Shown one piece after another: positions 1 to 64,000 of a stretch of DNA of 64,000 nt. This stretch comes from Corallium rubrum. Its lineage: Eukaryota > Cnidaria > Anthozoa > Scleralcyonacea > Coralliidae. A model generated the notes under the pieces. It ran no database searches and was not told the origin of the DNA. It worked only from the letters and a program-made list of their open reading frames with translations. The first letter of the stretch is position 1; every line of letters starts with the position of its first letter. The stretch is taken from contig OZ036008.1 of assembly GCA_964035015.1 (NCBI GenBank), forward strand, positions 11,805,192-11,869,191, given 5' to 3'. The translations under genes were made by a program, and so were the position numbers.

Positions 1-360
1 AAATACTAGTCACGGAAATTAGGAGAAACACTACTTGGAATTATGCAGCATGAGAAATTATGAGAAACATTAGTTGGAAAATTCTGGGAAACAGATGGAA
101 AATTATGAAAAACGTTACTTGGAATTATAGGAAATATTAGTCAGTAATTATAAGAAGTAGTAGCTGGAAAATTCCGGAAAGCAGTCGGAAAATTATAGAA
201 AACATTACTTGGAATTATTTATAGCAAATATTAGTCAGAAATTATGAGAAATATTTGCCGGAAAATTCCGGGAAACAGTCGGAAAATTTTGAAAAACGTT
301 ACTTGGAATTATGCGAAATATTAGTCGGAAATCATGAGAAACATTAATATATAAATTCTG
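1..360. repeat. AT-rich tandem satellite, period about 85-95 bp
   Basis: Degenerate direct repeats made of blocks such as acttggaattat, ttagtcggaaattatgaga and ggaaaattccgggaaacag recur about four times. The block acttggaatta appears near 32, 117, 207 and 300. The array is probably cut by the window edge. No coding potential is seen. Confidence 0.7.
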
Positions 361-877
361 AAAACTGTCTATTTTGTTTCGTTTTTAAACCTGAAAGTTT
401 ATTTCCAGTGGTTACAACCCCTCGAATTTAATATAAATATGTAAATAGAGAGATAAATAAATTGTATTGTATTAAAAATTATACACCGTTGCGCGTAATA
501 CATTATTGCATTTGTCAGTTTATTTACACAAAATATCTCTGTATGACATTTTTTATACAAACTCAATACATAAATAATTCTAATAACGTTAAAATTATAT
601 CTACACTGCAATATTGATTGGTGACATTGGTCCTATATACAACCCCATTTTACTTTGCAGAGTACTTCTCTGCGCTTGAAATGCCTAGTACGTTTTAACT
701 GGACGCCTTATATTGACTTGCCGCGAACACTGTAGTCGAATTTCATGTCCTTGGATTTTATATATTGTTTTGAATGTAAAGGCTTTTTTTCAGTCATCGC
801 AAAAACCAGCTCGCTGCAAGTGTTTGCATCGAATTAAGAACAACTCCCAGTGCTTGTTTTCTTGTTGTGAGTTCTTT
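361..877. other. Non-coding DNA downstream of RNFT; nothing recognised
   Basis: AT-rich sequence with only short chance open frames. It lies 3' of the minus-strand RNFT stop codon and may include 3' UTR or intergenic DNA. I see no conserved gene, RNA or clear repeat here. Confidence 0.4.
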
Positions 878-1370
878 TTAAAGGGCATATGACTCGAAAA
901 TTAAGTTTGTCTTATTCAAAAGAACATTTAAAATGATAAAATAACATATTTTGCAGTTTTTGGTTTCCTTGCTTCGTTTTTGAGATATTCCAGTTTGTTT
1001 GATATGCAAATGACACAACTTTTTACGTCACACGTGCATAATGAGTTATCAGAAAAGGTTATATATCTTTATTATGAAAACATGGGCTTAACTCAAAGGA
1101 AGCATGTGCGTGTTTCTACCCACAACACCAAACATGTAGAATTCCAAGTGATTTCGTTTCACAATAGCAAAGATATGTAACCTTCTCTCGGTAACTCATA
1201 ATACTCATTATGCACGTGTGACGTAAAAAGTTGTGTCATTTGCATATCAAACAAACTGAAATATCTCAAAAACGAAGCAAGGAAACCAAAAACTGCAAAA
1301 GATGTTATTTTATCATTTTAAATGTTCTTTTCAATAAGACAAACTTAATTTTCAAGTCATATGCCTTTAA
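878..1370. repeat. MITE with about 200-bp inverted arms
   Basis: The left arm (878-1080) and right arm (1165-1370) are near-perfect inverted copies containing ttaagtttgtcttatt, the block around gcttcgtttttgagatat, and a central cgtgcataatgagtta. Related copies, sharing the gcaaggaaa/ttgagatatt blocks, occur at 4562-5071, 49226-49600 and 63207-63597. It has no transposase. Confidence 0.85.
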
Positions 1371-1495
1371 TGAGATTCAAGTACTCCCAGCAAGCTGCGA
1401 TGAGTGGAAAAGAGCCTTAAGGACTTGAGAACCACCCAGTTTCAATCTTCATTCAATCCGAATCACATCAGGTGAGTGATCCGTCTTAGATTTAA

Positions 1496-1627
1496 TTAAA
1501 ACAATTGGATATAAGCGGTTGTACTTCCATCTCGCCACGAGGGATCTCCGACAACTTTAGCTCGGCACAAAGGACATGTCCGTTCTCTGTCGAACCACAG
1601 TGAAATACAGTCCTCGCAGAAAGTATG
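1496..1627 (-). CDS. RNFT: RNFT terminal exon (second half of RING finger)
   Basis: This exon encodes [20 protein letters not shown] followed by [14 protein letters not shown] and the end AYIQLF, then a TAA stop. It completes the RING begun in exon 8 (2270-2166), where the first CxxC pair lies. The acceptor is tacatccag. A longer open frame overlaps it in another phase and is not the gene. Confidence 0.92.
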
Positions 1628-4600
1628 CTGGATGTAAAAAACAAGATAAAGAAAAGAGGCCTGTGAGTACTGTAGCTTGGATACCTAGGTGGCCATTGTG
1701 ATGTGGAGAGGTGGCCATTGTGATGTGGAGAGGTGGTCATTGTGGAGAGGTGGTCATTGTGATGTGGAGAGGTGGTCATTGTGATGTGGAGAGGTGGTCA
1801 TTCTGATGTGGAGAGGTGGTCGTTGTGATGTGGAGGTGGTCATTGTGATGTGGAGGTGGTCATGATGTGGAGGTGGTCATTATGATGTGGGTGGTCATTG
1901 TGATGGCGAGGTGGTCATTGTGATGGGGAGGTTGTCATTGTGATGTGGAGGTGGTAGTGAACGTGATGTGGTGGTCATTGTGGAGAGGTAGATGGTCATT
2001 GTTATCTGGTGGTGGTGACTGTGGAGGTGGTAGTGAATGTGATGTGGTGGTCATTGCGGAGAGATGATCAATGTGGAGAAGGGCATAGCCAATTAGCCAT
2101 TGTCAACATGTGGTCATACATCTCTTACCATGCACGAGCGTTAACTTCGCATATACTTATCTCACCTTACACGATCGTAATGAAATAGCTTGGCGAAATT
2201 CTTCTTGACATATCGGACAGGTATTTCCTAGTTTATTGATTTGTTCTCTTGATGCAGCGGAACCATATTGCTACAACACGAAACGAGAAGCCAATCATGT
2301 TTAATAGTTCTAATAAAAACATGTTTTCCCTTTTTAAAGAACAGATACTTACAACATCATGTCGAAAAGTCTTTAGAGCGGCATAGAGATCTTTAACTTT
2401 TGTTTGTATAATGCGTGCCTACAGGAAAAGGATTTCACTTTTTAAAGTTCATTTCAGTTGAAGGACAATACAGCCTGAAGCTTGTCTAAATATACATATT
2501 TGTAGGAAGTGTTTCCAAACGTGATACGAGTAACTTTTTTTTTTTTTTGGGGGGGGGGGGGGGAGGGGGAGGGTATTGAATTTGTTTTTGATTTGTATAT
2601 GTAGAGTGTGCATTACTTCCTGTGCGTGTGGACTATTATTGTTGTGCTTTAAATTTAAGATTTATTTGTGGTATGATGTAGTGCATAGCCTGCGTAGCCG
2701 GGTGATCGGGGGAGTGCAGTGCGGTGCGGTGTAGTGCATTGTAGTGTAGTGCAGTGCAGTGCAGTGCAGTGCAGTGCAGTGCAGTGCAGTGCAGTGCAGT
2801 GCAGTGCAGTGCAGTGCAGTGCAGTGCAGTGCAGTGCAGTGCAGTGCAGTGCAGTGCAGTGCAGTGTACTGCAGTGTACTGCAGTGCATAAAAGTACTGT
2901 ACTACTACGCTACACTAGTTCAAACTAGTTAGTGGTTTTCTGACATTTATACTTTCACTATCTTACCTTTAACAGAAAATAGAAAGCTGTTGCAAAAATT
3001 GCGAAATATTCCCCACCAATATTGTAGTTGGTAAAGTAAGTGAACCATAAAGGAATAGGAGTGAGTATTCGATAAAACTGGGAAATATTCTCAAGCAATA
3101 AATAATATTTGCCCTAGAAGAGAACAAAAATCATTTGGTATTCCATGTCACATAATAGAGAGCTTAAGGTCTTCGTTAAGGTTTTCAGGGTCATTTCTGT
3201 AAAGCACTCCCATTTCCTGAGAATTTATGCCACAAAAATAAAATAGATATCGTTAGAAAGCTATGAATTTGTAGAATACAATGGTGTCTTTGGTTTGCGA
3301 TAAACACAAACCGTTAATAGTTGTGATTTTTTTAATTAAAACCAGAGGGCTTCACTCGGGGCGACTTTAGAACAAAGCGTTCCATTTTGTTCCAAAAAAA
3401 TTTTCGCAGTTCGATTCCAAGATAAGTGTCCAGCAAAACCGTGTCAGCATTTTTTAAAATTTATTTCCTGGTTTCGAACTTATGACTTATTTTGTCCGAA
3501 TGTTGGTCGAAAAATAGAATTTTAAAATTTGGTCGTCAATAAAGTTGGCAAAACTCGACATATCAAAAAATGCTGAAACCGTTTTGCTGGAAATTTATCT
3601 CGGAATCAAACTACAAAAAGAAAATTTGAACAAAATAAAACGCTTTGTTCTAAAGTCGCCCCGAGTGAAGCTCTCTGGTTTTAATTAAAAAAATCACAAC
3701 TATTAACGGTTTGTGTTTATCTCGAAACCAAAGACACCATTGTATTCTACAAATTCATAGATTTCTAACGATATCTATTTTATTTTTATGGCATAAATTC
3801 TGACGAATTGAGAGCGCTTTACAGAAATGCCCCTGAAAACCTATACGAAGACCTTAAGTAAGCTAGGACGACGATGGCAATCTAAAGTTCAGTATCTAGC
3901 AGAAACCATGACTCATTTACGTAGTATTGAATACTTGTACTTAAAGTATGTTTTTCGACGTCCAAAAGCTTTAGTCAGTTCTGAAAGGATTTTGTCGCAT
4001 TAGTTTGAAGTCCAACTCAACTAACAGGTTTTGCCGTTTCATGAGTTAACGTCGTCCTGAAGACGTGAAAATGATCTGAATAACGTTGTATGTAGAACGG
4101 GGACGGCGTTAGGATTACTGTTGGGACTAAATTTAATTATTCATTTTCTTTGTTGTGAGAAAAATTCTATTGTATTAAGGATGTTTGACGTTCGCGTTGT
4201 ATTTGCTTGAGCTCACTAATATCACAGGGTTGAAACAAAGTTCCAAGCCTCAGGGACGTAGCCAGGATTTTGAAATGTGTCAATACAGCAAAATTTCACC
4301 CCAGTTTTTTATGATTGCATTTGGAAGAACACTTAAAACGACAACGTAACATCCATTTCCTGGCTTTTGGAGGAAGATTTTACAGACTCTAAAGGTTAAA
4401 AAACGTCATGTAAAATACTCAAAACACGCAAAGTAGATTGAATACACTGTTTACAGTTTATTTCCTGACACAATTGATATTGCATCAGTTTCGTAGTTAC
4501 ATGTCTGTTGTTTTATATCAAAAGGGGGTGCCAAGCCTACAAAAACATGAAATTTAAAAAGTGCCAATGCAGCGAAATGTCACCCCAGTTTTTTATGATT

Positions 4601-6089
4601 GCATTTGGAAGAACACTTAATATGACAACGTAACATCCATCTTTCGTAGAATTTCATTTCCTTGCTTCATTCTTGAGATATTCAGGTTTGTTTGATATGC
4701 AAATGTCATACTTATGACATCACACTGCATAATGACTTTTTGAAATAGCATCAATTTTAGGATAGTCCAAATATTTTACATCAAGCTACACACGTTTAGT
4801 GACCAGTCATGGCTACATACATGCAAGTGCAAATTTTTATTTTATTTTCATAGTACTTTCGGTAAGCACTCTCAATGAAAATCGTACTTTTCTAAAAAGT
4901 CATTATGCAGCGTGATGTCATAAGTATGACATTTGCATATCAAACAAACCTGAATATCTCCAGAATGAAACAAGGAAACGAAATTCTACGAAATATGTTA
5001 TGTTGTCATTTTAAGTGTTCTTTCAAATGCAATCATAAAAGACTGGGGTGAAATTTCGCTGCATTGGCACTTTAAGGAATAAGGTTCCAAAAATTTTAAC
5101 GCATTTCTGCCTAGGATGTCTGAGGGTTCTCCGTTCTCCCTTTGATGAGTAAAATTGCCTGGCATTAGACAGGGTAAAAATAAAGGGACCATTAATTTTT
5201 AGTCGGCTCAGGCAGGAATGGCTTAACCCTTTATCGCCCAGTAGCCACTCCATTGACGAGTAAAATCGTCTGGCGTTAGCCAGAGTAAAATACTAAAGAC
5301 ATCGTTGGGCGATAAAGGGTTAACCGAGATAGTCTATTAACCCTTTATCACCCAGTAGCCACTCCATTGACGAGTAAAATCGTCTGGCGTTAGCCAGAGT
5401 AAAATACGAAAGACATCGTTGGGCGATAAAGGGAAGGGTTAAGAAAGTCGACTAGATTTGGTTTGAAAAATCAGAAAGTTAGACCTGAAATTACTGCTAG
5501 ACATCTTTAATTTCGGTACTACCATTTGCGTTCAAGTGGGAAAAAAAAGAAAAAGAAAAGTGAAGGTAAATGTTTTTTTCTTACCCTATTTTTGAAAGGA
5601 AGAATTTTTCTATGTACAATAATAACCAAGGATTTTAATGCCATCGTTACCATTCGGATAACATAATCTATAAAAAAGTCTTAGGATGTGAATCACAAAG
5701 TCAAATTACACCCCCTTCCAAACATTTTCTCAATTATGGATTTAGACAGACAAAAAGTGGATCATAGACCTTATTCATAAATGGTCGTGGAATTAATATT
5801 CTTTTATGTGCATATAAATTAGCCCCTCTGAACTCGTTTTCATGTGCGAAATTTAAAAGAATCTTTACTCTAAAACGAGGTCATAGGGCCTAATTTATAT
5901 GCACATCAAAGGATTTTAAATCGTTGGCCATTTATGAATAAGGTCTATTGGTCAGTGAATTCTCCTTGTGATGAATAAAATCAACTGGTGTTAGCCAGAG
6001 TAGAGTTGTACATACACGAGAATTCTTTATTCTTTGCTTATTACAGTATCATATTTTGTTTCTCTATGTATATGTATATATACATATTT

Positions 6090-6120
<31 letters not shown>

Positions 6121-8243
6121 CTATGTATATATCATTACTTTTTATTTTATTTTAATTTTACGGTGAGCGCCTTGCATGGGACTTTTCTCGTTCGTGCTCG
6201 CCGAATTTGGACTTGTAATTTTATACTTTTTTTTTCTCTCTCTCTTGGTCCAAATAAAAGTTGAAAGAACAAAGAACATATAACAAGGTTTTGATCTAAT
6301 TTACAGTTCAGTCATATATTCTCACCTGTTATTACCACACACCAAAACACCACCCATACATCGAGCTTTGAAAAATTTGGTTGTTGAAATGTTAGACTGT
6401 AAAAAATACAATCATTAGAAAGTTGGATCAGCCCAGATCTCTTTCACACTCCCTTGTATGATTGGAGGGGGTGGGGGTGTAGGAGCATGTAAGGTATGAT
6501 TGGAGGGGGGTGTAGAAGCATGTAAGGAATGATGTAATGGAGCATTGGGGAGGGGCTCTTAACATTATTCCCTTGGTGAATCTTAGCCCCTTCCCTTTTG
6601 TTGGCTAGATAGATGTCTTGGTTGATGGCAGTCTTCCAAAGAAGGAAATTGTGCTGTCTAAATTGGGGGGGGGGGGGGGGGGGAGTTTAATTTCAGACCA
6701 CACCCTTTAGCACATCCTGCATGTGGCTAGTCTGTAGGGGGGTGCTGCCTGCAGGCTAATCTCACCAGACAACAGTCCCCTGTGACTTCACAGCTTCAAT
6801 AGAGACTGAATGAATTTCATGCATTGGGGGACCCCTGTGGATAATTTTCCTGGAATTATCTATTCCAGTAACTATGGGCTTAGTTGTGTACTGTAACATG
6901 GAATTGGAATAACAATTTTTATAATTCTTTGTATAGTGACGTGAGATATCAAGAACTTACCAATGCTGTAGTTTTTGATTATGAAACACATAATAAATAA
7001 AACAAACATTTCCACACAGAAATAATATAGTCCACACAGATATTCTGTTAAGACGCTTATCCTAAAACAGAAAATTGTACTTCACACATACACATTTAAA
7101 TACATCAATGTCATTACCAATATACAATATTTACCATCACAAGATTGGTATTCAAACTTGGTCATGTTTAGACTAGTACCGAGTTTGTAGGGTGTTGTGC
7201 ATGAAGTATTTTGATGGACTCTGCTCAAAGCCTGTCTGTAAATGCAGGTGCAAATACCTACCCTTGTATCCTCCCACAGGTACTAAGGTACAATTAGGGC
7301 ATGGGCATGAATAAAGCATTCACAGGTTACTCAAAGCCTGCAGTGACAGATAGAGAAACATTGCTGGCTCTGAACAGAGCCCACCAAAGTGAAGCCTGGC
7401 AACTTACCAATGACTTATTGATTTTTCCCACTTTGAAGTTTGAATGTACATACAGTATATGCATGGTGTGTTTTGTTGTTTTAAAATCTTGCTTGTGTAA
7501 ACATGTACAATACAGTGTAGTGCTGTAACTGAATATTGTGTGATATTATACATTACCTTCAGTGCCACTTGGCGTTTTATTGTATTGTTAGCGTGAAGGA
7601 AGGTTCCAGTTAAACCAATACCAACCAATATTCCTTAACGTGACCAAATAATGTTAACCACTACGTTTAGATGTACAAAAGTGTTAGATTCAAATGTTTT
7701 TCTCTGATTAGTGATGTTCCACAGTGTATAGTCACTTCCCTTACTTAACATAATTAATACCCCATACTTGGTGCAAAAATCCAACTGGCAAAAATACCAA
7801 ATGGCACCCAGTTACTATTCAGGAATGGGAAATTTGAACTATCAAATGGTTACCGTACATGTATATACAGTATATATATATATATATATATATATATACT
7901 GTGTATATATATATATACTGTGTATATATATATATATATATATATTTATATACATGTACCATATACATCCTGTGCTAGCATACATGTATTATATATACTA
8001 TGCTAATATTCATAATTGAGTATATATAATATATATATATATATATATTTATTTGTTAAAACTGAATATACTGTCATTGCTACTTCAAGTTTCATGCCCG
8101 TAGGCAATCTTCAGGCAAAAGTGGAATCCGTTAGTTTCCCATTGAACTGTTTGCTGACGCATGCGCATAGTCTTGCATAATATCTGCTCTACCAAAAAGT
8201 ATCGAGCACTCTTCGAGCTATACGCAACAAAATCTGGTTTATA

Positions 8244-8284
<41 letters not shown>

Positions 8285-9039
8285 CAAAAATGAACGTTGC
8301 TACTCCGAGTTTCACACGTTAAGCGATCAGGCAACTAAAAAAGTTTCACTTTAGTTTCTGTTTATATTGCGTGGCACGTGTGAGATCATGGCACACGTGA
8401 CATCACTGCAAACGCGAAGTTCGAGAGATTGTTCCCAGATAGTGAGATGTGTATCTCTGTTCCTAGAGCAGCGGACGTTCCTAGTATAACATTTATTTTC
8501 ATGTCGGCATTTTGCAATTAGCTACGATCGTTTGTTGAGCAAGTTCGCTTTCAGAATAAGCAGTTTTTCTTCCAGGCACAGATTACAGCGGCTTGATCCA
8601 CTTGTGTAAGGGGCGGCGCGTTTAATTAAAATAGACCAATTTACATTGAACGGTTTCCCAGTTCAGTTTCGTTCTTGTATTTCTCGTCATGGAAAGATTT
8701 GTGGTGGTTGTTGAAACGTTGCTTGAAGTTGTTGGCTGTCATTCCTATGTATTGTTTTGTGTCTGTTTCGTCGGTTGTTGTCACATCAGCTTTGTAGGTG
8801 ACTCCTTGCAACCATGCAGTTTCCTTTCAAAGGGCAATCGGTTTTATTTCTGCAGCTGCAATTTTGTTTGTTGTTGTTGTTGTTGTTGTTGATGCTGTCG
8901 TTGTTGTTGTTACTGTTGTTGTTTTCTGTTGATAGAATGCAGTGGTTGTGTTTGGAAATAGTGCTTTTGATGTTTTCCATGCAGCTGTAGCTTGACAGAA
9001 ACTATTGTAAATGACTACACGACTACTTTAACTATACAC

Positions 9040-9115
<76 letters not shown>

Positions 9116-12100
9116 CCATTAATGCTAACTGTAAATAACCATGATTAACTTTACAACAGTGCTGTAAACTAACTACAGTAACAAAGTCAGTATGCTATAT
9201 TCACAGCACTTTTGCTATAAATATACATGTAGCCACTTTCTTATTTTTTAAATTAATACAATATTTACAAAGCTGTTCATTTTAACACATAGCATATTTA
9301 TGTGCAAACTACAATATTAAATTTGCCAGCAATATATATTGTATGTATCAAAGGTTTAGTCATTTGTGGCATAGGTTAAAATGATGTAGAGAAACAAAGA
9401 AGTTTAAAGCTAAATGATACATATTGTAAATGATCGATAACAAACACTGCAGTTTAAGACTAAAGAATACGGATTTTGTCAGTTGCCGTGTTTAAGTTGA
9501 TATGCAGCCTCCATGCTGCAGAACTTGGCAGAGTGAGGTGGAATTCTTGCTTGGCTGGTAAAACAAGAGACAACTTTGGGGTGGTACAATCCAATATAAG
9601 TTCAACTGTATCTCCTTGCTTACAGGTGTTTTTCAGAGAATCTACGATTGAACTTTGCCTGTTAGTCCAAACTTGACCGGAATTACCAAGAGCCCAGCCA
9701 TACGAACCAGACCAGTTAAATGAATTATCACTTGATGCCGCTGTATCTGCTTTCACAATTCCAACCAACATCCAGTAATTATCCTGGAAAGACTCCAGCT
9801 TCAGCTGCCAACGTATTACTCCATCTTGATAAGTATTCTCACCAAGAACGTATTTATGATATCCGTTTGGTCCGTGCAATGCAACGGCGCCATCTTCTTC
9901 AATAGTTATTCCTGTGCTGTGTTGTTTGAACGACTCATTAATTCCCTTTGGCACCAACTCTTCCTTCAAGCCAAGATACTCAACAAGATTATTGAAATTC
10001 TTCAGCTGCTCTGAAGCAACCTTGGGTAATGGCGCAGGATTTTCTGGAGTTTCAACCTTCTTGGCGCGAAGATAATCCAAAATGAGATCAAAATATTTTG
10101 GATTAAAATCGAAGAAGACGCAGCCATCTTTGTCGCGTTTCAGACCATCTTCCCACCGCCCGCTAAACATCGAAGCGAGCAAAGATCCTTCGACTTGACA
10201 AAGAGTTGATCTTTCCGTTGTCATCTTTTGTCCACCAACATTCAAATTAATAATATCACTGTCGTTAACGGTAACAGCTTTCATTCGTTCCTTCTCGACG
10301 TTGTATGCGTCTACTTCCGCTTTCATTTTCGCTCTCTCGCTTTCGATAATTTCTTCGAACTCTGCCTTGAAACGCTTGGTCAAGGCGTCAAATTTTGCCA
10401 GTAAATCTTCGCCGTCCATGTTGCTGTTTAGGAACTTTCAGAAAAACAGTTATTTTACACGCAAGTCAAAGAAATTCAGTTGAACATCTAGACATACCAC
10501 CCGACATTTGCAGATTTGCTACTTTTTCTACATCCACGTACAATTAGTCAGCGGAAAATTTTACCGGTACTTCATGTTAAAAAGTACAAGATTTACGAGT
10601 GATTCCTCAGTGTTGATGAATGAAGCATAATGTTCGTAGAAACTATATTTTTAAAGTATAGCTATAAGTACATAACAAAGTCAATATAAACACAATAACT
10701 TTGAATTTTTATTTCCATATGACCAGACATTAGTCTGTCCCGAGATATTCAGTGGTTCATTTAGAATGACCAAAAATAATTCTAATTGCCATACCGTAAT
10801 TATTCGAATAAACGCCTCCCTCGAATAAACGCCGCCCTCGAATAAACGCCGCAGGGACAAGCAAAAATATTATTAAACGCCGCCCTTGAATAAACGCCGC
10901 ACCTGAAGCGCCAAAAATTTAATAAACGCCGCGGCGTTTATTCGGTACTTATCTTTAAAAAATAAGACAACATTAAATCTAAAGCAGTCTTGGATATTTA
11001 TTCTTCTCGATTACAATGTTATTTAGTTCAAAGTGGCTATACTTCATAGCTTTGCTACTTAGTTCTCTCTCTAAAACTTCTGCTATGCGCAGTTCCGTGG
11101 TGACAGCCGAGAATTTTGCCGGTACAACTAGTCCGATTTCTCTCTTTCTTTTTCCAGTGGCTTTCGCGAATAGTTTGTTCTCAGTGTTTGCGTCTAGGAA
11201 GTTCTTTAATAAGCGAGACAGCTCAATTGGGACGTGGCCAGCAAGCGTCTTCTTCGAATTCGGCTGCTTCGTGCCAGTGGGAGGTTTATAAACACCAATT
11301 GCGTTTTCATCGTGTTCCTTTGCCTCTGCGCGAGTATCTTTCTCACATTCAAGTATTTCATGAGTTTTGGGAGTCCACACAGACTTATAAACATGGTGAC
11401 CTCGGATAATCGTGTCAAAGTCTACCTTGAAATACATTTTGAACTCTACTGGCATTGCCCTTGCCATTGTTGCGACTTGCGAGTTAACTTTGTTTGAAAT
11501 TTGAGAAGGTTTGCATCAAGTTTGTGACATTAAGTTATTACTCGCACTTACTCAAATTACAAACATCGCTCGTGGTCCAATCAGCAAGTACGGTTTGTAT
11601 TCATGCTAATTGCAACTAGATCTATATTTTAGCACATGCAATGGCACAAAACCTACAACAAATGAGGAATGGCAGATTCAAATAGGGACCAAATTTCGCA
11701 CAAAGGACAAAAAAGACATAAATACAGCCTTGCAGTAAAAAAACAAGCAATCGCATATGCTGAAATACACGGAAATCGACCTGCTTCTCGCCAATTTCAA
11801 GTCGATGAAAGAAGAATACGAGAATGGAGAGCAAAGAAGAGTGATATCGAAGGTGTTCTTGCGGTAAGAGGTAACAAAGTCAAACAAAGAAGTAGATTGT
11901 GTGGAGCTGGCCGAAAACCGCTAAGCACGAAGTTAGAGGAAGTTTTAATGGAGTGGATTGAAAGCAGACGATCTCGCGGTCTTCGAGTTTCCAGTAAACT
12001 TATAATGAAGAAAGCACAAGTAACATTCAACGATATAAACCAAAATGACGTGACTGACGACGACTTTAAAGCTTCAAGAGGCTGGTTGGCAAAATTTATG

Positions 12101-15100
12101 AAGAGAAATGGTTTATCTTTGCAATTGAGAAGAAAAACCTCTATTGCTCAACAGGATCCAGAACGAATGATAGCTAAACTCGTGTCATATGTAATTCAAG
12201 TAAGACGCCTACAGAAAAAGCACGAATACAGCCCCTCTGATATCATTGCAATGGATGAAACTCCAGTTTGGTGCGATATGGTATCCGAAACCACTATTGA
12301 CGCAACCGGGACAAAGACTATTACACTGAAAACGACGGGTCATGAAAAGGCTAGAGCATCAGTTTGTTTAGCTGCCAAGGCCGATGGGACAAAACTTAAG
12401 CCTATGGTAGTCTTTAAAGGAGCAAAACGAGAATCCGCAGCGCTAAACGAAGAGTTCAAACGTAGAGCGGTCGTAGCCACTTCGGTAAATGGATGGATGG
12501 ACACTGAATTAACTCGTACCTGGACCAACTCTGTTCTAGGAGCGTTTTCTTTCAACCGAAGGCTGTTAGCTTGGGACTCCTACGAGTGTCACCTTGTGGA
12601 CAGTATAACCGACTCTCTGAAATCCAAGAAAATCGATCGCGTGATTGTCCCGGGAGGTTGTACCAAATATATACAGGCGCCCGACGTAAGTTGCAACAAA
12701 CCATTCAAATCATTGTGCACAGAAAGGTGTGATGAATGGCTGGCGACAGTAGGCATTCACGAAGAAACAGCAGCTGGGAATTTGAAAGCGCCACCAAGAA
12801 AAACCATTTTGCAGTGGATTCTGGATTCCTGGGATGAATTGCCTACAGATGTCATCAAGAAATCGTTCAAAAGTTGTGCATTGAACCTTCCAGTTGACGG
12901 CTCAGAAGATGATGCGATTCACTGTTTCAAGGAGGGACAGCCGTGCAACACTGGACAAGCCGTCCTGAAATCACAACTGGATATTCTCGACGAGCCAGAA
13001 ACGAATCCTTTCGACACTGAAGAATACACGTCTTCCGATGTTGAAGAGGCATGCCCTACTATTCAGCTGTTAGACTCGGACCACGAAGGAGACAGTGACA
13101 TTGAAATAGAATGAAACTTAGTCATTATATAAGACAGTGAACAGTTCAATTTTCATATATATTTATATATATTTAAAAGACATATGAATTTTATTCTTAG
13201 TTTTTTAATAAATTCACAGTTGTTGTTACAAAATTTGCAATAAACGCCGCCCTCGAATAAACGCCGCCCTCGAATAAACGCCGCACCTGAAGCGCCAAAA
13301 ATTTAATAAACGCCGCGGCGTTTATTCGAATAATTACGGTAACCATGCATTTTCCATAGTACAGCAATAAATGTGAGTTGCAAAATGTTGCATTATGTGA
13401 ATCAAAATATAATATAATTGTGGTACAATATAACAAAATGAAGGCAAGATAGAAAGTCTATATGCCATGCTACAATGTTCCTTAAGATTGTCATGCTAAC
13501 AAATCTCATCAACAGATCAACTCACCCAAGTCAAAAAAATGTTTAGCAGAGAAAATATCAACATGGAAAGTATGATCTACCATTGGGGTGGTGGCATTTG
13601 ACTTCGTTTTCTGACCCACCCCATGTCATACCACCAGGGCATTTGCATAAAGGCAGACTTGCCAACCTACCCCAAGCAAATACAGTGAGATCCAATTTTT
13701 TCCTCCAAAAAAATAGCGAGAAAAATGCAACAATAGTGATAAAACAACGTTCATGTTCAAATCAATTCATTTTGCTTTTTTCCCATGTAATAGTTTTAAC
13801 AAATATATACAGTAGTATTAATAAAAGATAAGACTTTTTTTGTTGTTTTTTGGGTTTTGTTTTATTTGACGATGGTATATACCATTGTCAAAATGGCGGA
13901 TGTGGAAATGAATTTATCGTGACTGCTAAATTACTGCGTTACTTCATGTCAGTTGTCCTACATCTACAGACTATACAATCTATGTCCATATTTCGGTAAA
14001 TTAAAATAAAATGTAAATTAATAGACAGATTTAGCAAACAGGACGTGGACGTCAAGAGGACGTCACTTGACCGGTGAAGACTGGGTCGAGGACGCCGTCG
14101 TGTTGTGAATAAAATCAGATTTAGCAAAATATCTGGGACGCTAGACAACGTTGTTTTTTGTTCTAGAACACTCTTTATCTAATAATCCATGGACTATGTA
14201 GAAAGAAGCTTTGTAGATGTTTTTCTGCCATTGATTTGCCCAGTATTACATGTAAGACAAATTTTCTAACGCAGATATCAGTAGGAGAGATAATTGTCAG
14301 GTCGCTACTATTTTGAGTGTGTCTGTATTAATTCAGATGTTCTCGAAATATCATTTACCACATTATCGACAGAACTTCTCTTTTGTCCATTAGCTTAGTG
14401 TGATTATTACTTATGTTTTTATTTAAATAAATCCACGATTTCTATTTTCTGCTGTCGTCATGTTGTCGTGATGCTTTTTTTTGTTTACCTGTGGTTGAAA
14501 TTTATGGCGCGGTGTGGTTTGCAATCTGTTCGTGATGCTTTAACCCTTGCCTATGCTGAAAACTATATCAGTGATGCTGAGTTTGTGTTGCTGTATGAGT
14601 ACAACCGTTCAAAACCCGTTTTTCCTTACTGGAAATTCAATGCTTTTAATTTGGAGACTTGGGATGACGAGGAGTGTCGGACAGAGCTACGGTTTGGCAA
14701 ACATGATCTCCCATTATTGATGCAGTGTTTGCAAATTCCTGAAAAAATTGTCTGCCAACAACGAACAACCTGTAGTGGAATGGAAGGGTTGTGTATTCTC
14801 TTGAAAAGACTGGCATACCCTTGTAGATACACTGACATGGCAACTCGATTTGGAAGGAACCCAACCGAAATGTGCCTTATATACAATACAGTACTGGATA
14901 ATATCTATGATATTCACCACCATCGCCTTGAAAGCTGGGACCAACCATTTCTTTTGCCAGAACAACTCCACAGCTATGCCCTTGCCATTCACAACCGTGG
15001 TGCCCCTCTTCAGAATTGCTTTGGATTTGTGGATGGTACAGTACGTCCAATTCCTAAACCAAAATACAACCAAAGAGTGATGTATAATGGTCATAAGCGA

Positions 15101-15898
15101 GTCCATTCCATAAAGTTTCAAAGCATTGTTGTACCAAATGGTCTTATTGTGAATCTTGCTGGTCCATTTGAAGGCAAGCGACATGACAGCACTATGCTGT
15201 ACGAGTCTGGTGTGCTGCCTAACCTGAGACGTGTTGCTTTTTACAACAACCAGCCACTTTGTTTATATGGTGACCCAGCATACCCTTTGGGAGTCCACCT
15301 TCAAGGACCCTTTAAAGAAAGACAACGTACCCCCGAAATGCAAGCTTACAACAAAGCTATGAGTGAAGTACGAGTTTCAGTGGAATGGATGTTTGGAAAC
15401 ATCACAAAGTATTTTAGTTTTGTTGATTTTAAAAGGCAAATGAAAGTGAACTTGAGTCCTGTTGGTAAGATGTATTTTGTTTCTGCATTACTTGAGAATG
15501 CCCACACCTGCCTTTATGGAAACATTGTTTCACAAGCATTTCAGCTTGAACCACCTTCACTACAGCAATATTTCTGGTAATTAATTATGCACTTCTTTCT
15601 TATTTTGTATTCTTAATTATTACAAAACTGTTAATTTAATTGCAATGTTGAACATATTGTTTTGAACATTAGAAGACAAAAATGTAATAATTTATTAAGA
15701 TGATAATTAACATTCAATTAACATTTCTTATAGTAAGTAACAATTTATATTTAATTAACAATTTATATTCAATTAACATTTTTTATAATAATTAAAATTT
15801 ATAAGCAAATTAACATGTTATAATAATAATTTGTATTATAATATGAATATAGATATATAATTTACATACATAATCAACAATTATACCATGAGCTTAAG

Positions 15899-15956
<58 letters not shown>

Positions 15957-18900
15957 TATTGGATGTTTTGGTATGTAGTATCGCTGTATATTTTTATGAG
16001 TTGTGCTTTATTTTGATGAGCCCACAGGGTGAGTCAAAATACAAATAACAAGTAAAAATGTACAGCGATGCTACACTCCAAAACATCTTATAAGAGATTT
16101 ATTATACAACTGCTCTGATCTACAAATTTTTATGGAAAAAGAAAACTATAAAAAGGCCAGAGAAGTAGTGTGACTTGTACCAAGACAAAATAATAAGCAT
16201 ACATGAAGTAGTCTCCTGTGTGATAAATTTGTTTGGCTCCAAATACAGTATCGCTGTATATTTGCACTCATTTTTAGCGTTATTTGGACAGTTTTTAATG
16301 CAGTTGTATAATAAGACTTCATATCCAGCCTAGTGGCAAATAGTATAATTGTTTTTATGTAGACAACCACTATAATTACATAATTTAAATGAAATTATTT
16401 TTTGCATTCACTTTACCAAATCCACCCAGTATTGAAGCTGCCTAATATAATAGAACATGCTATGTAATCGAGTGAAATGCCCAATATTACTTATAATATA
16501 ATCATGATTTTTTTTCTCTCATTACATTGACTTCATATATAGTGGTTGTCAGTATGTCTGTGTTTATATATCTATATCAAAAATTTATACAGTGTCACCT
16601 GATGTAACAAAACATTTAATCTTTTTCTTTAATTATATTGGCAAGCAATTGTGTTTGCTGCTGTTGTTGTTGCATAAATGTCATCATTTGCTGCTGCAAC
16701 ATGGCAAATTGTTGCTGCTGCTGCTGTTGTTGTTGCTGTTGTTGCTGCTGCATCTGGTGCTGTAAATACTGCTCCGACAGCTTCATTTGTGTAGAGCATT
16801 GCTGTTGGGTTGTACGAACCAGCTCCATAAATTCCATTTTCTGGGTATTCTGGGCTTCTCTCTCTTCCTTCTTTTCCTTTCTTTCCTGTTCCTTTGCTTC
16901 TTTGTCTAATTCAATCTTTTCATTCAACCATGTAAACATATCTCCTGATCTCCTTCTCTTTTTTACTTGTTCTTGACTCTCATCACTTCCAGTTGTTCTC
17001 TTTTTTGTCTCACTAAACCTCTCCATTGCCCTCTGTCTCATGTCTTTTGCTTGTGCCTTTTCTTTTTCATTCTTCTGTTTCTTCAATATATCTTCGTTTT
17101 CCATCATCAGGTCAGTCTCTTCACCAATTTCTATTAATTCCTCCAGTAAGCTTTCTCTCTCTGTCAATTCTTGGCCACCTTCACCTGTTGCTCTCTTTTC
17201 TTGGGCCATCTTTGCCTTGTATTTTTTTGACAATGTACCAAAGTGATCCCTGGCAGAACGAGCAGTTATCTCAAAACCTTGAGTGTTTAAATTATCTGCC
17301 ACTTTTTGCCATCTTGCCCCTCGTTCCCTTGATTTTTGCTTGTGATTTAAAACACCCTCTACAGTCACTTCTTTTAGTAAAGTAAGGTCCTTCTCATCAG
17401 ACCACACCATAACTGATCTAAATTAAAACATATTAAAACATAAGATTTAATACTGTATTGAACAGGTATATCATTGCTATCATATTTATTTTAGTAATAT
17501 AATGTATATAATACTTTTTCTTTAAGTTGTCTTCGTTCACTTCCATTTAGCGATAGTATATAAAGCTATATAAAGAACAAATAAATGAACAAAATTTAAT
17601 TTATTGTGGGTGGGGAATTATATGTTTATTTAAACAAAATAAACAGTGTTTATGAAAAATATATACGAAGATGGCAAATATTTGTAAACTAGACGAAGGA
17701 AAAACACTGCATTAAAAGTGTAAGCCTATTAAAATTGAGCATAAGAAAACAATTTAATTTAATTTAAGAAATAAAACAAAGAATGGATACAATAGTCTTC
17801 GGCGGATAATTTGTGTTTTGTTTAATATGAATCATTCATGACACAGAGCCAGAGGAACTATTTAATACGAGTTTACACATACGTACTAAGTATCATAAAT
17901 AAAACAAAGTTATACAGAACTACTACTTCTAATAAATGTTTTATTTGTACTTACCTTTTACATAGGAAAACAAACCAAAACAACTCGCGTCGTAGACAGG
18001 ACGTGAAATCTCACAATTCACGTCCTAAAAATCGCTGAGACGACGTCGTCTTTAGCGCCGGAAGTGAAATTGACTAAAATCCACGCCAGCTCACGCCATC
18101 TCACGTCCTCTTGACGTCCACGTCCTGTTTGCTAAATCTGTCTATTAATTCCCTTTGGCACCAGCTCTTCCTTCAAGCCAAGATACTCAACAAGATTATT
18201 GAAATTCGTCAGCTGCTCTGGAGCAACCTTGGGTAATGGCGCAGGATTTTCTGGAGTTTCAACCTTCTTGGCGCGAAGATAATCCAAAATGAGACCAAAA
18301 TATTTTGGATTAAAATCGAAGAAGACGCAGCCATCTTTGTCGAGTTTCAAACCATCCTCCCACCGCCCGCTAAACATCGAAGCGAGCAAAGATCCTTCGA
18401 CTTGACAAAGAGTTGATCTTTCCGTTGTCATCTTTTTTCCTCCAACATTCAAATGAATAATATCATTGTCGTTAACTCTCTCTCTTTCGATACTACTCAA
18501 ACCAGTAGAGCGAGACATGGACGATTTTTTTATCGCTTCCTAAGCACAGAATAAAGAACCACAGAATAGTAATACACCAGAAGTCCAACTCGCGTCGGAA
18601 CCTTTGAAGTTTATGTCCTCGCGCATGTCGCCTCGCGCATCTGGATTCCTCGCCATCCTACGCCATCCCACGCCATCCCACGCCATCCTGGCAAGTTCCC
18701 CCGGCAGTTTGGTCCTTCAAAAGGTTAAAACTGCCGGGGGAACTTGCCAGGATGGCGTAGAATGGCGTCGGATGCACTGATTTTATAGAGATCAGTGGTC
18801 GGATGGCGTAAAATATCGCGCCTGCGCATTGAAAAAATGCGGACAAGTTTTCACTTGAGTTGGACTTCTGGTTGTATTACAATCTCGTTCCCAGAGCCCA

Positions 18901-21900
18901 CGTTCCCCACCCGGGAAACGAGACTCTGGGATAATCCGTTTCACATCGATATTTCATTGGCTGATGAACACAGTGAACTCTATGTAACTCTTCTTCCGGA
19001 TAACAAGAATCCTGTGATAGCGAAAGTTACTGGAAATTGTAAGATGCGCGAATGAACGGATTTAACTCGCTGCGCATCCCACAATCTTTGTCAAGAACTG
19101 TTGACCATAAATTAAAAACACTATTAGGGGGGGTTGCACGGGGAGGAGGCGGGTTAAAAAGCCCCCCCGACAATTTTCAAGTTAGGGTTAGGGTTACCCC
19201 CGGGAAATTCACATTTTTGAGTTAGGGGGTTCGGGGGGGGGAAGGGTTTCATTAAAAACCTCTTTATTAAACAATTCCAGTAACTTACTGCATACAATGC
19301 TTTACAATGACAGTAGTTTACTGGTTACAACGTGAGCATCGACTGGAACTGAGCAGAAGGGCCACTCGGGGCTCAGAGTGTCGCCGTTTTTCAGTGCGCA
19401 TGCGCGGGGTCTGCCGAAGCTCGCAGCCAGTAAACCAGGTCAACAAGGAGTGTAATGGCGAAATACGGATTTGCTTCACTAAAATCGCTATATCTCACAA
19501 ACTAGTCGCCCGATCTTCACGCTACAACCAGCAGTGATTGAGAGAAGGTAAGTGACAATATTTTTGCTGTTTAGAAGACATGAAAAACATCTGAAAGTGA
19601 AAATTTACGGAATTAAAACCGCCACAGTATAGAGCCACTAAAGTATTCTTGTCGATTTTCCACTTGCCTTTACGGCTTGAAAAAAAAGAGTAGAAACTCT
19701 TTGAAAACATGTCAAACATTGAGTACAAAGATGAAATCACACGTATGTGTTATTATTTACTGAACCAGACGAGTAGCTCTGAACAACGAAGCAATTCTGT
19801 TAGGTGAATTTGGGGCAATTACACACTGTGACACTCTGAAATTTGCTGACCAGTATTCCATAAATCAAACTACTAAGTGCCCACAATCTACCCGCTTTTC
19901 AAAACTAAAGTTAATAGCTCTCCAATAATAACTTTAATATTTTTATTGAGAAGCGTGGCTGATTTTTATGTTTGTTTTGTTTTTTATTACAGTTGAATCA
20001 TGCATACAGTATTTCTTCTTCAACTTGTTTAATATATTCATATCATGTCAGACCATTGATCTTCTTGAACTTGAAAGCAGTGTACTGAAATATATGCGAT
20101 CAGTCCAAGATTGGGGTTGCTAAGCTCCTTCATAGTACATATTTTAGATCAAAACAAGGACTGGTGTATAATAAGAATTTCAATGGAGCATTGTGTTTAC
20201 TGGATGGTCACTTGTAAATTATTTCTATAGTTTGATACTGTACTTTGATTTGTACTACAGTGTAAATTATTTTTTTGCTATATAAAAATAAATATTTGGG
20301 ATTGACTGTTTGTGATTGAATTGAGGTTGAATTTCTTCTTGAACTGCACCAGTGCAACAGCAAATTTGCTCCAAACAAAGTCATTCAGAGAAATTAGTTT
20401 TACTAAAACAATGTCCTTGTCCAATCTGAGATTAAATTTTGCTAATCAGGCCTTTCCAGATTACAAAAAAGAAGGGAGAATGCAATTGCATGCAAACATT
20501 TCTGCCTAGTTAGTTTCAATTAATCAATGGTTTATAGTGCTGTATATAAACTTGCACAATATCAAATGATTTCAACATGCAAAACTGATTGCTATTGAAA
20601 AAGTTTTATTCCTTCTGTAAGACAATGATGTGAAAAAACTTTATATATATTCTATCATGTATTCTAATAGAAATTTGGAATATTTTGTAATTCAGTTTTT
20701 TAACTGCAAATATGGTATTAAAACATACAAATAGCCCTGGCCCCTGGTGTCAAACAAGACAGCAAACAGCTCACAGGTGGTGACATCAAGCAGTAATTTA
20801 AACATAAGTTACCTCTATCATAAGTTTAATTCCTACATGTTAGTTTTATGAAATTTTAAAAAAATATAACAACAGTACTAAACTGGCCTAATTAATTTCA
20901 AAATATATTTAATACTGTAAAACGACAAAACGTCACCTAATAGAATTGCTTCGTTTTCAAAATTACTCAATCCATTCAAGAAATAACAGGAAATATGTGC
21001 AGTTTAATCTTTATACTTAACGTTTAAACTGCTTTTAAAGATTGTCTGCTCTTATTTTTGCTTGCAAATGCAAGTTTAAAGAAGATGGTAATGCTTTAAA
21101 TAGCTTCACACAGTGGCGGTTCGAGTTCGTTTCAATTCCGTAAATTTTCACTTTCAAATGTTTTTCGTACCTTCTAAACGGCAAAAATATTGTCATCTAC
21201 CTCCTCTATTACTACTGGCGGGCCCTTCTGCTCAGTTCTTTATTCTGTGCTCCTAAGTGTCAGTTTTACAGTATTAACCGCGGATCAATTTCAAAGCAAT
21301 CACGAGGTGTATTCTCATGTACCACGTGATAAACATCCAATTGTTTATACCATTGTTAACTCGTAAACAAGCTATCACGTGGTACATAAGAATACACCTC
21401 GTGATTGCTTTGAAATTGATCTGCGGTTAACGAAACTGTTGCTTCGGAAGCAATGAAAACATCGTCTGTGTCTCGCTCTACTGATTTGAGTAGTAATTTC
21501 TTCGAACTTTGCCTTGAAACGCTTGGTCATGGCATCAAATTTTGCCAGTAAATCTTCGCCGTCCATGTTGCTGTTTAGGAACTTTTAGAAAAACAGTTAT
21601 TTTACACACAAGTCAAAGAAATTCAGTTGAACGTCTAGACATATACTACTCGACATTTGCAGATTTGCTACTTTTTCTACATCCACGTACAATTAGTCAG
21701 CAGAAAATTTCACTGGTACCTCATGTTAAAAAGTACAAGATTTACGAGTGATTCCTCAGTTTAGTAATCGAGTGTTGATGAATCAAGCATAATGTTCGTA
21801 GAAAGTATAGCTATACGTACAAACAAAGTCAATATAAACACAATAACTTAGAGTTTTTATTTCCATAATCACTTGATGACCAGACATTAGTCTGTCCCGA

Positions 21901-24900
21901 GGTATTCGGTGGTTCATTTAATAGAATGACCAAATACAAAATGAAGGCAAGATAGAAAGTCTATGTACCATGCTCCAATGTTCCTTAAGATTGTCATGCT
22001 AACAAATCTCATCAACAGATCAACTCACCCAAGTCAAAAAGATGTTTAGCAGAGAAAATATCAACATGGAAAGTATGATCTACCATTGGGGTGGTGGCAT
22101 TTGACTTCATTTTCTGACCCACCCCATGTCATACCACCAGGGCATTTGCATCAAGACAGACTTGCCAACCTACCCCAAGCAAATACAGTGAGATCCAATT
22201 TTTCCCTCCCAAAAAGTAGTGAGAAAAATGCAAAAATAGTGAGAAAACAACGTTCATGTTCAAATCAATTCATTTTGCTTTTTTCCCATGTAATAGTTTT
22301 AACAAATACAGTAGTATTAATAAAAGATAAGACTTTTTGTTGTTGTTTTTTGGGTTTTGTTTTATTTGACGATGGTATATACCATTGTCAAAATGGCGGA
22401 TGTGGAAATGAATTTTTCGTGACTGCTAAATTACTGCGTTACTTCATGTCAGTTGTCCTACATCTACAGACTATACAATCTATGTCCATATTTATTTTGT
22501 CGTTAAATTTCGGTAAATTAAAATACTGAAATCAAACCAATGAAGAATCTAGTTTTAGGATTTTAATTTATCGTCAGAATCGAGTACGGAATCGTGAGAC
22601 CGTGAGATTGTAGTCAAAACGGCAAAACCGCGAGACTTGGCAGGTCTGTGTATGTACAGTGTGAAAATATATTTATACAATAATTTGAATAGTATGTGCG
22701 TTTTTATTAATCGATAGCCATGATCTATAAAAGGACAGATGCACAGATTACATCACTGACGTGGTCTGATTTCTCTAAACCAATCACAGATCTCACTGCA
22801 ACATCATGAGCCAATGACGTTGCTTGATTTGTATAGATCATGGATCACGTCAGATAAAGTGATTTATCTTTTTTAATGCCCTGGAAATTCACTGGGAAAT
22901 TTAATAAGTCTGTTGAAACATAATTTTTCAATTTTCTATTGTATAAAATAAATAGATTCAATTTTTTTATTGTCTGTTCAGTTATAGATGTACAGAGGAC
23001 GTCACAACGTGCTAAGAACATCAGTGACCCACATGTTTTGTTGTGTCTGTTTCATTGGTCGTTGTCACATCAGCTTTGTAGATGACTTCTGCAACCATGC
23101 AGTTTCCTTTCAAGGGGCAATCGGTTTTATTTCTGCAGCTGCAATTTTGTTTGTTGTTGTTGTTGTTGTTGTTGTTGTTGATGTTGCTGTCATTGTTGTT
23201 GTTACTGTTTTCTTTCAATAGAATGCGGTGGTTGTGTTTGGAAATAGCACTTTTGATGTTTTCCATGCAGCTTGACAGGAACTAAAGTGAAACTTTTTTA
23301 GTTTCCTGATTGATGATCACTTAACGTGTGAAACTCGGAGTAGCAACGTTCATTTTTTAAATAAAATCTATCTTGCTCTACCTTCAAAAGTATCGAGCAC
23401 TCTGTGGTCTATTGTAAACGACTACTTTAACTATATATATACATATATACATATATATATATACATATATACATATATACATATATAAATATTACCAGGG
23501 TTAAGTCACGTTGGCCTGAAAAACAGAGAAAAATCTTCTCGACGTTTCGAGCGAAGGCCCTTCGTCAGGAGAAATTAGTAAACAACTCACATGTGGTCAC
23601 GCGTATTTATAGCAGAGCTACAATGGGAATCACGTGAACACATGTAAGCCAATAAAAACAAAGTAAACAAATAAATTAATATGTAATTTTAGCCTGTGTG
23701 CAGGTGATGACCCAATTTGTGGGTCAGCTACCTGCAAATAGGCAAAGAAACAGGTTATAAATTACTATTTAAATCATCAGAAAAAGGTTAAGGAAAAGGT
23801 GTGGAATATGGTGGTGGAGTGAGCTAAATGAAAGAGAATCGCTCATTGAGGCCGTGAGGGTGAATGGTACCAAGTTTGTAAATGAGACGCATTTCTTGTT
23901 TACGACGAGTATCGTTACAACCTGTAATGGGCTGAATGGCACAGATTTTCATGTTGGAAAAGGAGTGGTTGGCACTGTTGAAGTGCCTGGCAACAGGTTT
24001 GTTTTGCACATTGTATTTGACATCACGAAGGTGTTCAACAAACCTGTCACCTAAACGTCTTCTAGTTTCTCCGATGTAAAGCATGGGACATTTACTGCAA
24101 GAGATACAGTAAATGAGGTTGGAGGAAGTGCAAGTGAAACTGTGGGTAATGTTGAACTTACATTTTGGAGCCGAAATTGAAATTGAGGAGTCTAAATATT
24201 TGTATGTACGATACTCGTCGTAAACAAGAAATGCATCTCATTTGCAAACTTGGTACCATTCACCCTCACGGCCTCAATGAGCGATTCTCTTTCATTTAGC
24301 TCACTCCACCACCATATTCCACACCTTTTCCTTAACCTTTTTCTGATGATTTAAATAGTAATTTATAACCTGTTTCTTTGCCTATTTGCAGGTAGCTGAC
24401 CCACAAATTGGGTCATCACCTGCACACAGGCTAAAATTACATATTAATTTATTTGTTTACTTTGTTTTTATTGGCTTACATGTGTTCACGTGATTCCCAT
24501 TGTAGCTCTGCTATAAATACACATGACCACATGTGAGTTGTTTACTAATTTCTCCTGACGAAGGGCCTTCGCTCGAAACGTCGAGAAGATTTTTCTCTGT
24601 TTTTCAGGCCAACGTGACTTAACCCTGGTAATATTTGGATTTCAACCGTGGCCGACGCTGTCCTAGAAGCTTTTAACTGTATACATATATACATATATAT
24701 ATATATATAACCATTAATGCTAACTGTAAATAACCATGATTAACTTTACAACAGTGCTGTAAACTAACTACGGTAACCAAGTCAGTATGCTATATTCACA
24801 GCACTTTTGCTATAAATATACATGTAGCCACTTTCTTATTTTTTAAATTAATACAATATTTACAAAGCTGTTCTTTTAACACATAGCATATTTATGTGCA

Positions 24901-27900
24901 AATTACAATATTAAATTTGCCAGCAATACACACGTAAAAATGCCCAGTCTGATCAGCTCTGATATCAGATCTGTTCGGAGAAATGTAGCAACCCTTGATA
25001 CCGCCTGACAGCTACAGAATGTACCAGCGCTGATGTATAAACATTTAGTTAGAATTTCTGACAGACTGCAACAGCTCCGTAGACAACATACCTGTTCAGT
25101 CTATTATATCAAACTGATACAGCACTGACCGTGTCAGGCTGATACAGTTTGACAGAATCTGTTCTGAACAGTCTGTTGTAGCTGCAGGTATGATACAGAT
25201 ATGATATCATAGGTGTATCATACCTGATACTGCAACAGGCTGTATCAGGGGTCGCTACATTTTTCTGAACAGATCTGACATCATTCTGCATCAGGTCTGA
25301 CACAGAGTGTGCGTTTTTGCATGTGTATATATTGTATGTATCAAAGGTTTAGTCATTTGTGGCATAGGTTAAAATGATGTAGAGAAACAAAGAAGTTTAA
25401 AGCTAAATGATACATGTTGTAAATGATCGATAACAAACACTGCACTTTAAAACTAAAGAATACGGATTTTGTCAGTTGCCGTGAGTAAGTTGATATGCAG
25501 CCTCCATGCTGCAGAACTTGGCAGAGTGAGGTGGAATTCTTGCTTGGCTGGTAAAACAAGAGACAACTTTGAGGTGGTACAATCCAATATTAGTTCAACT
25601 GTATCTCCTTGCTTAAAGGTGTTTTTCAGAGAATCCACATTTGATTCTTGCCCGTTGGTCCAAGCTTGACCGGAATCACCAAGAGCCCAGCCATACGAAC
25701 CAGACCAGTTATATGAATCATCACTTGATGGTACTGTATCCGCTTTCACAATTCCAACAAACATCCAGTTATTATCCTGGAAAGACTCCAGCTTCAGCTG
25801 CCAACGTATTACTCCATCTTGGTAAGTATTCTCACCAAGAACATATTTAAACCATCCGTTTGGTCCGTGCAATGCAACGGCGCCATCTTCTTCAATAGTT
25901 ATTCCTGTGCTGTGTTGTTTGAACGACTCATTAATTCCCTTTGGCACCAGCTCTTCCTTCAAGCCAAGATACTCAACAAGATTATTGAAATTCTTCAGCT
26001 GCTCTGAAGCAACCTTGGGTAATGGCGCAGGATTTTCTGGAGTTTCAACCTTCTTGGCGCGAAGATAATCCAAAATGAGACCAAAATATTTTGGATTAAA
26101 ATCGAAGAAGACGCAGCCATCTTTGTCGCGTTTCAGACTATCTTCCCACCGCCCGCTAAACATCGAAGCGAGCAAAGATCCTTCGACTTGACAAAGAGTT
26201 GATCTTTCCGTTGTCATCTTTTGTCCACCAACATTCAAATGAATAATATCACTGTCGTTAACGGTAACAGCTTTCATTCGTTCCTTCTCGACGTTGTATG
26301 CGTCTACTTCCGCTTTCATTCTCGCTCTCTCTCTTTCGATAATTTCTCCAAACTCTGCCTTGAAACGCTTGGTCAAGGCGTCAAATTTTGCCAGTAAATC
26401 TTCGCCGTCCATGTTGCTGTTTAGGAACTTTCAGAAAAACAGTTATTTTACACACAAGTCAGAGAAATTCAGTTGAACGTAGATCCTAGATATATACTAC
26501 ACGACATTTGCACATTTGCTACTTTTTCTACATCCACGTACAATTAGTCAGCGGAAAATTTCACTGGTACTTCATGTTAAAAAGTACAAGATTTACGAGT
26601 GATTCCTCAGTGTTGATGAAGCATAATGTTCGTAGAAACTATATTTTTAAAGTATAGCTATAAGTACATAACAAAGTTAAGATAAACACAATAACTTTGA
26701 GTTTTTATTTCCATAATCACTTGATTATGTCCCGAGGTGTTCGGTGGTTCATTTAATAGAATGACCAAATACAAAATGAAGGCAAGATAGAAAGCCTATA
26801 TACCATGCTACAATGTTCCTTAAGATTGTCATGCTAACAAATCTCATTAACAGATCAACTCACCCAAGTCAAAAAGATGTTTAGCAGAGAAAATATCAAC
26901 ATGGAAAGTATGATCTACCATTGGGGTGGTGGCATTCAGGGGCGTCGGAGCAACACTAAAAGGGTGGGAGTGGCCCAAAATTTTTAGGGGGGTTCGGGGG
27001 CATGCTCCACCGGGAAATTTTGAAATCTAGAGTCTCTGAAATGCCATTTCCTGCATTTTGGGACAAGGATTTACAGAATTCTAAAGGTCCAAAAACGTTA
27101 TAAAATACTCAAAAGACAACACTTTTCCGGACATTGAATATCTGCACTCAAATTTCTTTATTATATCTATTCAAAGTCGTGGGTTAGCTAGGGTTTGTGA
27201 TGTTGTTAATCATAACTTTATTACTGGCCTTGTTTAATACTGGTCTTGTTAAGAAGTGGGGGGTAATAGTTTTAACAAATACCGTAGTATTAATAAAAGA
27301 TAAGACTTTTTTTTGTTGTTTTTTGGGTTTTGTTTTATTTGATGATGGTATATACCATTGTCAAAATGGCGGATGTGGAAATGAATTTTTCGTGACTGCT
27401 AAATTACTGCGTTACTTCATGTCAGTTATCCTACATCTACAGACTATACAATCTATGTCCATATTTATTTTGTCGTTAAATTTCGGTAAATTAAAATACT
27501 GAAATCATACCAATAAATAATCTAGTTTTAAGATGTTCATTTATCGTGAGAATCAAGCACAGAATCGTGAGATTGTAGTCAAAATTGTGAGTCTCACGGC
27601 AAAACCGTGAGACTTGGCAGGTCTGTGTATGTACAGTATGAAAATATATTTATACAATAATTTGAATAGTATTGTTGAGTGGCTAGCACTCGTTGAGGTT
27701 CAGTTATGATTGTTATGATATTTAAACTATTGTATATGGCGTATAATGACGCGAACTGTCGTAGGCACGGTCTTTCAACCGTTTTGTGGTTTTGAGTTGT
27801 TGTACCTCTGTGTTGAGAGGCTTAATTTATCTTTCTGTAATCTATTGCTAAGATACCTTAATAAATATATAACATTTGGTGGCAGCGGTGGGATGGCTGA

Positions 27901-30788
27901 GAAAGAAAGAAACCTCGAAACAGAAGGAAGAAATGCGAGGTCGGACGCCGTCCGTTGAGTCAGTGGCAAAGCAAGTGGTAAACTCCAGGGCGAAACCAGA
28001 TGTCTACAAAGACGGGCCTTGGGAGGAATGGCTGAACCACTTCCAGTTGTGCGCAGAGATAAACCAGTGGAATGAAGACCAACGCTGTCAGCAACTAGCA
28101 GTTTCCTTGAGAGGTCGAGCCCAAACGGTTTACATCACGTTAAGCACCGAGGAAAAGTCGAGCTACAAAGAATTACTGGCAGCCCTGAACAAAAAGATGA
28201 CACCGCCGCAAGAAAGAGTCGTTCACAAATTAGCATTTCGTCAGAGGAAACGGGAAAAAGGAGAAAAACTCGTGGATTTGGCGACTAGCTTGCGGAGATT
28301 GGCAGCAAGAGCGTATCCGGGAAAAGATTCGACGTTTATCGAGGACGAGATCGTTGACCAGTTTATCAGTGCGCTCGACTCGAGGGAATTACGCATCGGA
28401 GTAAGTCAAACAAGTCCCACAAGTTTGGACGAAGCACTTTCTACGGGCCTGAGACTGGAGAGCCTTCACGCCATAGAAAACAAACACCGAGATCGTGACC
28501 GAGATGCAAGAATCAATATGGCCGACATTGTTGATGTGACGTCAACCGCTGGCGTAAATACGGCGGGCGCAAGAAACGACGATATCCCAGCATGGGCGAA
28601 GAATTATTTCGACCAGCAGACGAAGTTGATGGAAAGATTACTAGAAGCTACGACGGCTCCGAAAACACCAGGGAAGCGTTCAGTTATTTGCTACAAGTGT
28701 GGGAAACAAGGTCATTACCAACGAGAATGCCGATCCAGAGTTGATGACAGAAACACCAACCAATCCGGAAGTGATCAGGGAAACGCCAACAGGGCGGGGT
28801 CTTACCGATGGTGACTCCGCCCGCGCCAGTCAACCCGGAGATTATGAATCCACCAAAATGCGTATCGAGTGCGGCGATGGGGAATGCGATATTTATCAAG
28901 TGTGAAATAAACCAACACCACGTCAACGCCTTGGTGGACTCCGGTGCAGCGGTCACGCTAATACATTCGGACGTCTTCTATAGAACAAAGAGCAAAGCTA
29001 CCAGCATGTGGTCATCGCATCAACCAATACTAGGAGCAAACAACAATCCCTTAGCTATTTGTGGAATCGCAGAAATCGATATAAAGATTGAAGATACCGT
29101 TATTCACCATCGAGTTTACGTGTGCAAAGACCTGGCCCAAGAGTTGCTGCTAGGAGCTGACTTCCTCAAGAAGAATAATTGTGTTATTGACTTTGAAAGG
29201 GAAACCATTAAGATTGGAGCCCTAGAATGCAAGATGGATTCGACGAGTGCTAGAAAGATTTGCCATGTCGCGGTAGCATCCTCAGTTACCATACCACCCA
29301 GATGTATGGTAAACGTTTGTTGTAACGTGGAAGAAGCCAGTGTCGTTGGTAAAACAACTGGAGTACTTGAACCTGAACCAAGATTTGAGAACCGATACTC
29401 GGTAGGTATCATCAAGGTCGTGGCAACAGTGAACAAGGGTGGAATCCCTGTCCGAGTATTCAACCCCCTATCCAAGCCGGTAAGGATCTTCAGAGGTAGC
29501 ACAGTTGGGAAGCTATTTCCACTAGTAGAAACCGAACAAGAAGAAAAGACAGAGGATCAACAATCATGTTACCACGTTTGCCAAGGTATCAGCAATTCGG
29601 AGGTTAAGGAGACATATGCATCCGTGACAAGTCGTCGGGAACACAACAAAGAGACGATGGAAGAAATGGCTAATTTATTTAAGATAGAGAACCCATCGTT
29701 GTCAAAGGATCAGAGGGAGACGGTATACAACATACTAAGTCAGCACAGTGGCGCAGTTTCTAGAGGAAAGACTGACCTAGGAGAATTGAAAACGAGCCAA
29801 CATTTCATCGAGACAGGCGAAGCGGGGGAATAGTGTTGAGTGGCTAGCACTCGTTGAGGTTCAGTTATGATTGTTATGATATTTAAACTATTGTATATGG
29901 CGTATAATGACGCGAACTGTCGTAGGCACGGTCTTTCAACCGTTTTGTGGTTTTGAGTTGTTGTACCTCTGTGTTGAGAGGCTTAATTTATCTTTCTGTA
30001 ATCTATTGCTAAGATACCTTAATAAATATATAACAGTATGTGCATTTTTATTAATTGATAGCCATGATCCATAAAAGGACAGATGCACAGATTACATCAC
30101 TGATATGGTCTGATTTCTCTAAACCAATCACGGATCTCACTGCAACATCATGAGCCAATGATGTTGCTTGATTTCTATAGATCATGGATCACGTCAGATA
30201 AAGTGATTTATCTTTTTTAATGCCCTGGAAATTCACTGGGGAAATTTAATAAGTCTGTTTAAACATAATTTTTCAATTTTCTATTGTATAAAATAAATAG
30301 ATTCAATTTTTTTATTGTCTGTTCAGTTATAGATGTACAGAGGACGTCACAATGTGCTAAGAACACCAGTGACCCACATGATGTTTTGTTGTGTCTGTTT
30401 CATCGGTTGTTGTCACATCAGCTTTGTAGATGACTCCTGCAACCATGCAGTTTCCTTTCAAGGGGCAATCGGTTTTATTTCTGCAGCTGCAATTTTGTTT
30501 GTTGTTGTTGTTGATGATGCTGTTGCTGTCATTGTTGTTGTCATTGACTCATTGTTGTTGTTACTGTTGTTGTTTTCTTTCGATAGAATGCAGTGGTTGT
30601 GTTTGGAAATAGCACTTTTGATGTTTTCCATGCAGCTTGACAGAAACTAAAGTGAAACTTTTTTAGTTGCCTGATGATCACTTCACGTGTGAAACTCGGA
30701 GTAGCAACTTTCATTTTTTAAATAAAATCTATCTTGCTCTACCTTCAAAAGGATCGAGCACTCTGTGGTCTATTGTAAACGACTACTT

Positions 30789-30843
<55 letters not shown>

Positions 30844-33800
30844 CCATTAATGCTAACTGTAAATAACCATGATTAACTTTACAACAGTGCTGTAAACTAA
30901 CTACAGTAACCAAGTCAGTATGCTATATTCACAGCACTTTTGCTATAAATATACATGTAGCCACTTTCTTATTTTTTAAATTAATACAATATTTACAAAG
31001 CTGTTCATTTTAACACATAGCATATTTATGTGCAAATTACAATATTAAATTTGCCAGCAATATATATTGTATGTATCAAAGGTTAATTAGTCATTTGTGG
31101 CATAGGTTAAAATGATGTAGAGAAACAAAGAAGTTTAAAGCTAAATGATACATATTGTAAATGATCGATAACAAACACTGCAGTTTAAGACTAAAGAATA
31201 CGGATTTTGTCAGTTGGCTCGAGTAAGTTGATATGCAGCCTCCATGCTGCAGAACTTGGCAGAGTGTGGTGGAATTCTTGCTTGGCTGGTAAAACAAGAG
31301 ACAACTTTGAGGTGGTACAATCCAATATTAGTTCAACTGTATCTCCTTGCTTACAGGTGTTTGTCGGAGAATCCACATCTGATCCTTGCCCGTTAGTCCA
31401 AACTTGACTGGAATTACCAAGAGCCCAGCCATACGAACCAGACCAGTAATATGAATTATCATTTGATGGTACTGTATCCGCTTTCACAATTCCAACAAAC
31501 ATCCAGTTATTCTTGAAAGACTCCAGCTTCAGCTGCCAACGTATTACTCCATCTTGATAAGTATTCTCACCAAGAACGTATTTATGCCCTCCGTTTGGTC
31601 CGTGCAATGCAACAGCACCATCTTCTTCAATAGTTATTCCTGTGCTGTGTTGTTTGAACGACTCATTAATTCCCTTTGGCACCAACTCTTCCTTCAAGCC
31701 AAGATACTCAACAAGATTATTGAAATTCTTCAGCTGCTCTGAAGCAACCTTGGGTAATGGCGCAGGATTTTCTGGAGTTTCAACCTTCTTGGCGCGAAGA
31801 TAATCCAAAATGAGATCAAAATATTTTGGATTAAAATCGAAGAAGACGCAGCCATCTTTGTCGCGTTTCAGACCATCTTCCCACCGCCCGCTAAACATCG
31901 AAGCGAGCAAAGATCCTTCGACTTGACAAAGAGTTGATCTTTCCGTTGTCATCTTTTGTCCACCAACATTCAAATTAATAATATCACTGTCGTTAACGGT
32001 AACAGCTTTCATTCGTTCCTTCTCGACGTTGTATGCGTCTACTTCCGCTTTCATTTTCGCTCTCTCGCTTTCGATAATTTCTTCGAACTCTGCCTTGAAA
32101 CGCTTGGTCAAGGCGTCAAATTTTGCCAGTAAATCTTCGCCGTCCATGTTGCTGTTTAGGAACTTTCAGAAAAACAGTTATTTTACACGCAAGTCAAAGA
32201 AATTCAGTTGAACATCTAGACATACCACCCGACATTTGCAGATTTGCTACTTTTTCTACATCCACGTACAATTAGTCAGCGGAAAATTTCACCGGTACTT
32301 CATGTTAAAAAGTACAAGATTTACGAGTGATTCCTCAGTGTTGATGAATGAAGCATAATGTTCGTAGAAACTATATTTTTAAAGTATAGCTATAAGTACA
32401 TAACAAAGTCAATATAAACACAATAACTTTGAATTTATATTTCCATATGACCAGACATTAGTCTGTCCCGAGATATTCAGTGGTTCATTTAGAATGACCA
32501 AAAATAATTCTAATTGCCATAACCATGCATTTTCCATAGTACAGCAATAAATGTGAGTTGCAAAATGTTGCATTATGTGAATCAAAATATAATATAATTG
32601 TGGTACAATATAACAAAATGAAGGCAAGATAGAAAGTCTATATGCCATGCTACAATGTTCCTTAAGATTGTCATGCTAACAAATCTCATCAACAGATCAA
32701 CTCACCCAAGTCAAAAAAATGTTTAGCAGAGAAAATATCAACATGGAAAGTATGATCTACCATTGGGGTGGTGGCATTTGACTTCGTTTTCTGACCCACC
32801 CCATGTCATACCACCAGGGCATTTGCATAAAGGCAGACTTGCCAACCTACCCCAAGCAAATACAGTGAGATCCAATTTTTTCCTCCAAAAAAATAGCGAG
32901 AAAAATGCAACAATAGTGATAAAACAACGTTCATGTTCAAATCAATTCATTTTGCTTTTTTCCCATGTAATAGTTTTAACAAATATATACAGTAGTATTA
33001 ATAAAAGATAAGACTTTTTTTGTTGTTTTTTGGGTTTTGTTTTATTTGACGATGGTATATACCATTGTCAAAATGGCGGATGTGGAAATGAATTTATCGT
33101 GACTGCTAAATTACTGCGTTACTTCATGTCAGTTGTCCTACATCTACAGACTATACAATCTATGTCCATATTTCGGTAAATTAAAATACTGAAATCATAC
33201 CAATAAAGAATCTAGTTTTAGGATTTTCTTTTATCACAAGAATCAAGTACAGAATCATGAGATTGTAGTCAAAATTGTGAGTCTCACAGCAAAACCTAAG
33301 TACGTAGTTCCACGATGCAAAACGAGAACACACCAAAGATCGTTTTGGATAAGATCAACTAGAACTTGGAACACTCTAACTGATAAGTTAGACTTAAGCA
33401 TGATTAGTCTTAATTTATTTAAGTCTGTAATGTTTAATTACTATTTCACTGCCTTGGAGAAAATGTACGACTGTGAAGATCCACGTACATTTAAGACGAT
33501 CTGTCCAAGATGCAACAACTCACGGAGCCTATTAGGCCCAATAAACTGTTGCTATTAGAACTGTAATTATTATTTTATTGTCAATTGTCTATATTTATTT
33601 TTTTCAGTCTTTTGTGGGCCCGCAGTAATTGCTCATGCTGTTGCAGATACCCAGCCATCTTCTTTTTAGTGTTATTATTTCAGTATTTATGTACATAATT
33701 AGATGGCAAAGCTAATAAAATTAAAAAAAAACTAAAAATAAAACTGTGAGACTTGGCAGGTCTGTGTATATACAGTATGAAAATATATTTATACAATAAT

Positions 33801-34271
33801 TTGAATAGTATGTGCATTTTTATTTATTACTCGATAGCCATGATCTATAAAAGGGCAGATGCACAGATTACATCACTGATGTGGTCTGATTTCTCTAAAC
33901 CAATCACAGATCTCACTGCAACATCATGAGCCAATGACGTTGCTTGATTTGTATAGATCATGGATCACGTCAGATAAAGTGATTTATCTTTTTTAATGCC
34001 CTGGAAATTCACTGGGAAAATTTAATAAGTCTGTTGAAACATAATTTTTCAATTTTTTATTGTATAAAACAAATAGATTCTGTTTTTTTGTTGTCTGTTC
34101 AACTAGTTATAGATGTACAGAGGACGTCACAATGTGCTAAGAACATCAGTGACCCACTCGACTGCATATCATGGGCCACTTTTTTGTCCTTACCACATTG
34201 TGACATCATCTGTGCATCTAGAACTGATCAGACCACGGCAAAATGGAATCTAATTGTTAATTATATATACA

Positions 34272-34325
<54 letters not shown>

Positions 34326-34803
34326 GCAATATTGGGCATTTCACTCGATTGCAGATGTTTGCAGGTCTGTGTATTTAAAATCCCTAGAATATATATATAT
34401 ATATATATATACATATATATATAACAATCAAAATATGGTATAGTAAGTTAATACTGCTGAAACAGAGAACGTAAGTGGTCTAACGTTTCGCGCGAAGGCC
34501 CTTTGCTCAAAACGTTAGACCACTTACGTTCTCTGTTTCAGCAGTATTAACTTACTATACCATATTTCGATTGTTGTTTCAACACTGCCTACGCACACTA
34601 CTTTTATTACACTATATATATATATATATATATTTACTTATTATATACATAGATGTGAGTGTTTTACTAAGAAATATGCAGTGACATATTTTCCATATCC
34701 TCACTAGTGAGGATATCGATCACGTGATATTTTACTCATTCGCAAAATATTGTTTTTACCACTCGAAGATAAAATTCATATCTTCACACCACCGTGTAAT
34801 ATC

Positions 34804-34882
<79 letters not shown>

Positions 34883-34887
34883 CCTCC

Positions 34888-34926
<39 letters not shown>

Positions 34927-35524
34927 CAATGTATATATATATTAACAAATTATATTTCTAACTCAGTTGTATTATTATTATTATTAAAATATCCATTCTA
35001 CCAAACCTACCCAATCTATGATCCCACATGATACGACTTAAAAGCAAGAGCAGAAAAGGCACACTGCTTTCAATCCATTTTATAGCCCCTTGAAATTCCA
35101 TTCTGTCTCCATTTGGCCTGCCATTAGCAGAACCTTGATTTGTTGTGGGTAAACTTTCATTTCCATTGTTCGTTTCAAACTCTGATTGATTCCCATGACT
35201 TCCATTGCCATTCTCACTACCATGATGTCGTGAAAAGACATTAGTTTGGCCTCTACTATCATTTTCAACGACATCAGCTTGAGATAAGTCCACGTAAACA
35301 GACTCAGAAATCTGCCTTTGATGATCAACAACAGAATACCTCGGAGAACTGCTTCCAAAACCGGGAACATACTCCCTTATTACCGACGTAATAGGCCCCA
35401 AATGAGACGAAAGAGTTATCTGACCGTCTCCAGACGTGTACGACCACGAAGCTGAACGAGAATGAGATGATCTCGGGCTGTATTGCCCTTGGAGACTTCT
35501 CGCTCCTGAGGAGTTCGCAGCCAT
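1496..35524 (-). CDS. RNFT: RNFT1/RNFT2-like ER membrane RING-type E3 ubiquitin ligase (nine exons)
   Basis: Coding exons on the minus strand are 35524-35011, 7633-7557, 7061-6961, 6396-6326, 5667-5585, 3113-2967, 2418-2353, 2270-2166 and 1627-1496. They join in one frame with GT-AG borders into about 431 residues, close to vertebrate RNFT1 (about 435). The N-terminus is Ser/Asn/Gly-rich and presumably cytosolic. Hydrophobic segments follow, beginning with [20 protein letters not shown]. The C-terminal RING starts CPICQEEF and continues [21 protein letters not shown], with an aromatic tail ending AYIQLF. Family knowledge places RNFT proteins in the ER membrane as ubiquitin ligases linked to ER-associated degradation. 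The first intron is 27.4 kb and holds the BTB-SPRY array. The start ATG is the first in a long exon facing ARL6IP4. RNFT1 and RNFT2 cannot be separated here. Confidence 0.9.
1684..2075. repeat. GT-rich minisatellite
   Basis: About 20-bp units of the type gatgtggagaggtggtcattgt are repeated with decay. The array sits in the last RNFT intron, between exons 8 and 9. Confidence 0.8.
2526..2575. repeat. Poly-T followed by poly-G tract
   Basis: Homopolymer T then G run in an RNFT intron. Its length may be assembly-uncertain. Confidence 0.7.
2716..2890. repeat. Pentanucleotide microsatellite (GCAGT)n
   Basis: Near-perfect GCAGT repeats with two or three variants at each end, inside the RNFT intron between exons 6 and 7. 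Open frames across it on both strands are artefacts of a 5-bp period. Confidence 0.95.
3161..3866. repeat. Long-arm foldback MITE in RNFT intron
   Basis: Inverted arms of about 300 bp run from agcttaaggtcttcg to cgaagaccttaagtaagct. Shared blocks include aattcatag, caaagacaccattg and gtcgccccgagtgaag. The arms differ by only scattered changes. The element lies in the intron between exons 5 and 6. Confidence 0.88.
3867..4251. other. RNFT intron, no recognised feature
   Basis: Intronic sequence between two repeat elements. I see no exon with RNFT similarity, and the reading frame is already complete without one. Confidence 0.5.
4252..4530. repeat. hAT-type MITE family copy, decayed
   Basis: Begins cagggacgtagccagg and contains ttcctggcttttggagga and actctaaaggttaaaa, shared with copies at 26938-27150, 36468-36807 and 42287-42510. 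The 36468 copy shows the complete ends and an 8-bp target duplication, so this one is a truncated or mosaic relative. Confidence 0.65.
4562..5071. repeat. MITE with long inverted arms, related to 878-1370
   Basis: Arms start gccaatgcagcgaaatgtcacc and end ggtgaaatttcgctgcattggc. Internal blocks such as tttgatatgcaaatgtcata are inverted at 4905-4945. It lies within an RNFT intron. Confidence 0.8.
5224..5440. repeat. Tandem pair of about 97-bp palindromic-ended elements
   Basis: Two copies (about 5226-5322 and 5340-5434) have ends ccctttatcgccca and tgggcgataaaggg and share gacgagtaaaatcgtctgg. Similar taaaatc-tctgg-gttagccagagtaaaat motifs recur at 5972-6005, 36405-36448, 44860-44955 and 57065-57120, so this is a dispersed family. 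Confidence 0.75.
5763..5949. repeat. Short MITE with palindromic ends
   Basis: Ends atagaccttattcataaatgg and ccatttatgaataaggtctat are inverted copies. Inner arms pair as tatgtgcatataaatta with taatttatatgcacat. It lies in RNFT intron 4. Confidence 0.85.
6060..6122. repeat. Compound (TC)n/(TA)n microsatellite
   Basis: Short ct and ta runs in the RNFT intron between exons 4 and 5. Confidence 0.7.
6460..6760. repeat. Purine/GT-rich low-complexity DNA with G-run
   Basis: Duplicated gattggaggggg and aagcatgtaagg blocks followed by a run of G near 6665-6683, in the RNFT intron between exons 3 and 4. Confidence 0.55.
7869..8052. repeat. TA-rich microsatellite cluster
   Basis: Several (TA)n runs separated by tactgtg and tacatgta spacers. 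Confidence 0.9.
8056..8340 (-). ncRNA. Penelope-type terminal repeats with decayed hammerhead-like motifs
   Basis: Two minus-strand segments read ttgcctgaagattgcc and, further on, gttgcctgatcgcttaacg followed by gtgtgaaactcggagtagc. The pattern CTGA-stem-GAAAC is what is expected of type I hammerhead ribozymes in Penelope-like retroelements. The same terminus occurs in array units C and D. The core bases here are altered, so activity is doubtful. Confidence 0.5.
8786..8980 (-). pseudogene. Penelope-like GIY-YIG-region fragment with Asn-repeat expansion
   Basis: The minus strand encodes a long Asn run, then [21 protein letters not shown] recognise the C-x-C-x6-CPL-x-G-x-C pattern from the linker ahead of the endonuclease in GIY-YIG-bearing retroelements of aquatic invertebrates. 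Only a fragment remains. Units C (23021-23266) and D (about 30400-30640) carry the same fragment. The gtt repeat causes length variation. Confidence 0.5.
9039..9113. repeat. (TA)n microsatellite
   Basis: Pure TA run at a position shared by units A, C and D, just 3' of the BTB-SPRY gene. Confidence 0.95.
9460..10419 (-). CDS. Coiled-coil/BTB(T1)/SPRY-like protein, copy A
   Basis: Intronless frame of 319 residues. Residues 1-52 are charged and helical ([20 protein letters not shown] onward), likely a coiled coil. Residues 53-150 are a KCTD-type BTB/T1 domain with [25 protein letters not shown] and [17 protein letters not shown]. Residues 165-319 look like a SPRY-type beta-sandwich with [20 protein letters not shown] and [17 protein letters not shown] domains commonly recruit cullin-3, and SPRY domains bind ligands through loops, so a substrate adaptor is a reasonable inference. 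Copies C and D are almost identical up to residue 180 and diverge after it. The ATG is shared by all copies and preceded by conserved flank. Whether it is expressed is unknown. Confidence 0.85.
   Translation of the reverse strand: MDGEDLLAKFDALTKRFKAEFEEIIESERAKMKAEVDAYNVEKERMKAVTVNDSDIINLNVGGQKMTTERSTLCQVEGSLLASMFSGRWEDGLKRDKDGCVFFDFNPKYFDLILDYLRAKKVETPENPAPLPKVASEQLKNFNNLVEYLGLKEELVPKGINESFKQHSTGITIEEDGAVALHGPNGYHKYVLGENTYQDGVIRWQLKLESFQDNYWMLVGIVKADTAASSDNSFNWSGSYGWALGNSGQVWTNRQSSIVDSLKNTCKQGDTVELILDCTTPKLSLVLPAKQEFHLTLPSSAAWRLHINLNTATDKIRIL
10979..11467 (-). CDS. HIRAN-like protein carried by pogo element
   Basis: 162 residues. The core reads [10 protein letters not shown], then [20 protein letters not shown] and [17 protein letters not shown]. 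That matches the HIRAN pattern of a Gly/Tyr strand, a D-x-NAI-x-V block and a G-x-VP-x-x-[LS] block. HIRAN domains (HLTF/Rad5 type) bind single-stranded DNA 3' ends at stalled or damaged DNA. The C-terminal 60 residues include [18 protein letters not shown] and are not recognised further. Proteins of this shape occur in cnidarian genomes as I recall. It lies inside the transposon, divergent from the transposase, so a role in transposition or end repair is inferred. No helicase domain is attached. Confidence 0.7.
   Translation of the reverse strand: MARAMPVEFKMYFKVDFDTIIRGHHVYKSVWTPKTHEILECEKDTRAEAKEHDENAIGVYKPPTGTKQPNSKKTLAGHVPIELSRLLKNFLDANTENKLFAKATGKRKREIGLVVPAKFSAVTTELRIAEVLERELSSKAMKYSHFELNNIVIEKNKYPRLL
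11468..11668. promoter_or_regulatory. Divergent promoter region of the pogo element
   Basis: 201 bp separate the two start codons. It is AT-rich and must serve both genes if they are expressed independently. No specific factor site can be assigned. Confidence 0.5.
11669..13114 (+). CDS. pogo/Tigger-like transposase (CENP-B HTH plus DDE_1)
   Basis: 481 residues, intact. The N-terminus has a Psq/CENP-B type helix-turn-helix ([20 protein letters not shown] then [14 protein letters not shown]). A second CENP-B domain follows ([20 protein letters not shown] to [20 protein letters not shown]). The DDE catalytic core has [24 protein letters not shown] and a third acidic region at [20 protein letters not shown]. 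The C-terminus is acidic ([13 protein letters not shown]...DSDIEIE). The enzyme would cut and paste the element at TA targets. It ends about 220 bp before the right terminal repeat. Confidence 0.92.
   Translation: MADSNRDQISHKGQKRHKYSLAVKKQAIAYAEIHGNRPASRQFQVDERRIREWRAKKSDIEGVLAVRGNKVKQRSRLCGAGRKPLSTKLEEVLMEWIESRRSRGLRVSSKLIMKKAQVTFNDINQNDVTDDDFKASRGWLAKFMKRNGLSLQLRRKTSIAQQDPERMIAKLVSYVIQVRRLQKKHEYSPSDIIAMDETPVWCDMVSETTIDATGTKTITLKTTGHEKARASVCLAAKADGTKLKPMVVFKGAKRESAALNEEFKRRAVVATSVNGWMDTELTRTWTNSVLGAFSFNRRLLAWDSYECHLVDSITDSLKSKKIDRVIVPGGCTKYIQAPDVSCNKPFKSLCTERCDEWLATVGIHEETAAGNLKAPPRKTILQWILDSWDELPTDVIKKSFKSCALNLPVDGSEDDAIHCFKEGQPCNTGQAVLKSQLDILDEPETNPFDTEEYTSSDVEEACPTIQLLDSDHEGDSDIEIE
13342..14021. 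repeat. 3' part of array unit A
   Basis: Resumes unit sequence after the pogo target duplication: atgcattttccatagtac, the ggggtggtggcatttgact block, aaaatggcggatgtgg and catatttcggtaaatta. All are found again in units B-D. The short open frame beginning [14 protein letters not shown] is repeated but not convincingly coding. Confidence 0.8.
14471..15580 (+). CDS. PIF/Harbinger transposase (DDE_Tnp_4)
   Basis: About 369 residues from the first [15 protein letters not shown] at 14504 is an alternative start. The catalytic core reads [40 protein letters not shown] and [14 protein letters not shown], giving the D-D-E triad of the nuclease. The frame is uninterrupted and lacks introns. The enzyme acts with the Myb/SANT partner encoded convergently at 16616-17410. 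Similar domesticated proteins exist (HARBI1), but the flanking terminal repeats show this one is still in a transposon. Confidence 0.93.
   Translation: MLFFVYLWLKFMARCGLQSVRDALTLAYAENYISDAEFVLLYEYNRSKPVFPYWKFNAFNLETWDDEECRTELRFGKHDLPLLMQCLQIPEKIVCQQRTTCSGMEGLCILLKRLAYPCRYTDMATRFGRNPTEMCLIYNTVLDNIYDIHHHRLESWDQPFLLPEQLHSYALAIHNRGAPLQNCFGFVDGTVRPIPKPKYNQRVMYNGHKRVHSIKFQSIVVPNGLIVNLAGPFEGKRHDSTMLYESGVLPNLRRVAFYNNQPLCLYGDPAYPLGVHLQGPFKERQRTPEMQAYNKAMSEVRVSVEWMFGNITKYFSFVDFKRQMKVNLSPVGKMYFVSALLENAHTCLYGNIVSQAFQLEPPSLQQYFW
15581..16615. other. Interior of Harbinger element between convergent genes
   Basis: AT-rich, with a (TA)n run at 15899-15955. A short imperfect inverted pair (ttattggatgttttggtatgtag/ctccaaaacatcttataag) lies at 15957-16095, around atgagcccacaggg. 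A block with gaacatgctatgtaatcgag at 16452-16490 matches the tail of the tRNA-type SINE at 48855-49075. No gene is seen. Confidence 0.6.
16616..17410 (-). CDS. Harbinger-associated Myb/SANT-like DNA-binding protein
   Basis: 264 residues. The N-terminal trihelix/SANT module has [33 protein letters not shown] and [21 protein letters not shown] charged helical region follows with a basic stretch ([20 protein letters not shown]), then a long Gln-rich segment (about residues 215-250) encoded by ctg/ttg repeats. In PIF/Harbinger systems this partner binds the terminal repeats and helps the transposase enter the nucleus. It is convergent to the transposase inside the same element. The polyQ length may vary. 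Confidence 0.88.
   Translation of the reverse strand: MVWSDEKDLTLLKEVTVEGVLNHKQKSRERGARWQKVADNLNTQGFEITARSARDHFGTLSKKYKAKMAQEKRATGEGGQELTERESLLEELIEIGEETDLMMENEDILKKQKNEKEKAQAKDMRQRAMERFSETKKRTTGSDESQEQVKKRRRSGDMFTWLNEKIELDKEAKEQERKEKKEEREAQNTQKMEFMELVRTTQQQCSTQMKLSEQYLQHQMQQQQQQQQQQQQQQFAMLQQQMMTFMQQQQQQTQLLANIIKEKD
17411..18144. other. 5' flank of Harbinger Myb gene and right terminal region
   Basis: AT-rich upstream DNA becoming GC-rich near the right terminal repeat. It contains repeated tcacgtcc/acgtccacgtcc words near 18080-18130, possibly binding sites. No gene seen. Confidence 0.55.
18569..18880. repeat. Nested MITE with a perfect 30-bp hairpin
   Basis: Outer ends gtaatacaccagaagtccaac and gttggacttctggttgtattac are inverted. 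At the centre, 18681-18710 pairs perfectly with 18728-18757 around a 17-nt loop; the stem includes gcaagttcccccggcag. Three tandem acgccatccc copies precede it. Confidence 0.82.
18881..19364. other. Nested repeat DNA with G-rich stretch
   Basis: Contains gagactctgggata-type repeat ends, G/C homopolymer runs and a short gttagggttagggttac at 19183-19199. No gene seen. Confidence 0.45.
19365..21237. repeat. 1.9-kb foldback element, diverged arms
   Basis: Outer words gagcagaagggcc (19365) and gggcccttctgctc (21222) are inverted. Inner arm blocks match in reverse: gacaatatttttgctgtttagaag against cttctaaacggcaaaaatattgtc, aaatttacggaatt against aattccgtaaattt, and acgaagcaattctgttaggtga against tcacctaatagaattgcttcg. 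The centre (about 19950-20900) is unique AT-rich DNA without a gene. Confidence 0.8.
21274..21430. repeat. 157-bp palindromic MITE
   Basis: Arms of about 58 bp begin ttaaccgcggatcaatttc and are almost perfect inverted copies, with the internal block caatcacgaggtgtattct. It is nested in the right arm of the 3-kb TA element. Confidence 0.9.
21494..22712. repeat. Array unit B, 3' part
   Basis: Continuous with the N-terminus of BTB-SPRY copy B and colinear with units C and D: ccagacattagtctgtccc, the ggggtggtggcatttgact block, aaaatggcggatgtgg, aaaccgcgagacttggcagg. It ends at the unit junction before gatagccatgatctataaaa. Confidence 0.85.
23021..23266 (-). pseudogene. Penelope-like fragment in unit C
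   Basis: Minus-strand text has an Asn run then [20 protein letters not shown] followed by [20 protein letters not shown]. The extra residues beyond the unit A copy strengthen the match to the region preceding a GIY-YIG endonuclease. It is truncated on both sides. Confidence 0.55.
23300..23346 (+). ncRNA. Hammerhead-like motif, unit C
   Basis: Reads gattgatgatcacttaacgtg then tgaaactcggagtagcaac. Compared with unit D the CTGATGA core is disturbed by a short duplication (ctgattgatga), so it is probably a decayed type I hammerhead of Penelope origin. Confidence 0.45.
23431..23490. repeat. (TA)n/(TACA)n microsatellite
   Basis: Same position as the TA tract in units A and D; here it is interrupted by the Penelope-like inverted element. 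Confidence 0.85.
23541..23569 (-). ncRNA. Hammerhead ribozyme motif, left arm
   Basis: On the minus strand: CCTGACGA, a GGGC-CTTC-GCTC hairpin, then GAAAC and GTC. This is the CUGANGA / stem II / GAAA order of Penelope hammerheads. Mirror copy at 24554-24582. Confidence 0.65.
23824..24084 (-). pseudogene. GIY-YIG endonuclease C-terminal piece of Penelope-like element
   Basis: The frame gives [20 protein letters not shown] then [38 protein letters not shown] and NERFSFI. YIGET...R..EH and the PxGLNE end are typical of the nuclease that nicks target DNA for these retroelements. The reverse transcriptase is absent, so this is a remnant. The last third also forms the left inverted arm. Confidence 0.85.
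24554..24582 (+). ncRNA. Hammerhead ribozyme motif, right arm
   Basis: Sequence cctgacgaagggccttcgct then cgaaacgtc. Stem II GGGC/GCTC closes on a 4-nt loop, and the GAAAC is intact. The palindromic acgt after GAA fits the very short stem III described for Penelope hammerheads, which may act as dimers. Confidence 0.65.
24929..25325. repeat. 397-bp TA-flanked MITE with internal palindromic words
   Basis: Ends CACACGTAAAAATGC and GCGTTTTTGCATGTG are imperfect inverted repeats. TA on both sides matches the uninterrupted cagcaatatatattg of unit A. The interior is full of ctgatacag, ctgttcagtct and similar self-complementary words. Shares its terminal type with 47573-48011 and 62410-62889. Confidence 0.85.
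25453..26412 (-). CDS. Coiled-coil/BTB(T1)/SPRY-like protein, copy C
   Basis: 319 residues, intact, same architecture as copy A. By eye it has about 8 nucleotide differences from copy A over the first 500 bp of coding sequence, but about 30 over the last 430 bp. Changed stretches include GWFKYVLG for [17 protein letters not shown] for [20 protein letters not shown] for [11 protein letters not shown], and [15 protein letters not shown] for [15 protein letters not shown]. These clusters would sit in loops between beta strands. Expression is unproven; the upstream flank is shared with the other copies. Confidence 0.85.
   Translation of the reverse strand: MDGEDLLAKFDALTKRFKAEFGEIIERERARMKAEVDAYNVEKERMKAVTVNDSDIIHLNVGGQKMTTERSTLCQVEGSLLASMFSGRWEDSLKRDKDGCVFFDFNPKYFGLILDYLRAKKVETPENPAPLPKVASEQLKNFNNLVEYLGLKEELVPKGINESFKQHSTGITIEEDGAVALHGPNGWFKYVLGENTYQDGVIRWQLKLESFQDNNWMFVGIVKADTVPSSDDSYNWSGSYGWALGDSGQAWTNGQESNVDSLKNTFKQGDTVELILDCTTSKLSLVLPAKQEFHLTLPSSAAWRLHINLLTATDKIRIL
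26938..27270. repeat. hAT-type MITE family copy inserted in unit C
   Basis: Starts caggggcgtcggagcaacac and carries ggggcatgctccaccggga and tttcctgcattttgg, matching the 36468-36807 family. It interrupts the ggtggcattt block present in other units. The right end is unclear because part of the unit is also missing. Confidence 0.65.
27673..27874 (+). repeat. 5' LTR (202 bp)
   Basis: Begins tgttgagtggctagcactcg and ends aataaatatataaca. It contains an AATAAA-like signal near its end. Appears identical to the 3' LTR. Confidence 0.93.
27933..28814 (+). CDS. LTR-element gag polyprotein
   Basis: About 293 residues from the in-frame ATG ([14 protein letters not shown]); the frame is open back to 27876. 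The capsid-like region has [20 protein letters not shown] and [20 protein letters not shown]. One CCHC zinc knuckle, [14 protein letters not shown], lies near the end. It packages element RNA. An earlier ATG at 27893 is in another frame and closes at 27958. Confidence 0.85.
   Translation: MRGRTPSVESVAKQVVNSRAKPDVYKDGPWEEWLNHFQLCAEINQWNEDQRCQQLAVSLRGRAQTVYITLSTEEKSSYKELLAALNKKMTPPQERVVHKLAFRQRKREKGEKLVDLATSLRRLAARAYPGKDSTFIEDEIVDQFISALDSRELRIGVSQTSPTSLDEALSTGLRLESLHAIENKHRDRDRDARINMADIVDVTSTAGVNTAGARNDDIPAWAKNYFDQQTKLMERLLEATTAPKTPGKRSVICYKCGKQGHYQRECRSRVDDRNTNQSGSDQGNANRAGSYRW
28808..29833 (+). CDS. LTR-element protease and pol linker, truncated
   Basis: 341 residues, overlapping the end of gag by 7 bp in the -1 frame, as in many gag-pol junctions. 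The retropepsin motif [20 protein letters not shown] and a second strand [17 protein letters not shown] are visible. It ends at FIETGEAGE, just where the linker before reverse transcriptase would be, with a stop directly against the 3' LTR. The rest of pol has been lost by internal deletion. Confidence 0.85.
   Translation: MVTPPAPVNPEIMNPPKCVSSAAMGNAIFIKCEINQHHVNALVDSGAAVTLIHSDVFYRTKSKATSMWSSHQPILGANNNPLAICGIAEIDIKIEDTVIHHRVYVCKDLAQELLLGADFLKKNNCVIDFERETIKIGALECKMDSTSARKICHVAVASSVTIPPRCMVNVCCNVEEASVVGKTTGVLEPEPRFENRYSVGIIKVVATVNKGGIPVRVFNPLSKPVRIFRGSTVGKLFPLVETEQEEKTEDQQSCYHVCQGISNSEVKETYASVTSRREHNKETMEEMANLFKIENPSLSKDQRETVYNILSQHSGAVSRGKTDLGELKTSQHFIETGEAGE
29834..30035 (+). repeat. 3' LTR (202 bp)
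   Basis: Same sequence as the 5' LTR by eye, followed by the target duplicate GTAT and resumed unit sequence tgcatttttatt. Confidence 0.93.
30400..30640 (-). pseudogene. Penelope-like fragment in unit D
   Basis: Minus strand repeats the [14 protein letters not shown] motif of units A and C beside expanded ttg repeats. Other parts of the element are absent. Confidence 0.5.
30666..30708 (+). ncRNA. Hammerhead-like motif, unit D
   Basis: Reads ttgcctgatgatcacttcac then gtgtgaaactcggagtagc. CTGATGA and GAAAC are intact, CAC/GTG forms a short stem II, and gttgcc/gtagcaac-type flanks can form stem I. The best preserved of the four copies of this terminus. Confidence 0.55.
30795..30842. repeat. 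(TA)n microsatellite
   Basis: Pure TA run, positionally equivalent to those at 9039 and 23431. Confidence 0.95.
31191..32147 (-). CDS. Coiled-coil/BTB(T1)/SPRY-like protein, copy D
   Basis: 318 residues, intact. The coding sequence for residues 1-180 looks identical to copy A, and about 100 bp beyond the start codon differs at one base. In contrast the SPRY-like part has roughly 30 substitutions and a 3-bp deletion relative to [60 protein letters not shown] and NLLEPTDK. About 20 of some 130 residues change. The 3' flank is again nearly identical. Same inferred adaptor role as copy A. Confidence 0.85.
   Translation of the reverse strand: MDGEDLLAKFDALTKRFKAEFEEIIESERAKMKAEVDAYNVEKERMKAVTVNDSDIINLNVGGQKMTTERSTLCQVEGSLLASMFSGRWEDGLKRDKDGCVFFDFNPKYFDLILDYLRAKKVETPENPAPLPKVASEQLKNFNNLVEYLGLKEELVPKGINESFKQHSTGITIEEDGAVALHGPNGGHKYVLGENTYQDGVIRWQLKLESFKNNWMFVGIVKADTVPSNDNSYYWSGSYGWALGNSSQVWTNGQGSDVDSPTNTCKQGDTVELILDCTTSKLSLVLPAKQEFHHTLPSSAAWRLHINLLEPTDKIRIL
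32148..33295. repeat. 3' part of array unit D
   Basis: Colinear with 10420-10793 plus 13342-14010 of unit A, with the uninterrupted gccataaccatgc site at 32517-32529. No independent gene is apparent. Confidence 0.8.
33296..33743 (+). mobile_element. 5'-truncated LINE (non-LTR retrotransposon) 3' end
   Basis: A frame ending at 33558 gives [20 protein letters not shown] then [20 protein letters not shown], the usual end of LINE reverse transcriptases (R.WN.L.....S...FK). A 3' UTR ending in A-rich DNA follows. It interrupts the agcaaaacc/gtgagacttgg sequence of other units, with aaaac at both ends. Confidence 0.75.
33833..34262. repeat. Array unit E (5' fragment) with complete MITE
   Basis: Starts with the unit junction motif and matches units C and D to gtgctaagaacatcagtgacc. 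From 34067 to 34259 it carries an inverted-arm element whose other half is missing in units C and D; a related full copy sits at 37003-37190. The array ends here. Confidence 0.75.
34263..34424. repeat. (TA)n microsatellites and SINE-tail fragment
   Basis: TA runs at 34263-34322 and about 34390-34423 surround gggcatttcactcgattgcag, which is the reverse of the tRNA-type SINE tail at about 49038-49056. Confidence 0.75.
34424..34577. repeat. Palindromic Penelope-type terminus
   Basis: Arms of about 65 bp with aacagagaacgtaagtggtc, meeting at gcgcgaaggccctttgc. The acgtttcg-cgaaggccctt words match the hammerhead-bearing termini at 23541 and 24554 but the core is degraded. A longer relative lies at 54958-55335. 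Confidence 0.75.
34676..34790. repeat. Small palindromic MITE-like sequence
   Basis: Contains atatcctcactagtgaggatat, an 11-bp perfect dyad, followed by cgatcacgtgat. It lies near the donor end of RNFT intron 1. Confidence 0.5.
34808..34932. repeat. (TC)n then (TA)n microsatellite
   Basis: About 100 bp of TC followed by a short TA run. Long open frames across it are spurious. Confidence 0.95.
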
Positions 35525-35703
35525 ATTTTTCTCCCGAGGATACCACGAGATTTATCCCAGGAGAAAACTGCCCCTTGGCTGTGCGCCCCGGAAGCGCCAG
35601 TGGAACATTTTAGACTACCGGGGGAGGAAGCGCCCAAGGAGCAAGTCTGTTTTTGTAAACAACATGCCCTTTGGATGGTCTTTTCAAAAACTTTGATGGA
35701 CTC
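35525..35703. promoter_or_regulatory. Bidirectional promoter region of RNFT and ARL6IP4
   Basis: About 180 bp separate the divergent start codons. It is GC-richer than its surroundings (for example cgccccggaagcgccagtgg) and lacks an obvious TATA box. Its 5' UTRs include ggaagcg, an ETS-like word often seen in housekeeping promoters. Shared control of the two genes is inferred. Confidence 0.6.
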
Positions 35704-38157
35704 ATGGATATAGAGAAAGGATCAGTAAAAAGGCAAAAGAAATGCTCAAAACTGAGCCGGTCTTCTTCTTCAAGTAGTGAAGATAATAACAGTGGAAGTT
35801 CTAGAAGAAAAAGGCGTTTGAAAGAGTCAAAATTGACTAAGAATGATGGCAAAGAGTTGACTAGAACTGATGTTGAAGGGAATAATGGTGATGAGTTTGG
35901 TAGAAAGATTAAAGGAAGGAAGAGAAGAGGGAAAGTGAAGAGAAAGGAGGAAAGTGAAGATTCAAGTAGTCCATCTTCATCCGAGTCCAAACGACGGAGA
36001 AAGAAAAAACGGAAGGAGAAAAAAAGAAAGGAAAAGAAGAAGAAAAAGATTAAGAAGAAAGAGAAGGAATTAAAAAAACAAGAGGGAAGCATAGTAAAGA
36101 TAAAGGCTGTGATTTCAGAAAATGAAGGTGATAAGGAAGGTATGTCTATGATGTCATAGCTACTTTGAATTTTTAATGTGTAGGTGTACATTGGAAAATA
36201 TTATAAAATGTGTAAAGTGCAGTGGTATAAAAAACAGGCAAAGAAGATGTTATAAATATTTACTGTACTATACATTATGTATAACAGGACAACAAGAGGA
36301 TATTCTGTCTGGTCCTAAGCCAATGAAATCAACTGAAGAACCAAGAAGGTAATTAACCTATTGCTGCCTTGGTGTACGGGGTTTGAACGTTTTCTCTTTC
36401 AAGAGTAAGATTGGTTGGTGTTAGGCAAAGCAGGCAGGAATGGGTTAAACAAAATAAGAATATGAATCAGGGATAGAGCCAGGGGAGCTGCGGTTCCCCC
36501 TTTTTGATATAAAACAACAGACATGTAACTACAAAACTGATGCAATACGAATTATATCAGGAAATAAACTGTAAACAGTGTATTCAATCTACTGAGTCTA
36601 TGTGACGTTTGCGTGTTTTGAGTATTTTTTATATGACGTTTTTTAACCTTTAGAGTCTGTAAAATCAAAATCTTCCTCCAAAAGCCAGGACGTGGCATTT
36701 CAGCGACTCTCGATTTCAAAATTTCTCAGGGGAGCATGCCCCTGGACCCCCCTAAAAATTTATTTTGATTTCAGCTCCCCCCTTTCAAAATTCTGGCTAC
36801 GTCCCTGATATGAATACAAGATTAATAAGAACTATATTATCATGTATGGTATATTATTTTACTTTTAGAGTAATGGTACCCATGACAAAAGAAGAATATG
36901 AAAAACAACAGAGCCAAGTGAGGAGAGTGTTTGATCCTGATACTGGAAGAGAAAGGTAAATTACACTATAGGGGACTGGTAGGTAATTGATATGCTATAT
37001 TTAACAAATAGATTCCATTTTGCCGTTGTCTGTTCAGTTATAGATGCACAGATGACATCAGAACGTGGTAAGAACAAAAAAGTGGCCCACGAGACGGTCA
37101 AGTGGGTCACTGATGTTCTTACCACATTGTGACGTCTTCTGTGCATCTATAACTGAACAGACAACAAAAAAATGGAATCTATTTGTTTTATACAATATAA
37201 AAATTACACAATACTTCTTGCTGGATTTTGGGGCATGAAGAAAGAAAAAAGCAAGTCAGCTGATGTGATCTGACGTGATCCATGTGTCTGTCCTCTAATA
37301 GATCATGGCCAACAACCAATGAGAACACATATAGCAACCAGGATATTGTATAAATATAGGTAGACAGAAAGCCAGCACTTAATTGTGATGGAAAAAATTA
37401 TTGTTTTACTTTAGGTGGTGGTGGTGATGGTGGTGATAGTATTGGTGGTGATGATGGTGGTGATAGTGGTGGTGGTGATAGTAGTGGTGGTGGTGGTTGT
37501 CGTGATAGTATTGGTGGTGGTGATAGTAGTTGTGGTGGTGGTGATAGTAATGGTGGTGGTGGTGGTGATGGTGGTAGTGGTGATGATGGTGCTGATAGTA
37601 GTGGTAGAGGTGGTGATGATGGTGGTCATGATACTGGTGGTAGTGATAGTAGTAGTGGTGGTGATAGTAGTGGTGGTGGTGACAGTAGTGGTGGTGGTGA
37701 TGTTGGTGGTGGTAGTGATGGTGATGGTAGTGGTGATAATAGTGTGGTGATAGTAGTGGTGGTGGTGATATGGGTTGAATGTTTGACCAATACTCATTCA
37801 AAAACCAAATTATCTTTCAGACTGGTTAAAGGAGATGGTGAGATTGTTGAGGAAGTTGTCAGCTATGAAAGGCACAAAGAAATTAATAAGGTATACACTG
37901 ATCAGTTGTGATGGTGTTCTTGTCCCCACAGTCCCTCATTTCTCATAACCCTTTCTCTTAACATGCAAGATGAGAATAAAATATTAAATAATTTTTATAA
38001 ATAATATATTTCCTGTTATTCACACATTTTAAATTACATGATTAGGGTATTATTATTATTTTTATTATAACAGCTTTCGACAATTGGTGATGGTGCTGCA
38101 TTTCAAAAATCACTTGGATTTAACAGGTATACAGATAATAAAATATACAGATGTTAA
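35704..38157 (+). CDS. ARL6IP4: ARL6IP4/SRp25-like nuclear splicing-associated protein (five exons)
   Basis: Exons 35704-36139, 36288-36348, 36869-36955, 37821-37890 and 38074-38157 join in frame into about 245 residues. The N-terminal two thirds are Ser-rich then Lys/Arg-rich (SRSSSSSSEDNN; long KKRKEKKRKEK runs), as expected for a nuclear-speckle protein. The conserved C-terminus reads VPMTKEEYEKQQSQVRRVFD then PDTGRERLVKGDGEIVEEVV and SYERHKEINK, diagnostic of the ARL6IP4 family. The last exon starts LSTIGDGAAFQKSLGF, a version of the family end. The start ATG is the first in frame after a stop at 35656. The final exon could instead splice on at 38127, which would change only the last few residues. 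Confidence 0.85.
36468..36807. mobile_element. hAT-type MITE with perfect 8-bp target duplication
   Basis: Flanked by atatgaat on both sides. Ends CAGGGATAGAGCCAG and CTGGCTACGTCCCTG are inverted repeats. The 340-bp interior has no transposase. It lies in the second ARL6IP4 intron, and is the reference copy for the family at 4252, 26938 and 42287. Confidence 0.9.
37003..37190. repeat. MITE with 85-bp inverted arms
   Basis: Arms run acaaatagattccatttt to aaaatggaatctatttgt, with ctgttcagttatagatgcac inside. The same sequence occurs at 34067-34259 and as a half-copy at the 5' end of units C and D. ARL6IP4 intron 3. Confidence 0.88.
37414..37770. repeat. (GGTGAT)n-type microsatellite
   Basis: About 350 bp of ggtggtgat/agt repeats in ARL6IP4 intron 3. 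It yields open frames of His/Thr/Val only. Confidence 0.95.
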
Positions 38158-38564
38158 CCATTCTGATTCATATGGTATATACTGTATATGGAATGGTAAA
38201 TGCCAGTACCCATAGTACTGTACATGTTTGCTTATTCTGAAGTTGTTCCAGTGGTGAAGTTCCAGTCATGGAGGTAAAACAGCATTGTGAGTATCACTGA
38301 TAAAGTCAATTTTGGTGGGAAGCAGATTTCAATCACACTTGGTCATAGCCAGACTGAGTATACATGTATGTAAATCATGGTAGAAACCAACCAGGGACAC
38401 ATCCACCACAAGATTTATTACCATGGTCATTTATTAAGTGGTTATAGTATATGGTAGTTCAATGACTTTTGTGTCAACATCCACTGTCATCTAGTGGTTG
38501 ATAGGTGGTGCTTTAACCATCCTGTGGCTTGGTTGTGCTTTGAAAGGATGGAATCCCATGATTA
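38158..38564. other. Intergenic DNA between convergent ARL6IP4 and SPRING1
   Basis: About 400 bp holding both 3' UTRs. A minus-strand AATAAA (tttatt at 38430-38435) could end SPRING1 mRNA. Nothing else recognised. Confidence 0.5.
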
Positions 38565-41466
38565 TTATGGCTCTGTTTCAGGATGTTTTGCTCCAAAACA
38601 GTGTTTGTACTTGCTATTGCGGTAATGGTTCTCATGAATAACACTCTGAAAAGAGAAACCATAGTCATACATTACTGTATTACCAAGACTGTAATTTCAA
38701 CATTTATTAAGTGTGTAATAAGTACAGGACCCAAAAACATTGTCATCCCTTCAAACTAGAAAAGATTTTGAGCAAGTGGATTTCTTGTTACCCAACACAT
38801 CTGGTCAGTTACATTCTATTTATGATTGTGTACAGTACCTCAGAGGATGTTCGACATTTCGCCAAGCAAAATTCAAACTGATCTCCAACCTTCTTTAGGA
38901 TACTTCTGCTGTTGTTTGCTAGTATTGTTCGAAGCAGAGTTTGCTGCAAGGTGAAAGTTCAATTATTAAGCACTATTAGCCATTCCTTGGCTAATTACAT
39001 CTATGTACATACAATATCCTATCAGGATCCTATCATGATCCTATCAGGATCCTAATGGGGATCCTGCACAGATCCTATCATGATCCTACCATGATCCTAC
39101 AAGATCCTGCAAAGATCCTATCAGGATCCTGTACAGATCCTATCATGATCCTATCAGGATCCTAATGGGATCCTGCACATCCTATCATGATCCTGCAAAG
39201 ATCCTATTGTAATCCTCCAGATTCTATCAGGATCCTGTACAGATCCTGAATGGGATGGTTACAAAAATCTCAGGGGGGGGATGCCAAGTAAAGATGCTGG
39301 GTACCAAATGACATGCCTTAAGAATGTTCTATATTTAGATCATGTGAACACAAGAGGTGGGTAAAAGGAGCCATAGAATAATAGTGGCTACTTTCAACAA
39401 TTTTAATTTAATAAACCTACTTTGTTTGGATGCTGACAACATGAAACACAATGTTCATAAACACTACAACAATGATTCACAAGACAACTGTTGCACATAA
39501 ATTGCTTTGCTGTAATTCCATTTGGAAAACAACACCCACTGGAAAGCTTGTCAGGCCATTCACAGATGTAACCTGCAACAAAAAACAAAAGCAGCCTTTT
39601 ATATATATTTATCAAATTAATTAAAAATTCATGAAGAAAATTCAAAAGAAATGAATATTTAATTAATATCTGTAAATCGCATAGAGATTCGTCCTTTTAA
39701 CTCAAATCACTCCAACTTGAAAAATACAGTGCTCTCAATAAGCAAAATGATGGCATGCGGAAAATCGCACGCGCAAAACACTCTGCGTGTGTGATGCTTT
39801 TTCGCATAACTAATGAAGTGTCCCGTTACTAACTATTAAATTTACTATACTGGGAAACAATTTCAACATGCAACTTTCAACTTTTTGACAGATCAAATGC
39901 ACTATTAATACTACAGTATTAACAATAATATAAAAACTAAATGTCCATGAATAAGATTAATCACTTGAAGACTCATAATAATATTGTCTCTTGAGAAAGA
40001 AAGCCGTATGTATGAAAACGATTGGATGGTGTAAATTATTAACTTCCAGTACAGATATACGATATAAACTAATCTATTACAAAATAACAAAGGATTTCAG
40101 TAAAAAATAAACTATATAAATAAAGTTAAAAACACTGTCAGTCACTCGTTTCTAAAGAGGATTCACTGGTGCAGCTTTCGTCACTGTCCGACGACGAGTC
40201 TTCAACTTCTAGGTGTGGCACTTTTGTTGTTTGTTGAGGTTGGATAACTTTGTCAAGCTTTCTTTTCCGTCGTTTTCATAGGTAGACTTCGAGCGCTCTT
40301 TTGATGATTTCTTCACGTGTGTCAGTTTGATGACAAACTTAAATTTGTAACTTGAGACTTGAGCTTTTGAGCTTTTAGTGTTGTTTCGCGCTTGCAACTT
40401 ATCGCACACCCCTACGGTTTATGGCGTGCGTGGGTGTGTGCGCGTGTGATTGCACGCGTCATATTGAGAGCACTGAAATAGTTTGAAAACATGGCTACTT
40501 AGATGTGTCCATTTGATAATTAAAGCATTCACAGCCGATCTGTATCTGATTTACAATGGCTTGCCTTGTAAATCAGATACAGATCACTGCTCATCCTTTA
40601 TCTATTACATATTGATAATTTTCATTTGACGTTCATGGCAGCCATATTGGTAAACCACCATCTTTATCCTATGGGAATTCAGCTTTATAGCCTGGTTTCC
40701 ATAAGTCATAAGATCATCTTGACTACCCCAATCATCCCAATCTCCTGAATCCATCCAATCAGAGTGTGTGATTCAAGATATCTCAAGTAGGATTGGAGAG
40801 ATTTGGGCAATCGGGGTGATCGAGATGATGTTATGGAAACCAGGCTTAAGTGAAAAACTATTTGAAACTCTCTTCACCAACCTCGATCATCGACGATAAT
40901 ATTTGAGCCCTGAGCTGAGTTTCGGCATTTTTTGTAACCTTTAGAATCAATCCATTTAAACGTTGGTACATCTTCCTCTACAAGCTCATCTGATTCATCT
41001 GTCTACATTAAAACAAAATGTGACATTTCGTATACACCAATTTCAAACTTAGTTTATTTGACAACGCTTTATAGTTTGTCAGTTTACAAATAGTTTAATA
41101 TTAAAACATCCGAGTTTCTCTACCTTTCTATAGCATCAAAAACACGCCCTGGCTGCGTATAACTACAAGTTTTAATGTACTGTACTGAACTACAAATTAT
41201 AATCCTATAACGTTACTATATAAATATACGAAAACTTCAGCTATAGACACGAAGACACCCTTAGTTGGTGTAGAATTGTTTAGCTTTACAAAATATATTA
41301 AAAAATCAACATTTATTCACTCAGTGACCATTAAAATAGGTAGTTTATTTTAGTACAAAATAAATGTTTTCTGCAGCTTGCTTACCTCTGTCAAGATGTT
41401 ACGCAGAAAGACTATCACAGCTACAGTTACCAAAAAAGCTAAAAACCACCGATAATACAATCTCAT
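38565..41466 (-). CDS. SPRING1: SPRING1/C12orf49-like SREBP-pathway Golgi protein (five exons)
   Basis: Exons 41466-41386, 41002-40882, 39572-39421, 38943-38839 and 38645-38565 give about 179 residues in one frame (human about 205). Residues 1-27 are a signal-anchor (YYRWFLAFLVTVAVIVFLRN). The conserved luminal domain has KKCRNSAQGSNII, GYICEWPDKLSSGCCFPNG, CNSCLVNHCCSVYEHCVSCC, QHPNK and FEFCLAKCRTSSE, with the family's Cys pattern, then SVIHENHYRNSKYKHCFG. SPRING1 is known as a cofactor of site-1 protease in SREBP activation. The exon 3 frame reads on past its donor at 39420, which is intron. Confidence 0.9.
39012..39252. repeat. Palindromic undecamer array (GATCCTATCAG-type)
   Basis: About 20 copies of gatcctatcatg/gatcctatcagg/gatcctgcacag, period 11-12 bp. 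The GGATCC palindrome recurs repeatedly. It lies in SPRING1 intron 3. Confidence 0.85.
39727..40475. mobile_element. 749-bp non-autonomous DNA element in SPRING1 intron
   Basis: Terminal repeats CAGTGCTCTCAATA / TATTGAGAGCACTG are perfect over 14 bp and flanked by aaata on both sides, suggesting a 5-bp duplication. Subterminal words rich in cgcacgcg are inverted. A minus-strand 66-codon frame (40209-40409) is Lys/Ser-rich and not recognised. Superfamily unassigned. Confidence 0.75.
40537..40585. repeat. Perfect 20-bp stem hairpin
   Basis: gatctgtatctgatttacaa pairs with its exact reverse complement at 40566-40585 around a 9-nt loop. SPRING1 intron 2. Possibly a tiny MITE or small hairpin RNA source. 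Confidence 0.85.
40688..40847. repeat. MITE, AGCCTGGTTTCCATAA ends
   Basis: Inverted ends agcctggtttccataa/ttatggaaaccaggct and an internal pair gatcatcttgact/cgagatgatgt. About 160 bp, in SPRING1 intron 2. Confidence 0.85.
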
Positions 41467-42799
41467 CTGATGTTACCAAACTGCTTTAAATAACCGTTTT
41501 ATCTTACAGAATTGAAATACAGACAAATATCGACAGATGTATCGGTATATCTGACACAATTTGTAAATTTTAGCGTTTTGTGACTTTTGTTACACAGACT
41601 CAGACGTCACGTCCGGTTACGTCACATCCGGCTTTCCATCATTTGTGGGTTATTTTTGGAAGAATTTATTAACTAGAGAGAGTGGGGTTAATTTATTATT
41701 TGATCATATTGTGTAATAGGTCACTCATAATAATATTAACCACAGGGTTTAAGGAGATGGGGTGATTGAAGATAAAAACTGAGTGTGTTGGAAATTAGAG
41801 GGGGATTAATTTTTGAAGCTCCCTAGCCCCCAACCCCAGAAAAAGGACCCGGCCAAGGCCTCAACTACACTAATACGTGAAATGGGCTACATTTATGGTT
41901 GTATCTCAAAAAGATTTTCGATTGAAGCACGATTGAAGGTTCAACCATTGCTACTTGCCAGTGGCAGACTAGAAGCCAGAAATAGCTAGGGTCTGTCCAA
42001 AAGCTTTAAAGGGTAAAAGTTTGGAACGACCAACTTGCCTATTAAACAATGGTTGTGAGAGACAAGACAATTGGTTGCCCATCTTAAGCAATAGCCACAG
42101 TCCTTAAAATTCGAAAATTTACAAGAATTTTTGAAAATCCGTTATTGCAATCATTGAAAATTTTTTGAAAATCCATGAAATTTTGGGAAAATCCATAAAA
42201 TACTCGAATAATCTATTGCATTTTTGGAAAACAATCAAATCCTTGAAAAACGCATCAAATCTAAGGAGTGATCACTAGCCAGGATTTGAAAGGGGGTCCG
42301 GGGCATGCTCCCCCGGGAAATTTTGAAATCGAGAGTCCGCTGAATTGCTGAAATGCATTTCCTGGCTTTTGGAGGAAGATTTTACAGACTCTAAAGGTTA
42401 AAAAACGTCATATAAAATATTCAAAACACGCAAACGTCACATAGATACTCAAAATGCATACACTCAGTGGATTGAATACACTGTTTACAGTTTATTTCCT
42501 GACACAATGGTTGTGAAGCGCTGAAGCAAAAAGCACGTGCCTTGACAGGAAGAGCCACGCTGTATTTCTGATGAGATGATGTGGAAACAATAACAATATC
42601 TTGCAATCTAATTGGCTTACAGCTCACACGTCGATCGCGAAAACAATGGCCAAGCTCCCCAGACGAGATTGGCAGCAGCAGGTTCGGGTTTGTTGATTTC
42701 GTATTTGGAAAGGCAACAGTTGTGTCGCAGGGAAACGCTTAGAAGGGGGTAATATCAAATTGGCTGTTTTTCATCTGATCGAGCAATCCACTGTTTCTA
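41467..42799. promoter_or_regulatory. Intergenic region between divergent SPRING1 and MNT-like genes
   Basis: Should contain both promoters. tcacgtccggttacgtcacatccgg at about 41604-41630 carries cAMP-element-like and ETS-like words 140-165 bp upstream of the SPRING1 ATG. A hAT-MITE copy occupies 42287-42510. Otherwise no feature recognised. Confidence 0.5.
42287..42510. repeat. hAT-type MITE family copy, truncated
   Basis: Contains gggggtccggggcatgctcc, tttcctggcttttggagga and the catataaaatattcaaaacac block of the family. The left end is eroded. Confidence 0.7.
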
Positions 42800-45602
42800 A
42801 TGAGTCTCGCAGCATTATTCGAAGCAGCTAGGTTTATCGAAAGTGGCGAAAACCAGAACGATTTCAGTACACGTGGTAAGATTCATTAGCCATGTGGCTA
42901 CATGACTTTCGAGGCCTTTTTCTGTTCTCGCCGCTTTCTAAACGCGTCTACTTCGCTCTCGTTTATTTCAAGGCACTACATCAAACAGTTCAGTAAGTCC
43001 AGGCACTTCTACAGCATCTGATTCGGATTCAGAGAGAGGAAGACGACGGCCAGGCGGGTGAGTGTTTAAATTTCAGAGCAATGACGCCACCAAGTTGACT
43101 TTATATTAAAGTTGTCCTTCGCAGTTTGAGCGATTATATCAAATTGTACGCGAAGCACTGCGCGAGAATATTACATTAAATTCGACGAAATGATACAAAT
43201 AATATGCCCTGAACTTGTCTTCTTGTATTTCTTCTAGAGCTGGAACTCGGGAAATCCACAATCGTCTCGAAAAAAATCGGTAAGGATTCGCGTTTGGAAT
43301 TTTCTCTGTGTAGTTCAACTTTCCTGCTCAGCATGTCGCCATTTGCATACAATACCAGTGCTCTAGATTCCTCATAGGAGTGCCTTTATTTTTTCCCTTT
43401 CGTTTAAACTCCGTGTATTTAGGTAGATTTTCGTGTTTGTACAAGTGCTGTCTTCTTGTCGAAGCCTTCAAGGGGACTTGTGTGTGTGTCTGTCGTCTTT
43501 ATATATATTTTCTACTTCACTTCATACGGTATGTCGGTGTCTCATGACACAAATCATTTTCTATTTAGGCGAGCTCATTTGAAAGTTTGTTTCGAAACCC
43601 TGAAAAGCGAAATTCCTAGTCTGGACGACAGAAAGACGTCGAATTTAAACATTTTAAAAAGCGCATTACGTTATATACAGGTAAATAAGGGGCTTCGTTG
43701 CTGTATTTTATCTAGATGAAAGCGCTTAATTTGCAAAACAAACACCAAGCTGTCTATTTTTAAACTACTTATATACCTGAAGTGTCATATTTAAAACCGC
43801 ACAAGAAGGAGTTGTGTTTTATAGTGTGAAATATACCATATATTTGCATTAAATATCGAATTTTAGTTCGTACTGTTTCAGCGATGAAGTATTGTGGGAT
43901 TTACAATTATGATAATTTTGGCCTTGACGACTGTTTTCCCTTTTTTTCGGGATTTATTTATTCCTTATTTGATGTGTTCTTTTGAATAATTTAATTGCAG
44001 GTCAATGCTTAGTCTTTTTCTTCAATGTTTGGCAATTTTTTGTGGATTTCATTGCTAAATTCTTGAAGGTTAATGACCTAAATCATTTAACGTGTTGGGG
44101 CATGTTTAAACTTGCCTGATAAAATCAATTCGATTATTTCAAGCTGTTTGAAGGCATGCATTGTGTGTGTTTCCTGATAAGCAATCTGTATGCCAAGAAG
44201 ATTGTTTGATGAAGCTCTGTTATGCGATGTTGACAGCTGGGTTTGGGGCATTGAAGGGGAAAACAATAGTTTGTTTTTGTTTGGGTGACCTTGACTTAAT
44301 GACAAGGTTTTTGATAAGGCCATTTGCTGAACAAGTCTGGAATATGTCAGACAATTTTACTTGTCAAGGGAAGACCGCCTCCTGCCCTAGTGGGAGTTAA
44401 AGCATTATGTAACCACAATTACTAGAAGTATCTGGAAGTATCTAGATACTGGACTAAACCATGTAAATAAGCTATTGAAGGTCAGATGTATAGAATAACA
44501 TGCTGACAAGGTTTCCATCATTAAGGTGGCTGTCCCTGTCCTTTTCTGATCTGTACTTGAGTGATTTGTTGCAGAAATTCTATCAACAAATGTGTGTTCC
44601 TGCCTTCCATTTCTGTTGTCTAGGAGCTGCCCTCGGTAATAGTATAAGACACAAGTTCTAGAAATTTTTGCATGTGAGGGGCAGGTATTAGCTTGTGGAT
44701 TTAACCCATGTATTCCTGCCTGAGCTGGCCAAAAATGGTCTAAGACTATTATAGACAATTCTACTTGTCAATGGTAGAACCCTCAGACATCCTAGGTAGC
44801 AATAAGTTAAGAAGTCTATTCTGGAGCTAACCTTGTACCCAGAGTCTTTTCTCGGTTCTTGCTAGGTTGTGAACTTTTCTTGATCAAAGGTTCCTTTATT
44901 ATTTTACTCTGTCTGATGCCAGATGATTTTACTTGAAGCTTAGACATCCTAGGCAGCAGTGCATTAAAACTGATCTTATATAAGTGGCTGTTTACAAGGA
45001 AGTAAGGTTACCCTAGCACCTGGGTTACACTAGTGTCCTTGTAAACATGACAAACAAAATAAACAAGAAATGTACAAGAGCTAGGGGTAACCCAGGTGCT
45101 AGGGTAATCCTGCCTCTTTGTAAATTGAGGACCTAAGTGGCTTGACTGAAGAGTGGGTCACGACAAGTTGGCCAGTGAGTTTGAGTCAATATGAAAGATG
45201 TGTAATTTTTCATAGTGTGAGCTGCTGGTGTATTTTTATAGTGAATAATTTTTTATTCTACTTTGTTTTTGTCAACAGAATTTAGAAAAGAGAACCAACC
45301 AATACACCAAAGAGAGGGAGGACTTAAAAAAACACAACCTGAGTCTTCGTGGAAAACTCAAGGTTTTAAGGACAGACATTAAAAATCTTTTAGAAATAAA
45401 TGGAAAAAATGGCGTGAAAGGTGAACCAACTTTGGCTCTTGAATTGGAGAGTTCTACGAGCAATTCAGCAGCATTGTCGGTTTCAGTAAGTAATTTGTCA
45501 CCAGTTTCTGTAGCAACCCAAACTATGCCTTTGGCTAAGAAAGAAAAGGATGAGAATACATCAGATGAAGAAATTAATGTTGATGATGTAGGAGAATCTT
45601 AA
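42800..45602 (+). CDS. MNT: MNT/MAD-type bHLH-leucine zipper repressor (five exons)
   Basis: Exons 42800-42875, 42973-43057, 43238-43279, 43569-43680 and 45279-45602 give about 212 residues. Residues 1-14, MSLAALFEAARFIE, form a Sin3-interaction helix like that at the very N-terminus of MNT. After a Ser-rich linker comes the basic helix-loop-helix: GTREIHNRLEKNRRAHLKVC then FETLKSEIPSLDDRKTSNLN and ILKSALRYIQNL, with the E-box-reading H/E/R residues. A short zipper follows. Family proteins pair with MAX and recruit Sin3 to oppose MYC. The bHLH is closest to MNT, but the length is like MXD proteins. The exon 4-5 junction falls inside helix 2 (YIQ/NLE). Confidence 0.92.
43700..44700. other. MNT-like intron 4, first part
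   Basis: AT-rich intronic DNA. Open frames here carry no recognisable domain. No clear repeats except degenerate words. Confidence 0.45.
44860..44960. repeat. Dispersed 'gccagatgattttact' repeat copy
   Basis: Reads tattttactctgtctgatgcc then agatgattttacttgaagc, the reverse orientation of the 5224-5440 family. Related fragments lie at 44700-44780. Confidence 0.5.
44982..45137. repeat. MITE, ccctagcacctgggt family
   Basis: Arms ttacaaggaagtaaggttaccc and ggtaatcctgcctctttgtaa are inverted, with ctagcacctgggtta/taacccaggtgctag inside. A longer relative is at 50128-50775. MNT-like intron 4. Confidence 0.85.
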
Positions 45603-45900
45603 AGGTTGGTGTAGACAATGTTTAAATTTACATATTTACATCACATTGTATTACATTAGTATTAACTAAGGTGCATTACATCATAAACACATTACATGAC
45701 ATCACATGTATCGTAATACAGGATGTGGTGTTGTGTTGCATTGCATTTAGAATAAATTAAACTAAAATTATTAATATCTGCATTACATGTTACACACATA
45801 TTATTATTGAATTGTTCATTACATTACATTACATATCATTAGATTAGTATTTATAATGCAATTAATAAATTATTAATTGTATTACAGTATTGCAAAAAAT
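45603..45900. other. 3' region of MNT-like gene, ACAT/TTACA-rich
   Basis: AATAAA at 45751-45756 is a plausible poly(A) signal. The rest is low-complexity tacatta/catcaca repeats. Confidence 0.5.
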
Positions 45901-45920
45901 TCTATATTACTGTAATAATT

Positions 45921-46262
45921 AATTGGGTGGTTGATTAGGTTGGGTGGGTGGGTGGGTGGGTGGGTGGTTGGTTGGTTGAGTTGATGGTTGGTTTGATGAG
46001 TGGTTGGTTGGTTGGTTGAATGGGTTGTTGGTTGGTTGGTTGATTGATTGATTGGATGGTTAGGTGGGTGGTTGGATTGGGTAGGTGGTTGGTTGGATGG
46101 TTGTGGGTGGGTGAGTGGGTGGGTGGTTGGGTTTGTGAGTGAGTGAGTGAGTGAGTGAGTGAGTGAGTGAGTGAGTGAGTGAGTGAGTGAGTGAGTGAGT
46201 GAGTGAGTGAGTGAGTGAGTGGGTGGGTGGGTGGGTGGTTGAGTGGGTGAGTTGCTGAGGTG
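45921..46262. repeat. GGTT/GGTG/GTGA tetranucleotide microsatellite
   Basis: ggttggtt and gggtgggt runs around about 80 bp of pure gtga. Open frames of Thr-His-Ser-Leu are artefacts. Confidence 0.95.
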
Positions 46263-46802
46263 TTTGGTTATTAACCAGACACAGTGCTAAAAAGTGGTGC
46301 CCTGTGGCATACAAAATATCGCGTTAAAAATGTCGTGTCAAAAATATACTACTGATTCCTAACGAATAAACAAATGAATGAACTCACACACAGAATATAA
46401 AGCATTTGAAAGTTAGTTGCACCCACAAGCCAACTTTCAGGGCACTGCAATTAGATCATATTACTTGTATATTAATTATTGATAACAAATAACACTGCAT
46501 ATTACTTAAACTGATACATTATGTGTTGATAATTTCATTGCAGTTTCCAAAGATGGAAGATAAAAACCAGGAAATGTTTTGTGTTAGTTATGTTACCCTA
46601 GTGATTGATGGAGGTAGACTAAATATCAGTGTTCACATTTTATTTGTGCTGTAGTAGTTTCCGTAATCTAGATGAACGGGAGGGCAGAATTAGTTATAGA
46701 ATTAGTTGGCCATTTATAATCAGGGCTAGAATGAATGAATGAATGTAGGTACAGTACAGAGTTGTTGTCTAACAATCGTAAGTTGTTATATGTTTATACT
46801 GT
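46263..46802. other. Intergenic DNA, no recognised feature
   Basis: Between the MNT-like gene and a foldback element. Short gaatgaatgaatg run near 46732. No gene seen. Confidence 0.45.
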
Positions 46803-48134
46803 ATGGAGGACCAACCCTCTTGGTAGGGCTAGCCCTAGTAAGAGGGCTAGAATTTACCTCGTGTTTACATGAGCTTTTTTGATAGGGCTAGCCCTAGTAA
46901 GAGGACTGGAATTTACCTCGTGTTTACATTAGCTTTTTTGATAGGGCTAGCCCTAGTAAGAGGACTGGAATTTACCTCGTGTTTACATGAGCTTTTTTGA
47001 TAGGGCTAGCCTTAGTGAGAGAGCTGGAATTTACCTCGTGTTTACATGAGCTTTTTTGATAGGGCTAGCCTTAGTGAGAGAGCTGGAATTTACCTCGTGT
47101 TTACATGAGCTTTTCTGGTAGGGCTAGCCTTAGTAAGAGGGCTGGAATTTACCTCGTGTTTACATGAGCTTTTTTGGTAGGGCTAGCCCTAGTAAGAGGG
47201 CTGGATTTCACCTCACGTTTACATGAGCTTTTTGGTAGGGCTTCCGCTAGTAAGAGAGCTGGAATTTACCTCGTGTTTACATGAGCATTTTTGGTAGGGC
47301 TAGCCCTAGTAAGAGGGCTGGATTTCACCTTGCATTGGCTTTTTTACCGACTTGTGCAGTGTTCCCACGAAGCCTGAAATCATGTTTTCGCAAACACGAT
47401 TTGAATTTATAACAAACACATGAACAAACGCATCTTGTAAAATAAAAAGTTGACCAAAAAATATTAGTAAAGGCAAATTTTACCGTGTATACTGAGCTTC
47501 GATTTCCTAAGAGGGTCAGCCCTCTTGAGCGCATTTACATATGAACTTTCCAGCCCTGCTACACGCGTAAAATGCTCGCAAGTTGTTACAGCATTGTTGC
47601 CTGAACAATGCTGTAACAACTTGTTGACATATGTGAACAACAGTGATAAATGAACAACATTGTTCATCATTGTTTCAAGAAGTTGTTACAGCTTGATGAA
47701 ACAACAACCATTGTTCACACATGTTGTAACAACCGAAGAACGTGTTGATACATCAACCATGTTCACCATTGTTGTAACATTGTTCATCATTATTTTGTCA
47801 TACTGTTACAACATGTTGTATCATGTGTGAACAACGTTGTTGGCTATAAAAATGTGCTGTTGGAACAACTTGTTCATGACTGTTGATTTATCTGTGAACA
47901 AGTTGTTCGAACCATAAGTGAACAACTTGTTGACAACTTGTACACGGTGAGCAGCACAACACTGTTCACGCCTGTTGACAACCGTGAACAAGTTGTGCGT
48001 TTTTATGCATGTAGATCTCACTGAGGAGGGCTGACTGTCTTGTCATGTACACGCAAACATATTTTACAAGGAATTACACCGAGTTGCGGGATTTCAGCAA
48101 AGAAGGCTAGCCCTACCAAGGGGCCCTCCTCCAT
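46803..48134. mobile_element. 1.3-kb foldback element with 61-bp tandem repeats
   Basis: Ends atggaggaccaaccctcttgg and aaggggccctcctccat plus tagggctagccct are inverted. The left interior is about nine copies of a 61-bp repeat (agggctagccctagtaagag to gtgtttacatgagctttttt). A second MITE is nested at 47573-48011. No transposase. Confidence 0.82.
47573..48011. repeat. TA-flanked MITE with CAACAAGTTGTTCAC palindromes
   Basis: Ends CACGCGTAAAATGC and GCGTTTTTATGCATG, TA on both sides. The interior is made of gttgttcac/gtgaacaac words. About 90% similar by eye to 62410-62889. Confidence 0.85.
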
Positions 48135-48198
48135 ATAAGTACCCTCTAAGAATGTTTAAAATGAAAGAAGTAAAAATTTGTGGAAACACCACATCTAG

Positions 48199-48236
48199 TT
48201 TTCGACCTGTTTACTCAGACCTTCATCAGAGGAAAA
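48199..48236 (-). ncRNA. Hammerhead-like Penelope terminus
   Basis: Minus strand has CTGATGAAGGTCTGAGTAAA then CAGGTCGAAAACTAGATG. Core CTGATGA and GAAA are present, and GGTCTG/CAGGTC could form stem II. No other Penelope sequence is adjacent. Confidence 0.45.
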
Positions 48237-48721
48237 ATTTTATTGGAGTCAACAAGTTCAAAGCTGAGCAATAATTAATTGAAGTGATGTTACCAGGAAA
48301 CATTCCAAGAATGTTACATTGTAAATATCCTGAACAAGGGAAAAAACGAAAAATGATTTTAATTTTTTTTAGTGTTCATATTTTAGTTTAAAAAAAGAAA
48401 GAGAAAAAAAACAGACATTCATATTCCTGCACTTTTATCAAATTCACTGTTAGTTTTGAGGAAGTAATTTTACTTTTAAAATAGTTTTTTCCTTTTGACT
48501 GTTATAGTCTGTGACTTAGAGTAAAATAACTTCTTAAAATAAGTTACAGTTAATTCACTGATTTTGTAATGACCATTGTTGTAACAGTTGACATAAATAT
48601 TGGAAAATATGATTCTTAGATATTAGAATTACAATAATTTTACTTACGTTCTGCAAATAGGTAGCTGGGTTTTGTAAATTGTTATATACGGTTGTTAAAT
48701 TGACCAAACTTCTTGAAAAAA

Positions 48722-49222
48722 ACTCGCAAGTTGTAGGAAGGGTGTTACACGTTCAGCATCTTGCGAACTTTGTTGCAAGTTGCAGCAAAAAGTAGAACCC
48801 ATCCAACTTTTCTTATTGTACCACCTTAATGTATACAGAACTCGCGATCAAGCTCTCGGCAACGGCCTCCATGGCTCAGTGGTCAGAGCATTGCACTAGA
48901 ATCGCAAGGTCGTGGGTTCAATTCCTGCCGGAAGGCCTGTGTAGTTGCATTTTTCGCAACTGGTCCCGGTATGGTTTTATAGTGTATATATTCTACACTC
49001 GAATTTTCCTCCACCAAAAATCCCTAGAACATGCTATGTAATCGAGTGAAATGCCCAATGTTACTTCTAATAAACTTTTCTTGCAACTTGCAACACGACA
49101 GAAATAACAAAATCGCAAGTTGCTACGGGGTGTTACACAGTGCGAATTTTCAGTTTGCAACCTGCAACCTTCAGGCAATTTGTTGCAAGTTGCAAGAAAA
49201 ATCGCATCGTGTAACAGCAGCT
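48722..49222. repeat. MITE carrying a SINE insertion
   Basis: Inverted and direct words tcgcaagttg, gtgttacac and cgtgtaacag recur at 48722-48800 and 49085-49222. The SINE at 48855-49075 sits in its centre. Confidence 0.65.
48855..49075 (+). mobile_element. tRNA-derived SINE
   Basis: Head 48864-48937 folds like a tRNA: acceptor ggcctcc/ggaaggcc, box A tggctcagtggtcagagc, box B ggtcgtgggttcaattcc, anticodon loop ctagaat (would read AGA). The tail gaacatgctatgtaatcgag is repeated at 16452-16490 and, inverted, at 34325. No CCA and imperfect stems, so it is a SINE and not a tRNA gene. Confidence 0.82.
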
Positions 49223-49225
49223 TAA

Positions 49226-49600
49226 CCTCTGGTAACTCATCATTATGCATGTGTCACGGCAAAATGTAACTGAAACATCTCAACGACGAAGCAAGGAAAC
49301 GCGGGAAAACTGAAAAAAATGTTAAGCCCTAATCAAACGAGAACGCAAGTCATCGCACGTTGGCAGTCAGAATTTCTGTGGCGGTCGTTCGAACACCCAA
49401 ATTAACAAAATAAAGGTTTCATGAGTGTTTTAAACAAGTTTTAACCTTGTCACGGTACATAATATTTTCGGGAAACCATTCAGAGCGGCTGGCGGAGATA
49501 GCGTGACTGCCAACTTGCGATGACTTGCGTTCTCGTTTGAGTAGGGCTTTACTTTGTCATTTTAAGTTTTCTTTCAAATAAGAAATTTTAATTTTTGTGC
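49226..49600. repeat. MITE of the 878-1370 family, split by another MITE
   Basis: Half-arms taactcatcattatgcatgtg and gaagcaaggaaac lie before 49324, and tttgtcattttaagttttctt follows after 49551. Confidence 0.7.
49324..49551. repeat. 228-bp MITE nested in another MITE
   Basis: Arms aagccctaatcaaacgagaa and ttctcgtttgagtagggctt, about 45 bp each and nearly perfect (gcaagtcatcgca / tgcgatgacttgc). Confidence 0.88.
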
Positions 49601-49766
49601 CTTATTAAGCACTTTAACAAAAGGATCTCCTTGAGTATTATTTGTTGTTGGATTCAAGGTGTATTTTCCTCCAATATAACCGCCGTTTGTTTGTCGTCTG
49701 AATCTCAAAAATTTCCAGTATCAAAATATTTACAATAATAATTTTCCAATACTTATGTCAACTTAT

Positions 49767-50029
49767 AGGCCCGTTTAAACTATTAAGGTACGGTCAGTCC
49801 CGTTGAAAAACCACTACGTTTCTTTGTTGTGTTTACACTATTCCAGAATGGTTTTCCGTAGTGTAGTCACTACGCTTAGCACTCCGGCTGCAAATCACTA
49901 CGCTATGGTAAATTTACCGTAGCTTCATAGTGTAAGCAGAGGACGATTTTTTTGCTACGGAACGCTCACCCCAATCCGGACTACCACCATACCGTAATAG
50001 TATGAACTGTAAACGTGGCCTTAGGCAAT
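49767..50029. repeat. MITE, GGCCCGTTTAAACTATTA ends
   Basis: Ends aggcccgtttaaactatta and tagtatgaactgtaaacgtggcct are inverted. Internal words cactacg/cgtagtg recur. Confidence 0.75.
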
Positions 50030-50127
50030 GAATGAACTACAAGGTCGTACAAATTAAGCACAAATTAAGTTTTATCGCCACGTTTTTGATTATCTGAAAA
50101 TACGTAAAGTAAATCTCATTAAGGGCC

Positions 50128-50775
50128 TTTTTACAAGGAGGTAGGATTACCCTAGCACCTGGGTTACCCTAGCTCTCACACAGTTGTTGTTTTGTTTGTC
50201 GTGTTTACAAGGACGCTAGGGTAACCATTGTTACCCGAGTAACCAGGTTATGGTTTGTCTTTGTAAACGCGCGTTTGGTAGGGATAACTCGCCTTCCCAG
50301 GACAACACCGCTGCCAAACGTTTGCGCATGCGTGAGTTTGCTGAGTAAACATTGCAAGAGAAGTGAGAACTAGCCGTGGCGACAACAACCAGACAAAGAC
50401 TCGACTATTCATTTGTGTTTTAAAAAAGGGTAAAGAAAATTACGAAGGGGTAAATTCAGAATATGTTACAATATTGACAAGGAAGCCATGCACAAATTAC
50501 CTACCTTATCTTTTCGGTAGTATGCTTATAATTTTAACTTTTGTGTCGAACTCTCGGACCAGTCCAAATATTTCAGTGTTTTCCCGCTTTTTTTCCGCGG
50601 ACGTCGCACATGCGCAAAACGTTTGGCAGTGGTGTTACCCAGGACAACGTTCTGCTAGTTCCAGGCTTTTTGCCTTCTTGCTATTAGTGTTTGGTAACCA
50701 CGTCTAATAATGTTGACGGGCAGCAGGGTAACTTTGACCCGGGTGCTAGGGTAATCTCTTTGTAAACAGGCCCTA
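50128..50775. repeat. 0.65-kb MITE, ccctagcacctgggt family
   Basis: Left gggcctttttacaaggaggtaggattaccc and right gggtaatctctttgtaaacaggcccta are inverted. The interior contains a second pair, cgtttgcgcatgcg/catgcgcaaaacg, at about 50322 and 50608. A 114-codon frame inside is not recognised. Confidence 0.82.
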
Positions 50776-51339
50776 CGTAAATGAAACTCTCCTTTGATAT
50801 ATTTAATATCATTCTATGTAAATATACATTATGTCCACTGTGTGGTCAAAATCATACTTGGGGTTCCAAAATAAACACTGTAATTAGAAAATGTTTAGGA
50901 AATCTGTGAAATAAAGAACTCTAGATGAAAAAGCTTGCAACTGGTTTTTGTTTAGTAAACAATTCTTGTTGGCACAACTATAGGCCCTGTTGGGGTCAGC
51001 CGTTGGTGAATTAACAATGCGAAATGTTTGAATAAGAATAGAGTTAAATTCCCATAGGTTAAAAGTTGTGCACCAATATGCCGCCATTTCATTGTTTCTG
51101 TGCACCAATATGGCCGCCGTGGTCACGTCAGATGAAAACCAAGAATTGGATAAAACATGGTGTATAGTGCTACTGTGGTTTAAAGTAAAGACCAGTCAAG
51201 TTTTCTATTATAAACTAAGGTTACCACAACACTTGTGGATATCTCTTAAAATAAGGTAAAAAAGAACTATATGAGGTCACCACATAAAGCGGGTGTCTCC
51301 CCAAAATTAAAATTGGAAAACAGGGTCATGTGGGGAATA
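50776..51339. other. Intergenic DNA, no recognised gene
   Basis: AT-rich, with a direct repeat of tgtgcaccaatatg at 51066 and 51098. No coding similarity seen. Confidence 0.45.
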
Positions 51340-51567
51340 CAGTGGCGGATTACCCGGGCTTGCAAGAGGCCCATAATTTCCAGAGAATGGATTTTTCATT
51401 AAGATTAGTCGTTATACGAATATCAGGGCCGTATCGTACACTGCCTCAGAATGCAAGAAATGGCGTTTCCGAGACTCTAAATTCAAAATAATTTCCGGAA
51501 AATATCGTCATAAAGGTCCGTGAATTTTATTTAGCCTTCAGGCCCCGAAACTGATAATACGCCACTG
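51340..51567. mobile_element. 228-bp hAT-type MITE
   Basis: Ends CAGTGGCGGATTA and TAATACGCCACTG. Flanking octamers ggggaata and ggtgaata match at seven of eight bases, as expected of an older 8-bp duplication. Confidence 0.78.
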
Positions 51568-51588
51568 GGTGAATATCCCCCCAAAATT

Positions 51589-51920
51589 CGGACCCCGTTT
51601 ACACGATGCCGGTACAATTTGAAAACGGAACAAAATCATGCCGTTTAGACCTTGCGTTTACACGGTACCGGCACAAAAATGACATGAAAACGGCACAAAA
51701 TGAAGACGGCATTGAAATGAAAATGGAACACTAACCGGTATTCGGGTCAGCAGTATTTACAAAGTCTTCTCAATTCTCATTGGAAGAGAATAGTCACATG
51801 CTAATCCGTCATATTATACCGGCACCGTGTAAACACAAGACTCTTTGGTCTGTATTTACACACCGGTATTATTTTGTTCCGTTTTCAAATTGTACCGGAA
51901 TCGTGTAAACGTGGTCTAAA
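51589..51920. repeat. MITE with cgtttacacgatgccggtac arms
   Basis: Left arm cgtttacacgatgccggtac then aatttgaaaacggaacaaaat is mirrored at the right end (attttgttccgttttcaaatt ... gtgtaaacg). About 330 bp. Confidence 0.85.
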
Positions 51921-52503
51921 TAAATTAAATATAAAAATATTGTAAGAAAGGTCCAGATCTTGAAAATAACTTCGAACCACGTGGTCATTTTCAAATTGAT
52001 TCGCGTTTATACAGTGTTGGTGTTGGCGCAGTTTTCTGAAAAGTTGATGACTGCAAATTGGAACTATTTTTTTAAAATACATAATTTCTATTGGCTAATA
52101 CTACTCAAACCAGCTAAATCAAAATAACTGCACCTTATTTCACCTTAACGCTTGCTGAACACATTGTATTTTTGGTATTACTATAATGAAGCAATCAACC
52201 AATAGCAGCGTTGCTTTGTAATAAACAAAAGATTGTGCACCTTATTGCCGCCCTCAGGCCTCAACCTAAATTGTAGCTCATTGTTAACCGCTTTGATGTT
52301 CGCCGCGTCTCCTCACAGTGTAATGGGGCTAATTAGGGGCATTTGGTATCAATCCTCCATTCATTGTAGTCCCCTCCAGCTCCCCCAGGGTCCCCTCAAG
52401 TCCTAGCTCGAGCGAACTAAGGGAAGTCGCAATATCAGCGTTCATGATCACGTCGCGCATGGCGTTGAAATATGGTTTTAAAAAGCTGAAAGAAGAAACC
52501 TAA
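51921..52503 (+). promoter_or_regulatory. 5' region of HECTD4-like gene
   Basis: The last 200 bp are GC-richer (gcctcaacc..., cgccgcgtctcc, ctcgagcgaac), consistent with a promoter and 5' UTR. An in-frame stop sits directly before the ATG. No specific site is assigned. Confidence 0.45.
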
Positions 52504-63133
<10,630 letters not shown>

Positions 63134-63206
63134 GTATGGAGAGTTTGATAAATATTGATAACTATAGCTTCTGTTGAGGTGGTAATTGTTGAGGTGGTAA
63201 TTTGAC

Positions 63207-63597
63207 TTAAAGTGCACATGAAACGCAAATTAAGTTTGTCTTATTTGAAAGAACACTTAAAATGATAGAGTAACATCTTTTGCAGTTTTTCGTTTCCTTG
63301 CTTCGTTCTTGAGATATTTCAGTTTACTGAAATGTAAATTAAACAACTTGACGTCACATGTGCATGAGTTATCGGAGTAGGTTATATATCTTTGCCATTA
63401 TCAAACATAATCACTTGAAAATTCTACATGTTTGGCGCTGTGAGAGAAACACACGCACATACTTCCTTCGACTTAAGTTTGGTTTGATAATAGCAAAGAT
63501 ATATAACCTTCTCTGATAACTCATTATGCACATGTGACGTCAACTTGTTTAATTTACATTTCAACTGCAAAAGATGTTACTCTATCATTTTAAGTAA
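63207..63597. repeat. MITE of the 878-1370 family
   Basis: Arms start aagtgcacatgaaacgc and share ttaagtttgtcttatt, ttcgtttccttgcttcg and the central tcattatgcacatgtgacgt. The right arm is partly deleted. Confidence 0.8.
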
Positions 63598-64000
63598 TAT
63601 TTAAAACACGAGCAGGAGTGTTTTATCAGATTTAAAACCAAAGAAAAAAGTTTTAGATATGATAAAACACGTGATGCGAGTGTTTTGAATGGCTTCAAAA
63701 ACGATTCGTTATTGGATGTTATGTTCATTAGTATTCTTTATATAAAATTGTATGTTCATTAGTATTCTTTCTGACGTCAAGAAGTTTTATCAGGTATAAA
63801 ACCACGGATATGGTAAATGAGTTTTAAAAATAGTTTGCCAGTAGATGTTATTGGAGGATTGGTGCCAAGCCCCAGGGGGGATGCCACCCCCTGATCAGAG
63901 GTAACCATGGCAACCCCGCCACAGCCCACCTCCAGGCACCAGTCACACTGTCAAGCAGTGGAAATATATATACTTACCTTGCAATCTATCAGGAGTGGGT
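63598..64000. other. HECTD4-like intron end with palindromic repeat
   Basis: aaacacgagcaggagtgtttta and taaaacacgtgatgcgagtgttt are related repeat words; a duplicated tatgttcattagtattcttt lies at 63720-63760. No further exon was identified before the window ends. Confidence 0.5.

Follow-up and report, generated by a model that had tools for sequence, protein, structure and literature searches.

Four copies of one gene, whose products combine a KCTD-type BTB domain with a predicted SPRY-fold domain, make up what is probably a tandem array of adaptors in which recombination acted differently on the BTB and SPRY halves. This explanation is based on three intact copies (A, C and D) in one window, i.e. 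the whole stretch of 64,000 nucleotides of Corallium rubrum DNA that we analyzed; the fourth copy (B) is broken. All four have the same orientation, and the window, which is eukaryotic, also carries Tc5-type, Harbinger-like and Gypsy-type elements (Table 1), a set of transposon types suggestive of an animal. The best reading of the pattern is that of tandem adaptors, probably of a CUL3 ligase, in which the putative target-binding half would have escaped homogenisation in the manner of the fish NLR-B30.2 genes.

Table 1. Gene copies, repeats and other features of the window
Feature	Position	Strand	Description
Copy A	9460-10419	-	uninterrupted ORF, 319 aa
Copy B (broken), BTB piece	18144-18476	-	codons 51-161; homology ends at codon 161 beside the Harbinger-like element; SPRY half absent
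Copy B (broken), first 24 codons	21494-21566	-	separated from the remainder by an insertion of ~3 kb
Copy C	25453-26412	-	uninterrupted ORF, 319 aa; sole copy with a weak Pfam SPRY match
Copy D	31191-32147	-	uninterrupted ORF, 318 aa; BTB_2 (KCTD-type) N-terminal half and predicted SPRY-fold C-terminal half
Copy D, codons 1-170	31638-32147	-	predicted helix (residues 3-48), then BTB_2 domain (residues 57-153); 510 bases identical to copy A
Copy D, SPRY half	31191-31637	-	versus copy A: 33 substitutions and a 3-bp deletion, alignment codons 177 to 312
Block around copy D	30793-33188	.	except for the SPRY half, nearly identical to the copy A block (9065-10793 and 13331-14008)
Tc5/pogo-type element	10794-13339		in unit A; uninterrupted ORF at 11669-13114; inverted ends beside TA duplications; empty site in unit D
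Harbinger-like element	14017-18149		ORFs of DDE_Tnp_4 and Myb/SANT-like type, flanked by inverted ends
Insertion in copy B	18491-21495		~3 kb, imperfect inverted ends of ~60 bp; splits copy B after codon 24
Inverted repeat	23487-24636		429-bp arms, 99% complementary
Gypsy-type element	27670-30042		short; terminal repeats of ~205 bp, 99.5% identical
Tandem array	46761-47408		59-bp unit
Repeated segment	47592-48013		beside the 59-bp array; recurs at 62463-62891 (93.7%)
tRNA-Ser gene	48865-48937		anticodon AGA
ORF	52504-53232		no match in Pfam and PDB searches

A six-frame profile search of the window found no copies besides A, C, D and the two fragments of B. The repeats reach past the gene ends; the array is therefore one of duplicated segments into which transposons inserted later. 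A 678-bp part of the block shared by A and D contains 3 substitutions according to BLAST; this figure was used in place of the 5/680 obtained with MAFFT for the same intergenic block. The three MAFFT intergenic values for pairs involving C (18.5-19.8%) were discarded, as BLAST on shorter pieces gives 96% identity, and they are probably due to unrelated sequence inside the intergenic block of C. The possibility that A and D are duplicated assembly haplotypes was rejected on the assembled sequence alone: both lie on one sequence, and the site of A's Tc5-type element is empty in D. Of ~71 silent sites in the BTB piece of copy B, 3 or 4 are changed, while the stretch that carries this copy's first codons together with the 5' flank shows 87.7% identity to A and D and 90.0% to C.

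Comparison of the intact copies by segment reveals where they differ. Between A and D there are 2/354 substitutions in the 5' flank, 0/510 in codons 1-170, 33/447 (plus a 3-bp deletion) from codon 171 to the stop, and 2/342 (plus one indel) in the 3' flank; the corresponding values are 25/346, 8/510, 29/450 and 6/341 for A-C, and 25/346, 8/510, 25/447 and 4/341 for C-D. The excess in the SPRY half over the N-terminal half is significant in A-D (p = 4e-18), A-C (p = 8e-5) and C-D (p = 0.001), and the SPRY half also exceeds the 3' flank in all three pairs. The coding changes between A and D are confined to codons 177-312 and amount to 20 residue substitutions and the loss of one residue. Re-alignment thus bears out the contrast described in the initial annotation, which had put nearly all A-D differences in the last ~430 bp rather than in the first ~500 bp or the flank, with about 20 changed residues, and had estimated about 8 versus about 30 differences for A-C (measured: 8 versus 29). 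The same annotation called the BTB half invariant, which is true of A and D, but not of C, where 6 of the 8 differing sites change the amino acid. It had also named an even spread of differences as the counter-test; the spread is uneven, as a scan of 1436 A-D columns finds a single hot block of 405 columns holding 33 of the 35 substitutions, a score reached in 0/200 shuffles. When C is one of the pair, the scan places its peak within the 5' flank and not in the SPRY half (A-C: 11/50, 1/200 shuffles as high; C-D: 12/50, 0/200). Since the 5' flank of C diverges as much (7%) as its SPRY half, the N-terminal half and the 3' flank are the unusually similar parts in these pairs.

The boundary is also visible at silent sites. 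Between A and D, 8 of ~100 silent sites differ in the SPRY half and 0 of ~104 in the N-terminal half (p = 0.003), and with non-coding sites added the comparison becomes 8/~100 versus 7/~1478 (p = 9e-7). The difference is marginal in A-C (8 versus 2, p = 0.054) and not significant in C-D (5 versus 2, p = 0.27); silent divergence of A-C in the N-terminal half (2/105) is lower than in the 5' flank (25/346), yet only at p = 0.057. Amino-acid selection should not increase divergence at silent sites, and in A and D the SPRY segment therefore looks older than its surroundings. The genealogies of the two parts conflict as well: outside the SPRY half, 36 of the 40 variable columns single out C, while the 43 columns inside are divided into 10 for C, 18 for A and 15 for D, i.e. 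the copies are about equidistant (p = 5e-10, inside versus outside). It follows from this conflict that the SPRY half has a different and older history, with conversion having either swapped it in or homogenised its surroundings.

Gene conversion or recombination had been one of the proposals of the initial annotation, and explicit tests agree with it. In a GENECONV-style shuffle, a run of 18 sites at which A and D are identical, spanning the N-terminal half and a portion of the 5' flank, gives p = 0.0002; no long run is seen for A-C (p = 0.36), and that of C-D is marginal (p = 0.049). A two-breakpoint score is reached by 0/300 shuffles, with discordant sites making up 35/48 inside and 2/35 outside the interval. 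The left break falls at codon 177, close to where the domain is predicted to begin; the right break is poorly placed, as the two-breakpoint scan extends into the 3' flank. The two halves thus differ in both synonymous divergence and genealogy, as domain-specific conversion predicts, mainly in the A-D comparison among three copies. Within the SPRY half, mosaic tracts were considered and rejected: 43 sites form 23 runs versus 28.7 expected (P = 0.04), but P = 0.27 when changes in the same codon are merged.

Two courses of recombination, by gene conversion or unequal exchange, could have treated the halves unlike each other. Either the SPRY half of A or D was replaced from another copy by a tract of ~400-450 bp, or the flanks and the BTB half were homogenised and the SPRY differences retained. 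The most economical solution would be that, once A and D had a block in common, a single tract of 400-450 bp carried the SPRY half of a third copy into one of them. Homogenisation of all but the SPRY half predicts the same pattern, and the low divergence of the N-terminal half and the 3' flank in all three pairs is consistent with it as well. The window, which has three intact SPRY halves, offers no copy whose SPRY half would match as the donor; likewise, the pool of cassettes postulated earlier is not seen within the window, where copy B has lost its own SPRY half. The product of these tandem duplicated genes would be an adaptor protein composed of an N-terminal helix, a KCTD-type BTB domain and a SPRY-fold domain. 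Docking of CUL3 is a generally known role of KCTD proteins, and the BTB half probably assembles the protein and docks the CUL3 ubiquitin ligase, whereas the SPRY-fold half would probably bind targets via its loops, and selection may have favoured variety in it.

Assignment of the N-terminal domain is straightforward: Pfam BTB_2 scores are 50.1, 49.3 and 50.2 bits for A, C and D, i.e. above the curated cut-off of 21.4. The best PDB matches are KCTD9, KCTD16 and SH3KBP1-binding protein 1, within query residues 52-155; BTB_2 is what the array copies have in common with KCTD proteins, and none of the 50 PDB matches listed extends by sequence to the SPRY half. Structure prediction is of low quality for the BTB part (mean pLDDT per block 27-39, residues 41-170). 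The Pfam SPRY cut-off of 26.3 is not reached by copy C (17.0 bits), and A and D have no SPRY match. We therefore use the name "SPRY-fold" and do not assign the domain to the Pfam SPRY family; the C-terminal half is predicted to adopt the SPRY beta-sandwich. Weak sub-cut-off Pfam matches to aRib occur in A and D beside BTB_2, and no NACHT, RING or B-box was detected in A, C and D at E up to 1, the scaffold being BTB_2. A viral structure library returned proteins of phages and some giant viruses, among them B30.2/SPRY-named and tail-fibre proteins (2.6e-6 and weaker), which we read as suggesting a common fold only. In viral contigs and genome contigs there were 9, 278 and 204 pattern-matching stretches, of which 0 were confirmed by tblastn.

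The variable residues had been presumed to cluster in loops, and mapping on two predicted models agrees, with 20/25 in loops in the first and 18/25 in the second. In the first model, the A-D changes amount to 28/216 in loops versus 5/228 in strands (p = 1e-5). NG86 omega for the SPRY half is 0.90 for A-D, 0.73 for A-C and 1.11 for C-D (pooled 0.88), and the pooled values for loops and strands are 0.98 and 0.67, from three sequences with little power. A bootstrap P(dN>dS) of 0.50 gives no support for dN above dS, so that the diversifying selection proposed initially is not demonstrated by these values. Positive selection in the SPRY half is possible, and an omega of about 1 would also follow from relaxed constraint.

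A first rival is a neutral explanation by ordinary paralogy, which we regard as unlikely on balance. According to it, the SPRY half simply retains the old divergence of the array (~6-7%), chance conversion or exchange homogenised the rest of A and D, and the loops are tolerant of change with no selection for variety. Silent divergence of A-C in the SPRY half (8/100) indeed equals that in the 5' flank (25/346, p = 0.83), omega is not above 1, and the hottest interval of the pairs with C is in the 5' flank. Against this, the SPRY half is above the N-terminal half and the 3' flank in 3/3 pairs, the break at codon 177 lies near the predicted start of the domain, and A-D changes are concentrated in the loops of the first model.

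Diversifying selection as the sole cause, with A and D as recent duplicates in whose SPRY loops selection subsequently fixed point mutations, is already disfavoured and seems very unlikely to us. The 20 residues that differ between A and D, their placement mostly in predicted loops, and an omega near 1, which is high for a folded domain, are what it would produce. However, the boundary is not accounted for by selection acting only on new point mutations, as silent divergence rises there as well (~8% in the SPRY half versus 0/104 in the N-terminal half and <1% in the flanks). Moreover, had all changes come later than the A-D split, C ought to stand apart in the SPRY half as it does outside, which is not the case. 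Local hypermutation aimed at the SPRY segment is extremely improbable: silent and replacement changes are both raised within a bounded block, and silent A-D change is higher in loops (6.5/48) than in strands (1.5/52; p = 0.03 or 0.15 depending on the rounding of halves), but a steady process would make A and D the closest pair in the SPRY half, where they are the most distant (33 versus 29 and 25), and base-directed mutagenesis was rejected, since none of the four bases is conspicuous once the commonest one at a site is treated as ancestral (13/131 A, 11/126 T, 11/105 G and 8/88 C sites).

The preferred reading, in which recombination treated the two halves differently, has parallels in known systems. 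Conserved ligase-docking domains coupled to fast-changing substrate domains are reported for nematode and plant MATH-BTB and F-box adaptors (Thomas 2006); these have MATH in place of SPRY and another class of BTB. In TRIM5alpha, finTRIMs and fish NLRs, the SPRY-type B30.2 domain serves as a variable module for recognition, according to two articles (PMC4852459, PMC2657112). In the excerpt on zebrafish NLR-B30.2 genes (PMC4852459), gene conversion differs between NACHT and B30.2, with synonymous divergence differing by domain, as it does here, and recognition is assigned to B30.2; that family has a NACHT/LRR scaffold, nearly 400 genes and reported positive selection in B30.2, whereas here the scaffold is a KCTD-type BTB, the intact copies are three and positive selection is not shown. 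The finTRIMs (van der Aa et al. 2009, PMC2657112, in part) share with the array a SPRY-type domain, variable residues mostly in loops, a ubiquitin-ligase-type scaffold and growth by duplication, and a GARD recombination point is given there; unlike here, the scaffold is a RING/B-box TRIM and positive selection is significant, with selected sites mainly in B30.2 loops. The array is similar in its working to both, on another scaffold, and is a member of neither family. Tandem-expanded BTB adaptor genes, called CUL3 adaptors, are also found in invertebrates, namely deep-sea vent snails (BTBD6, PMC7736800); the authors read them as nervous-system genes, and the excerpt mentions no SPRY domain or conversion. 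Among the open-licence literature matches listed, there was no KCTD-SPRY or BTB-SPRY array, which is a weak indication of absence; the sole literal "BTB-SPRY" was a Naegleria protein in a table.

A wider reading, which we consider speculative and improbable, is that of intracellular recognition in an animal in which adaptive immunity is not known: a large number of KCTD-type adaptors, each with a fixed ligase-docking half and an interchangeable SPRY half, would swap cassettes between array members and re-aim degradation at changing targets, e.g. pathogen proteins. If the pattern seen in the B30.2 families also held on a KCTD-type BTB scaffold, CUL3-ligase substrate receptors could likewise become rapidly re-aimed recognition arrays.

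Two of the mobile elements in Table 1 have further features. The right end of the Harbinger-like element meets codon 161 of copy B, and its left flank belongs to unit A; since the flanks differ, insertion with loss, or exchange between two elements, is likely. The two ORFs of the Gypsy-type element correspond to a gag zinc knuckle and an aspartyl protease, with the second running up to the 3' repeat and leaving no room for a reverse transcriptase.
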